Source: Acidobacteriota bacterium (GTDB lineage Bacteria; Acidobacteriota; UBA6911; RPQK01; JAJDTT01). Taken from it: a stretch of DNA of 64,000 nt. The notes beneath the pieces were generated by a model, which saw only the letters and a list, made by a program, of their open reading frames with translations, made no database searches and was not told the origin of the DNA. This document shows positions 1-64,000 of the stretch, piece by piece. The position numbers and the translations under genes were made by a program. Numbering within the stretch: position 1 is the stretch's first letter; every line of letters begins with the position of its first letter. The stretch spans positions 1 to 64,000 of the forward strand of contig JAJDTT010000255.1 in NCBI GenBank assembly GCA_022827025.1, given 5' to 3'.

Positions 1-2
1 TT

Positions 3-374
3 ACCGGCGAGGATCAAGCCCTGATTCCACTGGAGGAACTGTTCCCCCCGGATCTCGAAACCGACGCCTACAGCAGTTACCGGGCTCGTTTGTACTATCG
101 AGGCGCCGTCCCCACGCGAGAAAACCAGGCGGCGATCCCCCGGTGGATCCTTCATCAGGAGCAGCGACGTGGATTTACCCGGGCGGGAGCTTATCGTCGG
201 CGTTTGCGGTTTCTGACGGACGGATTGGCCGTCGGGCCGGCGGAGAAGGTGGCGCAACTGCTGGAGACTTATCGGCAGCAAGGTCGATATCGTCGCCGCC
301 GGCACCCCATCCCCCAACTGGGCGGAGCCCTGTTTTCCCTGCGGGAGCAGCGCTCGAACGCGATTGTCACGTAG
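3..374 (+). CDS. REP-associated tyrosine transposase-like protein, C-terminal fragment
   Basis: The gene is open from the left edge; 123 codons are visible before TAG at 372-374. The segment FTDGLAVGPAEKV followed by a basic stretch and a terminal LFSLRE block resembles the C-terminal tail of the TnpA_REP (RAYT, Transposase_17-type) family, in which an aromatic-TDG-(hydrophobic)2-G motif precedes the last helices. The HUH motif and catalytic tyrosine would lie upstream, outside the window, so activity cannot be judged. Degenerate repeats 180 to 310 bases downstream fit the habit of RAYT genes of sitting next to their own REP sequences. It could also be another small DNA-binding protein; the call rests on one motif. 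Confidence 0.55.
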   Translation, partial: TGEDQALIPLEELFPPDLETDAYSSYRARLYYRGAVPTRENQAAIPRWILHQEQRRGFTRAGAYRRRLRFLTDGLAVGPAEKVAQLLETYRQQGRYRRRRHPIPQLGGALFSLREQRSNAIVT

Positions 375-769
375 GCTCGTCTGATCGCCGACCCACCCAA
401 TCGCCGACTGTCGATCCTGCCACCGCGGCACGAATGACTCAGATCACGGAAACCACTCAATAGACGTTGGACATTTCCCATTTTTCTGACGGTTGAGGAG
501 AACAGGGAAACAGGTCTGAACGAGGATCGCGACGGGGCTGTCCAATCCCCGCAGCCTTACGGGAATCCAGACTGTCCCTTTCCCAGCTCCTTTTCTTGGG
601 CACCGCAGCCCCACGGGAACCCAGACCACGGGAATCCAGACTGTCCCTTTCCTGCATGGCCGTCACGGACTGTCCCTTTCCTGCGTGCGCGGTGAAGTGG
701 CCATGGCCGTCAACCGGATGCGGACCCTCGCGGTGGGGACCTGACCCGCGACTCAGACTGACCCGCGCT
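375..769. other. Non-coding stretch between the transposase fragment and the TonB receptor
   Basis: I see no convincing gene in these 395 bases. The right half holds four degenerate repeat copies, listed separately. The rest is plain high-GC sequence with no clear hairpin terminator. Confidence 0.6.
551..684. repeat. Four degenerate copies of a REP-like repeat
   Basis: The core ACGGGAATCCAGACTGTCCC is seen at 559-578 and again at 628-647. A half copy (GCAGCC then CCACGGGAACCCAGAC) lies at 605-626, and a right half (ACTGTCCCTTTCCTGC) at 669-684. The GCAGCC(N)3CGGGAA start is shared by the copies at 551 and 605. The outer GGGA and TCCC can pair, giving a weak palindrome. The position just 3' of a RAYT-like gene suggests REP sequences, but this was judged by eye only. 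Confidence 0.6.
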
Positions 770-3700
770 TCAGAACAACAGCTTGAGGCCCAACTGGATG
801 TGGCGGGGCTCTCCGGCCGAGAGGATCCGGCCGAAGGTGGGTGAGCCCAGAAAGAGATCCGGGAGGTGCAGATTGGGCCGGTTGAAGAGGTTGAAGAACT
901 CGGCCCGGAACTGAACCGTGACCTCCTCGGAAATGCTCGTATCCCGCACCAGCGACAGGTCCACCGTTGCGTATCCCGGTCCTTCGAGAATGTTCCTTCC
1001 CGAAGTGCCGAAACTCCCATAGCTGGGAAAAACGAAGGCCCGGGTGTCGAACCACCGATCCGGACCGGGATTGGAGATGGTACCGGTCCCGGTGCGGTGA
1101 GGCCGGTCGTTGGCGCCGAAGCCCAGAATCGACCGTCCGGTGTTGCTGTTGTCGATCTCCGGAAGCAGGGCCACGGTGAACGGATGCCCCGTCTGGAAAG
1201 TCAGGATTCCGAAGCTCTGCCAGTTGGAGAGGAGTCTGGAAAGAACTCCCAGGTTTCCCAAGAATGACCGGCCCCGGCCCACTGGAATCTCCCAGGAATA
1301 ACTCACCGAAAGCCGATGGGTCAGGTCGAAGTTGGACCGCGCCCGCTCAGACCCGACGTTCGAGCTGTCCTGGGGAAAGTTGGGGTCGCCGGCGCTGGAG
1401 AAGAAGCTGGACGAGTCATCGATGGACTTGGCCCAACTGTAGGAGGCCAGCAGCGAAAACCCGGAGCTCAACCTGCGGTTGAACCGCGCCTGGAGCGAGT
1501 GGTAGCTGGAGTTCCCCCGGGATTCCAGCAGGTTGATGTCGTCGAACTGCGGGACGGGCCGGCGATTGGGCCACACGGGACTGGGGCGAGGCTGGTTGAA
1601 ATCGCGCGCCGTCAGCAGCTTGGTCCCCTTGGACCCCACGTAGCCCACCTCGATCATCTGCCGGGTTCCCAACTCTCGCTGCAAATTCAGGTTCCAGTGC
1701 TGACTGTAGGCCTGGGCCAGATCCCGCTGGTAGAAGAGGACCGACGGGGGGAGTCGATAAGGGTAGTTTTGCGGGAAAGGGTCATACAGGGTCAACAGCC
1801 GTTCGGGCAGCGGGAAGTAGAGGCGGAAATCGAAATACGGCGGATTGAAGTAAAGGCCTTCGCCGGGCGCCAGGGGAGACTGGTCGTAGAAGACTCCGTA
1901 TCCGGTCCGGAGCACCAGGCGTCCGCCCCGGTCCAGTCCCCAGGCCAGTCCGATCCGGGGAGCCCAGTTGTTCCGGTCGGGCAGATAGCCGCCCCGGGGC
2001 ACGCCGCCGGTTCCGACGCCGACCAGCGTTCCGCTCTCCGGATCGTAGACGTTGGCCCGATCGTCCTTGTCCACGGGCGGTGAGTTGTACTCATAGCGCA
2101 CGCCCAGAGCCAGCGTCAGGTTGGGCCTCAACTTGAAATGGTCCTGAACGAAGAAGCTGTAGCTCCGGTTGCGAAGGTGCTGGGGATTGTCGAGCTGCGC
2201 CACACCCGTCAGCGAGGGCAGTCCCAGCAGCAGATCGGCCAAGCCGTTTCCCGTGATGCCGGTCTGGCCCACGAAGTTGAGAAACCCGCGGGACTGGACG
2301 TCCCGGTAGGCGTCCTGCCGGACGATCCGGACGTCCCCGCCGACCTGCCAGAGATGCTTGCCGCTGGCGTAGGTGGAATGGTTCAGGAATTGAAACGTGT
2401 CGGAAGCGCTGTGCTGAGGGTTGTTGTATTCGTCCCCCAAGGACGAATACCCGGAGACGGTGATTAAACTCATCCCCAGATCCCGTGGGCGGTCGGAGAG
2501 ATCGGGCAAACCCAATTCGGAGTTGATGCTCCGGCCCATGTTCTCGTGGAAAGCGCCGGCTGCGACCCGGTTGAAGGCGAAACGCACCTGATTCAGGAAG
2601 CGGGAGGTGAAGGCATGCGATTCGCTGACCGCCAGATTCTGGGCCCGCCTCGGGACGTTGGTCCCGTATCCCGGCACGGCTGAGAAGAGGGGCCCGGAAA
2701 AGGGATCGAAGAGGTCCCGGTCGCCGAAACTGTAGCGCAGGGCCAGATTCGAGGACGGACTCGCGGCATGATCGATTCTCACGTCGAATTGGTCGTCTCG
2801 ATCCTGCAGAGTGGGCGAGGAGACGAAGTTCGGACCCGCCCCCGACAGGTTGGGTTGGGGATAGAGCTGGGCGACGGCGCGGCCTGTGGGATGCATCCAG
2901 GAGGCCGGGATCGCGTTCCCCGGCAATGGCTGCCGGGTCAACGGATTGATCGGCAACGGACGCGAAGAACCGGAAAAATCGCCCGAGCGTTCGGCCATGG
3001 TGGGAACCGTGGTGGCGCGAGTGACTCCCTGCCGCACCCGCCGTCCTTCGTAGTCTGCGAAGAAGAACGTCCGGTTCCGGACCACGGGTCCTCCCAGCGA
3101 GAACCCGAACTGGCTTCTCCGATACTCGGGGTCCGGCCCCTGAGGCAACGAGAAGTAGTTCCGGGCATCCAGCGCCGCGTTGCGGAAGAATCCGTAGACG
3201 GTGCCGTGGACCCGGTTGCCGCCCGACTTGGTCACCACGTTGATCTGACTGCCCACGTTGCGTCCGAACGAGGCGTCATAGGTGCCCATGAGCACCTCGA
3301 ACTCCCGGATCGCGTCGACGGGAGGGTTGACGCCGATCCCGTTGAGCTTGGGGTCTCCGTTGTAGACGCCGTCCAACAGGAAGCTGTTGGACGCCTCGCG
3401 CTGTCCGTTGATGTTCAACGCGAAGTCGCCACGGACCGAACCGGCCGATCCGGGCGCCGCCGGAGCGCTCCCCGGAAGCAGCAGGCTCAACTCGAAGAAG
3501 TTCCTCCCATCCAGAGGCAGGCCCGCGACCTGCGAGTTCTCGATCACGCTTCCCAGCGCCAGCGAGTCCCGCTTGAGCCATCCGCGGCTCTCCACGACCA
3601 ACACCTCCTCGGTCAGCTCGCCCGGCTGCAGTGTCACTCGCAGCTCCAACCGCTCGTTGACCCGCAGGGAGAACCTCTCCACATGTTTCCGGTAGCCCGC

Positions 3701-3964
3701 ATGGGCAACCTCCAGACGGTAGGTCCCCGACGGGAGAAGCGGGATCTGCAGGTGGCCGTCCCGGTCGGCGACGCCGGTCCGGCGATGGTTGGTCTCTTCC
3801 CGGACCACTTCCGCGGCGGCCCCCTCCACGGGGCCGGTTCCATCCTCGATCTGCAGCCTCAGGGAGCCCTCAACGGTCTGGCCCCGAACCGGGCCGCCGG
3901 CGCAGAGCAGGAGAATCAGGAACAACTCGGTTCGGTGTTTCAGTCCCAACGGCATGAATTCCAT
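770..3964 (-). CDS. TonB-dependent receptor, Oar-like, with carboxypeptidase-regulatory N-domain
   Basis: A protein of 1064 residues for the outer membrane. Residues 1-29 form a signal peptide (hydrophobic LFLILLLCAGG core, cleavage after VRG). Residues about 31-120 are a CarboxypepD_reg/Cna-B-type beta sandwich (GTYRLEVAHAGYRKHVERF). The plug follows at about 125-240 (LDGRNFFELSLLLPG, then LNINGQREASNSFLLDGVYN), and the remainder is a long beta barrel ending in the usual terminal phenylalanine (LGLKLLF). Such Oar-like receptors are greatly expanded in Acidobacteriota and import or secrete unknown large substrates. An alternative start lies three codons in (M4). The gene is divergent from the glycosyltransferase-ATPase gene with 123 bases between them. 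The substrate cannot be told. Confidence 0.9.
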   Translation of the reverse strand: MEFMPLGLKHRTELFLILLLCAGGPVRGQTVEGSLRLQIEDGTGPVEGAAAEVVREETNHRRTGVADRDGHLQIPLLPSGTYRLEVAHAGYRKHVERFSLRVNERLELRVTLQPGELTEEVLVVESRGWLKRDSLALGSVIENSQVAGLPLDGRNFFELSLLLPGSAPAAPGSAGSVRGDFALNINGQREASNSFLLDGVYNGDPKLNGIGVNPPVDAIREFEVLMGTYDASFGRNVGSQINVVTKSGGNRVHGTVYGFFRNAALDARNYFSLPQGPDPEYRRSQFGFSLGGPVVRNRTFFFADYEGRRVRQGVTRATTVPTMAERSGDFSGSSRPLPINPLTRQPLPGNAIPASWMHPTGRAVAQLYPQPNLSGAGPNFVSSPTLQDRDDQFDVRIDHAASPSSNLALRYSFGDRDLFDPFSGPLFSAVPGYGTNVPRRAQNLAVSESHAFTSRFLNQVRFAFNRVAAGAFHENMGRSINSELGLPDLSDRPRDLGMSLITVSGYSSLGDEYNNPQHSASDTFQFLNHSTYASGKHLWQVGGDVRIVRQDAYRDVQSRGFLNFVGQTGITGNGLADLLLGLPSLTGVAQLDNPQHLRNRSYSFFVQDHFKLRPNLTLALGVRYEYNSPPVDKDDRANVYDPESGTLVGVGTGGVPRGGYLPDRNNWAPRIGLAWGLDRGGRLVLRTGYGVFYDQSPLAPGEGLYFNPPYFDFRLYFPLPERLLTLYDPFPQNYPYRLPPSVLFYQRDLAQAYSQHWNLNLQRELGTRQMIEVGYVGSKGTKLLTARDFNQPRPSPVWPNRRPVPQFDDINLLESRGNSSYHSLQARFNRRLSSGFSLLASYSWAKSIDDSSSFFSSAGDPNFPQDSSNVGSERARSNFDLTHRLSVSYSWEIPVGRGRSFLGNLGVLSRLLSNWQSFGILTFQTGHPFTVALLPEIDNSNTGRSILGFGANDRPHRTGTGTISNPGPDRWFDTRAFVFPSYGSFGTSGRNILEGPGYATVDLSLVRDTSISEEVTVQFRAEFFNLFNRPNLHLPDLFLGSPTFGRILSAGEPRHIQLGLKLLF

Positions 3965-4050
3965 CCAAAGTTCGGGTAGACGATCGAGGCGTGCTCATGT
4001 TACCAGCACGTCCCCCAAGCTTCCACGGCATGGAACCCGCTCTCATTGTC

Positions 4051-4080
4051 TTGCGGCGGGGACCGGACCCGGCGTAATCT
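4051..4080 (+). promoter_or_regulatory. Possible sigma-70-type promoter with a leaderless start
   Basis: TTGCGG (4051-4056), an 18-base spacer and TAATCT (4075-4080) stand upstream of ATG 4088. The start codon begins 8 bases after the -10 box, so transcription would start at or next to the ATG, and no Shine-Dalgarno sequence is present. The assignment is by eye. Confidence 0.4.
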
Positions 4081-4087
4081 TCTTTCC

Positions 4088-6100
4088 ATGAGGGTCGTGT
4101 ACATCACGGCGGGCGCCGGGGGCAGATACTGCGGGGCCTGCTTTCGGGACAACACCCTGGCCTCCGACCTCCTGGCCCGCGGGCACGACGTCGAGTTGGT
4201 TCCCCTCTACACTCCGACCGTCACCGACGAACCCAACGTGAGCCTCGGGACCACGTTCTTCGGGGGTGTCAACGTCTATCTGCAGCAGCGTTTTTCCCTT
4301 TTCCGATCGACTCCCTGGTTCCTGGACCGGATCCTGGACTCGTCCTGGCTGCTGAACTCGGCCGGCCGCTGGGGAACCCGGACCGATCCCGGCGAACTGG
4401 GGGAGACCGCGGTTTCGGTCCTCCGGGGAGAATCGGGTTTCCAGCGCAAGGAGCTGGAAAAACTCTTGAGCTGGCTCCGAAGCCGTCCCCGGCCGGACCT
4501 GGTGCACCTGGGGAACAGCCTGCTCAGCGGTCTGGCTCCCGCCGTGAGACAGGCCCTGTCCTCCCCCGTCTGCTGCACTCTCCAGGGCGAGGACCTGTTC
4601 CTGGAGGCGCTGAAGGAACCCTATCGATCCCAGGCTCGAGAGAGGATCCGGGCCAATGCCGAGTTCATCGATCAGTTCCACGCCGTGAGCCGCTACCACG
4701 CCCGGGCGATGCGGGACTACCTGGAACTCCCGGGCTCCAAGGTCGGCGTGATTCCCTCGGGAATCCACGTCGACGACTTTCAGCCGCGCGACTCCGCGCC
4801 GTCCCGTCCCTTCACCGTGGGATACCTGGCCCGGATCGCGCCCGAGAAGGGGTTGCACCTGCTCTGCGAAGCCTATCGCGGCGTCGCCCGCGAGTCGGGT
4901 CCGGGCAGGACGCGCCTGCTGGTGGCCGGCGATCCGGCCACCGATCATTCCGGCTATCTGCGAGGGATCAGGAAGAGAATGCGCCGGTGGGGCCTGGAGG
5001 ACAGCTTCCAGTACCGGGGCAGCCTGAGCCGTGCGGAGAAGATTCGCTTCCTGCAAGAGTTGGACGTTCTCTCGGTGCCCACCTGCTACGACGAGCCCAG
5101 GGGACTCTACACGCTGGAGGCTCAGGCCTGCGGCGTTCCGGTGGTCCAGCCGAGGCGGGGAGTCTTCCCGGAGATCATCGCCGCTACCGGCGGCGGTCTG
5201 CTGGTGGAGCCGGACGACTCCGCTGACCTGGCCCGCGGGATTCTGGAGCTCCAACGCGATCCGGAACGGACCGCCGTGTTGGGCCGGCGAGGGAGGGAGG
5301 GAGTTCGGGCGCATTACGACGCGCGAAGAATGGTGGCCGCCACGCTGCAGTCCTACGAGCGCCTGGCCAGTCCCAAACCCGGACGCAGACCTGCCGAGAG
5401 CGGCGGCTCTCCACGAAGACGCGGCGGCCTGCAGGTCCGGGACCTCGGCAAGGACTATGCCACGCCCCGGGGCACTCTCCCGGTGCTCTCAGGAGTGTCG
5501 TTGTCCCTGTCCCGGGGAGACGCGGTGTCGATCGTTGGACCCTCCGGAAGCGGCAAGAGCACGCTGCTCCACATCCTGGGAACTCTGGAGCCGCCCACGG
5601 CCGGCACCGTCCGGCTGGAGGGGCAGAATCCGTTCGAATTGGAGCCGCGGGAGCTGGCCCGATTCAGGAACCGGCAGGTGGGTTTCGTCTTCCAGGATCA
5701 CTGCCTCCTGCCCCAATGCTCCGTCCTGGAAAACGTCCTGATACCGACCCTGGTCACCCGCGCTCAGTCCAACGGCGGGGATCAGGTGCGCAAGGCCCGC
5801 GGCCTGCTGGAACGGGTGGGTCTCGGCGACCGTCTCGAACACCGGCCCTGGGAGCTCTCGGGCGGGGAGAAACAGCGTGCGGCCCTGGCCCGCGCCCTGA
5901 TCCTGGATCCTTTTCTGCTGCTCTGCGACGAGCCCACCGGCAACCTGGACCGCCGCTCGGCGGAATCGGTCAGCGACGTTCTCTTGGAGCTGCACCGGCG
6001 CCGCCGCACGATCCTCATGGTGGTCACCCACAATCTGGAGCTGGCGGCCAGGTTTCCCAACCGCTACGAGCTCCGCGAATGCCGGCTCCACCCGCGATGA
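4088..6100 (+). CDS. Fusion of GT4 glycosyltransferase and LolD/MacB-type ABC ATPase
   Basis: A single open frame of 670 residues. Residues 1-about 420 are a GT-B fold, family 4 glycosyltransferase: N-terminal [12 protein letters not shown] (9-20), a central AP-EKG donor-site segment, and the retaining-GT EX7E motif EPRGLYTLE (about 336-344). Residues about 447-670 are an ABC ATPase with Walker [10 protein letters not shown] (about 483), Q-loop FVFQDH, signature [10 protein letters not shown] (about 589), Walker [10 protein letters not shown] (about 610) and H-loop VVTHN. This is the lipoprotein/MacB export subclass. Its TGA overlaps the ATG of the permease (ATGA), so the two are surely co-translated. 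ATG 4088 is chosen because the GT motif begins there. In related lineages these domains are, to my recollection, separate neighbouring genes. The sugar and the exported substrate are unknown. Confidence 0.88.
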
Positions 6101-9100
6101 GGCTCCGCCGGGTCATCATACGAAGCCTCGTCCACTACTGGCCCACCCAACTGGCCATCATCGGGGGCGTGGCCGTGAGCGTGGCCACGCTGGCCGGCGC
6201 CCTCCTGGTGGGAGATTCGGTCCGCTCCAGCCTCAGGGCGCTGGTGCTGGAGCGCCTGGGCAATACCCACACCGCCGTCACGGCGGCAATGCCCTTCCCC
6301 GAGGACCTGGCCCGGAGACTCCAGGCCCATCCCGGTTTCATCCCGGATTTCGGCGACGTCTGCCCCCTCATGGTGGGGGAGGGCGCGGTGGTTCACGCCG
6401 GCACCCAACGACTGGCGTCCCGGGTCCAGATCTACGGAGTGGACGAGCGGTTCTGGGCATTCCACGGACGGCCGGCCGAGCCCCTGGACCGCCGCAGCGC
6501 CCTCCTCAGTCCCGAATTGGCCCATGAACTGGATTGGAAAAAAGGGGACAGTCTGTTGGTGACTCTGCAGCAGCAGGCTGCGACTCCGGCCGAAACGCTT
6601 CATGGCCGGAGGGACTCCTCGGGGACCACGCTGAGGGTCCGGGGCAGCCGCGTCCTGCAGCCGGAAAACCTGGGAGAGTTCTCCATTCTGCAACGAGGCG
6701 CCGCGGTCCGGACCCTGTTTTTGCCCCTGGCCGAAATTCAGCGGGCCATGGAACAGGAGGGACGGGTCAACGCGCTGCACCTGTCCGCAAGCGATAACCC
6801 GTCCGGAGATGACGGGAACCGGCTTCCTCGGATTCTCCGGGAGACTCTCAATCCGGACGATGCCGGACTCCGGATCCGGGCCCTGGAGCATTGCTCGTGC
6901 CTCTCGCTGGAGCATCAAGGAGGCCTGCTGGACGAACCCGTGGTTGCCGCGGCTCACCGGGCGGGCGCCGCCCTGAAGCTGGAGTCACAGTCCGTCTTCA
7001 GCTATGTCGTCAATTCCATCGCCCACGGAGAACAGATTGTCCCCTACTCTCTGGTGACGGGGCTGGAACCGGACCACTTGGCCGCCATTTCGGGGCGGGA
7101 CGCTTCCGAGGTGGTTTCTTCCATCATTCCAACCTCATCGGCCAGCGCGGGGAGGGCGACCACAAGGGTCGCCCCTACGGAAGAAAAGGTAGCGGTCGAT
7201 GCCGGCCAACGGGGAGACTCGATCCGGTCCGGATCCCCTGGGGAAGAGTCTCCGGCGCCGCTCTGGATCAACGACTGGACCTCCCGGGACCTGGGGATCG
7301 GACCCGGCACACCGGTGAAACTGGAGTATTTTCTTTGGGACTACCGACGCGGGCTCTCGACGCAAACGGCGGACTTCCGGGTGGCCGGGGTCATTCCCCT
7401 CGCCGGCGCGGCCGCGGACCGGGACCTGGTTCCCGAGTTCGAGGGCATCAGCCAGACCGAGTCCATCTCCCATTGGGACCCGCCCTTTCCCGTCGACCTC
7501 TCCCGCATCCGGCATCAGGACGAAGATTATTGGGAACGCTACCGAACGACCCCCAAGGCATTTCTCCCCCTTGATATCGCCCGGAAGCTGTGGGGGTCCC
7601 GGTTCGGCGACGTGACCTCGCTGCGCTTCGGGAAACCGGACCATCTCACCCTGGACGAGACTCGCGACCGCTTTCGGGAAAGCCTGCTGGCGAACCTCAC
7701 TCCCGAGGCCATGGGATTCTCCCTGCACCCCGTCAGAGTCACCGGCATCGAGGCGTCTCGCGGGAGCACCGACTTCGGCGAGTACTTCCTCTACTTCAGC
7801 TTCTTCCTGGTCGTCTCCGCCCTGCTCCTGACCGTCCTGTTCTTCAAACTGGGCCTGGAACAGCGGCTGCGCCAAGTCGGACTGTTCAAGGCCCTGGGGA
7901 TCTCGGAGCCTCTGATCCGGCGCCTCTTCGCGGCCGAAGGCCTGGTTCTGGCCTTCGCCGGGAGCCTGGTGGGCCTGGCGGGAGCCGCCGCCTACGGCTG
8001 GTTGATGATGTGGGGCCTGAGAACCCGCTGGATCTCGGCGGTGGGAACCACCCGGCTGACCCTGCACGTGGAACCGGCGACCCTTCTCGTGGGGGCCGCC
8101 GCCGGGGTGGCGGCCGCCTTCGCCTGCATACTGCTGACTCTTCGAAGGCTCGGCAAGGCTCCTCCGCGCCTCCTGCTGGCGGGCGAGAAGGAGCCTTTGG
8201 CCTCCGGACCCGGGCGCCGGTCCCTGCTGGCGGCTCTGGCGTTGGGCGCGGCCGGATTGATCTTCCTGCTGGCGGCGGTCCTGGGCTGGATCGGCCAGAC
8301 GGCCGGTTTCTTCGGCTCCGGCGCCCTGCTGCTGGTTTCCCTGCTGGCGTTCCAGTGGTGGTTCCTCACCGCCGACCGGGCCCTCGGTTTCCATGGGCGC
8401 GGGATCGCCGCGCTGAGCCGGATCGGACTCCGGAACATGAGCTACCGTCCGGGCCGGTCTCTGCTCTCCATCGGCCTCATCGCGCTGGCCACCTTCATCA
8501 TCGTGACGGTGGGAGTCTTTCGCCGAGAGGGGGGGCCCTCCCTGGCGCCCGGGTCGGGAACCGGCGGATTCTCCCTGGCGGCCGAGTCTTCGATTCCCTT
8601 CTTTCAGGATCCCGACGACCCGGAAAGCAGACCCGAACTGAACCTGGACCGGCTGCCCTCCCCGGAAAAGCTCCGCTTCTGGTCGTTCCGGCTCCGTCCC
8701 GGGGATGACGCCAGTTGCCGCAACCTCTATCGTCCGGCCAACCCGCGAATCCTGGGCGCCCGGAGCGCCTTCCTGGACCTGGGACGCTTCAGCTTCAGTT
8801 CCTCGCTGGCTGCCGAAGACCAGGACAATCCGTGGCGCCTGCTGGAGGCGGAGACCGAAGACTCGGCAATCCCCGCCATCGCCGACGCCACCTCCATGGC
8901 GTATTCGCTGCACACGGGCCTCGGAGAAGAGATCGTTCTGCACCGGGCGGAAGGGGAGCCGGTCCGGCTGAAGCTGGTGGGAGCCCTCTCCGACAGCGTC
9001 CTGCAAGGGGAGATCGTGATCTCCGAGCGGAACTTCCTGAAGCTGTTCCCGAAACAGCAGGGTTACCGCTACTTCCTCATCGAGACCCCCGACCGGGAGG

Positions 9101-9582
9101 ACGGAAATTGGGTTGAAAACCTGGAACGGAGCCTGTCCGACTACGGGTTCGACGCCACTTCCACCGCCGACCGCCTGGCCAGCTTCCACCGGGTCGAGAA
9201 TACGTACCTGTCCACATTTCAGAGCCTGGGCGCATTGGGCCTGCTGCTGGGAACGCTGGGGACCGCGGTGATCCTGCTCCGCAACGTCCTGGAGCGCCGC
9301 AGAGAGCTGGCCTTGATGCGGGCCGTCGGTTACGGGCCGGGCCACCTGGGAACCATGGTGCTGGCCGAGAACCTGCTGCTGGTGGGATTCGCCCTGGTGA
9401 CGGGGGTCTCCTCGGCCCTGGTCGCCGTGGCGCCGGTTCTCCTCGCCCGCGACCTGGGCCCCGCCCTGGCCCCCACCGGAGCCCTCGCCGGCCTGGTTCT
9501 CCTGGTCGGCCTGCTGGCCTCGCTCGCCGCCGTCGCCGCCGCCATCCGCACCCCCGTCATCGAGTCCCTCAGGTCGGAGTAG
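6097..9582 (+). CDS. Giant FtsX/MacB-type ABC transporter permease
   Basis: A protein of 1161 residues. One N-terminal membrane segment lies at about 20-45 (ending ALLVGDSVRSSL), followed by a large extracytoplasmic region to about 555. FtsX-type membrane blocks follow at about 560-680 (EQRLRQVGLFKALG cytoplasmic loop), further helices at about 710-810, a second extracytoplasmic domain to about 1035, and a last FtsX block at about 1040-1155 (LERRRELALMRAVGYGPGH). It pairs with the ATPase half of the preceding fusion protein, whose stop codon it overlaps. Residues about 352-361 are encoded by a palindromic repeat inserted in frame (7152-7178), and the surrounding RATTRVAPTEEK stretch looks unlike the rest of the domain. 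The likely role is extrusion or extraction of a lipid-linked or envelope substrate from the inner membrane. Confidence 0.88.
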   Translation: MRLRRVIIRSLVHYWPTQLAIIGGVAVSVATLAGALLVGDSVRSSLRALVLERLGNTHTAVTAAMPFPEDLARRLQAHPGFIPDFGDVCPLMVGEGAVVHAGTQRLASRVQIYGVDERFWAFHGRPAEPLDRRSALLSPELAHELDWKKGDSLLVTLQQQAATPAETLHGRRDSSGTTLRVRGSRVLQPENLGEFSILQRGAAVRTLFLPLAEIQRAMEQEGRVNALHLSASDNPSGDDGNRLPRILRETLNPDDAGLRIRALEHCSCLSLEHQGGLLDEPVVAAAHRAGAALKLESQSVFSYVVNSIAHGEQIVPYSLVTGLEPDHLAAISGRDASEVVSSIIPTSSASAGRATTRVAPTEEKVAVDAGQRGDSIRSGSPGEESPAPLWINDWTSRDLGIGPGTPVKLEYFLWDYRRGLSTQTADFRVAGVIPLAGAAADRDLVPEFEGISQTESISHWDPPFPVDLSRIRHQDEDYWERYRTTPKAFLPLDIARKLWGSRFGDVTSLRFGKPDHLTLDETRDRFRESLLANLTPEAMGFSLHPVRVTGIEASRGSTDFGEYFLYFSFFLVVSALLLTVLFFKLGLEQRLRQVGLFKALGISEPLIRRLFAAEGLVLAFAGSLVGLAGAAAYGWLMMWGLRTRWISAVGTTRLTLHVEPATLLVGAAAGVAAAFACILLTLRRLGKAPPRLLLAGEKEPLASGPGRRSLLAALALGAAGLIFLLAAVLGWIGQTAGFFGSGALLLVSLLAFQWWFLTADRALGFHGRGIAALSRIGLRNMSYRPGRSLLSIGLIALATFIIVTVGVFRREGGPSLAPGSGTGGFSLAAESSIPFFQDPDDPESRPELNLDRLPSPEKLRFWSFRLRPGDDASCRNLYRPANPRILGARSAFLDLGRFSFSSSLAAEDQDNPWRLLEAETEDSAIPAIADATSMAYSLHTGLGEEIVLHRAEGEPVRLKLVGALSDSVLQGEIVISERNFLKLFPKQQGYRYFLIETPDREDGNWVENLERSLSDYGFDATSTADRLASFHRVENTYLSTFQSLGALGLLLGTLGTAVILLRNVLERRRELALMRAVGYGPGHLGTMVLAENLLLVGFALVTGVSSALVAVAPVLLARDLGPALAPTGALAGLVLLVGLLASLAAVAAAIRTPVIESLRSE
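7152..7178. repeat. Palindromic repeat element inside a coding sequence
   Basis: AGGGCGACC, then ACAA, then GGGTCGCCCCT form an imperfect hairpin identical in design to the intergenic copies near 9618 and 62221. It is read in frame within the permease gene. Confidence 0.85.
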
Positions 9583-9617
9583 GACCGCTCTTTCCGCCAG
9601 CCGCCCCTATGTATTTC

Positions 9618-9702
9618 GTAGGGGCGACCTTTGTGGCCGCCCTTCGCCACGGGACTCTGAGGCTGGAACGAAAGAGGGCACCCACAAGGGGTGCCCCTGC
9701 GT
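9618..9702. repeat. Two copies of the palindromic repeat, head to head
   Basis: Copy one, 9618-9644, reads GTAGGGGCGACC, TTTGT, GGCCGCCC. Copy two, 9673-9702, is in the opposite orientation with GGGCACCC, ACAAG, GGGTGCCCC. They fill the gap between the permease gene and the radical SAM gene and could form a bidirectional terminator-like structure. They belong to the GCGACC and GCACCC subfamilies respectively. Confidence 0.85.
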
Positions 9703-9820
9703 TTTTTGCAGGTGAGAACAGCGGGCACGCATTCGAGGAGACGGGCGACGGCATACTGTCTGATAGAATGCCTCTGTGCGGCGGCAGGCGATCCGGCCTC
9801 GCCGCGGACGGGCCTGCGTG

Positions 9821-11128
9821 ATGCAATCGGACAAGGAGACCGTCGCCAGCAACTACTTCATCGCCAACTATCCCCCCTTCTCTTTCTGGAAACCGGACGG
9901 CGTCAAAGAAGCCCTGGCGGCCTTGGAGCGCCCCGCAGACACCGAGACACCGCTGGGCCTCTACCTCCATATCCCCTTCTGCCGCAAGCGCTGCCACTTC
10001 TGTTACTTCAAGGTCTACACGGGCAAGGGCTCCCGGGAGATCCTGGGTTACCTGGACGCGCTGGTCCGGGAGCTTGACCTCTACTCCCGGCGTCCCTTCG
10101 TCAACGGCCGGGAACTGGATTTCATCTACTTCGGAGGCGGAACTCCGTCCTACCTCTCCACCCGGCAGCTCTCCGCCCTGGTCGGGGAGCTGAAGCAGCA
10201 CTTTTCCTGGGATCACGCCCGCGAGATCACCTTCGAATGCGAGCCCGGCACGCTGACGCCGGGGAAACTGGAGCTCTTGCGCGACCTCGGCGTCACCCGG
10301 CTCAGCCTGGGGGTGGAGAATTTCGACGACCACGTGCTGGAGATCAACGGCCGGGCGCACCGCTCCCGCGAGATCTGGGACGTCTACGAGCGGGCCAGCC
10401 GTCTCGACTTCCCCCAGGTCAACATCGATCTCATCGCCGGGATGGTGGACGAGACTGAGGAGAACTGGCGCCGGTGCGTGGAGAACACCCTCCAGCTTCA
10501 GCCTGACAGCGTCACCGTCTACCAGATGGAGATCCCCTTCAACACCACGATCTACCAGCGTATGCGGGACCAGGGGCAGACCCGGGCTCCCGTGGCCGAC
10601 TGGCCCACCAAGCGCCGCTGGGTGGACCTGGCTTTCCAGGAGCTGGAACGGAACGGCTACCACGTGGCCAGCGCCTACACCGCCGTCCGCTCGCCGGAAC
10701 GGAGCCGGTTCCTCTACCGGGACCAGCTCTGGTCGGGGGCCGACATGGTGGCCCTGGGAGTGGCCTCCTTCTCCCACGTGGGAGGGACCCATTTCCAGAA
10801 CGAGCACGACATGGGACCCTACCTGCGCCGCCTGGACCAGGGTGAGCTCCCACTGCACCGCGCCCTGACGCCGACCGGTGAGGAGCGCCTGATCCGGGAG
10901 CTGATCCTGCAGTTGAAGCTGGGCCGGGTCCGGACCGGATATTTCCGGAACAAGTTCCAAGTGGACATACTCAAGAGATTCGCGGGCCCCATCGGCGAAC
11001 TGGCCGAGGAGGGCTACATGACGGCCTCCCCCGAAGGATTGGAGCTCAGCCGGGAGGGCCTCCTGCAGGTGGATCGGCTGCTTCCCCTCTTCTTCCTTCG
11101 TGAGCATCAGGATTCGCGCTACACGTAA
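9821..11128 (+). CDS. HemN/HemW-like radical SAM protein
   Basis: A protein of 435 residues from ATG 9821. The radical SAM cluster motif is HIPFCRKRCHFC with Cys 54, 58 and 61 (CxxxCxxC), followed by the SAM-binding FGGGTPS at about 105, the ECEPGTL strand and SLGVENFDDHVL, in the order known from coproporphyrinogen oxidase-like enzymes, then a HemN C-terminal domain. The extra cysteine following the cluster in true HemN (CxC) is absent. An in-frame GTG at 9776 lies 7 bases after a TAGAAT box and would add 15 residues. The stop TAA is directly followed by the ATG of the flavoprotein gene, so it heads a four-gene operon. Its neighbours point to a biosynthetic role rather than haem synthesis, but that is inference. 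Confidence 0.8.
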   Translation: MQSDKETVASNYFIANYPPFSFWKPDGVKEALAALERPADTETPLGLYLHIPFCRKRCHFCYFKVYTGKGSREILGYLDALVRELDLYSRRPFVNGRELDFIYFGGGTPSYLSTRQLSALVGELKQHFSWDHAREITFECEPGTLTPGKLELLRDLGVTRLSLGVENFDDHVLEINGRAHRSREIWDVYERASRLDFPQVNIDLIAGMVDETEENWRRCVENTLQLQPDSVTVYQMEIPFNTTIYQRMRDQGQTRAPVADWPTKRRWVDLAFQELERNGYHVASAYTAVRSPERSRFLYRDQLWSGADMVALGVASFSHVGGTHFQNEHDMGPYLRRLDQGELPLHRALTPTGEERLIRELILQLKLGRVRTGYFRNKFQVDILKRFAGPIGELAEEGYMTASPEGLELSREGLLQVDRLLPLFFLREHQDSRYT

Positions 11129-12442
11129 ATGACGGAGACAGTCCGAGATTACGACGTGGTGGTGGCCGGCGGAGGACCGGCCGGAGCCACCACCGCCGCC
11201 TTGCTGGCCCAGGCCGGATGGAAGGTGCTGGTGCTGGAGAAGGAGCGTTTCCCCCGCTACTCGGTGGGGGAATCCCTCATGCCCTATTGCTACTTCACCC
11301 TGGAGAGGTTGGGTCTGATCGAGCAACTCAAGAAATCCGCCTTTCCCCGCAAGTACAGCGTCCAGTTCGTCTCCACCGGGGGGCGCGTCTCCCAGCCCTT
11401 CTACTTTTTTCAGCACCTGGACCATGAAGCCTCCACCACCTGGCAGGTCCTGCGCAGCGAGTTCGATTCTCTCCTGCTGGACAACGCCAGGGCCAAGGGA
11501 GCCACGGTCCGGGAAGAGGTCTCGGTCACCCGCCTGATCCGGGAAGCCGGTTCGGTGACGGGCGTGGAGGCGGTCACCCGCGCCGGCGACAGCTTCCGGG
11601 TCCTGGCGCCCATGACCGTCGACGCCACGGGCCGAGCCGCCGTGTCCGCCGCCTCCAACCGCTGGAGGATACGGGACCGGGCCCTGAACCGGGCGGCGCT
11701 CTGGACCTACTATCGGGGCGCGCTCCGGGACCCGGGCCTGGACGAAGGAGCCACCACCATCGCCTACCTTCCCGAGAAGGGGTGGTTCTGGTACATCCCG
11801 CTCCCGGAAGACCAGGTCAGCGTCGGCGTCGTGGCCCACAAGAGCTACCTGTTCCGCGACACCCGGGACCTCCAGACCGTGTTCGACCGCGAGACCCGGT
11901 GCAATCCCTGGATCCGAAAGCACGTGGCGCCGGGACGCCAGGAGGGTCCGGTGAGGTTGACGGGGGACTACTCCTACCGTTCGCGCTACTGCGCCGCCTC
12001 GGGGCTGGTGCTGGTGGGAGACGCCTTCGCCTTCCTGGACCCCATCTTCTCCTCCGGCGTGTTCCTGGCGCTGAAGAGCGGAGAGATGGCCGCCGACGCC
12101 ATCGACGGCGCTCTCAAGGCGGGTGACGTCGGCGCAGACCGGTTCGCCCGGTATGGACGCGACCTGACTCGGGGCATCGAGGCCATGCGGCGGCTCGTCT
12201 ACGCCTTCTACGATCAGGAGTTCAGCTTCAGGCGGCTTCTGAAACGCCATATGGACCTGAGAGGCGACCTCACCGACTGCCTCATCGGCCACCTCTTCCG
12301 GGAGTTCGACGACCTTTTCGGCGCCATCGAGGAGCTGGTGGAGCTGCCGCCGCCCCTGAAACATGGTCATCCGCTGGCCGGGGAGGGCTTTCGCCCGCCC
12401 GTCCGCCGGGCCGCAACCGCAACCGGACCAGCGATCGGATAG
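11129..12442 (+). CDS. FAD-dependent oxidoreductase, geranylgeranyl reductase/halogenase-like
   Basis: A protein of 437 residues. The FAD-binding GGGPAG lies at residues 14-19 after a beta strand, followed by LVLEKERFPRYSVGESL, which is typical of the flavin-dependent halogenase and geranylgeranyl-reductase superfamily. GWFWYIPL places W219, W221, I223 and P224 in the WxWxIP pattern used to recognise flavin halogenases. The second FAD motif LVLVGDAFAFLDPIFSSG starts near 293. I did not locate an obvious lysine equivalent to the halogenase chloramine lysine, so halogenation is not claimed. It starts at the base after the previous stop and ends 9 bases before the thioesterase gene. Confidence 0.82.
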   Translation: MTETVRDYDVVVAGGGPAGATTAALLAQAGWKVLVLEKERFPRYSVGESLMPYCYFTLERLGLIEQLKKSAFPRKYSVQFVSTGGRVSQPFYFFQHLDHEASTTWQVLRSEFDSLLLDNARAKGATVREEVSVTRLIREAGSVTGVEAVTRAGDSFRVLAPMTVDATGRAAVSAASNRWRIRDRALNRAALWTYYRGALRDPGLDEGATTIAYLPEKGWFWYIPLPEDQVSVGVVAHKSYLFRDTRDLQTVFDRETRCNPWIRKHVAPGRQEGPVRLTGDYSYRSRYCAASGLVLVGDAFAFLDPIFSSGVFLALKSGEMAADAIDGALKAGDVGADRFARYGRDLTRGIEAMRRLVYAFYDQEFSFRRLLKRHMDLRGDLTDCLIGHLFREFDDLFGAIEELVELPPPLKHGHPLAGEGFRPPVRRAATATGPAIG

Positions 12443-12451
12443 TCGAGTCCA

Positions 12452-12904
12452 GTGGCATACGAGTTCAAGGCCAGCCGCCGGATCCAGTTCGCGGACACGG
12501 ACATGGCCGGCATCGTCCACTTCGCCAACTTCTTCCGTTTCATGGAGGAGACGGAGCACGAATTCTACCGCTCGCTGGGGTTCGCGGGTCACTTCAGCGG
12601 CCCCCGGGGGACGTTGGGCTGGCCCCGGCTCAGCGCCCGTTGCGACTACCGGAAACCCCTCCGGTTCGAGGACGTGGTGGAGATTCACCTCCTGGTGCGG
12701 GCCAAGGAGGAAAAATCCCTGCTCCTGGATTTCATCTTTCGGAAACAGTCCCGTGACGGTCTCCAGGTGGTGGCGGCCGGCGCCCTCAAAGTGGTCTGCG
12801 TCCGAGTCTGCGAGGAGACGGGCCGAATGTCCTCCATCCCCATCCCGCCGGAAATCTCCGCCCGGATCGAGGCCGCTCCGTCCCGCATGCTGGAGAGCCC
12901 TTAA
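12452..12904 (+). CDS. Hotdog-fold acyl-CoA thioesterase, YbgC/4HBT type
   Basis: A protein of 150 residues starting at GTG 12452, 9 bases after the previous gene. FADTDMAGIVHFANFFRFME carries the family's catalytic aspartate (D17) followed by G-x-V/I-H. Length and the central long helix match 4-hydroxybenzoyl-CoA thioesterases (about 140 residues). Enzymes of this type release acids from CoA or carrier-protein thioesters. Paired with a downstream CoA ligase-like gene, it would close or edit a thioester step. There is no strong ribosome site; translational coupling is likely. Confidence 0.85.
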   Translation: MAYEFKASRRIQFADTDMAGIVHFANFFRFMEETEHEFYRSLGFAGHFSGPRGTLGWPRLSARCDYRKPLRFEDVVEIHLLVRAKEEKSLLLDFIFRKQSRDGLQVVAAGALKVVCVRVCEETGRMSSIPIPPEISARIEAAPSRMLESP

Positions 12905-12909
12905 ATCTC

Positions 12910-14175
12910 ATGGAGCCCCCCGGACCGGAAGCCATCCGGAAGCGGCAGCGTGAGAAACTCCAGCGTTTGCTGGAGACGGTTCTGGCCTCGAACCCGTTCT
13001 ACCGGGAGAAGTTGAAGGCGATACCGCTGTCCCAGACGGCCCTGAGCCTCCGCGAGTTTCGCCGTCAGGTTCCGTTCACCGAAAAACGGGAACTCCTGGA
13101 AGACCAGATCCGGAATCCCCCCTTCGGCCGCAACCTGAGCTTCCCGCTCGATCGTTACACCCGTTTCAACCAGACCAGCGGCAGCCGGGGCGAACCGCTG
13201 CGCTGCCTGGACACCGCCGAGACCTGGGAAAAGATGCTGGACTGCTGGAAGACCGTCTACCGGATGTCGGGCGTCAGGCCCGGGGACCGCATCTTCTTCG
13301 CCTTCTCCTTCGGCCCCTTCCTGGGTTTCTGGACCGCCTTCGACGCGGCGCAGGCCCTGGGGACACTCTGTATTCCAGGCGGCGGCCAGAGCAGCCTGGG
13401 GCGCCTGCGAGCCATCCTGGACAACCGGGTGGACGTCGTCTGCGCCACGCCGACCTATGCCCTGCGCCTGGCCGAGGTCGCCGCGGAAAACGGCCTCTCG
13501 CTGGAGCAGTCCGCGGTTCGAATCCTGTTGACGGCCGGAGAACCGGGGGGGTGCATCGCGGCCACCCGCGCGCGCCTGGAAGCCGCCTGGGGAGCCCGCG
13601 TTCGCGACCATCACGGCATGACCGAGGTGGGACCCGTCAGCTACGAGAGCCCTTCCCGCCGGGGCGTCCTGCACGTCCTGGAAAACGCCTACCTGGCCGA
13701 GGTGGTGGACCCGGCCACCTCCCGTCCCGCGGCGCCGGGGGAGACGGGAGAGTTGATCCTGACCACGCTGGACCGGGTCGGGTCGCCCGTCCTGCGCTAC
13801 CGGACCGGGGACCTGGTGATGGCGTCCACCACGAGCCCCTGCGTCCTCGGCCGCTACGAGCTGGCGCTGGAAGGCGGCATTCTGGGGAGGGTCGACGACA
13901 TGGTGGTGATCCGGGGGGTGAACCTCTTTCCGGCCGCGGTGGAGGAGGTGATCCGGAGACGCCCGGAAATCTCCGAGTACCGGGTGGAGGTCCACGAGTC
14001 GGGCGTGCTCAAGGAAATGACGATCCGGATCGAGTCGAGCCTGGGGGAAGGGGGAGCCCGGCAACTGGAGCGTGAGCTTCACGCCGCCTTTTCGCTGAGG
14101 ATTCCCGTCTCGCCGGTGCCGCCGGGGACTCTGCCCCGCTTCGAGATGAAGTCCCGGCGCTGGATCATGAAGTGA
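12910..14175 (+). CDS. Phenylacetate-CoA ligase-like AMP-forming enzyme
   Basis: A protein of 421 residues, close to the 430 typical of PaaK. The ATP-grip P-loop is FNQTSGSRGEPLRC near residue 85. The adenylate motif region is HHGMTEVGP near 233, and GRVDDMVVIRGVNLFPAAVE leads into a small PaaK-type C-terminal domain. It would activate a carboxylic acid as an acyl-adenylate and pass it to CoA or a carrier. It is the last gene of the operon, with 5 bases between it and the thioesterase gene. No acyl carrier protein is seen nearby, so CoA is the more likely acceptor. The substrate is not predictable from sequence. Confidence 0.83.
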   Translation: MEPPGPEAIRKRQREKLQRLLETVLASNPFYREKLKAIPLSQTALSLREFRRQVPFTEKRELLEDQIRNPPFGRNLSFPLDRYTRFNQTSGSRGEPLRCLDTAETWEKMLDCWKTVYRMSGVRPGDRIFFAFSFGPFLGFWTAFDAAQALGTLCIPGGGQSSLGRLRAILDNRVDVVCATPTYALRLAEVAAENGLSLEQSAVRILLTAGEPGGCIAATRARLEAAWGARVRDHHGMTEVGPVSYESPSRRGVLHVLENAYLAEVVDPATSRPAAPGETGELILTTLDRVGSPVLRYRTGDLVMASTTSPCVLGRYELALEGGILGRVDDMVVIRGVNLFPAAVEEVIRRRPEISEYRVEVHESGVLKEMTIRIESSLGEGGARQLERELHAAFSLRIPVSPVPPGTLPRFEMKSRRWIMK

Positions 14176-14196
14176 GGGCCGGATCGGCGCCGGGAA

Positions 14197-15309
14197 TTAC
14201 CGGGAACCGGCGCCGAAACAGTAGAGCAACCCGTCCTGGGACCCGACGATGACCCGGCCGGACGCCACCGCGGGGGAAGCGGAAATCCTGCCGCCCGTTC
14301 GAAACTCCCACAATGGCTTTCCCGTTTCCAGGTCCAGGGAGTAGAGCCGGCCGTCATAGGAGCCGACCCAGACCCGTCCATCGGCAATGGCCGGAGAGGA
14401 GTCCACTCGAGCCCGGGTGGCATGGGTCCACAACGCCTTTCCGGTGCCGGCATCCAGGCAATGGACCCGTTTGTCCCGTCCTCCCACCACCACCTTCCCG
14501 CCGAACCGGGCCGCGGACGAGTAGAACGGCGCCGCCCGCTCCGGAGCTTGGTAACGCCAGAGAACGGCGCCGGATTTCAGCCCCACGGCCAGCACCTGGT
14601 TGTCGAAGGTCCCGAAGACGGCCCGGCCTCCTTCCAGGGACGGGGAGGCCCCGGTGTAGGCGCCCACATCCACCGTGACCACCGGCTCGCCGTCGGAGAC
14701 CCGGATCCCGCGCAACATGCCGTCGCACCCTGAGACGTAGGCGATTCCGTCGAGTACGCCAGGGGTGCAGTGGAGCGGTCCGTCCGTCTCCTGTTTCCAG
14801 CGGACGCCCCCTGCACCGGCGGAAATGCAATAGAGGTACCCGTCGTAGGAACCGACCAGGACCGAGTCCTCCACCACGACAGGGGAAGACTTCACTTCGC
14901 CGTCGGTCTGATAGGTCCAGCGCTTCGTTCCATCGGCCTCGGAAACGGCGTGAAGCATTCCCGTCAGATCGGCGATGTAGACGCTGCCGCCGGAAACGGC
15001 AGCCGAGGACTCTCCGATGGCGTCCTCCGCCTCGTACCGCCAGGCCAGCGCGCCCGATTCCAGGTCGACGGCGTGCAGCTCGCCTCCGGCCGTGCCGACG
15101 AAGACGCGCCCTCCGCTGACGGCAGCCGAGGACTCGATGGGATCACCCGCGTCATGAGTCCAGGCGATCTCGGGAGACACTGGCAACCGGGCGTCGGAAA
15201 CCCCGGTCAAGGAGGGGTCCCCCCGGAACTGGGGCCACTCCCCGGCGCCGCGTCCGGCGAGTGTTGCCACCTGAAACACCAAAACCAACCACCAGACAGA
15301 TACTCGCAA
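14197..15309 (-). CDS. Exported PQQ-type beta-propeller repeat protein
   Basis: A protein of 370 residues. Residues 1-23 form a signal peptide (WWLVLVFQVATLAG). After EWPQFRGDPSLTG, which opens many PQQ-like and BamB-like proteins, there are about seven repeats of roughly 40 residues with the pattern G-xVFVGxxxGxLHAVDxxxGxxxWxY, each closing with tryptophan or an aromatic. The protein is periplasmic or surface-bound and probably not an enzyme, since the residues that bind PQQ and calcium in dehydrogenases are not evident. It converges on the ligase gene (21 bases apart) and is divergent from the AddB-like gene. Confidence 0.85.
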   Translation of the reverse strand: MRVSVWWLVLVFQVATLAGRGAGEWPQFRGDPSLTGVSDARLPVSPEIAWTHDAGDPIESSAAVSGGRVFVGTAGGELHAVDLESGALAWRYEAEDAIGESSAAVSGGSVYIADLTGMLHAVSEADGTKRWTYQTDGEVKSSPVVVEDSVLVGSYDGYLYCISAGAGGVRWKQETDGPLHCTPGVLDGIAYVSGCDGMLRGIRVSDGEPVVTVDVGAYTGASPSLEGGRAVFGTFDNQVLAVGLKSGAVLWRYQAPERAAPFYSSAARFGGKVVVGGRDKRVHCLDAGTGKALWTHATRARVDSSPAIADGRVWVGSYDGRLYSLDLETGKPLWEFRTGGRISASPAVASGRVIVGSQDGLLYCFGAGSR

Positions 15310-15382
15310 ACCCGACTCCTTCCACCGGCCAGTCTACTACGCGAAGACGAGAAAAATCGTAGCGAAAATCGTAGGGGACACT

Positions 15383-15420
15383 CTTGTTGTTGCCTTCCCC
15401 ACTTGTTGTTGCCCTCCCCA
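15383..15420. repeat. Two tandem 19-base repeats
   Basis: CTTGTTGTTGCCTTCCCCA (15383-15401) is followed at once by CTTGTTGTTGCCCTCCCCA (15402-15420), with one mismatch. It lies in the divergent intergenic region between the propeller gene and the AddB-like gene and may be a binding site or slippage product. Confidence 0.7.
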
Positions 15421-15513
15421 TGCCGGCAACCGCCCAACGGGTCGTTCCTAGGTGTCTTCCGCACAGGTTCACGACAGCTCAAGCCAAAGAGGGAACTTCC
15501 CACCGGACGGCGG

Positions 15514-15519
15514 TACAAT
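15514..15519 (+). promoter_or_regulatory. Possible -10 box for the addB-addA operon
   Basis: TACAAT (15514-15519) lies 36 bases before ATG 15556. No good -35 box stands at the right distance, so this is a weak assignment. Confidence 0.3.
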
Positions 15520-15555
15520 TCGGGCCGGGTTTCTCCGCGGATTCTCATTGCCGAA

Positions 15556-18500
15556 ATGTCGCACTGGTTGTTGGAAGTCACCCGCTACGAGTCGGTTCCG
15601 GCTGTCGTCCAACGCTGGATCGATTCCCTGGACTCCCCCGGCGAGATTCTGATCCTGGCGCCGACCCGGGCGGCGGCCGACGAATTGGCGCGGTCGCTGG
15701 CGCTCGGCAATCAGGGCCGGATGGGACTCCATCGGTGGACACCGGCTCAACTGGCGTCGGCCCTGGCGACCCCGGAATTGGCGAGAGCGGGTCTGGCTCC
15801 TCTGAGCCGTCTGGGACTGGAGGCCCTGGCCGCCCGGGCCGGTTACCGGGGCCGGGAAACGGACAGCCCGGGCTACTTTGCACCCGTCTCCGGAATGCCC
15901 GGCTTCTCCCGCTCCCTGGCGTCCACGCTGCTGGACCTGCGTCTGGCTCGAGCCCGCAATGACCGGTTGGCGCAATGCAGCCGGGGCGGACCCGATCTGG
16001 CCATCCTGCTGGAGCTGTACACCGAGGAGCTTCAGGCACATTCCCTCGCCGACCGGGCCACCTTGTTGGAGCTGGCGGCCGGGGCTCTGGAGGGGGAGTC
16101 CCCGTGGGCCGGTCTTCCCGTGGTGCTGTTGGACGCCCCTCCCCGCTCCCGGGCCGAGTTCCTCTTCTACGGCTCCCTCATCAGCGGGTCTCCCGCGGCA
16201 TTGGCCCTGGTTCTCTCGGGGGACGAACCGGGCATGGAGGCCTTCCGGACGCTTCTCGAAGTCTCGGCTCCAACCGCACCCCGGAACGGAGGAGAGACCG
16301 GCGCCGCCGCTCTCGGCCGGATACGGTCGAGCCTCTTCGCTGCCGGGGAGGTCGCCGGCGGCCCCTTGGATTCCAGCTTTCGACTTTTCTCGGCCGTGGG
16401 CGAGGGTCACGAGTGCGTGGAGATCGCCCGGTCCCTCATGGAGGAGGCCAGGCGGGGAACGGCCTTTGACCAGATGGCGGTCCTGTTGCGCAATCCGGAG
16501 GGCTACCAGCCCCAGATGGAGGAGGCGTTGGCCCGGGCCGGCATCCCCGGTTACTTCAGCCGGGGCATCTCGCGTCCCGACCCGGCGGGCCGCGCCCTTC
16601 TGACCCTCCTGGCGTGCGCCGAGGAGGGCCTCACCGCCAGCCGCTTCGCCGAATACCTCTCCCTGGGCCAAGTCCCGAGGGACCACCCCTCCCCGGAACG
16701 GTTCGAGCAGGAACCCCCATGGGCCGGTCCGGGAGAGGACCTGGAGATGAGCTTCAAGTCCGGCGGCGACGCGCCGGCGGCGGACGGCGACTCGGACCCG
16801 GAAGACGACCGTTCTCCGGTGATCGGCGGCACCCTGAGGACGCCGGCTCACTGGGAGCGGCTGCTGGTGGATGCCGCCGTCATCGGCGGCAGGGACCGGT
16901 GGGAAAGCCGGCTCGCCGGTCTCGAATCGGATCTCAAGTCGAAACGGAGACGATGGGAGGCGGAGGGGAACGAAGCGGCGGGACAGGCGCTCCGGAGCCG
17001 GTTGGACCGGCTCCGGAACCTCAGGGACTTCGCCCTGCCGGTCATCGAGTTCCTGGGAGACTTTCCCCACCAGCAGAACTGGCGGGCCTGGTTGGAGCGG
17101 CTCCGCCGGCTGTCCGCTCTGGCACTGCGCCGGCCGGACACGGTCCTGTCCCTCCTGGCCGAACTGGAGCCCATGGGGCAGGTGGGACCCGTGACCCTCA
17201 CCGAGGTGAGGGAGGTCCTGAGCCAACGCCTCGGCGACCTGAGAACAGACCCCCCGGAAAGACCGTACGGCCGGGTCTTCATCGGGACGCCGGGGGAGGC
17301 GTGCGGCCGGTCCTTTGAGGTGGTCTGCCTCCCCGGACTCTCGGAGGGGATCTTCCCCCGCAAGGCAAACGAGGACCCGCTGCTGCCGGACCCACTGCGC
17401 CGGCAGGTCTCGACCCACCTTCCCCTGCTGGCGGACAAGATCCAGGAGGAGCGCCGGTTGTTGCGCATCACCCTTGCCTCGGCGTCCCGGCGCCTCATCG
17501 CCTCCTACCCGCGCATGGATCTGGTGCGGGGACGGTCCCGGGTCCCCTCCCTCTACGCCCTGGAGCTGATGCGCGCAGCCCTCGGACAACTGCCTGATGT
17601 CCAGGAACTGGAACGGACGAGCGCCGCGGCCTCCAGCGCCCGTCTGGGTTGGACCGCGCCGCGGAATCCGGATCGAGCCATCGACGACGCCGAGTACGAT
17701 CTTGCCACGCTGGGGCCGGTCCTGCAGGCGCCGAGATCTCAGGACACGGGCCAGGGGCGGTACCTGCTCCTGGTGAACCCATGGCTGGCGCGGTCTTTGC
17801 GGGCACGCTACAAGCGGTGGCGGCCAGCCTGGTCGGACGACGACGGGATCCTGGCCCGGTCCGATCCCGCGGCCCGCCGGATTCTGCACCGGCACCGCCT
17901 CCGCAATCGAAGCTATTCCGCCACGGCGCTGGAGAAGTACGCCTCCTGCCCTTACCGATTCTTCCTTCACTCCATCCAGAGGTTGCGGCCCAGGGCGGAG
18001 GCCCTGGCTCCGGAGCGCATGGATCCCCTGACCCGGGGCTCCCTCTTCCATGAAGTGCAATCCCGGCTCTTTCGCCGGCTCCGGGAAGAGGACCTGCTAC
18101 CCATGAACGAGGCGAGGTTGGAGCCGATCCTGAGCCGGGCGGACCAGGTGCTGGACCAGGTCGCCGAGAGCTTCCGGGAGCGCATGGCTCCCATTCTCCC
18201 TCCGGTTTGGGAATCGGAGATCGAGGACCTGTGGATCGACCTTCGGACCTGGATCCGGGGCGCCAGCCAGGAGCCGGACGGATGGGTACCGGTCCACTTC
18301 GGCTACGCTTTCGGCCCTGCCGGCGGTGAGGATCGCGACCCGGACAGCACTCCCGGAGAGGCTGTCATCCTGGACGGGATTCGGCTCCGGGGGATCGTCG
18401 ACCTGGTGGAAAGGCATCCCTCGCACCGCGTCCTCCGGATCACCGACCACAAGACCGGCAAGGCCAGGGAGCCTGTACCCCAGTCGGTGGGACAAGGCGA

Positions 18501-18828
18501 AACCCTCCAACCCCTCCTCTATTCCCTGGCTGCCCAGGAACTCCTGGGTGAAACGGTCGTGGGAGGACGCCTCCACTACTGCACCCAGAGAGGGAACTTC
18601 CGGATCCACCGGATCCGGCTCGACCGGGAAGGCCGGAACCGGATCGGAGAAGTGCTGGAAACCATCGACCAGGCCGTGGGCCAGGGCTTCCTTCCCGCCG
18701 CGCCTCGCGAGGAGAGCTGCGCCGCCTGCGATTACCGGGCGGTCTGCGGACCGTACGAAGAGCTTCGCGCCGGCCTCAAGGAGAGCCGGCCCCTGGAGCC
18801 TCTCGTGCAGCTTCGGAAACTTCCCTGA
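15556..18828 (+). CDS. addB: AddB-like recombination nuclease subunit (PD-(D/E)XK, inactive helicase)
   Basis: A protein of 1090 residues from ATG 15556, where the helicase-like fold begins. The N-terminus, ILILAPTRAAADELARSL, sits where a Walker A would be but lacks GK(S/T). RVFIGTPGEACGRSFEVV and LPGLSEGIFPRK match the later helicase motifs of AddB. The C-terminal nuclease has YASCPYRFF (about 797), RGIVDLVERH and ITDHKTGK (about 945-966), and a CAACDYRAVC tail (about 1055-1064). The four cysteines fit the iron-sulfur staple of AddB. With the next gene it would process double-strand breaks for recombination. The adjacent helicase gene starts 8 bases downstream behind GAGAGG. Confidence 0.82.
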   Translation: MSHWLLEVTRYESVPAVVQRWIDSLDSPGEILILAPTRAAADELARSLALGNQGRMGLHRWTPAQLASALATPELARAGLAPLSRLGLEALAARAGYRGRETDSPGYFAPVSGMPGFSRSLASTLLDLRLARARNDRLAQCSRGGPDLAILLELYTEELQAHSLADRATLLELAAGALEGESPWAGLPVVLLDAPPRSRAEFLFYGSLISGSPAALALVLSGDEPGMEAFRTLLEVSAPTAPRNGGETGAAALGRIRSSLFAAGEVAGGPLDSSFRLFSAVGEGHECVEIARSLMEEARRGTAFDQMAVLLRNPEGYQPQMEEALARAGIPGYFSRGISRPDPAGRALLTLLACAEEGLTASRFAEYLSLGQVPRDHPSPERFEQEPPWAGPGEDLEMSFKSGGDAPAADGDSDPEDDRSPVIGGTLRTPAHWERLLVDAAVIGGRDRWESRLAGLESDLKSKRRRWEAEGNEAAGQALRSRLDRLRNLRDFALPVIEFLGDFPHQQNWRAWLERLRRLSALALRRPDTVLSLLAELEPMGQVGPVTLTEVREVLSQRLGDLRTDPPERPYGRVFIGTPGEACGRSFEVVCLPGLSEGIFPRKANEDPLLPDPLRRQVSTHLPLLADKIQEERRLLRITLASASRRLIASYPRMDLVRGRSRVPSLYALELMRAALGQLPDVQELERTSAAASSARLGWTAPRNPDRAIDDAEYDLATLGPVLQAPRSQDTGQGRYLLLVNPWLARSLRARYKRWRPAWSDDDGILARSDPAARRILHRHRLRNRSYSATALEKYASCPYRFFLHSIQRLRPRAEALAPERMDPLTRGSLFHEVQSRLFRRLREEDLLPMNEARLEPILSRADQVLDQVAESFRERMAPILPPVWESEIEDLWIDLRTWIRGASQEPDGWVPVHFGYAFGPAGGEDRDPDSTPGEAVILDGIRLRGIVDLVERHPSHRVLRITDHKTGKAREPVPQSVGQGETLQPLLYSLAAQELLGETVVGGRLHYCTQRGNFRIHRIRLDREGRNRIGEVLETIDQAVGQGFLPAAPREESCAACDYRAVCGPYEELRAGLKESRPLEPLVQLRKLP

Positions 18829-18836
18829 GAGGCCTC

Positions 18837-21800
18837 ATGAACGATTCCTTGAAGTTCGGCCCCCAGGATCACTCATCGTCCGATTCCGCCGGGCGGCGGG
18901 CCATCCGGGATTCCCTGGACGCCAGCCTCCTGGTGGAGGCGGCGGCGGGCACCGGCAAGACCAGCGAGCTGGTCCGGCGCCTGGTGGCCGTCCTGGCGAG
19001 CGGCCGGGCCCGCGTCGACGGGATCGCCGCCGTCACCTTCACCCGGAAGGCGGCCGGCGAGCTGAAGCTGCGTCTGCGGGAGGCCCTGGACCGGTCCCGG
19101 CGGCAAGCTTCGGATCCGGCCGAGATCCGGAACCTGGAGCGGGCGGTGGCGGGGCTGGAGGAGGCCAGCATCGCCACCATCCATTCTTTCTGCGCGGACC
19201 TGCTTCGAAAGAGGCCGGTGGAAGCGGGCGTCGACCCCGATTTCCGGGAACTCTCGGAGGATGAGGCGTCCCGCCTCTTCCGGAGGGCCTTTCGGCAATG
19301 GATGGAAACGCGGATGGTCCACCCGGCGCCGGGTCTGGCCCGCGCCCTGCAGCGGTCCCTGATCCGGCAGGGTGCCGAATTCGGCTCGCCGCTGGATGGG
19401 CTCCGTTCGGCCGCCTGGCAACTCCTGGAATGGCGCGACTACGGGAGTTCGTGGAGGCGCGAGGCCTTCGACCGGGAAACTCTCCTGGACGCGCTGGTCA
19501 GCCGAAGCCGGGAACTGGCGGACATCAGCGGCCGGACATCCAACCGGCGGGACCGGCTGCGGCAGGAATTGAGTCCGGTCCGCGATCTGGACGCCTGGAT
19601 CCGGCGTTTCGAGCGGGAACGGCCCCGCGACTACGATCGCCTCGAAGGCCGGATGCTCCGTCTGCTGCAACAGTTGAGATCCCCCTTCTTCCGGCCGGGC
19701 CGGACCGGCGAATACGCCCCGGGCCTGCCCCGGGCCATGGTGGTGGGGGCGCGGGAAGACCTGCTTCGAGAATTGGATGATTTCAAACGCCGCGCCGACG
19801 CTGACCTGGCGGCGCTGCTCCGGGAGGAACTGCTGGAGGTGGTCCCGTTCCACGAGGCCCTCAAGGAGCAGTTGAGCCGGCTCGACTTCATGGACCTGCT
19901 GATCAAGACCCGGGACCTGATCCGGGACCGGCCACCGGTCCGGCGGGACTTCCAGGAGCAGTTCAGCCACATCTTCGTCGACGAGTTCCAGGACACCGAC
20001 GCGCTCCAGGCGGAGATTCTGCTGCTCCTGTCGGCGGACGACCCCGAGGAGACGAATTGGCGCAGGGTCCGGCCCGTTCCCGGAAAGCTCTTCCTGGTGG
20101 GAGACCCCAAGCAGTCCATCTATCGCTTCCGGCGCGCCGACGTGGTCCTGTACCAGGAGATCAAGGAGATCCTGGAGGCGGCCGGGATGGGCGTGGTCCA
20201 CCTGAAGCGGAATTTCCGCTCCGTGCGGCCCTTGCAAATGGCCGTCAACTCCGCCTTCGCGCCGGAGATGACGGCCGATCCCGTCAGCGGTCAGCCCGAC
20301 TACGTCCCGCTCGAGAGCCACCGAACGGCCGAGCGAGACCAGCCGGCCCTCATCGCCCTTCCGGTGCCGCGTCCCTACAGCAAATGGGGAAACCTGGCCA
20401 ACGCGGCCATCGAAGAGAGCCTGCCCCAGACCGTCGCCGCCTTCACCGACTGGCTGCTGCGGAAAAGCGGGTGGCAGGTGGGTGACCCGGAGGACCCGTC
20501 CCGGCGCATACCCATCTCTCCCGGCCACGTCTGCATCCTGTTCCGGCGGTTCGTGAGTTGGAGACGGGACGTCACGCGAGACTACGCCAGGGGTCTCGAG
20601 ATCCGCGGGGTTCCCCACGTCCTGATGGGGTCCCGATCGTTCCATCAGCGGGAAGAGGTCGAGACCCTCCGGGTGGCCCTAGGCGCCATCGAACGGCCGG
20701 ACGACGAACTCTCGATCTACGCGACGCTCCGCGGATCCCTCTTCTGGATCCGGGATTCCCTGTTGCTTCGCTTCCGGGATCGTCACGGTTCGCTCCATCC
20801 CTTCCGTCCCCGTCCCGAAGACCTGGATGCCGAACTGGAGCCGGTGGCCGAGGCGCTGGAGATCCTGGCCCGGCTGCACCGCCGGCGCAACCGCCGTCCC
20901 GTCGCCGAGACCCTTTCCCGGCTCCTTTCTCTGACCAGGGCTCACGCGGGATTCGCGCTGCGCCCGGCCAGCCACCAGGTTCTGGCCAACGTGCAGCGGG
21001 TCTGCGATCTGGCCCGGGCCTTCGAGACCGGCGGGGGAGGCTCGTTCCGGGCCTTCGTGGAACACCTGGAGCGACTGGCGCGGCGGCGGACCGGCGCCGA
21101 GGCCCAGGTTTCCGAAGAAGGAGTCGACGGGGTCCACCTGATGACCGTCCACAACGCCAAGGGTCTGGAGTTTCCCGTGGTGATCCTGGCCGACACGACG
21201 GCGCGCCTCTCTTCCGGGCGCCCGGACAAATTCGTCGATTCCAGCCGAAACCTGGCGGCCTTCAGCCTCATGGGGTGCGTCCCCTGGGAGCTGCTGGACC
21301 ATCGCGACGAAGAGTTGGCGCGGGACCGGGCGGAGGGAGTCCGCGTCGCCTACGTGGCGGCGACGCGCGCCCGCGACCTGCTGGTGGTCCCCGGGCTGGG
21401 AACCGGCCCCAGACCGAGATCGAGGGTGGAATGGTTGGCTCCACTGGAGAAGGCCATCTATCCGGACCGGGCGGAGTGGGCCCGGGGCGAACCGGCTCCC
21501 GGATGCCCCGCCTTCGGGCCTCGAAGCCTGCTGCAGCGTCCCAAGGGCCGAATCGAACCCTCTATCCGGCCCGGCCTCCACCGGCCGCAGACGGGGGATC
21601 ACGCCGTGGTCTGGTGGGACCCCGAGTTGCTGGACCTGGCAGTTCGTCCCAACTTCGGCTTGCAGCGGGAGCGGATCCTGGCCGACGACGAAGCCGGCCA
21701 AGCCGGAAAGGAAGGACTTGCCCGGTACCGGGAGTGGCGAGACGGGCGCCGGTCGGCTCTTCGGTCCGGGTCAACGCCCAGTCTCGAGGTGATGACGGTC

Positions 21801-22310
21801 ACGGGGGAGCCCTCGCCGGGAGATCCCCCCGAGTGTCCACCGGTGGGGCTGGAGACCCATCCGATTCCCGATTCCCGTCCCACCGGTCCCAGGTTCGGGA
21901 CCCTGGTCCACACCCTGCTTCGGGACGTCCGCCTGGACGACGGCGAGCCGGAGATCCGGAGGCTCGCCCGGCTCCACGGCAGGATCCTGGGCGTGACCAA
22001 CCGGGAGCGTAGATCCGCCATCCAGGCCGTGCGCTCCGCCCTGGAACACCCGCTGCTGAAACGGGCGCGGGCTGCCCAAAGGCGCCACCGGGAGTTTCCT
22101 TTCGTGCTCACGGTCGAGGAAGGAAAACTGCTGGAAGGCACCATCGATCTGGCTTTCCAGGAGGACGGCCGCTGGATCGTCGTGGACTTCAAGACCGACG
22201 TCCACCTCAAACCGGACGATCCGGGCTACGTGCGGCAGGTGCAATGGTATGCGTATGGACTGAAGCAGATCACGGGCCAGCCGGCGGAAGGATGGTTGCT
22301 GGGAATCTGA
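18837..22310 (+). CDS. addA: AddA/RecB-like UvrD-family helicase-nuclease
   Basis: A protein of 1157 residues. Walker A AAAGTGKTS has its lysine at residue 41. Other superfamily 1 motifs are VTFTRKAAGEL, Walker B FVDEFQDTD (about 382), GDPKQSIYRFRRAD, VHNAKGLEFPVV and YVAATRARDLL (about 840). The C-terminal PD-(D/E)XK nuclease begins with GTLVHTLL (about 1021) and carries GTIDLAF and VVDFKTD (about 1101-1120), then QVQWYAYGL. The architecture is that of AddA, the motor and one of two nucleases of the AddAB complex. GAGAGG at 18827-18832 is its ribosome site, overlapping the stop codon of the addB-like gene. Confidence 0.88.
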   Translation: MNDSLKFGPQDHSSSDSAGRRAIRDSLDASLLVEAAAGTGKTSELVRRLVAVLASGRARVDGIAAVTFTRKAAGELKLRLREALDRSRRQASDPAEIRNLERAVAGLEEASIATIHSFCADLLRKRPVEAGVDPDFRELSEDEASRLFRRAFRQWMETRMVHPAPGLARALQRSLIRQGAEFGSPLDGLRSAAWQLLEWRDYGSSWRREAFDRETLLDALVSRSRELADISGRTSNRRDRLRQELSPVRDLDAWIRRFERERPRDYDRLEGRMLRLLQQLRSPFFRPGRTGEYAPGLPRAMVVGAREDLLRELDDFKRRADADLAALLREELLEVVPFHEALKEQLSRLDFMDLLIKTRDLIRDRPPVRRDFQEQFSHIFVDEFQDTDALQAEILLLLSADDPEETNWRRVRPVPGKLFLVGDPKQSIYRFRRADVVLYQEIKEILEAAGMGVVHLKRNFRSVRPLQMAVNSAFAPEMTADPVSGQPDYVPLESHRTAERDQPALIALPVPRPYSKWGNLANAAIEESLPQTVAAFTDWLLRKSGWQVGDPEDPSRRIPISPGHVCILFRRFVSWRRDVTRDYARGLEIRGVPHVLMGSRSFHQREEVETLRVALGAIERPDDELSIYATLRGSLFWIRDSLLLRFRDRHGSLHPFRPRPEDLDAELEPVAEALEILARLHRRRNRRPVAETLSRLLSLTRAHAGFALRPASHQVLANVQRVCDLARAFETGGGGSFRAFVEHLERLARRRTGAEAQVSEEGVDGVHLMTVHNAKGLEFPVVILADTTARLSSGRPDKFVDSSRNLAAFSLMGCVPWELLDHRDEELARDRAEGVRVAYVAATRARDLLVVPGLGTGPRPRSRVEWLAPLEKAIYPDRAEWARGEPAPGCPAFGPRSLLQRPKGRIEPSIRPGLHRPQTGDHAVVWWDPELLDLAVRPNFGLQRERILADDEAGQAGKEGLARYREWRDGRRSALRSGSTPSLEVMTVTGEPSPGDPPECPPVGLETHPIPDSRPTGPRFGTLVHTLLRDVRLDDGEPEIRRLARLHGRILGVTNRERRSAIQAVRSALEHPLLKRARAAQRRHREFPFVLTVEEGKLLEGTIDLAFQEDGRWIVVDFKTDVHLKPDDPGYVRQVQWYAYGLKQITGQPAEGWLLGI

Positions 22311-22390
22311 TGGAAATGAGGAACGTATCCTGATGTTGCATTGCCGACGCCTCAGCAGAAAGTCGAGGATTATGGCAGTATTGCACTGTT

Positions 22391-22672
22391 ATGGTAAAGG
22401 TAACCTACTCCCTCGACAAGGCGACGGTGCGGCAGATCCGTCGAATGGCGGATCTTTTCGGCATGGCGCAGAGCCATGTGGTTCGGGAAGCAGTCGCCGA
22501 CTACGCGGCGCGCAAGGACCGGCTCAGCGAGCGTGAAAGGCTTCGTCTGCTGTCGGTGATCGAACGCCTGCGCGATGCACCGGTGACCCGTTCCGAGCAA
22601 AGTGTCGACGCTGAAATCCGCGAGGTGCGGGCCGCTCGGCGCCGCGGCGGACGAACCGGGCAAAGGCCGTGA
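22391..22672 (+). CDS. Ribbon-helix-helix antitoxin (VapB-like)
   Basis: A protein of 93 residues. The N-terminal VKVTYSLDKATVRQIRRMAD strand-helix followed by SHVVREAVADYAAR is a CopG/Arc-type ribbon-helix-helix DNA-binding domain. The charged C-terminal tail would wrap the toxin. Its TGA overlaps the GTG of the PIN-domain gene (GTGA), a classic antitoxin-toxin coupling. No ribosome site precedes the ATG. Such antitoxins repress their own promoter; the operator was not identified. Confidence 0.85.
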   Translation: MVKVTYSLDKATVRQIRRMADLFGMAQSHVVREAVADYAARKDRLSERERLRLLSVIERLRDAPVTRSEQSVDAEIREVRAARRRGGRTGQRP

Positions 22673-23043
22673 CGATTCACCTCGATACATCGGTGCTTAT
22701 CGATGCGCTCACGGGCCCTCGCCGCTCGCTGGAACGGCTGTCGGCATTCGTGGCGGAAGGCCACCGGGTAAACCTGTCCACGGTCGTGCTGTATGAATGG
22801 TTGCGCGGGCCCCGAACGACAGCCGAGTTGCGGGTGCAGGAAGAGATGTTCCCGCAGCGCGCGGCCGTCCCGTTCGATGCCGAAGCGGCCACTCAGGCCG
22901 CGAGGCTTTACCGGCAAACGTCGCGCCCTCGAGGGCGCGAGGTCGATCTCGCTGTAGCGGCCTGCGCTCTGGTGCAAGGTGCTGCCCTCTGGACGCTGAA
23001 CTACGACGACTTCCGTGATCTCCCTGGCGTCGAGTTGATGTAG
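22669..23043 (+). CDS. PIN-domain ribonuclease toxin (VapC-like)
   Basis: A protein of 124 residues starting at GTG 22669. The PIN acidic residues are visible: D6 in HLDTSVLID, a glutamate in VLYEWLRG (about 43), an aspartate in REVDLAVAACAL (about 95) and the NYDDF motif near 111. The length is typical of VapC. Proteins of this family cleave RNA, often tRNA or rRNA loops, when the antitoxin is degraded. All catalytic positions appear intact, so the pair may be active. Confidence 0.86.
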   Translation: MTIHLDTSVLIDALTGPRRSLERLSAFVAEGHRVNLSTVVLYEWLRGPRTTAELRVQEEMFPQRAAVPFDAEAATQAARLYRQTSRPRGREVDLAVAACALVQGAALWTLNYDDFRDLPGVELM

Positions 23044-23134
23044 GAACCGGAACCGGGTCACCGCTCATGCAGCAAGCCCGTCCACAGTTCCGAGAAGTGG
23101 ATCGCACTCGATTCCGCTGCGAGAAGAGGACCCA

Positions 23135-24556
23135 ATGAAACTCGCCAATTTCGTCGGTGTCACAGTACTGCCCGAGTACTTCCAGAGCGAGTCCATCAAC
23201 GGGGTGCTCGACAATCTCGAACGCAAAGCCGCAGCCACGGCCGTGACCACCTCCCCCTACGTGATGGAGCCGGCCGACTCCCGGACCGGATTCCGGGAGC
23301 CTCCCATCGACGCGGGTGCCGGAAAGGTCCGCCTGCTGGACCGGCCGCTCTGGGGGAGGCGGGAACTCTGGACCCGGACGGCCCCGAGCTTCCGCCCCGA
23401 TCTCCGGCTCTATCGCGGTCTGCGCTATCAGCCTCCACTGCCGGACGTCCTGACCGCCGGGCAAGGTCCCATGGTCGAGCAGTTCATCCAGGCTGCCCGA
23501 TCCCGGGGACTGAAGGTCTACCTTCAGGTTCAGGCGGCGATCCCTCCGGGCTACCGGGTCCAGTTCGGGGAACCGGAAATCGACGACCGCCCTCGCTTGC
23601 CCGACGGAAGCGTTCCCGAACGCCGCCTCTCGTCCAACGGAAGCCTGGCCAGTCCTCACATCCGAGAGTACACGCACGCTCTCATCCGGGATCTCTGCCG
23701 GCAATACCCGGATATCCACGGCCTTCGAGTCGACTGGCCCGAATATCCCCCCTACCTCCTGGACTCCATCTTTCTCGACTTCGGCCAGCATGCCCGGAAT
23801 GCAGCGGCCAGAATGGGATTCGATTTCGACCGGATGCGTGGCGGCGCCGCCGCGCTCTACCGGCACCTGCACGGCGGCCTTCACGACTCGGACCTGATCG
23901 CCTGTACCGAAGCCGAAAGCCCCGGCGAGGCCCTGCGGCGGATCGTGCCCGATTCTGCGGGTCTGTCGGAGTGGGTCCGATTCAAAGCCCGGCTCGTGGA
24001 AACGTTGCACTCCGGCTTCCGCAAGACCATGGACGACGCGGGAGCCGGGCACATGGAGCTGTGGTCCAACGCGTTTCCGCCTCCCTGGAACACGCTCTCG
24101 GGCATGGATTACCGGCTGGTGGGCCGGTGCAGCATGGCCATCTCCGTGAAGCTCTACACGATGCACTGGCCCATGATGCTCCGGTTCTACGGCGACCAAC
24201 TGTGCCAGGCGAATCCCGGAGTCTCCGGCTCGCTCCTGGCTCGGGCTCTGGTGCGCCTGTTCGACATCTCCGGCGTTCCGGCTCCGGACCGGCTCGAGGA
24301 TCTCTACTATCCGTCTCCCGACGAGCCCCACCCGGCCGGCGCCGAGGCGCAGCACCACAAGATCGTCCAAGCCCAGCATGAAGCGGGCGAGACTCCCGTC
24401 TACGCCCTGGCTCATGGATACGGACCGGCCGGGGACTTCCGGCACCGCCTGGAGACCGCCATGGCGGCGAGCCGGCACGGTTGCTGGATCAACCGGTACG
24501 GATACCTGAGCGACGAAAAGCTCGAGATCATCGGGAAGGTCGCCCGCCGCTCCTGA
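23135..24556 (+). CDS. Unrecognised TIM-barrel-like protein
   Basis: A protein of 473 residues with no signal peptide. A likely ribosome site, AGAGGA, lies 6 bases before the ATG. Alternating strand-helix segments such as GLKVYLQVQAAIPPGY, GLRVDWPEYPPYLLDSI and LELWSNAFPPPW (by position about 125-320) suggest a glycoside-hydrolase-like beta-alpha barrel. The acidic residues in RVDWPEY and the CTEAES segment are candidates for catalysis. I do not recognise the family. It is followed by a strong hairpin, and its only near neighbours are the toxin pair and an anSME-like gene, so context gives no function. Confidence 0.75.
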   Translation: MKLANFVGVTVLPEYFQSESINGVLDNLERKAAATAVTTSPYVMEPADSRTGFREPPIDAGAGKVRLLDRPLWGRRELWTRTAPSFRPDLRLYRGLRYQPPLPDVLTAGQGPMVEQFIQAARSRGLKVYLQVQAAIPPGYRVQFGEPEIDDRPRLPDGSVPERRLSSNGSLASPHIREYTHALIRDLCRQYPDIHGLRVDWPEYPPYLLDSIFLDFGQHARNAAARMGFDFDRMRGGAAALYRHLHGGLHDSDLIACTEAESPGEALRRIVPDSAGLSEWVRFKARLVETLHSGFRKTMDDAGAGHMELWSNAFPPPWNTLSGMDYRLVGRCSMAISVKLYTMHWPMMLRFYGDQLCQANPGVSGSLLARALVRLFDISGVPAPDRLEDLYYPSPDEPHPAGAEAQHHKIVQAQHEAGETPVYALAHGYGPAGDFRHRLETAMAASRHGCWINRYGYLSDEKLEIIGKVARRS

Positions 24557-24558
24557 TG

Positions 24559-24587
24559 GGAGCGGGGGTTTTCCTACCCCCGCTTCC
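24559..24587 (+). terminator. Hairpin downstream of the TIM-barrel-like gene
   Basis: GAGCGGGGGT, loop TTTCCT, ACCCCCGCTTC form a ten-pair GC-rich stem a few bases after the stop codon. The uridine tract is poor (GGTTTCCC), so termination may be inefficient or need Rho. Confidence 0.6.
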
Positions 24588-24709
24588 GGTTTCCCAACAT
24601 TCCGCCGGATCTGGCAGCCTCGACTTTCCGGTCCATTCATCAACTTAGCGCTAATGCAGGAATGTCCCCCCTCCGGCAGAGTAGTAGACTGGTTTCAAGA
24701 GATTCGGAG

Positions 24710-26035
<1,326 letters not shown>

Positions 26036-26065
26036 GCCGGATCACCGTCTATCCCCGAACTTCGG

Positions 26066-28291
26066 TCAGCGGCGGGAAGCGTCCCCGGCCGTGCCTGTTG
26101 ATACCGCAGCCACCTCTTCCGTCAACAACCGGACCAGAACCTCCGGCTCCGACGTGGGCAACCGGCAGACGTAGTTCTCGCAGACGTACGCGGTCGCCTT
26201 CCCATCGACGGGAACCATGGCCCGGACGGCCGGGTTGCTCCTCCCCAGGTATTCCTGGCCAGTTCCACCGTCCGCAAACAGAAGGACCTTGTTGGGAACG
26301 TAGGTGGAATGGACCACCTTGAGCAGAGCCCGGAGTGCGGCGCCCGACGGGTCGCCTGCCAGAACCACCTGCTTCGGCGTTCCCAGGTGGAAGTCGAGGG
26401 CGGCGAGCATGTGGGGAAGGGATTCGGGATGCTCCCGCAACCGGTCCCCGAAATGCTTCAGGGCCACCTCGGCCAGCTTCTTCCACTTCGGATTGTGGGT
26501 CATCTCCGCCAGGCGCAGAAGGTTCCAGACGGCGACCGAGTTCCCGGTGGGTTCGGCCGCGTCGTAGTCGTCCCGGGTCCGCAGGATCAGTGACGCGTCT
26601 TGTCCCGAAGTGTCGAAGAAAGCTCCGGTTTCCTGGTCGTAGAAGAGATCGACGGCCGCCTCCATCAGTTCCATGGAGCACTGCAGGTGGCGGATGTCGG
26701 ATCCGGCCTGGTAGAGGTCGATGAGGCCCATGACCAGGAACGCGTAGTCCTCCAGGTGCCCCTCGAACCGGGCCTCCCCCTCCCGGTAGCGCCTCAGAAG
26801 CCGTCCCGTCTCCTTCTGGTAGAGATGCTCCAGGATGAAGTCCGCCGCCCGCCGGGCCGTCTCCAGGGTTTCGGCCTCTCCCAGAACCTGGTGCGCCCGG
26901 GCGAAGGCGGAGATCATGAGGCCGTTCCACGAGACCAGGATCTTGTCGTCCAGGTAGGGCCGCACCCGCTGGTTCCGGACCTCGAGCAACAGGCGCCGCG
27001 ACTCCCGGAGCATCGAATCCACCTCCTCCGGAGACCGCTTGAACTTTCGCGCCGTCTCGTCGAGGGTGTGTGCCCGGTAGAGAATGTTCTGGTTCACGAA
27101 GACCTGGTGGGGGTCGCTGAGAGCGTTCCCGCCGGGCTCGATCCCGAAGCCGTGGGCGAATATGGCTCCCCTGGCAGGTCCCAGGATCCGGTCCAGCTCC
27201 GCCTTGGTCCAGACGTAGAAGGCGCCCTCCCGTTTCCTCTTGGGTTGGGACGGGTCCGGAGCGCTTTCCGCATCCTCGGCGGAGTAGAATCCCCCCGGCG
27301 GATGGGTGAGCCGCCGGCTCACGTAATCCAGGGTTCTCCGGGCCATGGAGGCAAAAAGCGGATTCCGGGTCAGTTGGTAGGCCTCCAGGTAGGAGTTCAC
27401 CAGTTGGGCCTGATCGTAGAGCATCTTCTCGAAGTGGGGGACCCGCCACTGGCGGTCCACCGAATAGCGGTGAAAGCCACCCTCCAGGTGGTCGAAAATC
27501 CCGCTGGTGGCCATCCGTTTCAAGGTGGTCAAGGTCATTTCCAGAGCCCGGCTCTTGGCCTCCCTGCGGTGATACCGGAGCAGAAAGTTGAATACCACGG
27601 GCCGGGGAAACTTGTTCCCCTGCCCGAAACCGCCGTAGGTTTCGTCGTAACCGGCTCGAATCGATTCGTACCCCTGCTTGAGAATCGACGCCTCCACGGG
27701 CGCACTCCCGGCCTCCATCCGAGACTGCTCCCGCAGAAACTCGGTGAGCTGGCGGCCCGCCGTGGCGATGTCGTCCCGATTCTTGACCCAGACTTCATGG
27801 ATCCGGCCGATGAGCGCGCTAAAGGTCTCCGGAGGGACGTAGGTCCGCCCGAAGAAGGGTTCGAGTTCGGGAGTCAGGAACATGGACATGGGCCAACCGC
27901 CGCTCCCGGTGAGGGCCAGCAACGCCGACATGTAAATTCGGTCCACGTCGGGACGTTCTTCCCGATCCACCTTGATGTTGACGAAGTACCGGTTCATCAG
28001 GTCCGCGATGCCGGGGTCCTCGAACACCTCCCGCTCCATCACGTGGCACCAGTAGCAGGTCGAGTAGCCGACGGAGAGGAAGATGGGACGGTCTTGCTCG
28101 CGGGCCAGGCGGAACGCCTCCTCGCCCCATGGGTGCCAGTCCACCGGGTTGTAGGCGTGTTGCAGCAGGTAGGGACTCTTTTCCTGGATCAGCCGGTTCG
28201 AACGGCCCTTGGAGGTCTCCTCGGCGCCCGCCGGGCAGATCTGGCCGCCGGTACCGAGCAGGACCAGAAGCAACGTCAAAAGCGGTCTCAT
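26066..28291 (-). CDS. YyaL-type thioredoxin-domain protein (DUF255/Spata20 family)
   Basis: A protein of 741 residues. Residues 1-23 look like a signal peptide, unusual for this mostly cytoplasmic family. [29 protein letters not shown] and [14 protein letters not shown] (CxxC redox pair) are the family hallmarks, followed by [13 protein letters not shown] and [11 protein letters not shown]. The rest is an alpha/alpha barrel like N-acylglucosamine 2-epimerase, with [15 protein letters not shown] and FYSAEDAES segments. The biochemical role of the family is not settled. It converges on the radical SAM gene with 30 bases between. The SEC-C/anSME neighbour may be coincidental. Confidence 0.88.
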
Positions 28292-28334
28292 GGAGGCGCG
28301 CTCCGTCCGGAGTCGGGCCCATGTGCAACGGGCA

Positions 28335-29480
28335 CTACCAGGCCTCCCTGTAGATCTCCATGGCGCCCCGGGAGGTCAGCCGGCGTGGATTGAATCCCAC
28401 GGTCCAATGGGAGGAGGCCTGAGCCGCCAGGCCTTCCAGATCACCCTCCGAAACGCCCTCGCTCCGCAACTCCCGCGGAAGGCGGCCCGACGCGGCCAAT
28501 TCGTCCAACCTTCGGGCCAGCGACTCGGAAGCGTGGCCGCCCTTCCAGGAGTTTCCGCCGGAGAGGTGCAACAGATCCCCGTACGCGGATTCGGCCGCCC
28601 TGCCCGTCCAGCGGACGACCGGCGACAGCAGCAGGCCGATGGCGAGTCCGTGGGGCATCCGGTACCGGGCCGACAGGGGATTGGCGCAGGCATGGGCCGC
28701 ACCCACGGAGGAGTTCTCGATGGCCAGGCCGGCGTAGAAGGCGCCCAACTGCATCGCTCCGCGCGCCGCCAGGTCCGCCGGGTCGTGCAGCACCCGCTCG
28801 TAGTTCCGTTCCAGCAACCACCAGGCTTCGCGGGAGAAGGACTGGGAGAGCAGAGTGCTCCGCTTGCTGCAATACGACTCCACGGCGTGGGAGAGGGCGT
28901 CGAATCCCGTGGCGCTGCTGACGCCGGCCGGTTGGGAAAGGGTCAGGCAGGGGTCGAGTATGGCGACTCGAAAAGCGGCTTGAGGGTCTCCGCAGGCCAT
29001 CTTCACGTGAGTCCGGGCGTCCGCGATGATGGCGTACGACTGGGCTTCGCTCCCGGTCCCGCTGGTGGTGGGAATCCCGATCATGGGCAGCATCCGGCCC
29101 CGCGCCCGGCCATACCCCTGGTAGTCGTAGATCGTTCCCTCGCCGGTAAGCAGGAAGTTGATCCCCTTGGCGCAGTCCATGGAGCTGCCGCCTCCGAGGC
29201 CCACCACAGAGTCGACTCCCAGAGGGCGAGCGTAATCGGCGCCTTTGTCCACCATCCGCGAGTCCGGATCAGGTGCAAAGTCGTGGAACCCATGCACCTG
29301 GACTCCGGCCTCGGCCAGGATCTCCGAGACCGTCTCGACGTGGCCCGAGTTCACGAGTCCCGGGTCCGAGACCAGAAGAGTCCGCTGAAATCCCAGTTCG
29401 CGCGCGGCCGGAGCCAACTCGCGGACCGAGCCCTCACCAAAGATCAGCCGGGTGGAAGCTTCGAAGACGAACGGCTTCAT
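28335..29480 (-). CDS. Iron-containing alcohol dehydrogenase (group III)
   Basis: A protein of 381 residues from ATG 29480. FGEGSVREL starts the Rossmann half; [11 protein letters not shown] binds the nucleotide, and [17 protein letters not shown] is the family motif. The metal site is [11 protein letters not shown] and [19 protein letters not shown], giving the aspartate and three histidines of Fe-ADHs. It oxidises or reduces an alcohol/aldehyde pair with NAD(P); the substrate is unknown. The start lies 17 bases from the stop of an antitoxin-like gene on the same strand, at the place where a PIN toxin gene would be expected. Confidence 0.9.
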
Positions 29481-29496
29481 GGGGTCCACAGGCAGG

Positions 29497-29745
29497 TTAG
29501 CACGGACCTCGGTTCTTGTAGGTGGACTCCCGAATGCGAGGCCACCCGGCACCGCGATATGCCGGCTGCAAGCCTCTGCCGCCAACACTTGCATCCCTCA
29601 ACTTGAAGCGGTTGCGCTGGCTGTCGGCGCGCAACACCAAGCGAAACCCACGTTCGATCAGTGATCGAAACGTAACGTTCTCCTTGGACGCATGGGCCTT
29701 GGCTTTTCTGGCGAGGCAATCGGTGATCTCGATAGTAATCTTCAT
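29497..29745 (-). CDS. Orphan VapB-family antitoxin-like protein
   Basis: A protein of 82 residues from ATG 29745 (an ATG 12 bases upstream would add four). MKITIEITDCLARKAKAHA followed by VTFRSLIERGFRLVL is a short ribbon-helix-helix-type antitoxin. The C-terminal RLRDASVGGRGLQ-like block (here KLRDASVGGRGLQPAYRG) ending in an IREST-Y-NRG tail is the family's toxin-binding segment. No PIN-domain gene follows; the next gene on this strand is the alcohol dehydrogenase. It is either a solitary antitoxin or the remains of a lost pair. Confidence 0.72.
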   Translation of the reverse strand: MKITIEITDCLARKAKAHASKENVTFRSLIERGFRLVLRADSQRNRFKLRDASVGGRGLQPAYRGAGWPRIRESTYKNRGPC

Positions 29746-29985
29746 CTGGAGCCCCATTCTCTCCGATGTGATTCTACACCTTCCTCGTGCCGTACAGGCA
29801 TATGAAAGGGGTTGTCACAACCGGACTTTTCCCATTTATCTCTACCGGTTCGTACGGGCGACCCTACGGGATTCCATTTCGCGGATCGACCCGCTCAACT
29901 TGCCTGCGAGCATCCGGAACCCTTTGCATGTAAACTCCCGGTGGCAAAGAAGACACTGCCTCGGACCGAGTTCCGACCAACCTGG

Positions 29986-31098
29986 ATGGAACCTCCAGTG
30001 AATTCAAGCAACCATCCCCACGTCGAATTCGAGCACGTCAGCAAGAGCTATGACGGCCGGACGCTGGTGGTCCGGGACCTGAACCTCAGCGTCGCCGAGG
30101 GGGAGTTCCTGACTCTGCTGGGGCCGTCCGGCTCCGGCAAGACCACGTGCCTGATGATGCTCGCCGGCTTCGAAGCGCCCACCTCGGGCGCCATCCGCAT
30201 CGATGGGCGATCGGTGCACGACCTGCCGCCGCGGAAGCGCGATATTGGCGTGGTTTTCCAGAACTACGCCCTCTTCCCGCACATGACGGTGGGAGGAAAC
30301 CTGGCCTTTCCCCTGGAAGTGCGCGGTCTCGATCCGGAGCAGATTCGGGAGCGCGTCCGGCGGGCGCTGGAGCTGGTGCGCCTGGGCGGCATGGAGGACC
30401 GGCGTCCGGGCAAGCTTTCCGGCGGCCAGCAACAACGCGTGGCCATCGCCCGGGCGCTGGTGTTCGAACCTCGCCTGGTCTTGATGGACGAACCGCTGGG
30501 CGCCCTGGACCGCCGGCTGAGGGAGGAGATGCAATTCGAGGTCCGGCGCATCCAGCGGACCCTGGGGGTGACCGTCGTCTACGTGACTCACGATCAGCAG
30601 GAAGCGATGGCCATGTCCGATCGCGTCGCCGTCTTTGAGGAGGGCCGCGTCGAGCAGGTCGCCCCTCCGGAAATCCTCTACGAAGAGCCGGAACGCCAGT
30701 TCGTCGCCCGATTCATCGGAGACAACAACATCCTGTACGGAAGCGTGGTCGGCGTCGACGGCGACTTCTGCCGAGTGGACGTCGGCGGTGGGATCGTCAA
30801 GGCGTTCCGGATCGCGCCCAGCCGGCTCGGGGACCGGGTGGCCATCGCCATTCGGCCGGAACGAGTCTCCCTGGCGCCCAAGCCGGGCGTCTACCACAAC
30901 GAGTTCGACGCCCGGGTCGAGGACATCCTGTTTCTGGGCGATCACCTGCGGCTTCGCCTGACGGTCTGCGGCCACTCGGACTTCATCGCCAAGATCCCCA
31001 ACATCGTGGGTCACGGCGCGGTATTGGAAGGGGACCAGGTCCGTATCGGCTGGCTGTTGACCGATTGCCGGTCGCTGGAAGCTCCGGGCCAGGAGTGA
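29986..31098 (+). CDS. Polyamine/opine-type ABC importer ATPase (PotA-like)
   Basis: A protein of 370 residues from ATG 29986; GTG 29998 is an alternative with a better-placed GGA. Walker A is GPSGSGKTTC, Q-loop VVFQNYALFPHMTV, signature LSGGQQQRVAIARAL, Walker B LVLMDEPLGALD, H-loop YVTHDQQEA. A C-terminal TOBE-like domain follows from about residue 250 (IGDNNILYGSVVGVDG, IAIRPERVSL). Domain order and length match PotA/FbpC-type importers. It heads a five-gene operon with binding protein and two permeases. Substrate polyamine versus other small cation is not fixed by sequence. Confidence 0.9.
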   Translation: MEPPVNSSNHPHVEFEHVSKSYDGRTLVVRDLNLSVAEGEFLTLLGPSGSGKTTCLMMLAGFEAPTSGAIRIDGRSVHDLPPRKRDIGVVFQNYALFPHMTVGGNLAFPLEVRGLDPEQIRERVRRALELVRLGGMEDRRPGKLSGGQQQRVAIARALVFEPRLVLMDEPLGALDRRLREEMQFEVRRIQRTLGVTVVYVTHDQQEAMAMSDRVAVFEEGRVEQVAPPEILYEEPERQFVARFIGDNNILYGSVVGVDGDFCRVDVGGGIVKAFRIAPSRLGDRVAIAIRPERVSLAPKPGVYHNEFDARVEDILFLGDHLRLRLTVCGHSDFIAKIPNIVGHGAVLEGDQVRIGWLLTDCRSLEAPGQE

Positions 31099-31107
31099 GG
31101 ACATTCC

Positions 31108-32223
31108 ATGACCAAGTATCGATTCAAGGACCGGATCACCCCGTCGGCTGGCGCCGTTGCGATTTTCTCCCTCGCCGCCCTGTCCTGGTCCCAGAACGCT
31201 CTGGGCGCGGAATCGGTGACCGCCGTCTCCTGGGGAGGTTCCTACGCCCGCGCCTGCACCAAGGCCATCCACGAGCCGTTCACCGCCGAGACCGGCATCG
31301 AGGTCCGGATGGAGGACTACAACGGCGGACTGGCCCAGATCCGGGCTCAGGTGGAGACGGGCAACGTGCATTGGGACGTGGTCGATCTGGAAATGGCGGA
31401 CGCCGTGCTGGGTTGCGATGAAGGACTCCTGGAACCCATCGACGCCGCCCACCTCCCGCCGGGACCGGACGGCACGCCCGCCGAGGAGGACTTTTTCCCC
31501 GAAACCCTCACCGAGTGCGGCATCGGCGTCGTCTACTACTCCACGATCTACGCCTACAACGAGGAAAAATTCTCCGGCTCGAAGCCGGCCACCATCGGCG
31601 ACTTCTTCGATCTGGAGAAGTTCCCGGGCCGGCGCGGGATGCGCCGGACGCCCGTGGTCAACCTGGAGTTCGCACTGATGGCGGACGGCGTTCCCATGAA
31701 GCAGGTGTACGCCACGCTCGACACGCCGGAGGGAGTGGACCGGGCCTTTCGCAAGCTCGACACCATCAAGGAACAGATCATCTGGTGGGAAGCGGGCGCC
31801 CAACCGCCCCAGATGCTGGCGGACGGCGAGGTGGTCATGAGCACGGCCTACAACGGCCGCATCTTCAATGCCCAGATCCTGGAGAAACAGCCCTTCGTGG
31901 TGGTCTGGGACGGCCAGGTCCTGGATTGGGGTCAGACGGGCATCGTAGCGGGAACCCGAAACCTGGAGGCGGCGCGGAAGTTCGTCGCCTTCGGGGCCCG
32001 GACCGAATCCATGGCGGCCATCGGCCGTTACATCTCCTACAGTCCGGTGCGGCGTTCCGGCACCGCGCTCATTTCGACGCACCTGGAGACCGGGGTGGAC
32101 ATGAAGCCACACATGCCCACGACCCCCGCAAACGTGGCCCGTGCCCTGCACAGCGATTGGGAATGGTGGAGCGATCACTCGGACGAAATGAACGAGCGCT
32201 TCAGCGCGTGGCTGGCGCGCTGA
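31108..32223 (+). CDS. Periplasmic substrate-binding protein (PotD/PotF-like)
   Basis: A protein of 371 residues. Residues 1-about 34 form a signal peptide ending NALGAES. VTAVSWGGSYARACTKAI opens a type II periplasmic binding fold and continues with ETGIEVRMEDYNGGLAQI and WDVVDLEMADAVLGCDEGLL. STAYNGRIFNAQ is like the conserved mid-domain motif of spermidine/putrescine-binding homologues. It lies 9 bases after the ATPase gene. The aspartate and tryptophan residues expected to bind amine nitrogens are present but were not aligned, so the ligand is left open. Confidence 0.88.
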   Translation: MTKYRFKDRITPSAGAVAIFSLAALSWSQNALGAESVTAVSWGGSYARACTKAIHEPFTAETGIEVRMEDYNGGLAQIRAQVETGNVHWDVVDLEMADAVLGCDEGLLEPIDAAHLPPGPDGTPAEEDFFPETLTECGIGVVYYSTIYAYNEEKFSGSKPATIGDFFDLEKFPGRRGMRRTPVVNLEFALMADGVPMKQVYATLDTPEGVDRAFRKLDTIKEQIIWWEAGAQPPQMLADGEVVMSTAYNGRIFNAQILEKQPFVVVWDGQVLDWGQTGIVAGTRNLEAARKFVAFGARTESMAAIGRYISYSPVRRSGTALISTHLETGVDMKPHMPTTPANVARALHSDWEWWSDHSDEMNERFSAWLAR

Positions 32224-33407
32224 GGAAGCCTCAACTGCGGGCGGCGGCCCTGGTGCTGCCGTTGTCGGCCTTCATCCTGGCGACCTTCGTGGCGCCGCTG
32301 GTGACCATGCTGACACGCAGCGTCTACGACCCCATGGTCGCCGACACGTTACCCGAGACCTTGGCCCTGCTGCACGACTGGGACGGGCAGAGCACTCCGT
32401 CCGAGGCGGTCTTCGAAACGGCCTCGCGCGAAATGGTGAGGGCCCGCGAGGACCGGAGTCTGGGACGGGTAGCGACGCGCGTCAACCGGGTGGAATCGGG
32501 ACTGCGCAGCGTCATCATGAAGAGCGCCCGGAGGCTGCACCGCGTCAAGGAAGTCGACTCCTGGCGGGAGGCCATGATCTCCATCGAGCCCGAATGGGGT
32601 GAGGCGAAGACCTGGCGGGCGATTCAACGTGCGGGCGAACGGATCACGACGCGGCACTATCTCCACGCCCTGGATCTGCAGCGCGACGCGGACGGCAGCA
32701 TCGTTCTCCAGCCCCCGCAGCGGCGTGTCTATCTGCCGCTTTTGAAGCGCACTTTGGCGGTCAGCCTCGGGATCACCGTTCTGTGCCTGCTGTTGGGTTA
32801 TCCGCTTGCGTATCTCATCGCCCACGCGCCGCCCCGCCGGGCCAACCTGCTGCTGTTGCTGGTGCTGGTTCCCTTCTGGACGTCGCTGCTGGTGCGGACC
32901 ACCTCCTGGATCGTTCTGCTCCAGACCGAAGGGGTGGTCAACGATACGCTGGTGGCGCTGGGGCTGATCGCCGACGAGAACCGGATCTCCATGATCTACA
33001 ACATGACCGGCACCGTGGTGGCCATGACCCACGTCCTGTTGCCGTTCATGGTGCTTCCGGTCTATTCGGTCATGCGGACGATCCCACCACTCTACATGAG
33101 CGCCGCCGCCTCGCTGGGAGCCAGTTTCCCCCAGGCGTTCCGGCGGGTCTATTGGCCGCAGACTCTGCCCGGCGTGGGCGCCGGATCGCTGCTGGTCTTC
33201 ATTCTGTCCATCGGCTACTACATCACTCCCGCGCTGGTGGGGGGACAGAGCGGCCAGCTCATCTCCAACATGATCGCCTATCACATGCAGCAATCGCTGA
33301 ACTGGGGACTGGCGGCGGCGCTGGGCAGCATCCTGCTGGGATGCGTGGTCGCCCTCTATCTGCTGTACGACCGCGTCGTCGGCATCGACCGCATGAGGTT
33401 GGGGTGA
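32208..33407 (+). CDS. ABC importer permease (PotB-like) with a periplasmic insertion
   Basis: A protein of 399 residues from GTG 32208, overlapping the binding-protein gene by 16 bases. One membrane segment lies at about 14-36 (ALVLPLSAFILATFVAPLV), followed by a hydrophilic stretch of about 125 residues (40-165) before the canonical five-helix permease domain. The EAA loop lies near 300-320 (ASLGASFPQAFRRVY). Ordinary PotB is about 280 residues. The insertion between the first two helices is known from some alphaproteobacterial homologues and may contact the binding protein. Confidence 0.86.
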   Translation: MAGALRKPQLRAAALVLPLSAFILATFVAPLVTMLTRSVYDPMVADTLPETLALLHDWDGQSTPSEAVFETASREMVRAREDRSLGRVATRVNRVESGLRSVIMKSARRLHRVKEVDSWREAMISIEPEWGEAKTWRAIQRAGERITTRHYLHALDLQRDADGSIVLQPPQRRVYLPLLKRTLAVSLGITVLCLLLGYPLAYLIAHAPPRRANLLLLLVLVPFWTSLLVRTTSWIVLLQTEGVVNDTLVALGLIADENRISMIYNMTGTVVAMTHVLLPFMVLPVYSVMRTIPPLYMSAAASLGASFPQAFRRVYWPQTLPGVGAGSLLVFILSIGYYITPALVGGQSGQLISNMIAYHMQQSLNWGLAAALGSILLGCVVALYLLYDRVVGIDRMRLG

Positions 33408-33408
33408 G

Positions 33409-34233
33409 ATGACGGTGTCCGGCAGTGGTTGGGAACGCGCCGGCCGGGTCTCGTACCTGGCCTTCTGCATCGCCGTCTTCCTGTTTCTGATCGCGCCGAT
33501 CCTGGTGATCGTGCCCCTCAGCTTCAACGTGGAGCCCTATTTCACCTTCACCGAGGGGATGTTGCGCCTGGACCCGGAAGCCTATTCGCTGCGCTGGTAC
33601 CGGACCGTCGCCGAAGACGAAGAGTGGCGCCGGGCGCTGGTCAACAGCCTCATCATCGGCATTGCGGCGACGGCGCTGGCGACGACTTTGGGAACGCTGG
33701 CCGCGTTGGGATTGGCGAGTCCCGCCATGCCCGGACGGCCCCTGGCCATGAGCTTGTTGATTTCACCCATGGTCACGCCGGTCATCATCTCGGCGGCAGG
33801 AATGTTCTTCTTCTACTCCAAGATGGGCCTGGCCCAGACCCACCTGGGGCTGATCCTGGCCCATGCGGCGTTGGGCACTCCGTTCGTGGTGATCACGGTC
33901 ACGGCCACGCTTGCCGGCTTCGACGCCAATCTGACGCGAGCCGCCGCCAGCCTGGGCGCCGGGCCGGTGCGGACCTTTGCGCGCGTGCAGTTGCCCATCA
34001 TCGCCCCCGGCGTGGTTTCGGGCGCGCTCTTCGCCTTCGCCACCTCCTTCGACGAAGTGGTGACGGTGCTGTTCATAGGGGGCCTGGACCAGCGTACCGT
34101 TCCGCGGCAGATGTGGTCGGGAATCCGCGAGGAGATCAGCCCCGCGATCCTGGCCGTCGCCACGTTCCTGATCGCTTTTGCGTTGATTTTCATGCTGGTC
34201 GTGGAACGGCTGCGCCGCCGTGCCTCCGGATAA
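33409..34233 (+). CDS. ABC importer permease (PotC-like)
   Basis: A protein of 274 residues with six hydrophobic segments, the first at about 15-36 (LAFCIAVFLFLIAPILVIV). The EAA loop SLGAGPVRTFARVQLPI lies near residue 180. It starts one base after the preceding permease stop. The two permeases would form the heterodimeric channel of the importer. Confidence 0.89.
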   Translation: MTVSGSGWERAGRVSYLAFCIAVFLFLIAPILVIVPLSFNVEPYFTFTEGMLRLDPEAYSLRWYRTVAEDEEWRRALVNSLIIGIAATALATTLGTLAALGLASPAMPGRPLAMSLLISPMVTPVIISAAGMFFFYSKMGLAQTHLGLILAHAALGTPFVVITVTATLAGFDANLTRAAASLGAGPVRTFARVQLPIIAPGVVSGALFAFATSFDEVVTVLFIGGLDQRTVPRQMWSGIREEISPAILAVATFLIAFALIFMLVVERLRRRASG

Positions 34234-34248
34234 TCGTGGAGAAATCTT

Positions 34249-34992
34249 TTGTCAATCGAATCCCCTGCCGACTTTGACGGCCTCGCCCGCGTCGGAAGGG
34301 TGGTCGCGTCAACGTTGAAGGCCATGGCGGACACCGTCCGTCCTGGAGTTTCTACCGCCGAAGTGGATGCCGTCGGGGCGGGAGTGCTCCGTCGGCACGG
34401 GGCCCGGTCTGCACCAAGGATTTTCTACGGTTTTCCCGGTGTCAATTTGATCAGTGTCAACGACGAGGTCGTCCATGGCGTTCCCGGCGAACGGGTATTG
34501 CGGCCCGGAGATCTGGTGAGCCTCGACGTCACCGCCGAGTTGGACGGATACATCGCGGATGCAGCGACGACCGTCCCCCTGGCGCCGTATTCGAGGAAAG
34601 CCGCGAGATTGTGCCGATGTGCCAGACAGGCGTTTGAAAAGGCGGCGGCTGTCGCCCGTGCCGGAACACCCATCCAATACATCGGCCGGGCAATTGAACG
34701 AGAAGTCCGGCAGCGGGGATTCTCGGTGCTCGCCGAGTTGGCCGGCCATGGGACAGGGAGACGGATCCACGAGGACCCGGTTGTTTCCAACGTTTTCCAT
34801 CCGTCGGATACGCAGCCGTTGACGGATGGACTCGTCCTCACCATCGAGCCCTTGATCGCCGAACGATCGGAGCGAGTCTTCGCGGACGATGACGGATGGA
34901 CTCTGCGGACGGCCGGCGGCGATCTGTCCGCCCACTACGAACACACCCTCGTGATTACGAAAGAAAAGCCGATCCTGCTCACGGCAGCGTAA
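34249..34992 (+). CDS. map: Type I methionine aminopeptidase
   Basis: A protein of 247 residues starting at TTG 34249, supported by GGAGA 7 bases upstream; there is no better ATG. The pita-bread fold metal ligands are all present: two aspartates in SLDVTAELDGYIADAATTV, histidine in GHGTGRRIHEDP, glutamate in TIEPLIA and glutamate in SAHYEHTLVI. It removes initiator methionine from proteins. It lies 15 bases after the PotC-like gene, so it appears co-transcribed with an amine importer, which is an odd place for a housekeeping enzyme and suggests a paralogue. Confidence 0.88.
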   Translation: MSIESPADFDGLARVGRVVASTLKAMADTVRPGVSTAEVDAVGAGVLRRHGARSAPRIFYGFPGVNLISVNDEVVHGVPGERVLRPGDLVSLDVTAELDGYIADAATTVPLAPYSRKAARLCRCARQAFEKAAAVARAGTPIQYIGRAIEREVRQRGFSVLAELAGHGTGRRIHEDPVVSNVFHPSDTQPLTDGLVLTIEPLIAERSERVFADDDGWTLRTAGGDLSAHYEHTLVITKEKPILLTAA

Positions 34993-35037
34993 GGGTCACG
35001 GTTTCTGAAAAGACATCACCGGCATTTCCTTGGCGGG

Positions 35038-35067
35038 TTGCCTTCCCTTCCGTACCTGTGGTCAAAT
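35038..35067 (+). promoter_or_regulatory. Possible promoter for the DUF3311-symporter pair
   Basis: TTGCCT (35038-35043), an 18-base spacer and TCAAAT (35062-35067) lie in the 107-base gap after map. The match is modest. Confidence 0.3.
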
Positions 35068-35099
35068 CCGAGCCCGACGGGGATCAGAGGGAGGAATTC

Positions 35100-35351
35100 A
35101 TGGGGAACGCGTCGATTCGACGGCTGGTCTATGCGGCTCTGTTGCTCGCGTACCTGCTCCACAACGACCTCTGGCTCTGGAACGATTCCAGGATCATGCT
35201 GGGTCTTCCGGTCGGCCTTCTCTACCATGTCGGCTTCTGCGCGGCCGCCTCGGTGATCCTTACCCTCCTGATTCGCTTCTGTTGGCCCCTTCCGCAACAG
35301 TCCTCACCGGCTGCGCCCGGGACATCGCATAAGGACGAAGCACAGCCGTGA
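35100..35351 (+). CDS. Small membrane protein, DUF3311 family
   Basis: A protein of 83 residues with a strong ribosome site GGGAGGAATTC directly before ATG 35100. Two hydrophobic helices, LVYAALLLAYLLHNDLWLW and GLLYHVGFCAAASVILTLLI, are joined by a short loop. Proteins of this kind precede sodium/solute symporter genes in many genomes and are thought to be accessory subunits. Its TGA overlaps the GTG of the symporter gene. Confidence 0.8.
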   Translation: MGNASIRRLVYAALLLAYLLHNDLWLWNDSRIMLGLPVGLLYHVGFCAAASVILTLLIRFCWPLPQQSSPAAPGTSHKDEAQP

Positions 35352-36811
35352 TCATCCCTATCATCTTCGTCTACCTGGCACTGGTGATTCTGGTCGGGAG
35401 CCTCAGCCACCGCCTCTTCCGGGGGACGGGAGAAGACTATTTCGTCGCCACTCGCAGCATCGGTCCCTTCATCCTTCTCATGTCCCTGTTCGGGACCAAC
35501 ATGACCGCCTTCGCCCTGCTGGGGGCATCGGGGGAGGCCTATCACGAAGGGATCGGCGTCTTTTCCCTGATGGCGTCGTCGTCCGCTCTGATCATCCCCA
35601 GCGTCTTCTTCTTCGTGGGGACGCGGCTCTGGGCCATCGGGAAACGGGAAGGCTACATCACCCAGGTCCAGTATTTTCGGGCCCGTTGGGGTTCCGACCG
35701 CCTGGGGCTTCTCCTGTTCGTGGTACTGGTGGGATTGGTCGTCCCGTACCTGCTGATCGGCGTCATGGCGGGAGGAGTCACCCTGAACCAGGTGACCGAC
35801 GGACAGATTCCCGAGTGGCTGGGCGGCCTGATCATCTGTCTGGTGGTCCTGACCTATGTATCCACCAGCGGCTTGAGAGCCACCGCCTGGGTGAACACTT
35901 TCCAGACCCTGGTGTTCATGATCCTGGGCGCCGTGGCGTTCGTGGTGATCACCAGAAAGCTGGGAGGGTTGTCCCAAGGACTGGAGCGGGTTATGGAAAC
36001 CCATCCCGAACTCCTGATCCGAGGCGAACACATCAAGCCCCTGCAGCTTCTGACCTACACCTGCATCCCCCTCTCGGTGGGGATGTTCCCGCACATGTTC
36101 ATGCACTGGCTGTCGGCGCGGCGGGCCGAAGCCTTTCGCTTCCCTCTCAAGGTCTACCCGCTGTGCATCGCGGCGGTCTGGGTGCCGAGCGTCCTGTTGG
36201 GGGTCTTGGGCCGAGTCGACTTTCCCGATCTGACGGTCGCAGAGGCCAACTCCGTCCTGGTCAAGATGATCGCGCTGCACTCGCCGGAGATCGTGGCCGG
36301 GCTCCTGGCGGCCGGGGTGCTGGCCGCCGTCATGTCCTCGCTGGACTCCCAGTTCCTCTCCCTGGGCAGCATGTTCACCGAGGACATCGTTCGCCACTAC
36401 GGGTTTCACGACCGGATGAGCGAGCAGGCGCAGGTGCGCGCCGGCAGGCTGTTCGTGGTCGGCCTCGTGGCCGTCATCTATCTCCTCTCCCTGGTCACCG
36501 ACCGAAGCATCTTCAAGCTGGCGGTCTGGTCCTTCACCGGATTCGCCTCGCTGTTCCCGGTCGTGGCGGCGGCACTGTTCTGGAAGCGAAGCACCAAGTA
36601 CGGCGCCTGTGCCTCGATCCTCAGCGTGGTGGTCCTGTGGATCTATTTCTTCCGGCTGGGCTGGGAATCGCCCGGGTACACGCTGGGAGGAACCGGAGTC
36701 ATGCCCGTGGCGTTCATACTGGGGGTCTCGGCCCTGTCCATGATCGTCGTTTCCCTGCTGACTCAGCCGCCCCGGAAATCGGTGCTGCGGAAGTTCTTTC
36801 CTTCATCCTGA
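35348..36811 (+). CDS. Sodium:solute symporter family (SSS) transporter
   Basis: A protein of 487 residues starting at GTG 35348 (GTGA overlap). About 13 membrane helices are visible. GEDYFVATRSIGPFILLMSL and FGTNMTAFALLGASGEAY are the SSS N-terminal signatures, and VLAAVMSSLDSQFLSLGSMF contains the sodium-site serines in helix 8. The solute is not predictable (the family covers sugars, organic acids, amino acids and vitamins). It converges on the molybdenum hydroxylase operon. Confidence 0.9.
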   Translation: MIIPIIFVYLALVILVGSLSHRLFRGTGEDYFVATRSIGPFILLMSLFGTNMTAFALLGASGEAYHEGIGVFSLMASSSALIIPSVFFFVGTRLWAIGKREGYITQVQYFRARWGSDRLGLLLFVVLVGLVVPYLLIGVMAGGVTLNQVTDGQIPEWLGGLIICLVVLTYVSTSGLRATAWVNTFQTLVFMILGAVAFVVITRKLGGLSQGLERVMETHPELLIRGEHIKPLQLLTYTCIPLSVGMFPHMFMHWLSARRAEAFRFPLKVYPLCIAAVWVPSVLLGVLGRVDFPDLTVAEANSVLVKMIALHSPEIVAGLLAAGVLAAVMSSLDSQFLSLGSMFTEDIVRHYGFHDRMSEQAQVRAGRLFVVGLVAVIYLLSLVTDRSIFKLAVWSFTGFASLFPVVAAALFWKRSTKYGACASILSVVVLWIYFFRLGWESPGYTLGGTGVMPVAFILGVSALSMIVVSLLTQPPRKSVLRKFFPSS

Positions 36812-36825
36812 TTGGCCGATCGCTC

Positions 36826-36841
36826 GGAGCGCCCGCGCTCC
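36826..36841. terminator. Hairpin between convergent genes
   Basis: GGAGCG, loop CCCG, CGCTCC form a six-pair stem in the 49-base gap between the symporter gene and the mocA-like gene. There is no uridine run; it could act on both strands. Confidence 0.4.
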
Positions 36842-36860
36842 CGGATCAGCGGCTCAGACC

Positions 36861-37427
36861 TCAAGGCTCCAACCAAGTAGCGGCGTCTTCGGGGGTGTCC
36901 ACGTCGTGGGCGGCCCGAAGAGGAACCTCGCCGACCGAGGACGCGACACGGGTCAGAGCCCGGGCTCCCCGGTCGCCCCGGAGCGTCACGATCTGGGGAA
37001 AGAGGCTTCGGTCCACCAGGGCCGGGGCTCCCAGCACACCCTCGTAGCGGGAAAGGACCAGGTCGCAACCATCGGTGCGGCGGCGCTCCAGCAGGGCTTC
37101 CAGGTGTCCCTTCTCCACGAACGGCTGGTCGGCCAGGAGTATGAGAGCAGCGCCGAATCCGGGAGGAAGAGCCTCGATTCCCCGGCGCAGGGACGAGGCG
37201 AGTCCCTCCTCCCAGTCCGGGTTCACCACCACTTCCGCTCCGGCAGCCTTGGCTTCGTTCCCGTACCTGCCGGGGTAGGCCCCGACCACGACCCACACCC
37301 GGTCGCAGACCCGCGCGGCGGCGACGGCGCGGGCCAGAAGGGTCTGGCCGCGATGCCGGAGGAGGAGCTTGGCGAATCCCATGCGCCGGCTCCCGCCGGC
37401 GGCCAGAACCACCCCGGCGACGCTCAC
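36861..37427 (-). CDS. mocA: MocA-like nucleotidyltransferase for molybdenum cofactor
   Basis: A protein of 188 residues from GTG 37427, overlapping the coxE-like stop (GTGA). VAGVVLAAGGSRRMGFAKLL is the NTP-transferase motif LAAGxSxRMGxxK; ALILLADQPFV carries the metal-binding aspartate, and the tail has DVDTPED. MocA makes molybdopterin cytosine dinucleotide, the form used by aerobic CO dehydrogenase-family enzymes, which fits its place as last gene of the cox-like operon. Confidence 0.85.
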   Translation of the reverse strand: MSVAGVVLAAGGSRRMGFAKLLLRHRGQTLLARAVAAARVCDRVWVVVGAYPGRYGNEAKAAGAEVVVNPDWEEGLASSLRRGIEALPPGFGAALILLADQPFVEKGHLEALLERRRTDGCDLVLSRYEGVLGAPALVDRSLFPQIVTLRGDRGARALTRVASSVGEVPLRAAHDVDTPEDAATWLEP

Positions 37428-38542
37428 AGCCGGTCCGTGAAACGCCGCAGGCTGGCCAGATCCACCACGGGGGCGAATCTGTCGGTATGGGGCAGGATGA
37501 CCCGGATGCCGGCGGTGGTGGGACGGTAGCCGGGAGCGGCCGCCAGCGGGCTCAGCCAGAGGAGCCGGGCCCCGGACTGCTTCAGGCGAATCAAGGTCCG
37601 CTCCAACAGGTCCAGGTCTCCCGTGTCCCAACCGTCGCTGAGGACCAGCACCGCCGTCTGCGACCCCAATTGGTGAGCGTACAGATCCAGGAAATCGTGG
37701 AAGCAGGCCCCGATCCGGGTGCCGGTGCTTCTCCGGGGAAGGACGCGCTTGAGCGCCTGCCGTGCCCCCCGTGCGCCTCTCACCTGCAGGGCGCGCGTCA
37801 GCCGGTAGAGGCGCGTGCTGAAGGCGAAGACCTCCACCCGCCCCAGTCCCCGTTGCGAGGCGCAGGCATGGGAGAACTGGAACAGAAAGGAACTGTGCAA
37901 CTCCATGGAGCCGCTCACGTCCATCAGGACCACCAGGCGAACCCGGTCCAGGCGGCGCCTCCGGAAGACCAGGTCCATCAACTCACCCCCTCGCTGGGTG
38001 CTCCGGTGGACCGTCCGCCTCAGGTCCGGAACCCGCCCGCGGGTACTGATCCGCCGGCGGCGAGACCTGCGCCGGGACAATTTCCTGGCCAGGCGGCGTA
38101 CGGTGAGCTTCAACTGGGCGGACTCGGGAATGCCCGGGGGAGGACTTTCCGTCAGGACCTCCAGCGGGCTGTAGGAGCCCTGGCGGATCTCCCCCTCGGT
38201 CTCGGACCCCTGGGACCAGGCCACCAGATTCAGGCCGAAACGGGGCAGAGTGGCCCGAAGCCGGTCAGTCTCGTCCGGTCCCAGGTCGGTCCGTCCGTTC
38301 TCTTCCAGCAGTCCGCCCCGGAAGTACCGATCGAACAGATGGTCGAAACGCTCGATTTCCGCGGGACTTCCGGCGAAAAGGGTTCGGAGCGCGTGGAAGA
38401 AATCGCCCCGGTCGGCGATCCCGAACCTCCGGAGCGCGGTCAGGGCGTCACCCACCTCCCGAGGGCCGGCCCTCATCCCCTCGGAGCGCAGAATGCGGGC
38501 GAAGGCCATCACATTCTCCTCCAAGAGACCCGGATAGGACAT
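37424..38542 (-). CDS. coxE: CoxE-like VWA-domain protein
   Basis: A protein of 372 residues from ATG 38542 (TGATG overlap with the coxD-like gene). The N-terminal helical part is typical of CoxE (LRSEGMRAGPREVGDAL). The VWA domain from about 195 carries the MIDAS motif MDVSGSMELHS and a later VLSDGWDTGD loop. A strongly basic linker SRRRSRRRRISTRGR precedes it. With CoxD it acts in maturation of the Mo enzyme's sulfido or copper site. Confidence 0.85.
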   Translation of the reverse strand: MSYPGLLEENVMAFARILRSEGMRAGPREVGDALTALRRFGIADRGDFFHALRTLFAGSPAEIERFDHLFDRYFRGGLLEENGRTDLGPDETDRLRATLPRFGLNLVAWSQGSETEGEIRQGSYSPLEVLTESPPPGIPESAQLKLTVRRLARKLSRRRSRRRRISTRGRVPDLRRTVHRSTQRGGELMDLVFRRRRLDRVRLVVLMDVSGSMELHSSFLFQFSHACASQRGLGRVEVFAFSTRLYRLTRALQVRGARGARQALKRVLPRRSTGTRIGACFHDFLDLYAHQLGSQTAVLVLSDGWDTGDLDLLERTLIRLKQSGARLLWLSPLAAAPGYRPTTAGIRVILPHTDRFAPVVDLASLRRFTDRL

Positions 38543-39468
38543 CAGGACTGAGCCAGGACGGCTTCCATCTGCTCCACCGCCCGGGTGATTCCTCCCGAGT
38601 CGAAGCCTCCGAGTCCGGCCAGCAGCGCCTGGAGAAAGCGGCTTCGGACCCGGCGCTGATCCTCCACGTGCTTGAGCAGCACGCCCAGGGTCGATTCGAT
38701 CACCTCCGGCCCCAATCGGTTCCGGTCCAGGTAGAGGAGGGTCGCCACCCAATCCAGGGTCTCGGAGACTCCTGGAGCCTTCTCCAGGGGGAGGCGGCGC
38801 AACATCTGGACGAAGGCCACGATCCGGGCCGATATGGCCTCTCCGGCGCCGGGCACCCGGGCTCGAACGATGTCCAGCTCCTTGTCGAACGACGGATAGT
38901 CGATCCAGAGATACAGGCAGCGCCGTCTCAGGGCATCGGCCAGATCCCGGGTCCGGTTGCTGGTGAGCACCGTATAGGGAACCTGCCGGGCCGTGAGCGT
39001 CCCCAATTCCGGAACCGAGACCTGCCAGTCGGAGAGCAACTCCAGGAGGAAGGCCTCGAACTCCTCATCGCTCCGGTCCACCTCGTCGATGAGAAGCACC
39101 GGCGCCTTCGGGGAAGTGATGGCCTCCAGGAGAGGACGTTTCAAGAGGTAGTCGACGCTGAAGATGTCGGCCCGCCCGGAACCGCTGGCCTCGGCGAGGC
39201 GGATGTCCAACAACTGCTTCTGATAGTTCCACTCGTAGAGAGCGGAGCTGGTGTCGATGCCTTCGTAGCACTGCAGGCGGATCAGATTCGTGCCCAGGAC
39301 GCTGGACATGGCGCCGGCGATCGCCGTCTTGCCCACTCCCGTGGGCCCCTCCACCAGGAGCGGGCGTCCCAGGACCGACGCCAGTTGAATGGCCGTCGCC
39401 ACGGGGCGTTCGGCAATGTAGCCTTGGCGCTCCAACCGGCGTTGGAGCTGCTCGATTTCAGGGTGCAT
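38542..39468 (-). CDS. coxD: CoxD-like AAA+ ATPase (MoxR family)
   Basis: A protein of 308 residues from ATG 39468. Walker A VEGPTGVGKTAIAG at about 37-50, Walker B VLLIDEVDRSDEEFEAF, sensor 1 VLTSNRTRDLADALRRRCLY with an arginine finger. It is the MoxR-type partner of a VWA protein. In the carboxydotroph Oligotropha, CoxD is needed to place sulfur and copper in the CoxL active site. The present enzyme lacks the copper cysteine motif, so here the job may be sulfuration only. Confidence 0.87.
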   Translation of the reverse strand: MHPEIEQLQRRLERQGYIAERPVATAIQLASVLGRPLLVEGPTGVGKTAIAGAMSSVLGTNLIRLQCYEGIDTSSALYEWNYQKQLLDIRLAEASGSGRADIFSVDYLLKRPLLEAITSPKAPVLLIDEVDRSDEEFEAFLLELLSDWQVSVPELGTLTARQVPYTVLTSNRTRDLADALRRRCLYLWIDYPSFDKELDIVRARVPGAGEAISARIVAFVQMLRRLPLEKAPGVSETLDWVATLLYLDRNRLGPEVIESTLGVLLKHVEDQRRVRSRFLQALLAGLGGFDSGGITRAVEQMEAVLAQS

Positions 39469-39555
39469 TGAACGGAGCGGGACCGGCGGACCCAGTGTGG
39501 ACTGGGCCCGGTCCCGGGACAAAAAGATCTAACGAGTGCCGCGAAGCACCGGGAA

Positions 39556-40428
39556 CTATCCGCCGGCGCGCTCCGAGGCCGTGGTGAGGGCCCGCTTCAC
39601 GTAGGTGGCCGCCAACGCCCTCCGGTAGTCGGCTCCGGCAAAGTAATCGTCCAGGGGCTCGACTCCATCGGTGGCATGCGCCGAGGCCGCCGCAATGGCG
39701 TCCGCGCTGATGGCGGATCCCTCCAGAGCCGACTCGACCCCGGTGGCCCGGTAGGCGCCGTCGGAGATTCCCGTCACGCCCACGCGGCACTTGACGCAAT
39801 TGCCTCCACCGTCGGTCTCGACCACCGCCGCGACGCCGCAGACGGCGTAACCCGACGCCGGATGCGGGACCTTCAGGTAGGCGCCTCCTGAATTGGCTCC
39901 GAGGCCGGCGACCCGCACTTCCACCAGCAACTCGTCCTGTTGCAACGCCGTCGCGAAGAAGCCGAAGAAGAACTGGTCGGCGGGAATGGTCCGCCGCCCT
40001 CCGGGGCCCTGGGCGACGAGCTGCGCCTCCAACGCCAGTGCCGGAGCCGGCTGATCGGCCGCCGGGTCGGCATGGGCCAGGCTGCCGCCCAAGGTTCCCA
40101 TGTTCCGGACCTGGACATCTCCGATCAGTCCCGCGGCCTCCGCCAGGGGAGCCGCCTTCTGCTGCAAGCTTTCCGAGACCTCCACCTCCGTATGCGTGGT
40201 GAGAGCCCCGATGGCCAGATCGCCGTTCTCCTCCCGGATGTAGCTCAAGCTGGACTTGAGGTTCTTCAGATCCACCAGATGCTGGGACGAGGCCAGGCGC
40301 AGCTTCATCATGGGGATCAGGCTGTGCCCTCCCGCCAGCAGCTTGGCATCGGAGCCATGCCGGCTCAGAAGGTCGAGGGCCTCCTCGATGGTCTCGGGAG
40401 CGTGGTACTCGAATTCACCTGGAAACAT
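39556..40428 (-). CDS. coxM: Molybdenum hydroxylase FAD-binding subunit (CoxM-like)
   Basis: A protein of 290 residues. The two FAD-binding motifs of the family are AGGHSLIP near residue 32-39 and NMGTLGGSLAHADPAAD near 108-124. The C-terminal CO_deh_flav_C domain follows. GGAGGTAGAGC precedes the start. It passes electrons from the iron-sulfur subunit to the final acceptor. Confidence 0.9.
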   Translation of the reverse strand: MFPGEFEYHAPETIEEALDLLSRHGSDAKLLAGGHSLIPMMKLRLASSQHLVDLKNLKSSLSYIREENGDLAIGALTTHTEVEVSESLQQKAAPLAEAAGLIGDVQVRNMGTLGGSLAHADPAADQPAPALALEAQLVAQGPGGRRTIPADQFFFGFFATALQQDELLVEVRVAGLGANSGGAYLKVPHPASGYAVCGVAAVVETDGGGNCVKCRVGVTGISDGAYRATGVESALEGSAISADAIAAASAHATDGVEPLDDYFAGADYRRALAATYVKRALTTASERAGG

Positions 40429-40440
40429 GCTCTACCTCCC

Positions 40441-42780
40441 CTATGCCTGCTGAATGGCCTGCCACACGCGCTGGGGCGTGAAAGGCATCTCCACATGGTC
40501 TATTCCAAAAGGACTGAGCGCATCGGCAACCGCGTTCGCGACCGCGGCCGTGCTGCCGATGCTACCGGCCTCTCCGATCCCCTTGAGTCCCAAGGGATTG
40601 ACCGGCGAGGGCGTGACCGTCCGATCCAGTTCGAAGCTGGGCATCTGGCCCGGCTTGGGCACCGCGTAGTCCATCATGGACCCGGTCAAGAGCTGTCCCG
40701 ACTCGTCGTACTGGGCGTGTTCGTACAGCGCCTGGGCCACTCCGAAAGCGATGCCGCCGTGGATCTGGCCGTCTACGATCAGGGGATTGATCACCTCTCC
40801 GCAGTCGTCCACCGCCACGTACCGGACGATGTCGGTCTGGCCGGTCTCGGCGTCCACCTCCACGATGCAGGCATGCGCGCCGAACGGAAAAACAAAGTTG
40901 CTGGGATCGTAGAAGGACTGGGCCTCCAGTCCCGGCTCCAGGCCCTGGGGCAGGTTCCAGGCCAGATAGGCCTGCAGAGCCACGTCCTGGAAACTCATTC
41001 CCTGGTCGGTCCCCTTCACCTGAAAGCGGCCGTCCTCGAACTCCAGGTCTTCTTCCCGGGCCTCGAGCTGATGCGCGGCGATCTTGCTCGCCTTCTCCAC
41101 CACCTTCTGGGCGGCCTTGAAGGCGGCGATCCCGCCCACGGCCGTGGCGCGGCTGCCGTAGGTTCCCATCCCCATGGGAACCAGGTCCGTGTCCCCGTGA
41201 ACCAGCTCCACGTCGTCGATGTCCACTCCCAGCACGTCTCCCACCACCTGGGCGAAGGTCGTCTCCTCCCCCTGGCCGTGAGGATTGGCGCCGGTCATGA
41301 CGGTGACCTTGCCGGTGGGGTGCACCCGAACCACCGAGGACTCCCAGAGGCCTCCCTGAAATCCGGTGCTTCCCACGATGGAGCTGGGACCCAGCCCGCA
41401 GATCTCGACGTAGGTGGAGAGCCCGATTCCGAGATACCGGCCCTGTTCCCGCGCCTCCGCCTGCTCGCTCCGAAAAGCCTCGTAGTCGACCATTTCCAGC
41501 AACCGGTCCAAGGCCGCGTCGTAGTCGCCGCTGTCGTAGATGACTCCGGGCGCCACCGCATGCGGAAACTTCTCCTTGCCGATGAAGTTCAGGCGGCGGA
41601 TTTCCACCGGATCCAGACCCACCCGCTGGGCCACCAGATCCACGATCCGCTCCAGCAGGTAGGTGGCTTCGGGCCGGCCCGCGCCCCGGCAGGCGTCCAC
41701 GGGCGTGGTGTGAGTGAACACTCCCACCACCTCCAGTCCCACGGCCGGAACGTCATAGACCCCGGAGAGCATCAAGCCGTACAACCAGGTCGGGACTCCG
41801 GGAGCGGCCGTGGAGACGTAGGCCCCCATGTTGGCCCAGGTCTTGAACCTCAGGCCCAGGATCTTCCCTTCGTTGGTGTAGGCCGCCTCCACGTCGGTCA
41901 CGTGGTCGCGTCCGTGGGTGGTGCACTGGAAGTTCTCCCGCCGGGTCTCCACCCATTTGACAGTACGGCCGGTCTGCATGGCGCAGAAGGCCATGACGGC
42001 CTCGTCGGCATAGACAGCGATCTTGCTGCCGAATCCGCCTCCGATCTCGGGAGTCACGATCCTCACCTTGTGCTCGGGAACCCCCAGCACGATGGAGAGC
42101 AGCAGCCGATGGATATGCGGATTCTGGCTGGTCATCCGCAGCGTCAGCTCGCCGGAGGCGGCGTTGTACTGGGCCACGCAGCCCCGGGGCTCGATGGCGC
42201 TGGGAATCATGCGGTGATTGGTGGTCCGAAAACTGAGAACGTCGTCGGCGTCCTCAAAGGCCTGGTCCAGATCGCCGCCCTGGATGGTATTGAAGAGAAA
42301 GCACCTGTTGCCGGGGGCGTCATCGTGGACTTGGGGAGCGCCCTCCTCCACGGCCTTCACCTGATCCGCCACCGCGTCCAGGATCTCGTAGTCGACCTGA
42401 ACCAACTGGGCGGCGTCCTCGGCCTGGTAGCGGTCCTCGGCCAGCACGACGGCCACGCCGTCGCCGACGTAGCGCACCCGGTCCCGGGCCAAAGCGGGAT
42501 GGTCGGTGGTCTTCAGATCGCTGTCGGGAATGAGCCAGGCCGTGGGGATACCGGCCACTCCCTCCATGTCCTTCCCGGTGAAGACGGCCACGACTCCCGG
42601 GGCCGACCGGGCCGCTTCCACGTCGACGGACCTGATCCTGGCGTGGGCGTGGGGACTGCGGACGATGGCCGCATGGACCATTCCCGTGAGTTGGAGGTCG
42701 TCGGTGTACTGGCTGCCTCCGGTGAGCAACCGCCGATCCTCGCGGCGCTTGACTGGTGTACCGAAAAATTTGGTCGCCAT
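40441..42780 (-). CDS. Molybdenum hydroxylase large subunit (CoxL-like, form II type)
   Basis: A protein of 779 residues. The substrate-binding signature near residue 360 is DACRGAGRPEA, i.e. the (A/Y)xRGAGR pattern of form II or putative CO dehydrogenases, not the AYxCSFR of form I that binds copper. GGGFGSKIAVY near 245 and KGIGEAGSIGSTAAVANAV near 738 hold the Mo-coordinating segment and catalytic glutamate. A perfect AAGGAGG ribosome site lies before ATG 42780. Its true substrate is open: many form II proteins oxidise aldehydes, purines or other N-heterocycles. Confidence 0.88.
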   Translation of the reverse strand: MATKFFGTPVKRREDRRLLTGGSQYTDDLQLTGMVHAAIVRSPHAHARIRSVDVEAARSAPGVVAVFTGKDMEGVAGIPTAWLIPDSDLKTTDHPALARDRVRYVGDGVAVVLAEDRYQAEDAAQLVQVDYEILDAVADQVKAVEEGAPQVHDDAPGNRCFLFNTIQGGDLDQAFEDADDVLSFRTTNHRMIPSAIEPRGCVAQYNAASGELTLRMTSQNPHIHRLLLSIVLGVPEHKVRIVTPEIGGGFGSKIAVYADEAVMAFCAMQTGRTVKWVETRRENFQCTTHGRDHVTDVEAAYTNEGKILGLRFKTWANMGAYVSTAAPGVPTWLYGLMLSGVYDVPAVGLEVVGVFTHTTPVDACRGAGRPEATYLLERIVDLVAQRVGLDPVEIRRLNFIGKEKFPHAVAPGVIYDSGDYDAALDRLLEMVDYEAFRSEQAEAREQGRYLGIGLSTYVEICGLGPSSIVGSTGFQGGLWESSVVRVHPTGKVTVMTGANPHGQGEETTFAQVVGDVLGVDIDDVELVHGDTDLVPMGMGTYGSRATAVGGIAAFKAAQKVVEKASKIAAHQLEAREEDLEFEDGRFQVKGTDQGMSFQDVALQAYLAWNLPQGLEPGLEAQSFYDPSNFVFPFGAHACIVEVDAETGQTDIVRYVAVDDCGEVINPLIVDGQIHGGIAFGVAQALYEHAQYDESGQLLTGSMMDYAVPKPGQMPSFELDRTVTPSPVNPLGLKGIGEAGSIGSTAAVANAVADALSPFGIDHVEMPFTPQRVWQAIQQA

Positions 42781-42792
42781 CGTTCCTCCTTC

Positions 42793-43275
42793 CTAGCTTG
42801 CCGCTTCCCGCAATTTGCCGGCCGCATTCTGGACGGCGTTGACGATGTGCTGATACCCGGTGCAACGGCACAGGTTCCCTTCCAGCGCGTGCCGGATCTC
42901 GGCGTCGCCGGGATCCGGGTTCCGCTCCAGGAGCTGAACCGTGGCCATCAGGAAGCCGGGCGTGCAGAACCCGCACTGGAGTCCGTGCTCTTCCCAGAAG
43001 CCTTCCTGAACCGCATGCAGGTCTCCGTTCGTGGCCAACCCCTCCACCGTGGTGATCTCGGCGCCGTCGGCCTGAACCGCCAGCAGCGTGCAGGACTTCA
43101 CGGCCAGACCGCCCAGCAGGACGGTACACGCTCCGCAACTGGAGGTGTCACAACCGACGTGAGTCCCGGTCAGACCCAACACGTCCCGCAGGAGGTGCAC
43201 GAGCAGCAATCGCGGCTCCACCTCCTTCCGGTAGGTCGACCCATTGACTCGAACCTCAATGGACACTTGTGCCAT
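42793..43275 (-). CDS. coxS: Molybdenum hydroxylase 2Fe-2S subunit (CoxS-like)
   Basis: A protein of 160 residues. The plant-ferredoxin-type cluster ligands are C42, C47, C50 and C62 (GCDTSSCGACTV). The second, C-terminal cluster uses C101, C104, C136 and C138 (QCGFCTPGF and LCRCTGY). The AAGGAGGT ribosome site is near perfect. The protein wires the Mo site to the flavin. Confidence 0.92.
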   Translation of the reverse strand: MAQVSIEVRVNGSTYRKEVEPRLLLVHLLRDVLGLTGTHVGCDTSSCGACTVLLGGLAVKSCTLLAVQADGAEITTVEGLATNGDLHAVQEGFWEEHGLQCGFCTPGFLMATVQLLERNPDPGDAEIRHALEGNLCRCTGYQHIVNAVQNAAGKLREAAS

Positions 43276-43325
43276 CTTCTACCTCCTTCGATGGTAGTTC
43301 GAACCCAGGGAGGGCTTGCGACGAC

Positions 43326-43763
43326 TCACTCGTTCCCCTCCCGTTGAAGATTTTCGAAGAATTCCGCCGCCAGCTTCCGGGCCACGCCGGAAAAGAGCCG
43401 GCTGCCGAAAGACGCCAGGGTCCCGGCCACCAGGGCAGTCCCCCGGTAGTGGACCAGCGTCTCCTGGCCCGCCTCTTCCAGCCTCAACTTCCCCTCGGCG
43501 CGAATCCCGCCCACGCTGCCGTTTCCCTCGACCCGCAGGGTCAGGTCCGAAGGCTCCTGCTTGTCCCGAACCTCGACCTGTCCGGCGAAGACGCCGCGAA
43601 CCGGTCCCAGGCCCAGCTCCAACTCCGCCTTGAAACGGTCTTCGCCGTCGCGCACCAGGGTCTTCACGCCGGGAGTGGCCCGGGCCAACACCTGGGGATC
43701 GTTCAACAGTTGCCAGACTCGGAGACGGGATAAGGCCAGTCGGTGCGTTCCCGATAGCTGCAT
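43326..43763 (-). CDS. coxG: CoxG-like SRPBCC protein
   Basis: A protein of 145 residues from ATG 43763, chosen because CGAGGC lies 7 bases upstream. The N-terminus MQLSGTHRLALSRLRVWQLL followed by PGVKTLVRDGEDRF is typical of CO dehydrogenase subunit G. CoxG binds the membrane or a ligand and helps dock the Mo enzyme. It is the first gene of the operon G-S-L-M-D-E-mocA on the minus strand, 281 bases from the divergent rhomboid gene. Confidence 0.85.
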   Translation of the reverse strand: MQLSGTHRLALSRLRVWQLLNDPQVLARATPGVKTLVRDGEDRFKAELELGLGPVRGVFAGQVEVRDKQEPSDLTLRVEGNGSVGGIRAEGKLRLEEAGQETLVHYRGTALVAGTLASFGSRLFSGVARKLAAEFFENLQREGNE

Positions 43764-44032
43764 CAAAGGCCTCGAACAACGGGTACCAGAGCCGCCCACT
43801 CAGGGCGCTCCCTATTCTTCAACCGCCGTTTGGGTCTGTCAAACACTTTTCTCGGAAACCAGGGGAAAATACAGAAAAGTAGAGAGCATGGGAGCCTGCA
43901 CGGCAGAAATTTATCTAATTCGAAAGCGCCACTTTCCCGCTACGATCATTTCTACCGCGCAGACTCCTGGAGCACCCGCCCCCCACAGTCGCGGCCCGTT
44001 TTCGAGAAACCAGAATTTCGAAGCAGGCATGC

Positions 44033-44038
44033 TATGAT
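44033..44038 (+). promoter_or_regulatory. Possible -10 box with leaderless start for the rhomboid gene
   Basis: TATGAT (44033-44038) lies 6 bases before GTG 44045. A -35 box at the usual distance is weak, so this is tentative. Confidence 0.3.
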
Positions 44039-44044
44039 TCACGA

Positions 44045-44755
44045 GTGCGGTTTGGTCCCGGGCACCATGTGACGATCGGTCCCACCATGACACCCATGGT
44101 CAAGTACCTGGTCATCGGCTGCGCGCTTACCTTCCTCTACCAGTGGGCCGCCGGTCCGGACCTCGTGCTGATCTTCGGGCTGATTCCTGATGAGGTCCTG
44201 GACAATCTATACATCTGGCAGTTGGGAACCTACCTGTTTCTCCACGCGGACTTCTGGCACCTGTTCTGGAACATGTTCACGCTCTGGATGTTCGGCCGAG
44301 AGCTGGAACGGTACTGGGGCAGCCGCCAGTTTCTGCGCTTCTTCATGATCACGGGAATCGGAGCCGGACTGCTGTCGGTGGTGGCGGATCCAAAGAGTAC
44401 GATACCCACCATCGGAGCCAGCGGGTCGATCTACGGGATCCTGATGGCCTACGGCATGATGTTCCCCAATCGGCACGTCTATCTCTACTTCCTGCTGCCG
44501 GTCAAGGTGAAGTACTTCGTGACCGGGATAGGACTCATCGCCTTCATTTCGGCCCTGGATTCGCCTGGCAGCACCATCGCCCACGTCGCCCACCTGGGCG
44601 GCATGATCTTCGCTTTCCTCTATCTGAAGCGCTGGCTCTCGCTCGGAGCCGTGCGTCAGGCGTACCACCGGTGGCGATTGAAGCGGATGCGCAGCCGATT
44701 CCGGGTGCTCGACAAGGAGAGGCGGGACCGCAAAGACGATTACTGGATCCAGTAA
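44045..44755 (+). CDS. Rhomboid-family intramembrane serine protease
   Basis: A protein of 236 residues from GTG 44045 (ATG 44087 is an alternative, but MRFGPG-TP-VK is the usual N-terminus of homologues). Six membrane helices. HADFWHLFWNMFTLWMFG is the conserved helix 2 segment, IGASGSIYGIL holds the catalytic serine in GxSG, and HVAHLGGMIFAF gives the catalytic histidine. The tail is basic and cytoplasmic. It cleaves membrane proteins; targets are unknown. Confidence 0.87.
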   Translation: MRFGPGHHVTIGPTMTPMVKYLVIGCALTFLYQWAAGPDLVLIFGLIPDEVLDNLYIWQLGTYLFLHADFWHLFWNMFTLWMFGRELERYWGSRQFLRFFMITGIGAGLLSVVADPKSTIPTIGASGSIYGILMAYGMMFPNRHVYLYFLLPVKVKYFVTGIGLIAFISALDSPGSTIAHVAHLGGMIFAFLYLKRWLSLGAVRQAYHRWRLKRMRSRFRVLDKERRDRKDDYWIQ

Positions 44756-44784
44756 CGGAGTGCGCCGCGAGTCCCGTTCCATCC

Positions 44785-44811
44785 CTCCGACGCCGGATTA
44801 CGGCGTAGGAG
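44785..44811. terminator. Hairpin between convergent rhomboid and XdhC-type genes
   Basis: CTCC, mismatch, ACGCCG, loop GATTA, CGGCGT, mismatch, GGAG form a ten-pair stem. It overlaps the last codons of the XdhC-type gene and can act in both directions. Confidence 0.5.
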
Positions 44812-45916
44812 ACACTTCGTGGATCCCCCCGGATCGGGCCGCCAGGAAACCGCCGCCGAACCCATTGTGGACGGCCAGGATCTCCGCCAGGATGCTGACC
44901 GCGATCTGCTCGGGGCCCTCGGCTCCGATGTCCAGCCCCACCGGGTTGTGAATCCGATCCCGGGCCGCCGAATCGGGGCGAAAACCCTCATCGGCCAGCT
45001 CGTCCATGAGCTTCGCGAACCGGGGACGGGGTCCCAGCACACCCACGTAACGGGCGCCGCTTTCCAAGGAGTAGCGGATCCCGGCGCCGTCCCGGTCCAA
45101 CTGGTGGTTCATGATCAGGGCGTAGCCGCCGGCCCGCATCGCCACCTTCTCCGGGAATTCCGTGGGATGGGAGATGGTGGTCTGCGCGCCCGGGAAGCGC
45201 TCCGGCCGGTTCAGGGAGGGACGGGGGTCGACGACGTTCACGGAAAAACCCAGACTCAACGCCAACCGGACCACCGGAACCGCGTCCATGCCGGCCCCGA
45301 AGACGACCAGCTCCAAGGGGGGACGATTGACGTCCAGAAAGACGCGGGTCTTTCCCGAGGCGTAGACCCGGGACTGGGGGAGAGGGCGACCCAGGATCTC
45401 GCGGGCTGCCGGGATCACCTCCCGGCCCAACTCTTCCCGGGCCAGGGGACCTGCCGGCGGCTCTCCGGGAGCCAGTAGAAGCCAACGTCCCAGGGACTCG
45501 GGCTCCGGGTCCGGATCGCAGACGACGGCCCGAACCGCCCTCTCGCCGCTCCTCAGGGCGCACAGCCAACGCTCCCAGACGGGGCCCCGGCCGATGGGCT
45601 CCAGCAGGATCCGGACGACTCCTCCGCATCCCAACCTCAGTCCCCAGATGGCGTCCTCGGTGAGGTCGAACACCTCGGTCGCGGCTTGTCCCGTCTTGAA
45701 GACCCGGCTGGCTGCCCGGGCGACTTCCGGTTCCAGGCATCCTCCCGAGATCATGCCCCGGAAATCGCCGTCGGAGCCGATGACGAGCTTGGCTCCCTGC
45801 CGGCGGTATGCCGAGCCGGTGATCTCGATGACGGTCGCCAGGACGGCGCCGCGGCCGCTTTCCAGGATTTCCTCGATGGCTCCCGCCAGTTCTGCAGACT
45901 CTCTCACGATGGGCAC
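44798..45916 (-). CDS. XdhC/CoxF-family molybdenum hydroxylase maturation factor
   Basis: A protein of 372 residues. The N-terminal XdhC_CoxI domain has ATVIEITGSAYRRQGAKLVI and GMISGGCLEPEVAR (1-100). The C-terminal Rossmann domain starts VVFGAGMDAVPVVRL near 205, and GLDIGAEGPEQIAVSILAEI closes the protein. XdhC proteins bind Mo cofactor and deliver it to enzymes such as the one encoded at 40441-43275. It is separated from that operon by the rhomboid gene and would be its own transcription unit. Confidence 0.88.
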   Translation of the reverse strand: MPIVRESAELAGAIEEILESGRGAVLATVIEITGSAYRRQGAKLVIGSDGDFRGMISGGCLEPEVARAASRVFKTGQAATEVFDLTEDAIWGLRLGCGGVVRILLEPIGRGPVWERWLCALRSGERAVRAVVCDPDPEPESLGRWLLLAPGEPPAGPLAREELGREVIPAAREILGRPLPQSRVYASGKTRVFLDVNRPPLELVVFGAGMDAVPVVRLALSLGFSVNVVDPRPSLNRPERFPGAQTTISHPTEFPEKVAMRAGGYALIMNHQLDRDGAGIRYSLESGARYVGVLGPRPRFAKLMDELADEGFRPDSAARDRIHNPVGLDIGAEGPEQIAVSILAEILAVHNGFGGGFLAARSGGIHEVSPTP

Positions 45917-45936
45917 AGTTTACCGGAGAGACATCC

Positions 45937-45964
45937 GTAGGGCACCCCTTGCGGGTGCCCTCTT
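45937..45964. repeat. Copy of the palindromic repeat, GCACCC subfamily
   Basis: GTAGGGCACCC, CTTGC, GGGTGCCCTCTT; a perfect eight-pair stem, same layout as copies at 9673 and 62383. Confidence 0.85.
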
Positions 45965-46136
45965 CGGCCCACCGCCGCTTGGAGGGGCGTCATTCCTGGC
46001 GCCCATTGGGACAGGCGTCTTTCCAGGCGCCTGCTCCGGACCGCAGGAGAAGAAAGCGTAGAGTGGGGGCTCCCTCCCCCAGATCCCCCCTTCCTGGTCA
46101 GCGACTGGAAAGTCGCCACTTCGGCAAAGAACACGG

Positions 46137-46180
46137 GGCGCGTAAAACACGCCTCTCCCAGTCGGCGCGTGAAACACGCC
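46137..46180. repeat. Two near-identical 17-base hairpin repeats
   Basis: GGCGCGTAAAACACGCC (46137-46153) and GGCGCGTGAAACACGCC (46164-46180) differ at one loop base and are spaced by 10 bases. Confidence 0.8.
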
Positions 46181-46245
46181 GCTTCACTTGAAGCATGGAT
46201 ACTTCTCAGTATCTAAAGAAGGGAGAAAACGTTGTGGACGGGGCG

Positions 46246-47397
46246 TCAGAGTCCGGCGGCCTGTCGCAGGGCATCGGCCCGGTCGGTCCGTTCCCAGGCG
46301 AAGCCCTCGTCCTCCCGGCCGAAGTGCCCGAAGGCGGCCGTCCGCCGAAAGATGGGACGCCTGAGCTGCAGGGTCTCGATAATGTTCCTGGGGGTCAGGC
46401 GGAAGTGTTCCCGAACCAGATTTCCGATGGTCTCCTCAGCCACGGCTTCGGTCCCTTCGGCGTCCACGGCGACGGAGACCGGTTCGGCCACTCCGATGGC
46501 GTAGGCCAGTTGGACCTTCATGCGCTGGGCAAGTCCCGCGGCGACACAATTCTTGGCGATGTAACGGGCCATGTAGGAGGCGGAACGGTCCACCTTGGAC
46601 GGGTCCTTCCCCGAGAAAGCGCCCCCTCCATGCCCTCCCATGCCGCCGTAGGTGTCGACGATGATCTTCCGGCCCGTCACCCCGCAGTCACCCTGGGGCC
46701 CGCCCGTCACGAACCGCCCCGTGGGGTTGATGTGGATCGTCGTGCCGCCGTCCATGAGTCCGGCAGGAACCACGGCACGGATGACATGCTCCCGTATCCC
46801 GTCGCACAGATCCTCGTAGGAGACGTCGGGGCTGTGCTGGGTCGAGACCACGACGGTGTCGACGCGGACCGGTTTCGTCCCGTCGTATTCCACCGTGACC
46901 TGCGACTTTCCGTCGGGGCGCAGCCAGTTCAGGATTCCCTGGCGGCGGCATTCGGAAAGACGGCGGGTGAGCGCGTGGGACAGCATGATGGGCAGCGGCA
47001 TCAACTGAGGTGTTTCGGTGCAGGCATAACCGAACATGAGGCCCTGGTCGCCCGCGCCTCCCGTGTCCACTCCCAGGGCGATATCGGGCGACTGCCGGTC
47101 CACGGAGCAGATCACGCCGCAGGTCTCGCAGTCGAAGCCGTACTTGGCGCGCGTATACCCCACGTCCCGAATGACTTCCCGAGCGATCTTGGGATAGTCC
47201 GGAGAGCATGTGGTCGTGATCTCTCCGGCAATGACCACCAAGCCGGTCGTCACCAGGGTCTCGCAGGCCACCCGTCCCTGAGGGTCTTCCGTCAGGACCG
47301 CGTCCAGAACCCCGTCGGAAACCTGGTCCGCGATCTTGTCGGGATGCCCTTCGGTGACCGACTCCGAGCTAAACAGGTGTCGACTCTTTGGCGCCAT
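46246..47397 (-). CDS. metK: S-adenosylmethionine synthetase
   Basis: A protein of 383 residues, standard length. [20 protein letters not shown] is the N-terminal signature, with [32 protein letters not shown], and the phosphate-loop segment [17 protein letters not shown] all intact. It makes AdoMet from methionine and ATP. The gene has its own promoter (47449-47478) and a 5' leader of about 45 bases with GAGG near the start. I see no AdoMet riboswitch in the leader. Confidence 0.96.
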
Positions 47398-47448
47398 GCA
47401 CTCGTCCTCATTGTTGGAGATTTGTCAGGTGACCGCCGGAGAGGGCAA

Positions 47449-47478
47449 TAACTAGCACAGGGGCCCGCGGAGTGTCAA
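47449..47478 (-). promoter_or_regulatory. Sigma-70-type promoter of metK
   Basis: On the minus strand TTGACA (47478-47473), an 18-base spacer and TGC-TAGTTA (47454-47449, extended -10) precede metK by about 50 bases. The -35 box is a perfect consensus. Confidence 0.65.
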
Positions 47479-47603
47479 CGCGAGCCGGAGTGCCGTGTCG
47501 TCAGTCTGGGAAGTGTCCGGTCCAAACAGCGGGTGAATTGCCCGGGCCAGGAAGCGCCGGGTCAACCCGAATATCTCACCGGAAAGATAGCTGCAATATC
47601 GTT

Positions 47604-49106
47604 CTAGGCAATAATTGTATCGAGAACCTTCCCGCCGATATCGGTGAGCCTTCTAAAGCGGCCATCGTGAAGGTAGGTCAGCCGTTCGTCATGCAGACCG
47701 AGGAGATTCAAAATGGTCGCATGAACGTCACGCATGTGAATGGGCTCACCAACTGAACCGATGCCGAAATCATCCGTCTCCCCGACTCGTGAACCGCCCT
47801 TGACGTCTCCGCCCGCCAGCCACATGCACAGTCCATACTGGTTGTGGTCCCGTCCGGGCTTGTCGCCGTAGATATCGTTGATGAAGGAGGTCCGCCCCAT
47901 TTCAGACGCCCAGACGACAAGCGTCTCTTCCAGGAGGCCCTCCCGTTTCAGGTCGTTAAGCAGGGCGGCGACCGGTTGATCCACTTCGACCGCGTGGCGT
48001 GGAAGGCGGCCTTCGATGTTGCCGTGGTCGTCCCAACTGCTCTTGCCGTTCTCGACTCCGTGGACGACGAGACTGTAGCGCACTCCCTTCTGCACCAAGC
48101 GCTTGGCCAGCAGGCACTGACGTCCGAAAGCCTCCGTAAGAGGATTGTCCAGTCCGTACATCTTCTTGGTCAATTCCGATTCCTTGGACAGATCCACCAC
48201 TTCCGGGGCTTCGGCTTGCATGCGGAACGCCAATTCGTAGGCGTTGATGCGCGCCTCCAACTCCGAGGCGTCCGGCCGCCCGGTCTTGTGCCGGCGGTTG
48301 AGCCACGTCAACAGGTCGAACTCTTCACGCTGCTGCCGTCGGCTGATCCTTGCCGGCGGTTTCAGGTCGAGAATGGGGGTGCCGACGGAGCGGAAGAGGG
48401 TGCCTTGATAAGAAGCGGGCAGGTAACCGCTTCCGCGCACGCCCGCTCCGTTGATGGGAGCTCCCCTCGGGTCCTGAATGACGACGTAGCCGGGAAGATT
48501 CCGGTTGGAGCTTCCCAGCCCGTAGGTGATCCAGGCCCCCACTGAAGGGTCGCCCGGAAACTGGGAGCCGGTATTGACGTGAAGCGTGGCCGGTCCGTGA
48601 TTATTGTTGTCCACTTCGATGCCGAAAATGAACGCCAGGTCGTCGACACACTCGCTGAGGTGCGGAAACAGCGTGGAAATGTAGTGTCCCGACTCACCAG
48701 CCCTCCGGAATTCCCAGGGGCTGGGAATGACCCGGTGGGGCGAATTCAGAAATCCGTCGATTTCACCGCGGAAACCTGACATTGCAGGAACCCGCCGCCC
48801 CGCGAACTCCTGCAGCGCCGGCTTGTAGTCGAAGGTGTCCATCTGGCTCACGCCTCCGGACATGAAGAGGAAAATGCAGTGCTTTGCCTTGCGCGGAAAG
48901 TGCTGTGCACGGGCAGCGAGCGGACTCAGAGGCGCAGGTGCCGCACCCAGTTGCTCGGCGAGAATCCCGGCCAACGCAAGTCCTCCGATACCGTTATAGG
49001 AACGGGACAGGAACTCCCGGCGAGAGCAGGCATTGGGACCGAAACCGGTACATTGTCCACTCGATTGATTCATGGAAAAGTGGGGATATTCTGCTCTTTT
49101 CGTCAC
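47604..49106 (-). CDS. DUF1501 exported protein
   Basis: A protein of 500 residues from GTG 49106. This start has a strong ribosome site (AGGAG, 7 bases spacing), which lies at the stop of the upstream gene; ATG 49073 is the alternative. Residues about 19-45, SRREFLSRSYNGIGGLALAG, are a Tat-type signal with a twin arginine. CIFLFMSGGVSQMDTFDYKP is the hallmark of DUF1501, a sulfatase/alkaline-phosphatase-like fold. Partner genes of PSD1 type are usual, as here. Substrates are unknown. Confidence 0.9.
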   Translation of the reverse strand: MTKRAEYPHFSMNQSSGQCTGFGPNACSRREFLSRSYNGIGGLALAGILAEQLGAAPAPLSPLAARAQHFPRKAKHCIFLFMSGGVSQMDTFDYKPALQEFAGRRVPAMSGFRGEIDGFLNSPHRVIPSPWEFRRAGESGHYISTLFPHLSECVDDLAFIFGIEVDNNNHGPATLHVNTGSQFPGDPSVGAWITYGLGSSNRNLPGYVVIQDPRGAPINGAGVRGSGYLPASYQGTLFRSVGTPILDLKPPARISRRQQREEFDLLTWLNRRHKTGRPDASELEARINAYELAFRMQAEAPEVVDLSKESELTKKMYGLDNPLTEAFGRQCLLAKRLVQKGVRYSLVVHGVENGKSSWDDHGNIEGRLPRHAVEVDQPVAALLNDLKREGLLEETLVVWASEMGRTSFINDIYGDKPGRDHNQYGLCMWLAGGDVKGGSRVGETDDFGIGSVGEPIHMRDVHATILNLLGLHDERLTYLHDGRFRRLTDIGGKVLDTIIA

Positions 49107-49115
49107 GACGTACTC

Positions 49116-51836
49116 CTAGTCGACATAGAGTAACTCGTTGCTGTTCAAGAGAACCCGGCACAGGGCCACCAGGGCCTCCTGGCCGGATTCCCGGGTTCTG
49201 AAGAACCTCTGAGCCTGGTTGAGTTCATCCGGGTGCGGATTGCGTCCGAACGCCAGTTGAAAAGCCCTCCGGACGCGTCCGCCGTTCTGAGAACCGCTCT
49301 CCCTGACGATTCGTTCGGCAATGGCCTCGGCTTCGGTATTCACGAAACCGCTATCGTACATGGTCAGAGCCTGCAGCGGGGTGACCGAGGTTTCCCGGCG
49401 TTCGCACGGAAGCGTGAGGGGAGGCGAGTCGAAGACCTCCAGGAAAGGCAACGGCTGTGACCGCCGCTGGTATACATAGATGCTTCGTTTCCACGCATCA
49501 GGACCGCGGGTCGTGTCCCAGCGCGCCGCCCCGCGTGTCTCGGCCGAGAGCTGCTGGGCCAGACCCTCCGGCAACGGCGGGAAGACCGGCGGGCCGCCTC
49601 GTTCTCCATTCAGGTGTCCGCTCATTGCCAGGATCGTGTCCCGAATTTCCTCGGCTTCCAGGCGGCGGCGGTCGAAACGCCACAGCAACCTGTTGCCGGG
49701 GTCGATTGCTTCAGCTTTCGGATCCTCCCGGAAGGATGACTGGCGGAAGGTGCTCGAAGTCAGGATCAGCCTCTGGATCGACTTGATGCTCCACTCATCC
49801 TCCACGAAACGAAGGGCCAACCAATCCAGCAACTCGGGGTGAGTCGGAGGCTTGCCGTTCTTTCCGAAATTGCTCGCCGTCTCCACGATGCCGCGGCCGA
49901 AGTTGAACTGCCAGAGACGGTTGACCATGACGCGTGAGGTCAGCGGATTCGCCGGACTGGCAATCCATTCCGCCAAAGCCATGCGGCGGCCCCGGCTCGG
50001 GTGTTTCTTGTAGCGATCGATTTCTATGGTTGCGGGCCTGGAGTGCCCCGTGACGGCACTGGGAAATCCCGGCTCGACCGGTTCTCCCGGTTGGTCATGA
50101 TGTCCCCGGTTGAGGACGTAGATCGTGGGAACGCTGGGGGCGTACGGGGGACCGTCAAAGTTGGTCAGGGACATGGCCATCGGCTGAAGCCGCTCGACAG
50201 CCCTTTCGAGCGCCAGAATATCGGCAGTGGACTGATTGAACCTTTCCTTCTCTGCGGGCGAGAACAACTCGTCCCGCTTCTCGAAACCGACCGTATTGTC
50301 CGCTTCGTTGTTGATGGCTTTCTTCAGATCGCGGAGCGTTACCAGAGGCTCCTGGTCTTTCGGTCTCAACTGCGCAAGTTTTTCCGTGAGCTTCTTGAGT
50401 TCCGCCGTCTTTTCGGCGATCGCCAGTTGGAGTTCCCGGCTCTTTGCATCCGATTCCGGCGCCAGCGCCTCGCTGTTCACCCGAAGAGCGCCTCTAGCTT
50501 TCTTGATGTCGAGGGCCAATTCATACCTTCGCTCTTCCAGTTTCGATATTTCACGGCGCTTGGCGGCCGTCAGCCTTTCCAGAAGGGGCTCTCGAAACTT
50601 CTCAAATTGCGCCTTCAAATCCTCCAGTTGCTCTTCGTGCCGAGACCGGCGGGCATCGAAACGCTCCTTGTCTCCGGGGCGATAAAACTCGGCGGGGAGC
50701 GGTCCGCCGACCTCGATTTTGGCCCGCGGAATCCTGACGGCCGCGAAGAACGCCTTCATCCGGTAAAAGTCCCGGGCGGGGATCGGGTCGTACTTGTGAT
50801 CGTGACACTTGGCGCAACCCATGGTCAGTCCCAGGAAAACGGTGCTGACCGTGGTCGTCATTTCGCTCAGCAACAGGTCGCGGGTCTCCTCTCCGCGCGG
50901 CTCCGTAAAAGGGGCCAGTCGAAGAAAGGTCAGTGCGACGGCCTGCTCCGGTTCTGCCGGAGGCGGATAACCCGCCGCGGAAGTGACTTTGAAGAACTCG
51001 TCACCTGCGATTTGTTCCTTGATGAACCGGTCGTAAGGTTTGTCATGGTTGAAGGCATCGACAACATAGTCCCGATAACGCCACGCGTGCGGAAAATCCC
51101 GATCTCCTTCGTAGCCGTTGGTGTCCGCATAGCGAGCCAGGTCCAGCCAGTGACGGGCCCAGCGTTCCCCGTAGCGCGGATCTGCCAGCAGCCGGTCCAC
51201 CAGATCTTCATAGGCCGTGGGCGATGGATCATTGACGAACTCTGCGACCTCCTCGTATGGCGGCGGCAGGCCGATCAAGTTGAAATAGAGCCTGCGAATG
51301 AGAACGCTGCGTTCGGCCTCGGGTGAGGGGGACAGTCCCTTGTCTTCGAGCTCTCCGAGAATGAAGTAATCGATCTCGTTCCTCGGCCAGTATTTCGCGT
51401 GGACCTTCGGGACCGCGTGTCGGAGAGGCTTCTTGAAGGCCCAATATTCGTCTCCGAAACCTGCTTCAACGTCCGGCTTCAGATCCCGGATCCAGGCTTC
51501 GATCGCGGCAATATCACTCTCAGGCAACGATACCGACGAGTCGAAAGGCATCCTCGGTGTCAGTCGGCCCCGCAATAGGTGGACGAGCGGGCTGTCCTCG
51601 GGACGGCCCGGTTCGACGGCGGCTCCATGCCGTGCGCCTCCCTTCAGAATCGACTCCAAGCTCTCGATGGAAAAACCACTCATCCGGGTCGATTCGTCAT
51701 GGCAGGAAAGGCAATTGGACTCCAGAACGTCCCGAACTGCTTGGGGGGGATGGTCACCGGCAGATGCCGCGCCCAGGAGCGGACCAGGGCCCAACAAGAA
51801 GGCCATCGTTGCCGTGAGCACGCTGAATAGGCTCAA
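49116..51836 (-). CDS. PSD1/planctomycete cytochrome c domain protein (DUF1549-DUF1553)
   Basis: A protein of 906 residues from TTG 51836, preceded by an in-frame stop. Residues 1-27 form a signal peptide. The haem motif CLSCH lies at 42-46 (PSCyt1 domain), followed by PSCyt2 at about 150-360 (WARHWLDLARYADTNGYEGD), a charged coiled-coil region at about 395-505, and PSD1/DUF1553 at about 610-870 (NPLTSRVMVNRLWQFNFGRG). Such proteins pair with DUF1501 partners and are thought to act in periplasmic oxidation linked to polysaccharide or other polymer use. Confidence 0.92.
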   Translation of the reverse strand: MSLFSVLTATMAFLLGPGPLLGAASAGDHPPQAVRDVLESNCLSCHDESTRMSGFSIESLESILKGGARHGAAVEPGRPEDSPLVHLLRGRLTPRMPFDSSVSLPESDIAAIEAWIRDLKPDVEAGFGDEYWAFKKPLRHAVPKVHAKYWPRNEIDYFILGELEDKGLSPSPEAERSVLIRRLYFNLIGLPPPYEEVAEFVNDPSPTAYEDLVDRLLADPRYGERWARHWLDLARYADTNGYEGDRDFPHAWRYRDYVVDAFNHDKPYDRFIKEQIAGDEFFKVTSAAGYPPPAEPEQAVALTFLRLAPFTEPRGEETRDLLLSEMTTTVSTVFLGLTMGCAKCHDHKYDPIPARDFYRMKAFFAAVRIPRAKIEVGGPLPAEFYRPGDKERFDARRSRHEEQLEDLKAQFEKFREPLLERLTAAKRREISKLEERRYELALDIKKARGALRVNSEALAPESDAKSRELQLAIAEKTAELKKLTEKLAQLRPKDQEPLVTLRDLKKAINNEADNTVGFEKRDELFSPAEKERFNQSTADILALERAVERLQPMAMSLTNFDGPPYAPSVPTIYVLNRGHHDQPGEPVEPGFPSAVTGHSRPATIEIDRYKKHPSRGRRMALAEWIASPANPLTSRVMVNRLWQFNFGRGIVETASNFGKNGKPPTHPELLDWLALRFVEDEWSIKSIQRLILTSSTFRQSSFREDPKAEAIDPGNRLLWRFDRRRLEAEEIRDTILAMSGHLNGERGGPPVFPPLPEGLAQQLSAETRGAARWDTTRGPDAWKRSIYVYQRRSQPLPFLEVFDSPPLTLPCERRETSVTPLQALTMYDSGFVNTEAEAIAERIVRESGSQNGGRVRRAFQLAFGRNPHPDELNQAQRFFRTRESGQEALVALCRVLLNSNELLYVD

Positions 51837-52100
51837 CTCAATTCACTCTCTGGAGTATTCTTTGCTACCTGAAGGTATTTTGCCTTAAAGTACCGACGAT
51901 TCAGCGGTTAAGTCAAGCCGGGGCCTCATCAGAGCAGCGAATTTTTTCCACGAGACGTCCCCTGTGGTTCCCGGAACCTATACCGAGGTCGTCATGGCCC
52001 ATTGTCGAGGCTATAATCAGCCGGAGACCCTTCATCCAGAGATCTCCAATTCGACTGGAAACGGTCGTACTGACATTTCTATCCATGGGGAGCCAAGAGA

Positions 52101-53597
52101 ATGCTGAGACGTAAATTCATCGGACTTGGGGTCGGATCGGGACTGGCCGGCGCCTGCACCAGCGGACGAGTCTCCGTTGGGAATCCCGCAACCGCGCGGG
52201 GACGGAAGGTCGAAACTCCGCCCATACTGAGTTCCTATACCTCCGAGGACCATCGGCGGCGGCTGAAAAACATCCTACGCTGCGAGGCAGCCATTCCGAA
52301 ATACGTCCGAAGGCACCTGATCACCGATTATATTCCGGGTCAGGCTGTCTACAACCTGGGAGAATACCCTTGCCGAGAGCCCTGGGATCCGGACGAGTAC
52401 GACGAGCGTCAGTTGGACGAGCTGTGGAACAACGGGATTCGCCTCGTCCAGGTCATGGAGGATTGGAACGATCTGCTCCGGCTCTTTGGCGGCGACAAAT
52501 ACACCTCCGTCAATCCGGCCGGTCTGAGGCGCTTCATCGACATGGTCCACCAGAGGGGCATGAAGATACTCCTCTACACTTCGACGGGCCACTTCCAGAT
52601 CACGGACCCCGATTACCGGCCGGAGTGGGCTCGCCCCGGATTCTCGACCAAAGCGGCTCATTGGCAGTTGATGCATTGTTCCGCGGCCAGTGCCGGCTGG
52701 CGAGCATACGTTCTCCCGCGGACCTTGGGGTTGATGGACGAGTATGAGATCGATGGCCTGTACAACGACGCCGGTTCCAGGCGCTTGCACCGCGACCCGG
52801 AACTCGCCACCAGCGATGAGGTGCTGGCCTTCGAGGAAAGCCCCGAAAATGACGGAGCCCTGGGCGACATGCTCTCCCTGATCTACTACGAGGTCAAACG
52901 GCGAGGCGGCATCTACAAGATTCATCTGCACGATTCTCAGCACCCGAGCACAGACGAACAGCTCTGGGACTATCTGTGGGTGGGAGAGGGCTTGTCGAAC
53001 GCGGAGCGGCTGCGGGAGGAGACCAAGAGGCAGAATCCTTACCTGGTCCCCATATTCGACTGGCGCGATGGAGAGCTGGAAAGTGACGACGAGGCGTTCC
53101 TACACACCGTTCCCTTCATGCAGTTTCCCGGGCTTCTGGCGGGTCGGCCTTTCACCGGCGAGAGGTCTGTCATTCCGGGTGTCGACTACCAGGCACACCG
53201 CCTGCTTGACAATTGGCGGGAGAGATGGCGCTTCCACCAGGCCAACCCCGACGGGCCCTACAGTTACGGTCCCTGGGATGCCTTTCCCGGTAGACCTTCC
53301 ATCCGAACCGCCCACGCGCGGTGGCTGAAGAGATATTACCCTCTGGTCGAACCGGGCACTTACGCCTACCTGGAGATCGAGAACAGCCGATTGCTGGCCA
53401 GCCCGCCGGACAGTAACGTCGTGGCGTCCGTGTTCGTGAATCTCGAGACCCACCTGGTGCTGGCGAACTACGCGAAGACATCGGCACAGATTGAAACGAC
53501 CGATCCCTATATTTCCGATTCCGGCGATTCGGCGGCGCCTGCGAAGACGTTCGTCCTGCCGCCGCGCTCCCTGCTCATACTTCGACAATCGGCGTGA
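52101..53597 (+). CDS. Exported TIM-barrel-like protein, family unrecognised
   Basis: A protein of 498 residues. The start MLRRKFIGLGVGSGLAGAC has a twin arginine and a possible lipobox with C19. Segments GIRLVQVMEDWNDLLRLFGG, RGMKILLYTSTGHFQ and YEIDGLYNDAGSRR are typical of beta-alpha barrel hydrolase-like proteins, with D/E-rich loops after strands. The C-terminal 100 residues look like a beta-sandwich (VVASVFVNLETHLVLANYAK). It is divergent from PSD1 with a 264-base gap and converges on the isomerase gene. A glycan-active role is a guess from context. Confidence 0.75.
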   Translation: MLRRKFIGLGVGSGLAGACTSGRVSVGNPATARGRKVETPPILSSYTSEDHRRRLKNILRCEAAIPKYVRRHLITDYIPGQAVYNLGEYPCREPWDPDEYDERQLDELWNNGIRLVQVMEDWNDLLRLFGGDKYTSVNPAGLRRFIDMVHQRGMKILLYTSTGHFQITDPDYRPEWARPGFSTKAAHWQLMHCSAASAGWRAYVLPRTLGLMDEYEIDGLYNDAGSRRLHRDPELATSDEVLAFEESPENDGALGDMLSLIYYEVKRRGGIYKIHLHDSQHPSTDEQLWDYLWVGEGLSNAERLREETKRQNPYLVPIFDWRDGELESDDEAFLHTVPFMQFPGLLAGRPFTGERSVIPGVDYQAHRLLDNWRERWRFHQANPDGPYSYGPWDAFPGRPSIRTAHARWLKRYYPLVEPGTYAYLEIENSRLLASPPDSNVVASVFVNLETHLVLANYAKTSAQIETTDPYISDSGDSAAPAKTFVLPPRSLLILRQSA

Positions 53598-53649
53598 CAG
53601 ATTCCGCTTTGGTGGGGGAGTGTCGTCACTCGGGAGTGCAGGGATGGGG

Positions 53650-54486
53650 TCAGATGCCGTGACTTCGAAGAATTCTCTCGATCTCCCGTTTCATCTTGGG
53701 GGTCTCGACCATGACGTCTACGCCGCACGCCGTCGTTTCATCGCAATCGACGTATTCGACGGCGACGACTCCGTTGTAGGAGGAAGACTTCAGCAACTCG
53801 AAGACCCTACCGAAGTCGATCGTACCCTCTTCGACTGTCTCGACCCGTTTGCCCGGAGCTGCCTGACGAATGTGAACGTGTCGGGCGTAGGCGTGCAACG
53901 GTTCGACTTCGGCTTGCGTATAACCGGGGTCCACAAAGTGTGAATAGTCCAACGTCAGCCCGAGACCAGGCACTTCCTGGCAGATCCGGAGAGCGTCTCG
54001 AGGATGTTCGGCCACCGACGGCTCGCAGGCTTCGATATTGAGATCCAGCCCGGCGTCGTTGGCGATTCCCACCAAACCCCTCAACTCCTTCGCGGACAAT
54101 TGAAAAGACTCGCGTGGACCCAACTCGGCGTGGACCACGCCCGGAATCAACATGATGCTGGCACACCCGATTCTGCTGGCAAACCGGGCCAGACCCGGGA
54201 AAAGTCGCCGCGTCCTGGCACGGACCTCGGGGTCGGGATGGTTGACCGGATCTCCAAAGTCCAGGAAGAAGCATTCGTTCAACTCAAATCCCCATGGCTC
54301 CAACGTTCTCAGGACCTGATCGGCCCAGCCGTCCGGATCGCCGGCAGCCATGAGTGGATCAATTTGGGCGTTTTCGTTGCTGCAGACTCCCAAGTCGACG
54401 GTTTGGAATCCGAAGGCCGCAAGAATGGACGCGGCCTCGTCCAGACTACGGGGACCAAAGGCAAACGTGCAGCCGCCAATCTTCAT
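53650..54486 (-). CDS. Sugar phosphate isomerase/epimerase family protein
   Basis: A protein of 278 residues with a xylose isomerase-like TIM barrel. KIGGCTFAFGPRSLDEAASI starts the barrel. Metal ligand candidates are the glutamate in NIEACEPSV, aspartate and histidine in LTLDYSHFVDPG, histidine in HVHIRQA and glutamate in VAVEYVDCDE, all at the usual strand ends. It is the last gene of the minus-strand set headed by the TonB receptor, 71 bases after the rhamnose mutarotase gene, so a deoxysugar substrate is plausible. Confidence 0.87.
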   Translation of the reverse strand: MKIGGCTFAFGPRSLDEAASILAAFGFQTVDLGVCSNENAQIDPLMAAGDPDGWADQVLRTLEPWGFELNECFFLDFGDPVNHPDPEVRARTRRLFPGLARFASRIGCASIMLIPGVVHAELGPRESFQLSAKELRGLVGIANDAGLDLNIEACEPSVAEHPRDALRICQEVPGLGLTLDYSHFVDPGYTQAEVEPLHAYARHVHIRQAAPGKRVETVEEGTIDFGRVFELLKSSSYNGVVAVEYVDCDETTACGVDVMVETPKMKREIERILRSHGI

Positions 54487-54557
54487 CCCGGTTCATTCAC
54501 CTTGAAACACCGCAACGTTTCGTTGTGTACAACTCAATCCACCGGCGGAAACGCCAG

Positions 54558-54875
54558 TCACTCGACGTGAAACACTTCGGTCAAAATGGGGAATATCTCG
54601 CCCTCCCGGCAGTCCGGATGCCTCTCCATGATGGGCTCCATCTTCTCAGCCCATTTTTCGTAGAGCGGGTGGTCGATCAGACCCTTCAGCGAGCTCTCGA
54701 AATCCTCGACTTCGACGTAGACAAAGAGGTTGAGCCCTCTCTTGAAGATGGAGTAGTTGTGAAAACCCACGTCCTGCAGGTGTCGGATCAACTCCGGCCA
54801 GACATTTCGGTGAGCCTCTACGTACTCTTCCTCCATCCCCTCTCGAATCCTCAACATGTAGGCGACTCTCGTCAT
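54558..54875 (-). CDS. rhaM: L-rhamnose mutarotase
   Basis: A protein of 105 residues, matching RhaM (104). Y18 and H22 fall at the same numbers as in E. coli RhaM (EEYVEAHRNVWPEL), and HNYSIFKRGLNLFVYVEVED, then WAEKMEPIM, are family segments. It interconverts the anomers of L-rhamnose, so its host likely takes up rhamnose or a related 6-deoxysugar. GAGG lies upstream of the ATG. No rhamnose kinase or isomerase of the classical route is visible beside the neighbouring TIM-barrel protein. Confidence 0.9.
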   Translation of the reverse strand: MTRVAYMLRIREGMEEEYVEAHRNVWPELIRHLQDVGFHNYSIFKRGLNLFVYVEVEDFESSLKGLIDHPLYEKWAEKMEPIMERHPDCREGEIFPILTEVFHVE

Positions 54876-54903
54876 CTCTTAGCCTCGTATCCTTCGCCGC
54901 CCG

Positions 54904-56754
54904 TCACTGGGCGCCGATTCGAACACGATTCGTTCCCGCGAAATCTTCGGTGACGAACAAGTAATCTCTCTCCCGCACCCTCTTGGGGTACGCGGTGACC
55001 GTCCGACCGTCGATCTGCACGGTCTGCCCGCTCTTCATCGAAGGGATCATCAGGCTCATTCCGCGGACCGGCTGGGGGGCGTCGAGGAAAAATTCATATC
55101 CGCTTGAATTCTCCCGGACCCCGCGGATTCTGACTTGACTGCGGGCCCGCACGAAATCGTACCACTGGTCTCCGCTCACAATGGGGACCTCCAACTCTTT
55201 GGCGATCTCGATGCAGCCAAGGGTCCATGCTTTGTTGGAGTTGACGGAATCGGGAATCGGGAAGAGATAAAACGGCGGATGAAAGTTGATCGCAATCGCC
55301 GTATGAAAGCGAGCGATGCTGCTCTTCAGCATTTCACGGAATCTGGTCAGGGCTTCCTCGGTACTCCAGTTGGAGGAATAGAACATTTGAGAAATAATGA
55401 CGTCGTCCTCGTACTGCGTCAGCTGTTGATATATATCGGCAATCTTGCCGAACCGGTTCACAAAACGCATCGGCAGGCCACTTCCGGTCATGTACCCGTC
55501 GTAAACGGGAATAAAATTGACGTAAGTAAAATCCATTCCAACACCGACCCCGGCCAGAAGACGGGCCTGGGTGACCCAGCCCATCCAGCGCAAGTTGTGC
55601 ATGCGGGTCGTTTTAACGGGAAGTCCGTAGACATCTCGAAATTCCCGCACGTCCCTCTCCAACACCGACTTCATCTGCGCCTGGTTCGGGAACAGGACGT
55701 CGGAGCCTCCTTCGAAGTGGACGCCGAACGAGATCTGGTTCGGCTCCCAGGATTGGACAAAGACGTGTGCCGACGGGGCTCCGCCTTCACCGAAGGGGCG
55801 GGTCAAGTAGATGGTCAACGGGACACCGAGTGCCACCATGTCCTTTCGAACTGCTTCCATGTCACTTGCAGTTCCAAATTCGTGGTCACTGGTCATTATG
55901 AAGACAGCATTGGCGTCACCAGGAAAATACCAGACCCTCGGCAGCATCAGCGGGTCCGTCAAGCTGGCGAGAATGCCGGTCAAGAAGTGCATCTGCTGGT
56001 CCGCCTGGGGGATCATCACCTTGGCCGAATCGATCCAATGGTCTTCGCCTTTCAGAAACATGTCATTGGGCCGGAGCCCCCCTACGGCGTCATTTTCCTG
56101 GTCGGCCCAGGCCGGATTGCCTTGGCGGGTCAGGGCGATGCTCCACGGAAGATCGTAAGCGAAGACGACGAACCGTCCTTGACCGAGATCACCTTCCAGG
56201 ATCGCAACCTCCTGGGACGGCCGTTCTCGCCCGAACCAAGCCAGGGGGCGGATCCCGGGGGCAGTGTAGCTGCGGCTTGCACCGTGGATTTGGAGGCTCT
56301 CGGAAACCAATCCAATTGACTCGGACCGGGCCGTTTCAAATTGGACATATTTGCCTTCGGCAGTCGAAACCGGTCCGGCTTCGAGACCCAGCCTCTTGCT
56401 GAGACTCGGCTCCGGTAGAAACGAAACGAGGTTTCCCCCGGACTTCACGTAGGATTCGATCTGATCCAGTTGGTCACTCGTATAGGATCCCGCAGGGAGG
56501 ATCGCGACACGATATTCCCCAAGATCGCCGGGCGACAACTCGGCCAGATGCTTGAGTTCATGCTCGACGAGGCCTTCGGCAAGCAGTATTTCAGCAATAT
56601 AGGCGCTGAAGTCCCGTATTCCTTTGTCTTGTTGAATGATCAGAATTCGCGGCGACTGACCGTGGACGTGGTGAAACAACACCAGAAACAATCCCGAAAT
56701 CAGCAATGTCTTGAGTGGTTTGCAAGTGATTAACAGTCTTTTCCAGAGATGCAT
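54904..56754 (-). CDS. Exported protein with GATase-like N-domain and deacetylase-like domain
   Basis: A protein of 616 residues. Residues 1-33 form a signal peptide (LLISGLFLVLFHHVHG). Residues about 34-215 look like a glutamine-amidotransferase-type (ThuA or beta-galactosidase trimerisation-like) fold, with VAILPAGSYTSDQLDQIESY and GGNLVSFLPE. Residues about 290-520 resemble a polysaccharide deacetylase: IMTSDHEFG as the D-H motif, TRMHNLRWMGW, NFHPPFYLFP and WTLGCIEIAKELEVPIVSG. The ATG has AGG upstream. I do not recognise the exact family; it may act on an exported glycan. Confidence 0.75.
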   Translation of the reverse strand: MHLWKRLLITCKPLKTLLISGLFLVLFHHVHGQSPRILIIQQDKGIRDFSAYIAEILLAEGLVEHELKHLAELSPGDLGEYRVAILPAGSYTSDQLDQIESYVKSGGNLVSFLPEPSLSKRLGLEAGPVSTAEGKYVQFETARSESIGLVSESLQIHGASRSYTAPGIRPLAWFGRERPSQEVAILEGDLGQGRFVVFAYDLPWSIALTRQGNPAWADQENDAVGGLRPNDMFLKGEDHWIDSAKVMIPQADQQMHFLTGILASLTDPLMLPRVWYFPGDANAVFIMTSDHEFGTASDMEAVRKDMVALGVPLTIYLTRPFGEGGAPSAHVFVQSWEPNQISFGVHFEGGSDVLFPNQAQMKSVLERDVREFRDVYGLPVKTTRMHNLRWMGWVTQARLLAGVGVGMDFTYVNFIPVYDGYMTGSGLPMRFVNRFGKIADIYQQLTQYEDDVIISQMFYSSNWSTEEALTRFREMLKSSIARFHTAIAINFHPPFYLFPIPDSVNSNKAWTLGCIEIAKELEVPIVSGDQWYDFVRARSQVRIRGVRENSSGYEFFLDAPQPVRGMSLMIPSMKSGQTVQIDGRTVTAYPKRVRERDYLFVTEDFAGTNRVRIGAQ

Positions 56755-56805
56755 AGTGGACCTGCCTTTGTCACGTAAAAGTCAATGGGTCATCTGTTGC
56801 CGGGA

Positions 56806-58575
56806 TTAGTCCGGTTCCTCGATCGTCAATACTTGATCTGCTTCCAGATTCTGCAGTGTTTGGACAACCCCGGTCGGCCACCGGATAAAGAGTGTATCTA
56901 TTCTTTTCTTTTGCCCCAAACCGAAATATAAGCGACGATCGCTGCCGGAGAGATAACTGTCTCCACTGGCGACCTCTTGAACTTGGTTCCGGTGGCCGGC
57001 CGACTTCAGCCAGGCCCGGGCACCGATGGCGTCACGATTGCTCCGGGCGCCGACCAGCTTCAAAAGGAGCCAGTGTCGATCGCCGGTCCCCTGATTGTAG
57101 AGCAGACTGGGACGTCCATCCAGATTCGAGACGACGATGTCGAGAGCACCATCGTTGTTCAGGTCCCCGACTGCCGTCCCACGGCCGACGCTTTTTGGTT
57201 GAGCCAGCCTTTGGGACACGTTGGAGAAAGTGCCCTCTCCGAGGTTTCGATAGAGAAGATCGTCCTGGGGATAGGTCAGATCGGTCTCCCGCTCGACTTC
57301 GGGATAGAGATGCCCGTTGACCACGAAAAGATCTCTCAACCCGTCACCATCGTAATCCAGGAAGGCGCTGCCCCAACCCATGTAGGGGAAACTGTCGGAG
57401 AGTTTGGCGCGGGCAGTGACGTCGATGAAGAATCCGTTGCCCAGATTCTTGTAAAGAGTGTTTGTATCTTGCGCGAAGTTGGTCACGAACAGGTCGAGAT
57501 GGTCATCGCCGTCGTAATCCCCAAAGGCCACGCCCATGCCGGCTTGCTCCAACCCGTCTCCGCTCAGAGCCACGCCGGATAGCAACCCGACTTCGGAGAA
57601 GGTCCCATCGCCCTGATTTTGAAAGAGGAAATTCGGGTTCGAATCATTGGCAACGTAAATGTCCAAGTCCCCATCGTCGTCGTAGTCGAGAGAGACGACG
57701 CCCAGACCGTAGTAGCCTGGATCCTCGATCCGGCTGGCCCGTGTGACCTCGGCGAACGTGCCGTCGCCTCGATTCCGGAATAGAACGTCGCCGTCTCCCG
57801 GCAGTCCCTGTGGCCCGCACATGACCTTCAGGCCCATGTATGAGCAGAAACGATTCTCTTCCGGGCTCGGTGGCGGCAAGCTCAGGTCAAGCTTCACGTA
57901 GGCCGCGACGTAGAGATCGAGCAGGCCGTCGCGATCGTAGTCCCCCCAGGAACAACCCGTGCTCCAGCCGCCATGGGCCGTCCCGGATTTTTCGCCGATG
58001 TCTGCGAACGTCCCGTCGCCGAGGTTTTCGAAGAAGACGTTGGGACCCAGATTGGTCACGTAGAGGTCCTGATCTCCGTCGTTGTCGAAGTCAGCGGCCG
58101 CACAGCCCATACCCCAACCCGGATCACCGGCTCCGGACTCTGCCGTCACGTCCTTGAAATGATCATTCCGCAGATTCTTGAAGAGGTAATTATGGAGACG
58201 TGCCGGGTCTGATTTTCGAGACTGACCGCGAACGGTGGAACCATTGACGACATAGATATCGAGCCAGCCGTCGTTGTTGTAGTCAAACAGGCAGACCCCT
58301 CCGGTCATCCCCTCTACCAGGTATTGCTTGTTATCGGGATCGCCGGCGCGAATCCGGGCTTGAAGACCATGGCGGGCGGCCGTGTCCCGGAAGACCGCCG
58401 TCTGGGCGTTACCGGTGGCTTGGGCACGGCCATGGATGGAAGCGAGCAGAATCAACAAGAGGTTCCATGACAGCCGGCAGACGGCTTGAGACCGCCGCCG
58501 CGTCAGAGCATCGGGGCGGCTACGAGTTGCCGACAAGGACCTTCCGGACCGGAGAGCTTCTCTCGGAAAAAACAA
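56806..58575 (-). CDS. CRTAC1/FG-GAP repeat protein with ASPIC-UnbV domain
   Basis: A protein of 589 residues from TTG 58575; the true start is uncertain because no ATG precedes the signal-like LSWNLLLILLASIHG. From about 60 come repeated FG-GAP/VCBS-like blocks with calcium-binding DxDxDG loops (DFDNDGDQDLYVTN, DYDGDDHLDLFVTN, DYDDDGDLDIYVAN). The last 80 residues are the ASPIC/UnbV domain (GARAWLKSAGHRNQVQEV, LYFGLGQ, IRWPTG). An outward-facing adhesion or binding role is likely. Confidence 0.88.
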   Translation of the reverse strand: MFFPREALRSGRSLSATRSRPDALTRRRSQAVCRLSWNLLLILLASIHGRAQATGNAQTAVFRDTAARHGLQARIRAGDPDNKQYLVEGMTGGVCLFDYNNDGWLDIYVVNGSTVRGQSRKSDPARLHNYLFKNLRNDHFKDVTAESGAGDPGWGMGCAAADFDNDGDQDLYVTNLGPNVFFENLGDGTFADIGEKSGTAHGGWSTGCSWGDYDRDGLLDLYVAAYVKLDLSLPPPSPEENRFCSYMGLKVMCGPQGLPGDGDVLFRNRGDGTFAEVTRASRIEDPGYYGLGVVSLDYDDDGDLDIYVANDSNPNFLFQNQGDGTFSEVGLLSGVALSGDGLEQAGMGVAFGDYDGDDHLDLFVTNFAQDTNTLYKNLGNGFFIDVTARAKLSDSFPYMGWGSAFLDYDGDGLRDLFVVNGHLYPEVERETDLTYPQDDLLYRNLGEGTFSNVSQRLAQPKSVGRGTAVGDLNNDGALDIVVSNLDGRPSLLYNQGTGDRHWLLLKLVGARSNRDAIGARAWLKSAGHRNQVQEVASGDSYLSGSDRRLYFGLGQKKRIDTLFIRWPTGVVQTLQNLEADQVLTIEEPD

Positions 58576-58735
58576 GAGTCGAATCGATCACAATTGACTG
58601 CCGAAGGTGGGACTTCACACTAATACCGGTGTCGCATTGGCAGACGGGTCCGACTACCGGCGGCCAGCGCTCCAGCCCGGAGGCGCAACCACATCCCAGC
58701 TTCGTCCTAAAATGTAAATCCGGTAGCGGCCTTGG

Positions 58736-61700
58736 TCAGAACCTGAACTTCAGAGCAAACTGAATCTGCCGTCCTCGTCCGGCGCTTTGGATTCTTCCCA
58801 CGGTGCCCGACGCCAGATTGCTGACTGGATTGCCGAAATTCGGACGATTCAACAAGTTAAAGAACTCTCCCCGCAACTGCATGCTGCTGGTTTCGGTTAC
58901 AGCAAAGTTTTTCATCAATCCGAAATCAACATTGGCAAATCCGGGACCGACGAGCGTGTTTCGCCCCAAGGTTCCAAACGTCAACACGGGATTGGGTTCG
59001 AACGCGTCCGGGTTGAAATACCTCTGTATGAGTTGCCCCCGGTCGCGCCCGGTATCCAGTTTCGCGTTTCCAAACTGATTGGGCCGGTCCTGGTTGAGCG
59101 CCGTCCTGGAGTTGTCCAAGCCGGTCATCACCGTGAAAGGACTTCCGCTCTGCATACTGACCAGGCCTGTAAACTGCCAGCCGCCCAGCAAATTCCTGAT
59201 GACGACCGAATCATGCTGGGTGAGCCAGCCTGGACTCCAGACCCACGAAGCGGAGAAGATTTGGCGCCGGTCAAACGCCGCCGGTCCCCGGTCCAGACCG
59301 GGGTTGTCCGAATCTTGATGGACGCCACGATTCTGGTAACCCGTACGGGTTGTATCGATCCATTTGCTCCGGGTGTAGTTCACATTGAGCAGGTAGTTAG
59401 CGGTAAACCGTTTGCTCAACACCATCTGCAGCGCGTTGTAATTGGAAGATGCACCATCTTCGAAGCGCCGAATGGTGCTGATGCCGGCCGGGTTGTAACG
59501 GCGGCGCTGCTGGCGATTCCCCAACGTGCAGGCGTCCGGGTTGCGAGATGGACAATCTGCGGGATTCCGTTCGACTGTGTCAGCCAGTTTACGCACCGTA
59601 TTCCCTACAAACGCGACCTCAAGCAGATAATCCTGAGGCAACTGCTGCTGCACGGCGAAACTGTAATGCTGAATGTAAGGGTTTCGGATTTCCGGTTCAA
59701 TCGCCCAAGCTGAGATCGGTTTCGAAAAGATCACGACCCCGGTCTCCGGACAAAATGTCGATATTGTTCCTGGGCACGCACTGGGCAAGGGACTCTCTCG
59801 GAACGGATTGGAAAACTCGCTCAGGAGATCCGATCCCAGCGAGAAGATTGGCAGAAACGGCTGGTTCAGCGCCGAAAACTGGGAGTAGCCATTGGTGCTG
59901 AACTGGTAAAAAACACCCCAGCCGGCACGGACACTGGTCTTTCCAGTTCCAAAAACATCCCAAGCCAAGCCCAGGCGGGGGGCGAAGTTGTTCTTGTCGG
60001 GCATATAGGTCGATCCCGAAATCCCCGGGTCATTTCCATAGGCCATCCCCTCGGGAGCTGTCGGGAAGAGCGTGGACTGGTATCCCGGTATCCAGGTCGC
60101 AATCCTGTCGTCCTGTTCCCGAACGGGATCGTCGTACTGATATCTCAATCCCAGATTGAGAGTAACGTTGTTTGAGACCTGATAGTCGTCCTGAACGAAG
60201 AAGTTCAGGAACCAGGAACGATGATCTTCCCGCTCCAGGAGCAGGAGGAGGTTGCTGACGTGGCCGACCATGAAGTCGCCCAACGTATTGCCGGTGAGCT
60301 CCCCGTTAAAGGTAAACAGTCCCTGGTCGAAATTGGGACGACCCACCATGTGAAGCTTCTCAAAGGAGAACCCGAACCGAACAGTGTGGTCTCCTTCAGT
60401 GACATGGACCGTATCCTGCGCCTGCCACGTGTTGTCGAGTCTCACGTGGTTCCCGAGAAAACTCGAGGAGAGACTGAAACGACCAACGACATTAATGTTG
60501 GGAGGGAACGGAATTTCAGTGTTGACGCCCTGGATTCCGTAGTCAGCCGGTCCCCGCTGATTCGAGTGAAGTTGGGACTCGTCTCGGCGCCCGTATGAAA
60601 TCTGAGCCTCATTGATCACCCGGGGACTGAATGTGTGCGTGTTTTGCAATGTGGCGTTGTGCACGGAATAGGGCGTCGTCTTGGTGGTCCAGGGAATATT
60701 TCCGTCATTTCGGAAGAAGTCCGATTTGTCTCTCCAGAACCGTCCCGTCAGTCGATTGTTCTCGGTGAACTGATGATCCACCCGAATCAGATACTGATCG
60801 CCGTTGGATCCCGCGCTCGTATTCAAAGCGAACCCGCCACCCGGAGCATTGGCATTCGGAAGCTCCGAAATCACGTTCAGTGCGGCCGGGTCCAGCCTGT
60901 TGGATGGAATGATGTCCCCTGGGAAACGTTCTCCCGTCACTGGATCGATGGGAGGATTGGAGGAAGCGGAGAAATTTCCCTGCCGCTCGAGAGCGGAGGG
61001 AGGAATGGCGCCTGACATGACTCTTGACTGCCGGATACGGGTTCCCTGGTAGCCAAAGAAGAAGTGGGTCTTGTCCTTGATCACAGGTCCGCCCACGGTT
61101 CCGCCGAACTGGTTGTACACGAGAAAGGGAGACTCAGGCGCAAAGAAGGAACGGGCGTTCAAGGCGCCGTTGCGGTGGAACTCGAAAGCACTCCCGTGAA
61201 AGCGGTTGGTACCTGACTTGGTAACAACGCTGAAACTGGCCACCGAACCGCGGCCTTTCGAGGCATCGTAACTGTTGGTCTCAGCTCGAAACTCCTTGAC
61301 CATGTCCGGAGGTGGCATGGGAAGGCCACGAGCTCGTTGGACATTGTTGAACTGGGCTCCGTCCAACTGGAAAGAATTCATCTGACCGTTTCCACCGCTG
61401 ATGTTCACGATGATGTCCCGGGTGCCCTGCTCGGGAATCGAAATACGTGCCGCACCCGGAATCAGGGTGATCAGGGCCAAGGGGTCGCGGCCGGCAAGCG
61501 GCAGTTCGTCGACCCTCTTCTCGTCCATGAGGCGACTGATGGACGCGCTTCTCGTCTCCACCTGTATGGCCGTCGAGGCAACGGTGACCTCCTCGGCCAC
61601 CTCCCCGACCCTCAAAACCAGATCGACCCGGGAGTTTTCCTCCACCGTGAGATGAATTCCTCCCATCACCAGTTTCTTGAACCCGGACAATTCCGCCTCC

Positions 61701-61969
61701 ACCCGGTAGTCTCCCAAGGGCAGGAGGGTGATCCTGTAGAGTCCCTAATCGTTGGAAAGGGAGGTCCGTTGGAAGCCCGTTCCTTCGTTGACGGCGACGA
61801 CCTCGACACCGGGAATCACGCCGCCGGTCTCGTCCTGGACTCTGCCCAGAATCGTCGCGGTCTGTTGCGCCTGCACGGATACCGTCGCGACCGCCAGCAA
61901 CAAGAGCCCCAAAACGATCTGAAGGCAGAGCGGGTTTGACCTCGTGGCCCATACAGTTCTACTTGCCAT
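58736..61969 (-). pseudogene. TonB-dependent receptor (Oar-like) interrupted by an amber codon
   Basis: Read as one frame of 1077 codons from ATG 61969 (AAGGAG about 10 bases upstream). Residues 1-35 are a signal peptide (LGLLLLAVATVSVQAQ). The carboxypeptidase-regulatory domain is cut at 61747-61745 by TAG: the frame reads RTSLSND-stop-GLYRITLLPLGDYRVE. The homologous join is normally SND(Q/A/K)GLYR. Everything after it (plug LDGAQFNNVQRARGLPMPP, barrel, terminal LKFRF) is intact with no further stop or shift. Either a recent nonsense mutation, a sequencing error, or amber readthrough. It heads a minus-strand set with the CRTAC1, deacetylase-like, rhaM and isomerase genes. Confidence 0.85.
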
Positions 61970-62169
61970 TGCTAAAAGACTCCTTGGCAGGGGGTGGATC
62001 CTCATGGGCAACCCGCCTCTGATTTCCACCTCGTAGGGGACGCATAGAAAGTTGGAGTTGGTACCCCAAAAGCAAATTAGAGTCAGTATCGACCAGGGAG
62101 ACCGGTCGGGTCAAGGGAAAATCGCGACGAAGCGGTCCCATTCCCGTGCGCCGGCCAAACCGGAATGAA

Positions 62170-62194
62170 CGTAGGGGCACCCTTGCCGTCTTCG
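62170..62194. repeat. Half copy of the palindromic repeat
   Basis: GTAGGGGCACCCTTG without a matching right arm; likely a decayed copy of the GCACCC subfamily. Confidence 0.6.
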
Positions 62195-62213
62195 CTTCAA
62201 GCGGGTTCATGCC

Positions 62214-62307
62214 GCCAGGAAGAGGGCGACCACAAGGGTCGCCCCTACGATACGGACGCGCCAGGAAGAGGACGACCACACACAGAGTCGCCCCTACGAT
62301 ACGGACG
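62214..62307. repeat. Two tandem units, each with a palindromic repeat
   Basis: GCCAGGAAGAG(G/-), GCGACC or ACGACC arm, loop, GTCGCCCCTACGATACGGAC occurs at 62214-62257 and again from 62260, a 46-base period. The second copy has a longer loop (ACACACAGA instead of ACAAG). This suggests duplication of a whole unit, including flanks. Confidence 0.85.
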
Positions 62308-62382
62308 GGAATTGTCCGGAGAATGCGGAATCCTTACAAGGAATGACGACCGACCCCAGCGCCCGCAACCAAATTTGAGACC

Positions 62383-62412
62383 GTAGGGGCACCCCTTGTG
62401 GGTGCCCTCTTT
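62383..62412. repeat. Palindromic repeat, GCACCC subfamily
   Basis: GTAGGGGCACCC, CTTGT, GGGTGCCCTCTT; eight perfect pairs. Confidence 0.85.
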
Positions 62413-62440
62413 CGTCACCGCATCAACTGCCGGCCCGGGG

Positions 62441-62470
62441 AGGGCGACCACACACAAGGGTCGCCCCTGC
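62441..62470. repeat. Palindromic repeat, GCGACC subfamily
   Basis: AGGGCGACC, ACACACAA, GGGTCGCCCCTGC, with an expanded CACACA loop. Confidence 0.85.
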
Positions 62471-62482
62471 GCCGGCGCCGGT

Positions 62483-64000
62483 TCAGGGCGTCCGAGCGAG
62501 GTCGGTCTCCAGGCTGGAGAGTTCGAATGTCGTAGAACAGGTCGCCGAGTGGTCCAGGATCGCGTCGGAAATCGTGATTTCGAGCTTGTACTCGCCGGGT
62601 CCCAGGTCTTCCAGTTGCAGCGCGTTGGCAACGATGACCCGGTCTCGAAGGCGGAATGTCGAGCCCTTCACCCGCTCGGTCCCGACTTGCGATTTGCCGG
62701 CCCGGTGCCGGACCTGGTAGTCGACTTTCAGATCCGGTTCGCCGGTCGACCCGTCCAACCCGAAGTTGTACACCTCGAAATAGACAATGAGCGGTTCGCC
62801 AGAGCGGTAGCGGCGATCGACTCGGGGGACGACCTTGAAGTGTCCCATCACAAATGGCTCCGCAACGAGCTCGGGGTCTGTCGCGGATTCGATGCGTCGA
62901 GCCAGAAACACTGCGCTGGTGAGGAGCCGTTCCGAGTTGGACCGGCCGAGGGAGATGCGTTGCGTCGTCATCCCCATCTGCTCGTTGTTGGCGTCTCTGA
63001 CGACCAGTTCCACCTTGTACAGGCCTGGCGCCAGACTGAATTTCTTTTGATACACCGACTGTTGCCGAGCCAGATCGTCGAAATTTGGCAGATAGGTCGA
63101 GACGGTGTCGTCAAATTCGTAGACGACCCGTCCCTGCAGGGAAGTCACCGCACCATAGATATCGACCGTTGCCTTGTGAGCGCCTGAGTGTTCCTTGAAT
63201 TGCAGATGTCGATCCTCGATTCGAACCGTAATCGGAACCAGCATCTCCTTCTCGGTCAACCGGATGTGATGAATGGCCGACTTGACCGGAATCTGGTCGA
63301 AGTAAACCTTTGAAGTCACGACCCGCTGAAGGTCTTTGAACTTGATTTCGGCAGGCCGGCTCAACTGAAAGATCCGTTGCATTCTCTGGAACGGCAGATC
63401 CTGCATCCGGAGAGTGCCGTACATGGGCTGTATTGGATCCGCCACAATCTGGTTGCGTATCCGATCGCCTCGATCCATGCTTCCGGAGAGCTCAGCCAGC
63501 GTCATCCCGCCGACGCCGCCCACATGCATGAGGGCGTCCTTTTCGTCCGGATTTCGCGCCAGCCGGAATTCTCCCGTCATGGTCGGATCCACGAACTCGA
63601 TCTCGACCTCACCGCCGATTCCCTCAATGTAGTCGTAGCGCCAGACCTCAAATGGAAAAGCCGCGGTAAAACCGCCTCCTTCCCAGGGCTCTCTTCGATA
63701 GTGTCCGCCTTGATGCGTCTTCTTGCTGGTGGGGGGCCCGTGCATGATGTAGATTCTTCCCCGGTCCGTCAGCCAACCCGCAACTCCTGATTTGAAGTTC
63801 TCGTTTGCATAGGCGATACGCCGAAAGTGCTCGTCCCGGTACTCGTTGATGGCCGTTCTGAGGTCCGGATCACGACGCCTCCAGAACTGCTCGATGAAGC
63901 TTTCGCGTTCATCATCCGTGCGCAGTTCCTCGAAGGATTTCTTCTCCTGGTCGGTAATGATGTACTTGACGTCCTGCTCAACCCATTTCTTGTAATAGTC
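62483..64000 (-). CDS. GWxTD-domain protein, N-terminus outside the window
   Basis: Open from the right edge: 505 residues are visible and the start is beyond 64000. The motif GWLTDRGRIYIMHGPP lies about 80 residues into the visible part (near 63770-63720) and is the family signature (G-W-x-T-D). FEELRTDDERESFIEQFWRRRDPD before it is the typical approach. After it comes the FEVWRYDYIEG block, then a beta-rich C-terminal region ending in an immunoglobulin-like YKLEITISDAILDHS segment. GWxTD proteins are characteristic of Acidobacteriota; their role is unknown. Part of the frame reads from 63745 as an internal start but is certainly longer. Confidence 0.9.
   Translation of the reverse strand, partial: DYYKKWVEQDVKYIITDQEKKSFEELRTDDERESFIEQFWRRRDPDLRTAINEYRDEHFRRIAYANENFKSGVAGWLTDRGRIYIMHGPPTSKKTHQGGHYRREPWEGGGFTAAFPFEVWRYDYIEGIGGEVEIEFVDPTMTGEFRLARNPDEKDALMHVGGVGGMTLAELSGSMDRGDRIRNQIVADPIQPMYGTLRMQDLPFQRMQRIFQLSRPAEIKFKDLQRVVTSKVYFDQIPVKSAIHHIRLTEKEMLVPITVRIEDRHLQFKEHSGAHKATVDIYGAVTSLQGRVVYEFDDTVSTYLPNFDDLARQQSVYQKKFSLAPGLYKVELVVRDANNEQMGMTTQRISLGRSNSERLLTSAVFLARRIESATDPELVAEPFVMGHFKVVPRVDRRYRSGEPLIVYFEVYNFGLDGSTGEPDLKVDYQVRHRAGKSQVGTERVKGSTFRLRDRVIVANALQLEDLGPGEYKLEITISDAILDHSATCSTTFELSSLETDLARTP

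Follow-up and report, generated by a model that had tools for sequence, protein, structure and literature searches.

A recent nonsense mutation, most likely a change from GAG to TAG, is in our view the best explanation (with a probability of roughly two in three) for the single in-frame amber codon that interrupts a TonB-dependent/Oar-like receptor gene of an uncultured Acidobacteria-like bacterium, a gene that belongs to a large family of paralogues. The window, by which we mean the whole stretch of DNA that was analysed, comprises positions 1-64,000 of contig JAJDTT010000255.1 (Acidobacteriota bacterium, assembly GCA_022827025.1), and the genome to which it belongs, here labelled G000, is in 318 contigs and was scored as 98.8% complete. 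The receptor gene lies on the minus strand at 58736..61969 and has 1,077 codons and a stop; the amber codon is codon 75 (TAG, 61745..61747, minus strand) and in the assembled sequence stands between the residues SND and GLYR, as the first-pass annotation of this DNA had noticed. The same annotation gave the frame as intact for more than 3 kb on each side, which holds only for the sum of the two sides; taken singly, the open frame extends over ~0.22 kb upstream (74 codons, from ATG 61969) and 3.0 kb downstream (1,002 codons, to the TGA at 58738-58736). Its description of the start, ribosome-binding site and terminal phenylalanine as sound is borne out: AAGGAG (61980..61985, minus strand) precedes ATG 61969 by 10 nt, both elements are conserved in the ortholog from G003, a genome of the same genus, and the receptor ends in KFRF with the TGA immediately after the terminal Phe. 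The longer starts GTG 62029 and ATG 62005 were also considered and rejected; they are out of frame in G003 owing to a 1-nt indel just 5' of the ribosome-binding site.

The domain structure of the protein runs across the stop. The piece before the TAG matches positions 1-35 of the Pfam domain CarboxypepD_reg (PF13620), and the piece after it matches positions 38-81 of the same domain, followed by the OMP_b-brl_4 beta-barrel (PF25183; 58760..61225, minus strand), which lies intact downstream of the stop (positions 1-838 of 838, 716 bits, E 1e-214). Read through the TAG, the split N-terminal domain (61613..61855, minus strand) scores 66.8 bits, above the cut-off. The match is not a chance one, since the sequences on either side of the TAG belong over their whole length to a single family, and apart from the TAG we found neither a second stop nor a frameshift in the gene. 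A sequence search against solved structures gave no match for the receptor. In domain order, length and terminal Phe, the protein is like the Oar-like CarboxypepD_reg/OMP_b-brl_4 receptors that are expanded in Acidobacteriota, from which it differs by the amber codon inside the N-terminal domain. Approximately 40 homologous receptors are present in G000, and an internal stop was found neither in the other barrel-domain matches of this genome (46 matches in all) nor in its other CarboxypepD_reg matches (62 in all). The family is redundant, and therefore the loss of one member would probably be tolerated with ease. Among homologues in other genomes, two (G028:C228 and G022:C208) have apparent stops, but these precede the likely starts and cannot be compared with the present one. 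A further homologous receptor, L140 (G028:C633:667-3975), has a late in-frame TAG 69 codons short of the end (codon 1055 of 1123 as read) and is a candidate for another nonsense allele in the receptor family. At the level of listings, a literature search returned nothing specific on premature stops in CarboxypepD_reg/OMP_b-brl_4 receptors.

Comparison with related genomes, the check that had been proposed for the stop, yielded intact orthologs in which a sense codon occupies the position of the TAG. In a search of 18 genomes of the order, matches were obtained only in G003, in G014, which belongs to another family, and in G015, a relative at 38% identity; a collection of named genomes, from which records near G000 were possibly left out, held only distant relatives at 24-37% identity, and the search found no second genome of the same species. 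The G003 ortholog is intact, of equal length, 94% identical at the protein level and in the same gene order, and the G014 ortholog is 68% identical. The codon at the site of the TAG is GAG (Glu) in G003 and GAC (Asp) in G014, which is as expected if the G000 copy is a young nonsense pseudogene. The first-pass annotation had proposed CAG as the ancestral codon, and this does not agree with the orthologs; among the G000 receptors in which the motif was found, CAG occupies this site in one paralogue (L044). Because G003 has GAG and G014 has GAC, the TAG is likely to have arisen from GAG rather than from CAG, by a G-to-T substitution on the coding strand, which would be the most economical history.

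We used the same orthologs to consider the age of the stop. Over the whole gene, the pairwise comparison of G000 and G003 gave a dS of 0.32 and a dN of 0.030, and the ratio of 0.094 indicates that the two orthologs have evolved under constraint. When G014 served as outgroup, the polarised changes comprised 69 synonymous and 22 nonsynonymous substitutions on the G000 branch and 77 and 26, respectively, on the G003 branch (Fisher p = 1), and thus give no sign of a loss of constraint on the G000 branch. A simple two-rate Poisson likelihood gave 0 as the estimate for the unconstrained share of the G000 branch and 5.9% as its upper 95% limit; this bound uses only sites at which the state in G014 is shared by G000 or G003, and it assumes equal constraint on both branches. 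Because these substitutions accumulated without loss of constraint, the stop would span less than ~6% of the G000 branch. This accords with the original suggestion of a very recent null mutation or an error, since an intact ortholog exists and constraint on the G000 branch is not relaxed. As judged from these substitutions, the TAG would be either very young or an error, and both fit the present constraint data equally.

Upstream of the receptor, the region between it and a GWxTD gene holds ~300 bp of palindromic intergenic repeats (window positions 62164-62466) with the core GTAGGGGCGACCCTTGTGGTCGCCC, and these are absent at the corresponding place in G003. Allowing up to 2 mismatches, the core has 84 forward and 88 reverse matches in G000 and 22 forward and 26 reverse matches in G001; at the same threshold there are 0 matches in G002 and 0 in G003. 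The repeats are a REP-like element with a patchy presence within one genus.

The main rival to a recent mutation is that the TAG is a consensus, base-calling or strain-mixture error, the gene in the organism being uninterrupted and carrying a sense codon here; we regard this as rather unlikely. The assembly is fragmented into its 318 contigs, the lesion is a single isolated substitution in a gene that shows neither another lesion nor any relaxation of constraint, and a G-to-T (C-to-A) change is typical of oxidised-guanine artefacts; on the other hand, consensus substitution errors are rare per gene, and there is no positive sign of an error here, such as further lesions in the receptor gene. 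The lack of further decay, however, fits an error as well as it fits a recent nonsense mutation. That the organism itself carries the TAG is our inference. A reversible on/off switch at the TAG site, which had been raised as phase-type variation, has a probability close to nil: phase variation is common among the outer-membrane receptors of other bacteria, but a single-base substitution is not the usual mechanism of such variation, and the slippage tract or invertible repeat that marks the switch of a phase-variable gene is missing, with no slippage tract or direct repeat flanking the TAG and no inverted repeat spanning it.

Programmed or leaky readthrough of the amber codon, or a suppressor tRNA, could also yield a full-length receptor, and the frame downstream of the TAG is indeed still constrained; we nevertheless judge this to be very unlikely. 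The stop is missing from both orthologs and, as described above, from the other receptors of G000, while in this genome TAG is an ordinary terminator, ending 12 of 28 receptor genes directly after the terminal aromatic residue, and RF1 is present (505 bits, above the cut-off). Nor does a recoding structure stand out near the TAG, around which predicted RNA folding is average (z 0.23 to 0.37). The search for a suppressor tRNA that had been suggested found no CTA anticodon among the 41 tRNAs named by ARAGORN, out of 42 tRNA matches in a set that is incomplete. The 42nd match (G000:C26:7135-7211; L107 201-277) is weak at 37 bits and is not called by ARAGORN; inspected by eye, it has a tRNA fold with an unusual body and the anticodon CAG. 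Despite the completeness score, tRNA-Tyr, Gly(tcc), Thr(tgt) and Thr(ggt) are absent from the assembly, which therefore has gaps there, probably because a tRNA cluster was lost at a contig break. On the decoding side, this incomplete tRNA set counts against a recent inactivating mutation, and a suppressor tRNA in such a gap might allow the TAG to be read through at a useful rate, making the receptor a functional 'pseudo-pseudogene'; we consider this highly improbable.

Under our preferred reading of a recent nonsense mutation, translation from ATG 61969 would halt after 74 residues, and the product, a signal-peptide-like segment with ~35 residues of CarboxypepD_reg, would likely be an exported fragment. 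Since the downstream barrel lacks its own signal sequence, a null allele is to be expected, and for the same reason re-initiation, for example at TTG 61717, would give no outer-membrane protein. Unless it is an assembly error, the TAG thus almost certainly inactivates the receptor, and no functional protein would be made. Single-nonsense bacterial pseudogenes likewise are interrupted by one premature stop, in a gene that is otherwise whole and was recently under constraint and whose ortholog in a congener is intact; the present case does not differ from them, save that the base in G000 is as given by the assembled sequence. We see ordinary gene decay here, and nothing that points to a special mechanism of decoding. 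The annotation of the locus should read probable young pseudogene, or suspect base; it should be neither entered as two genes nor cited as evidence for recoding. Beyond annotation it matters little, being one more small case of turnover within a heavily expanded receptor family.
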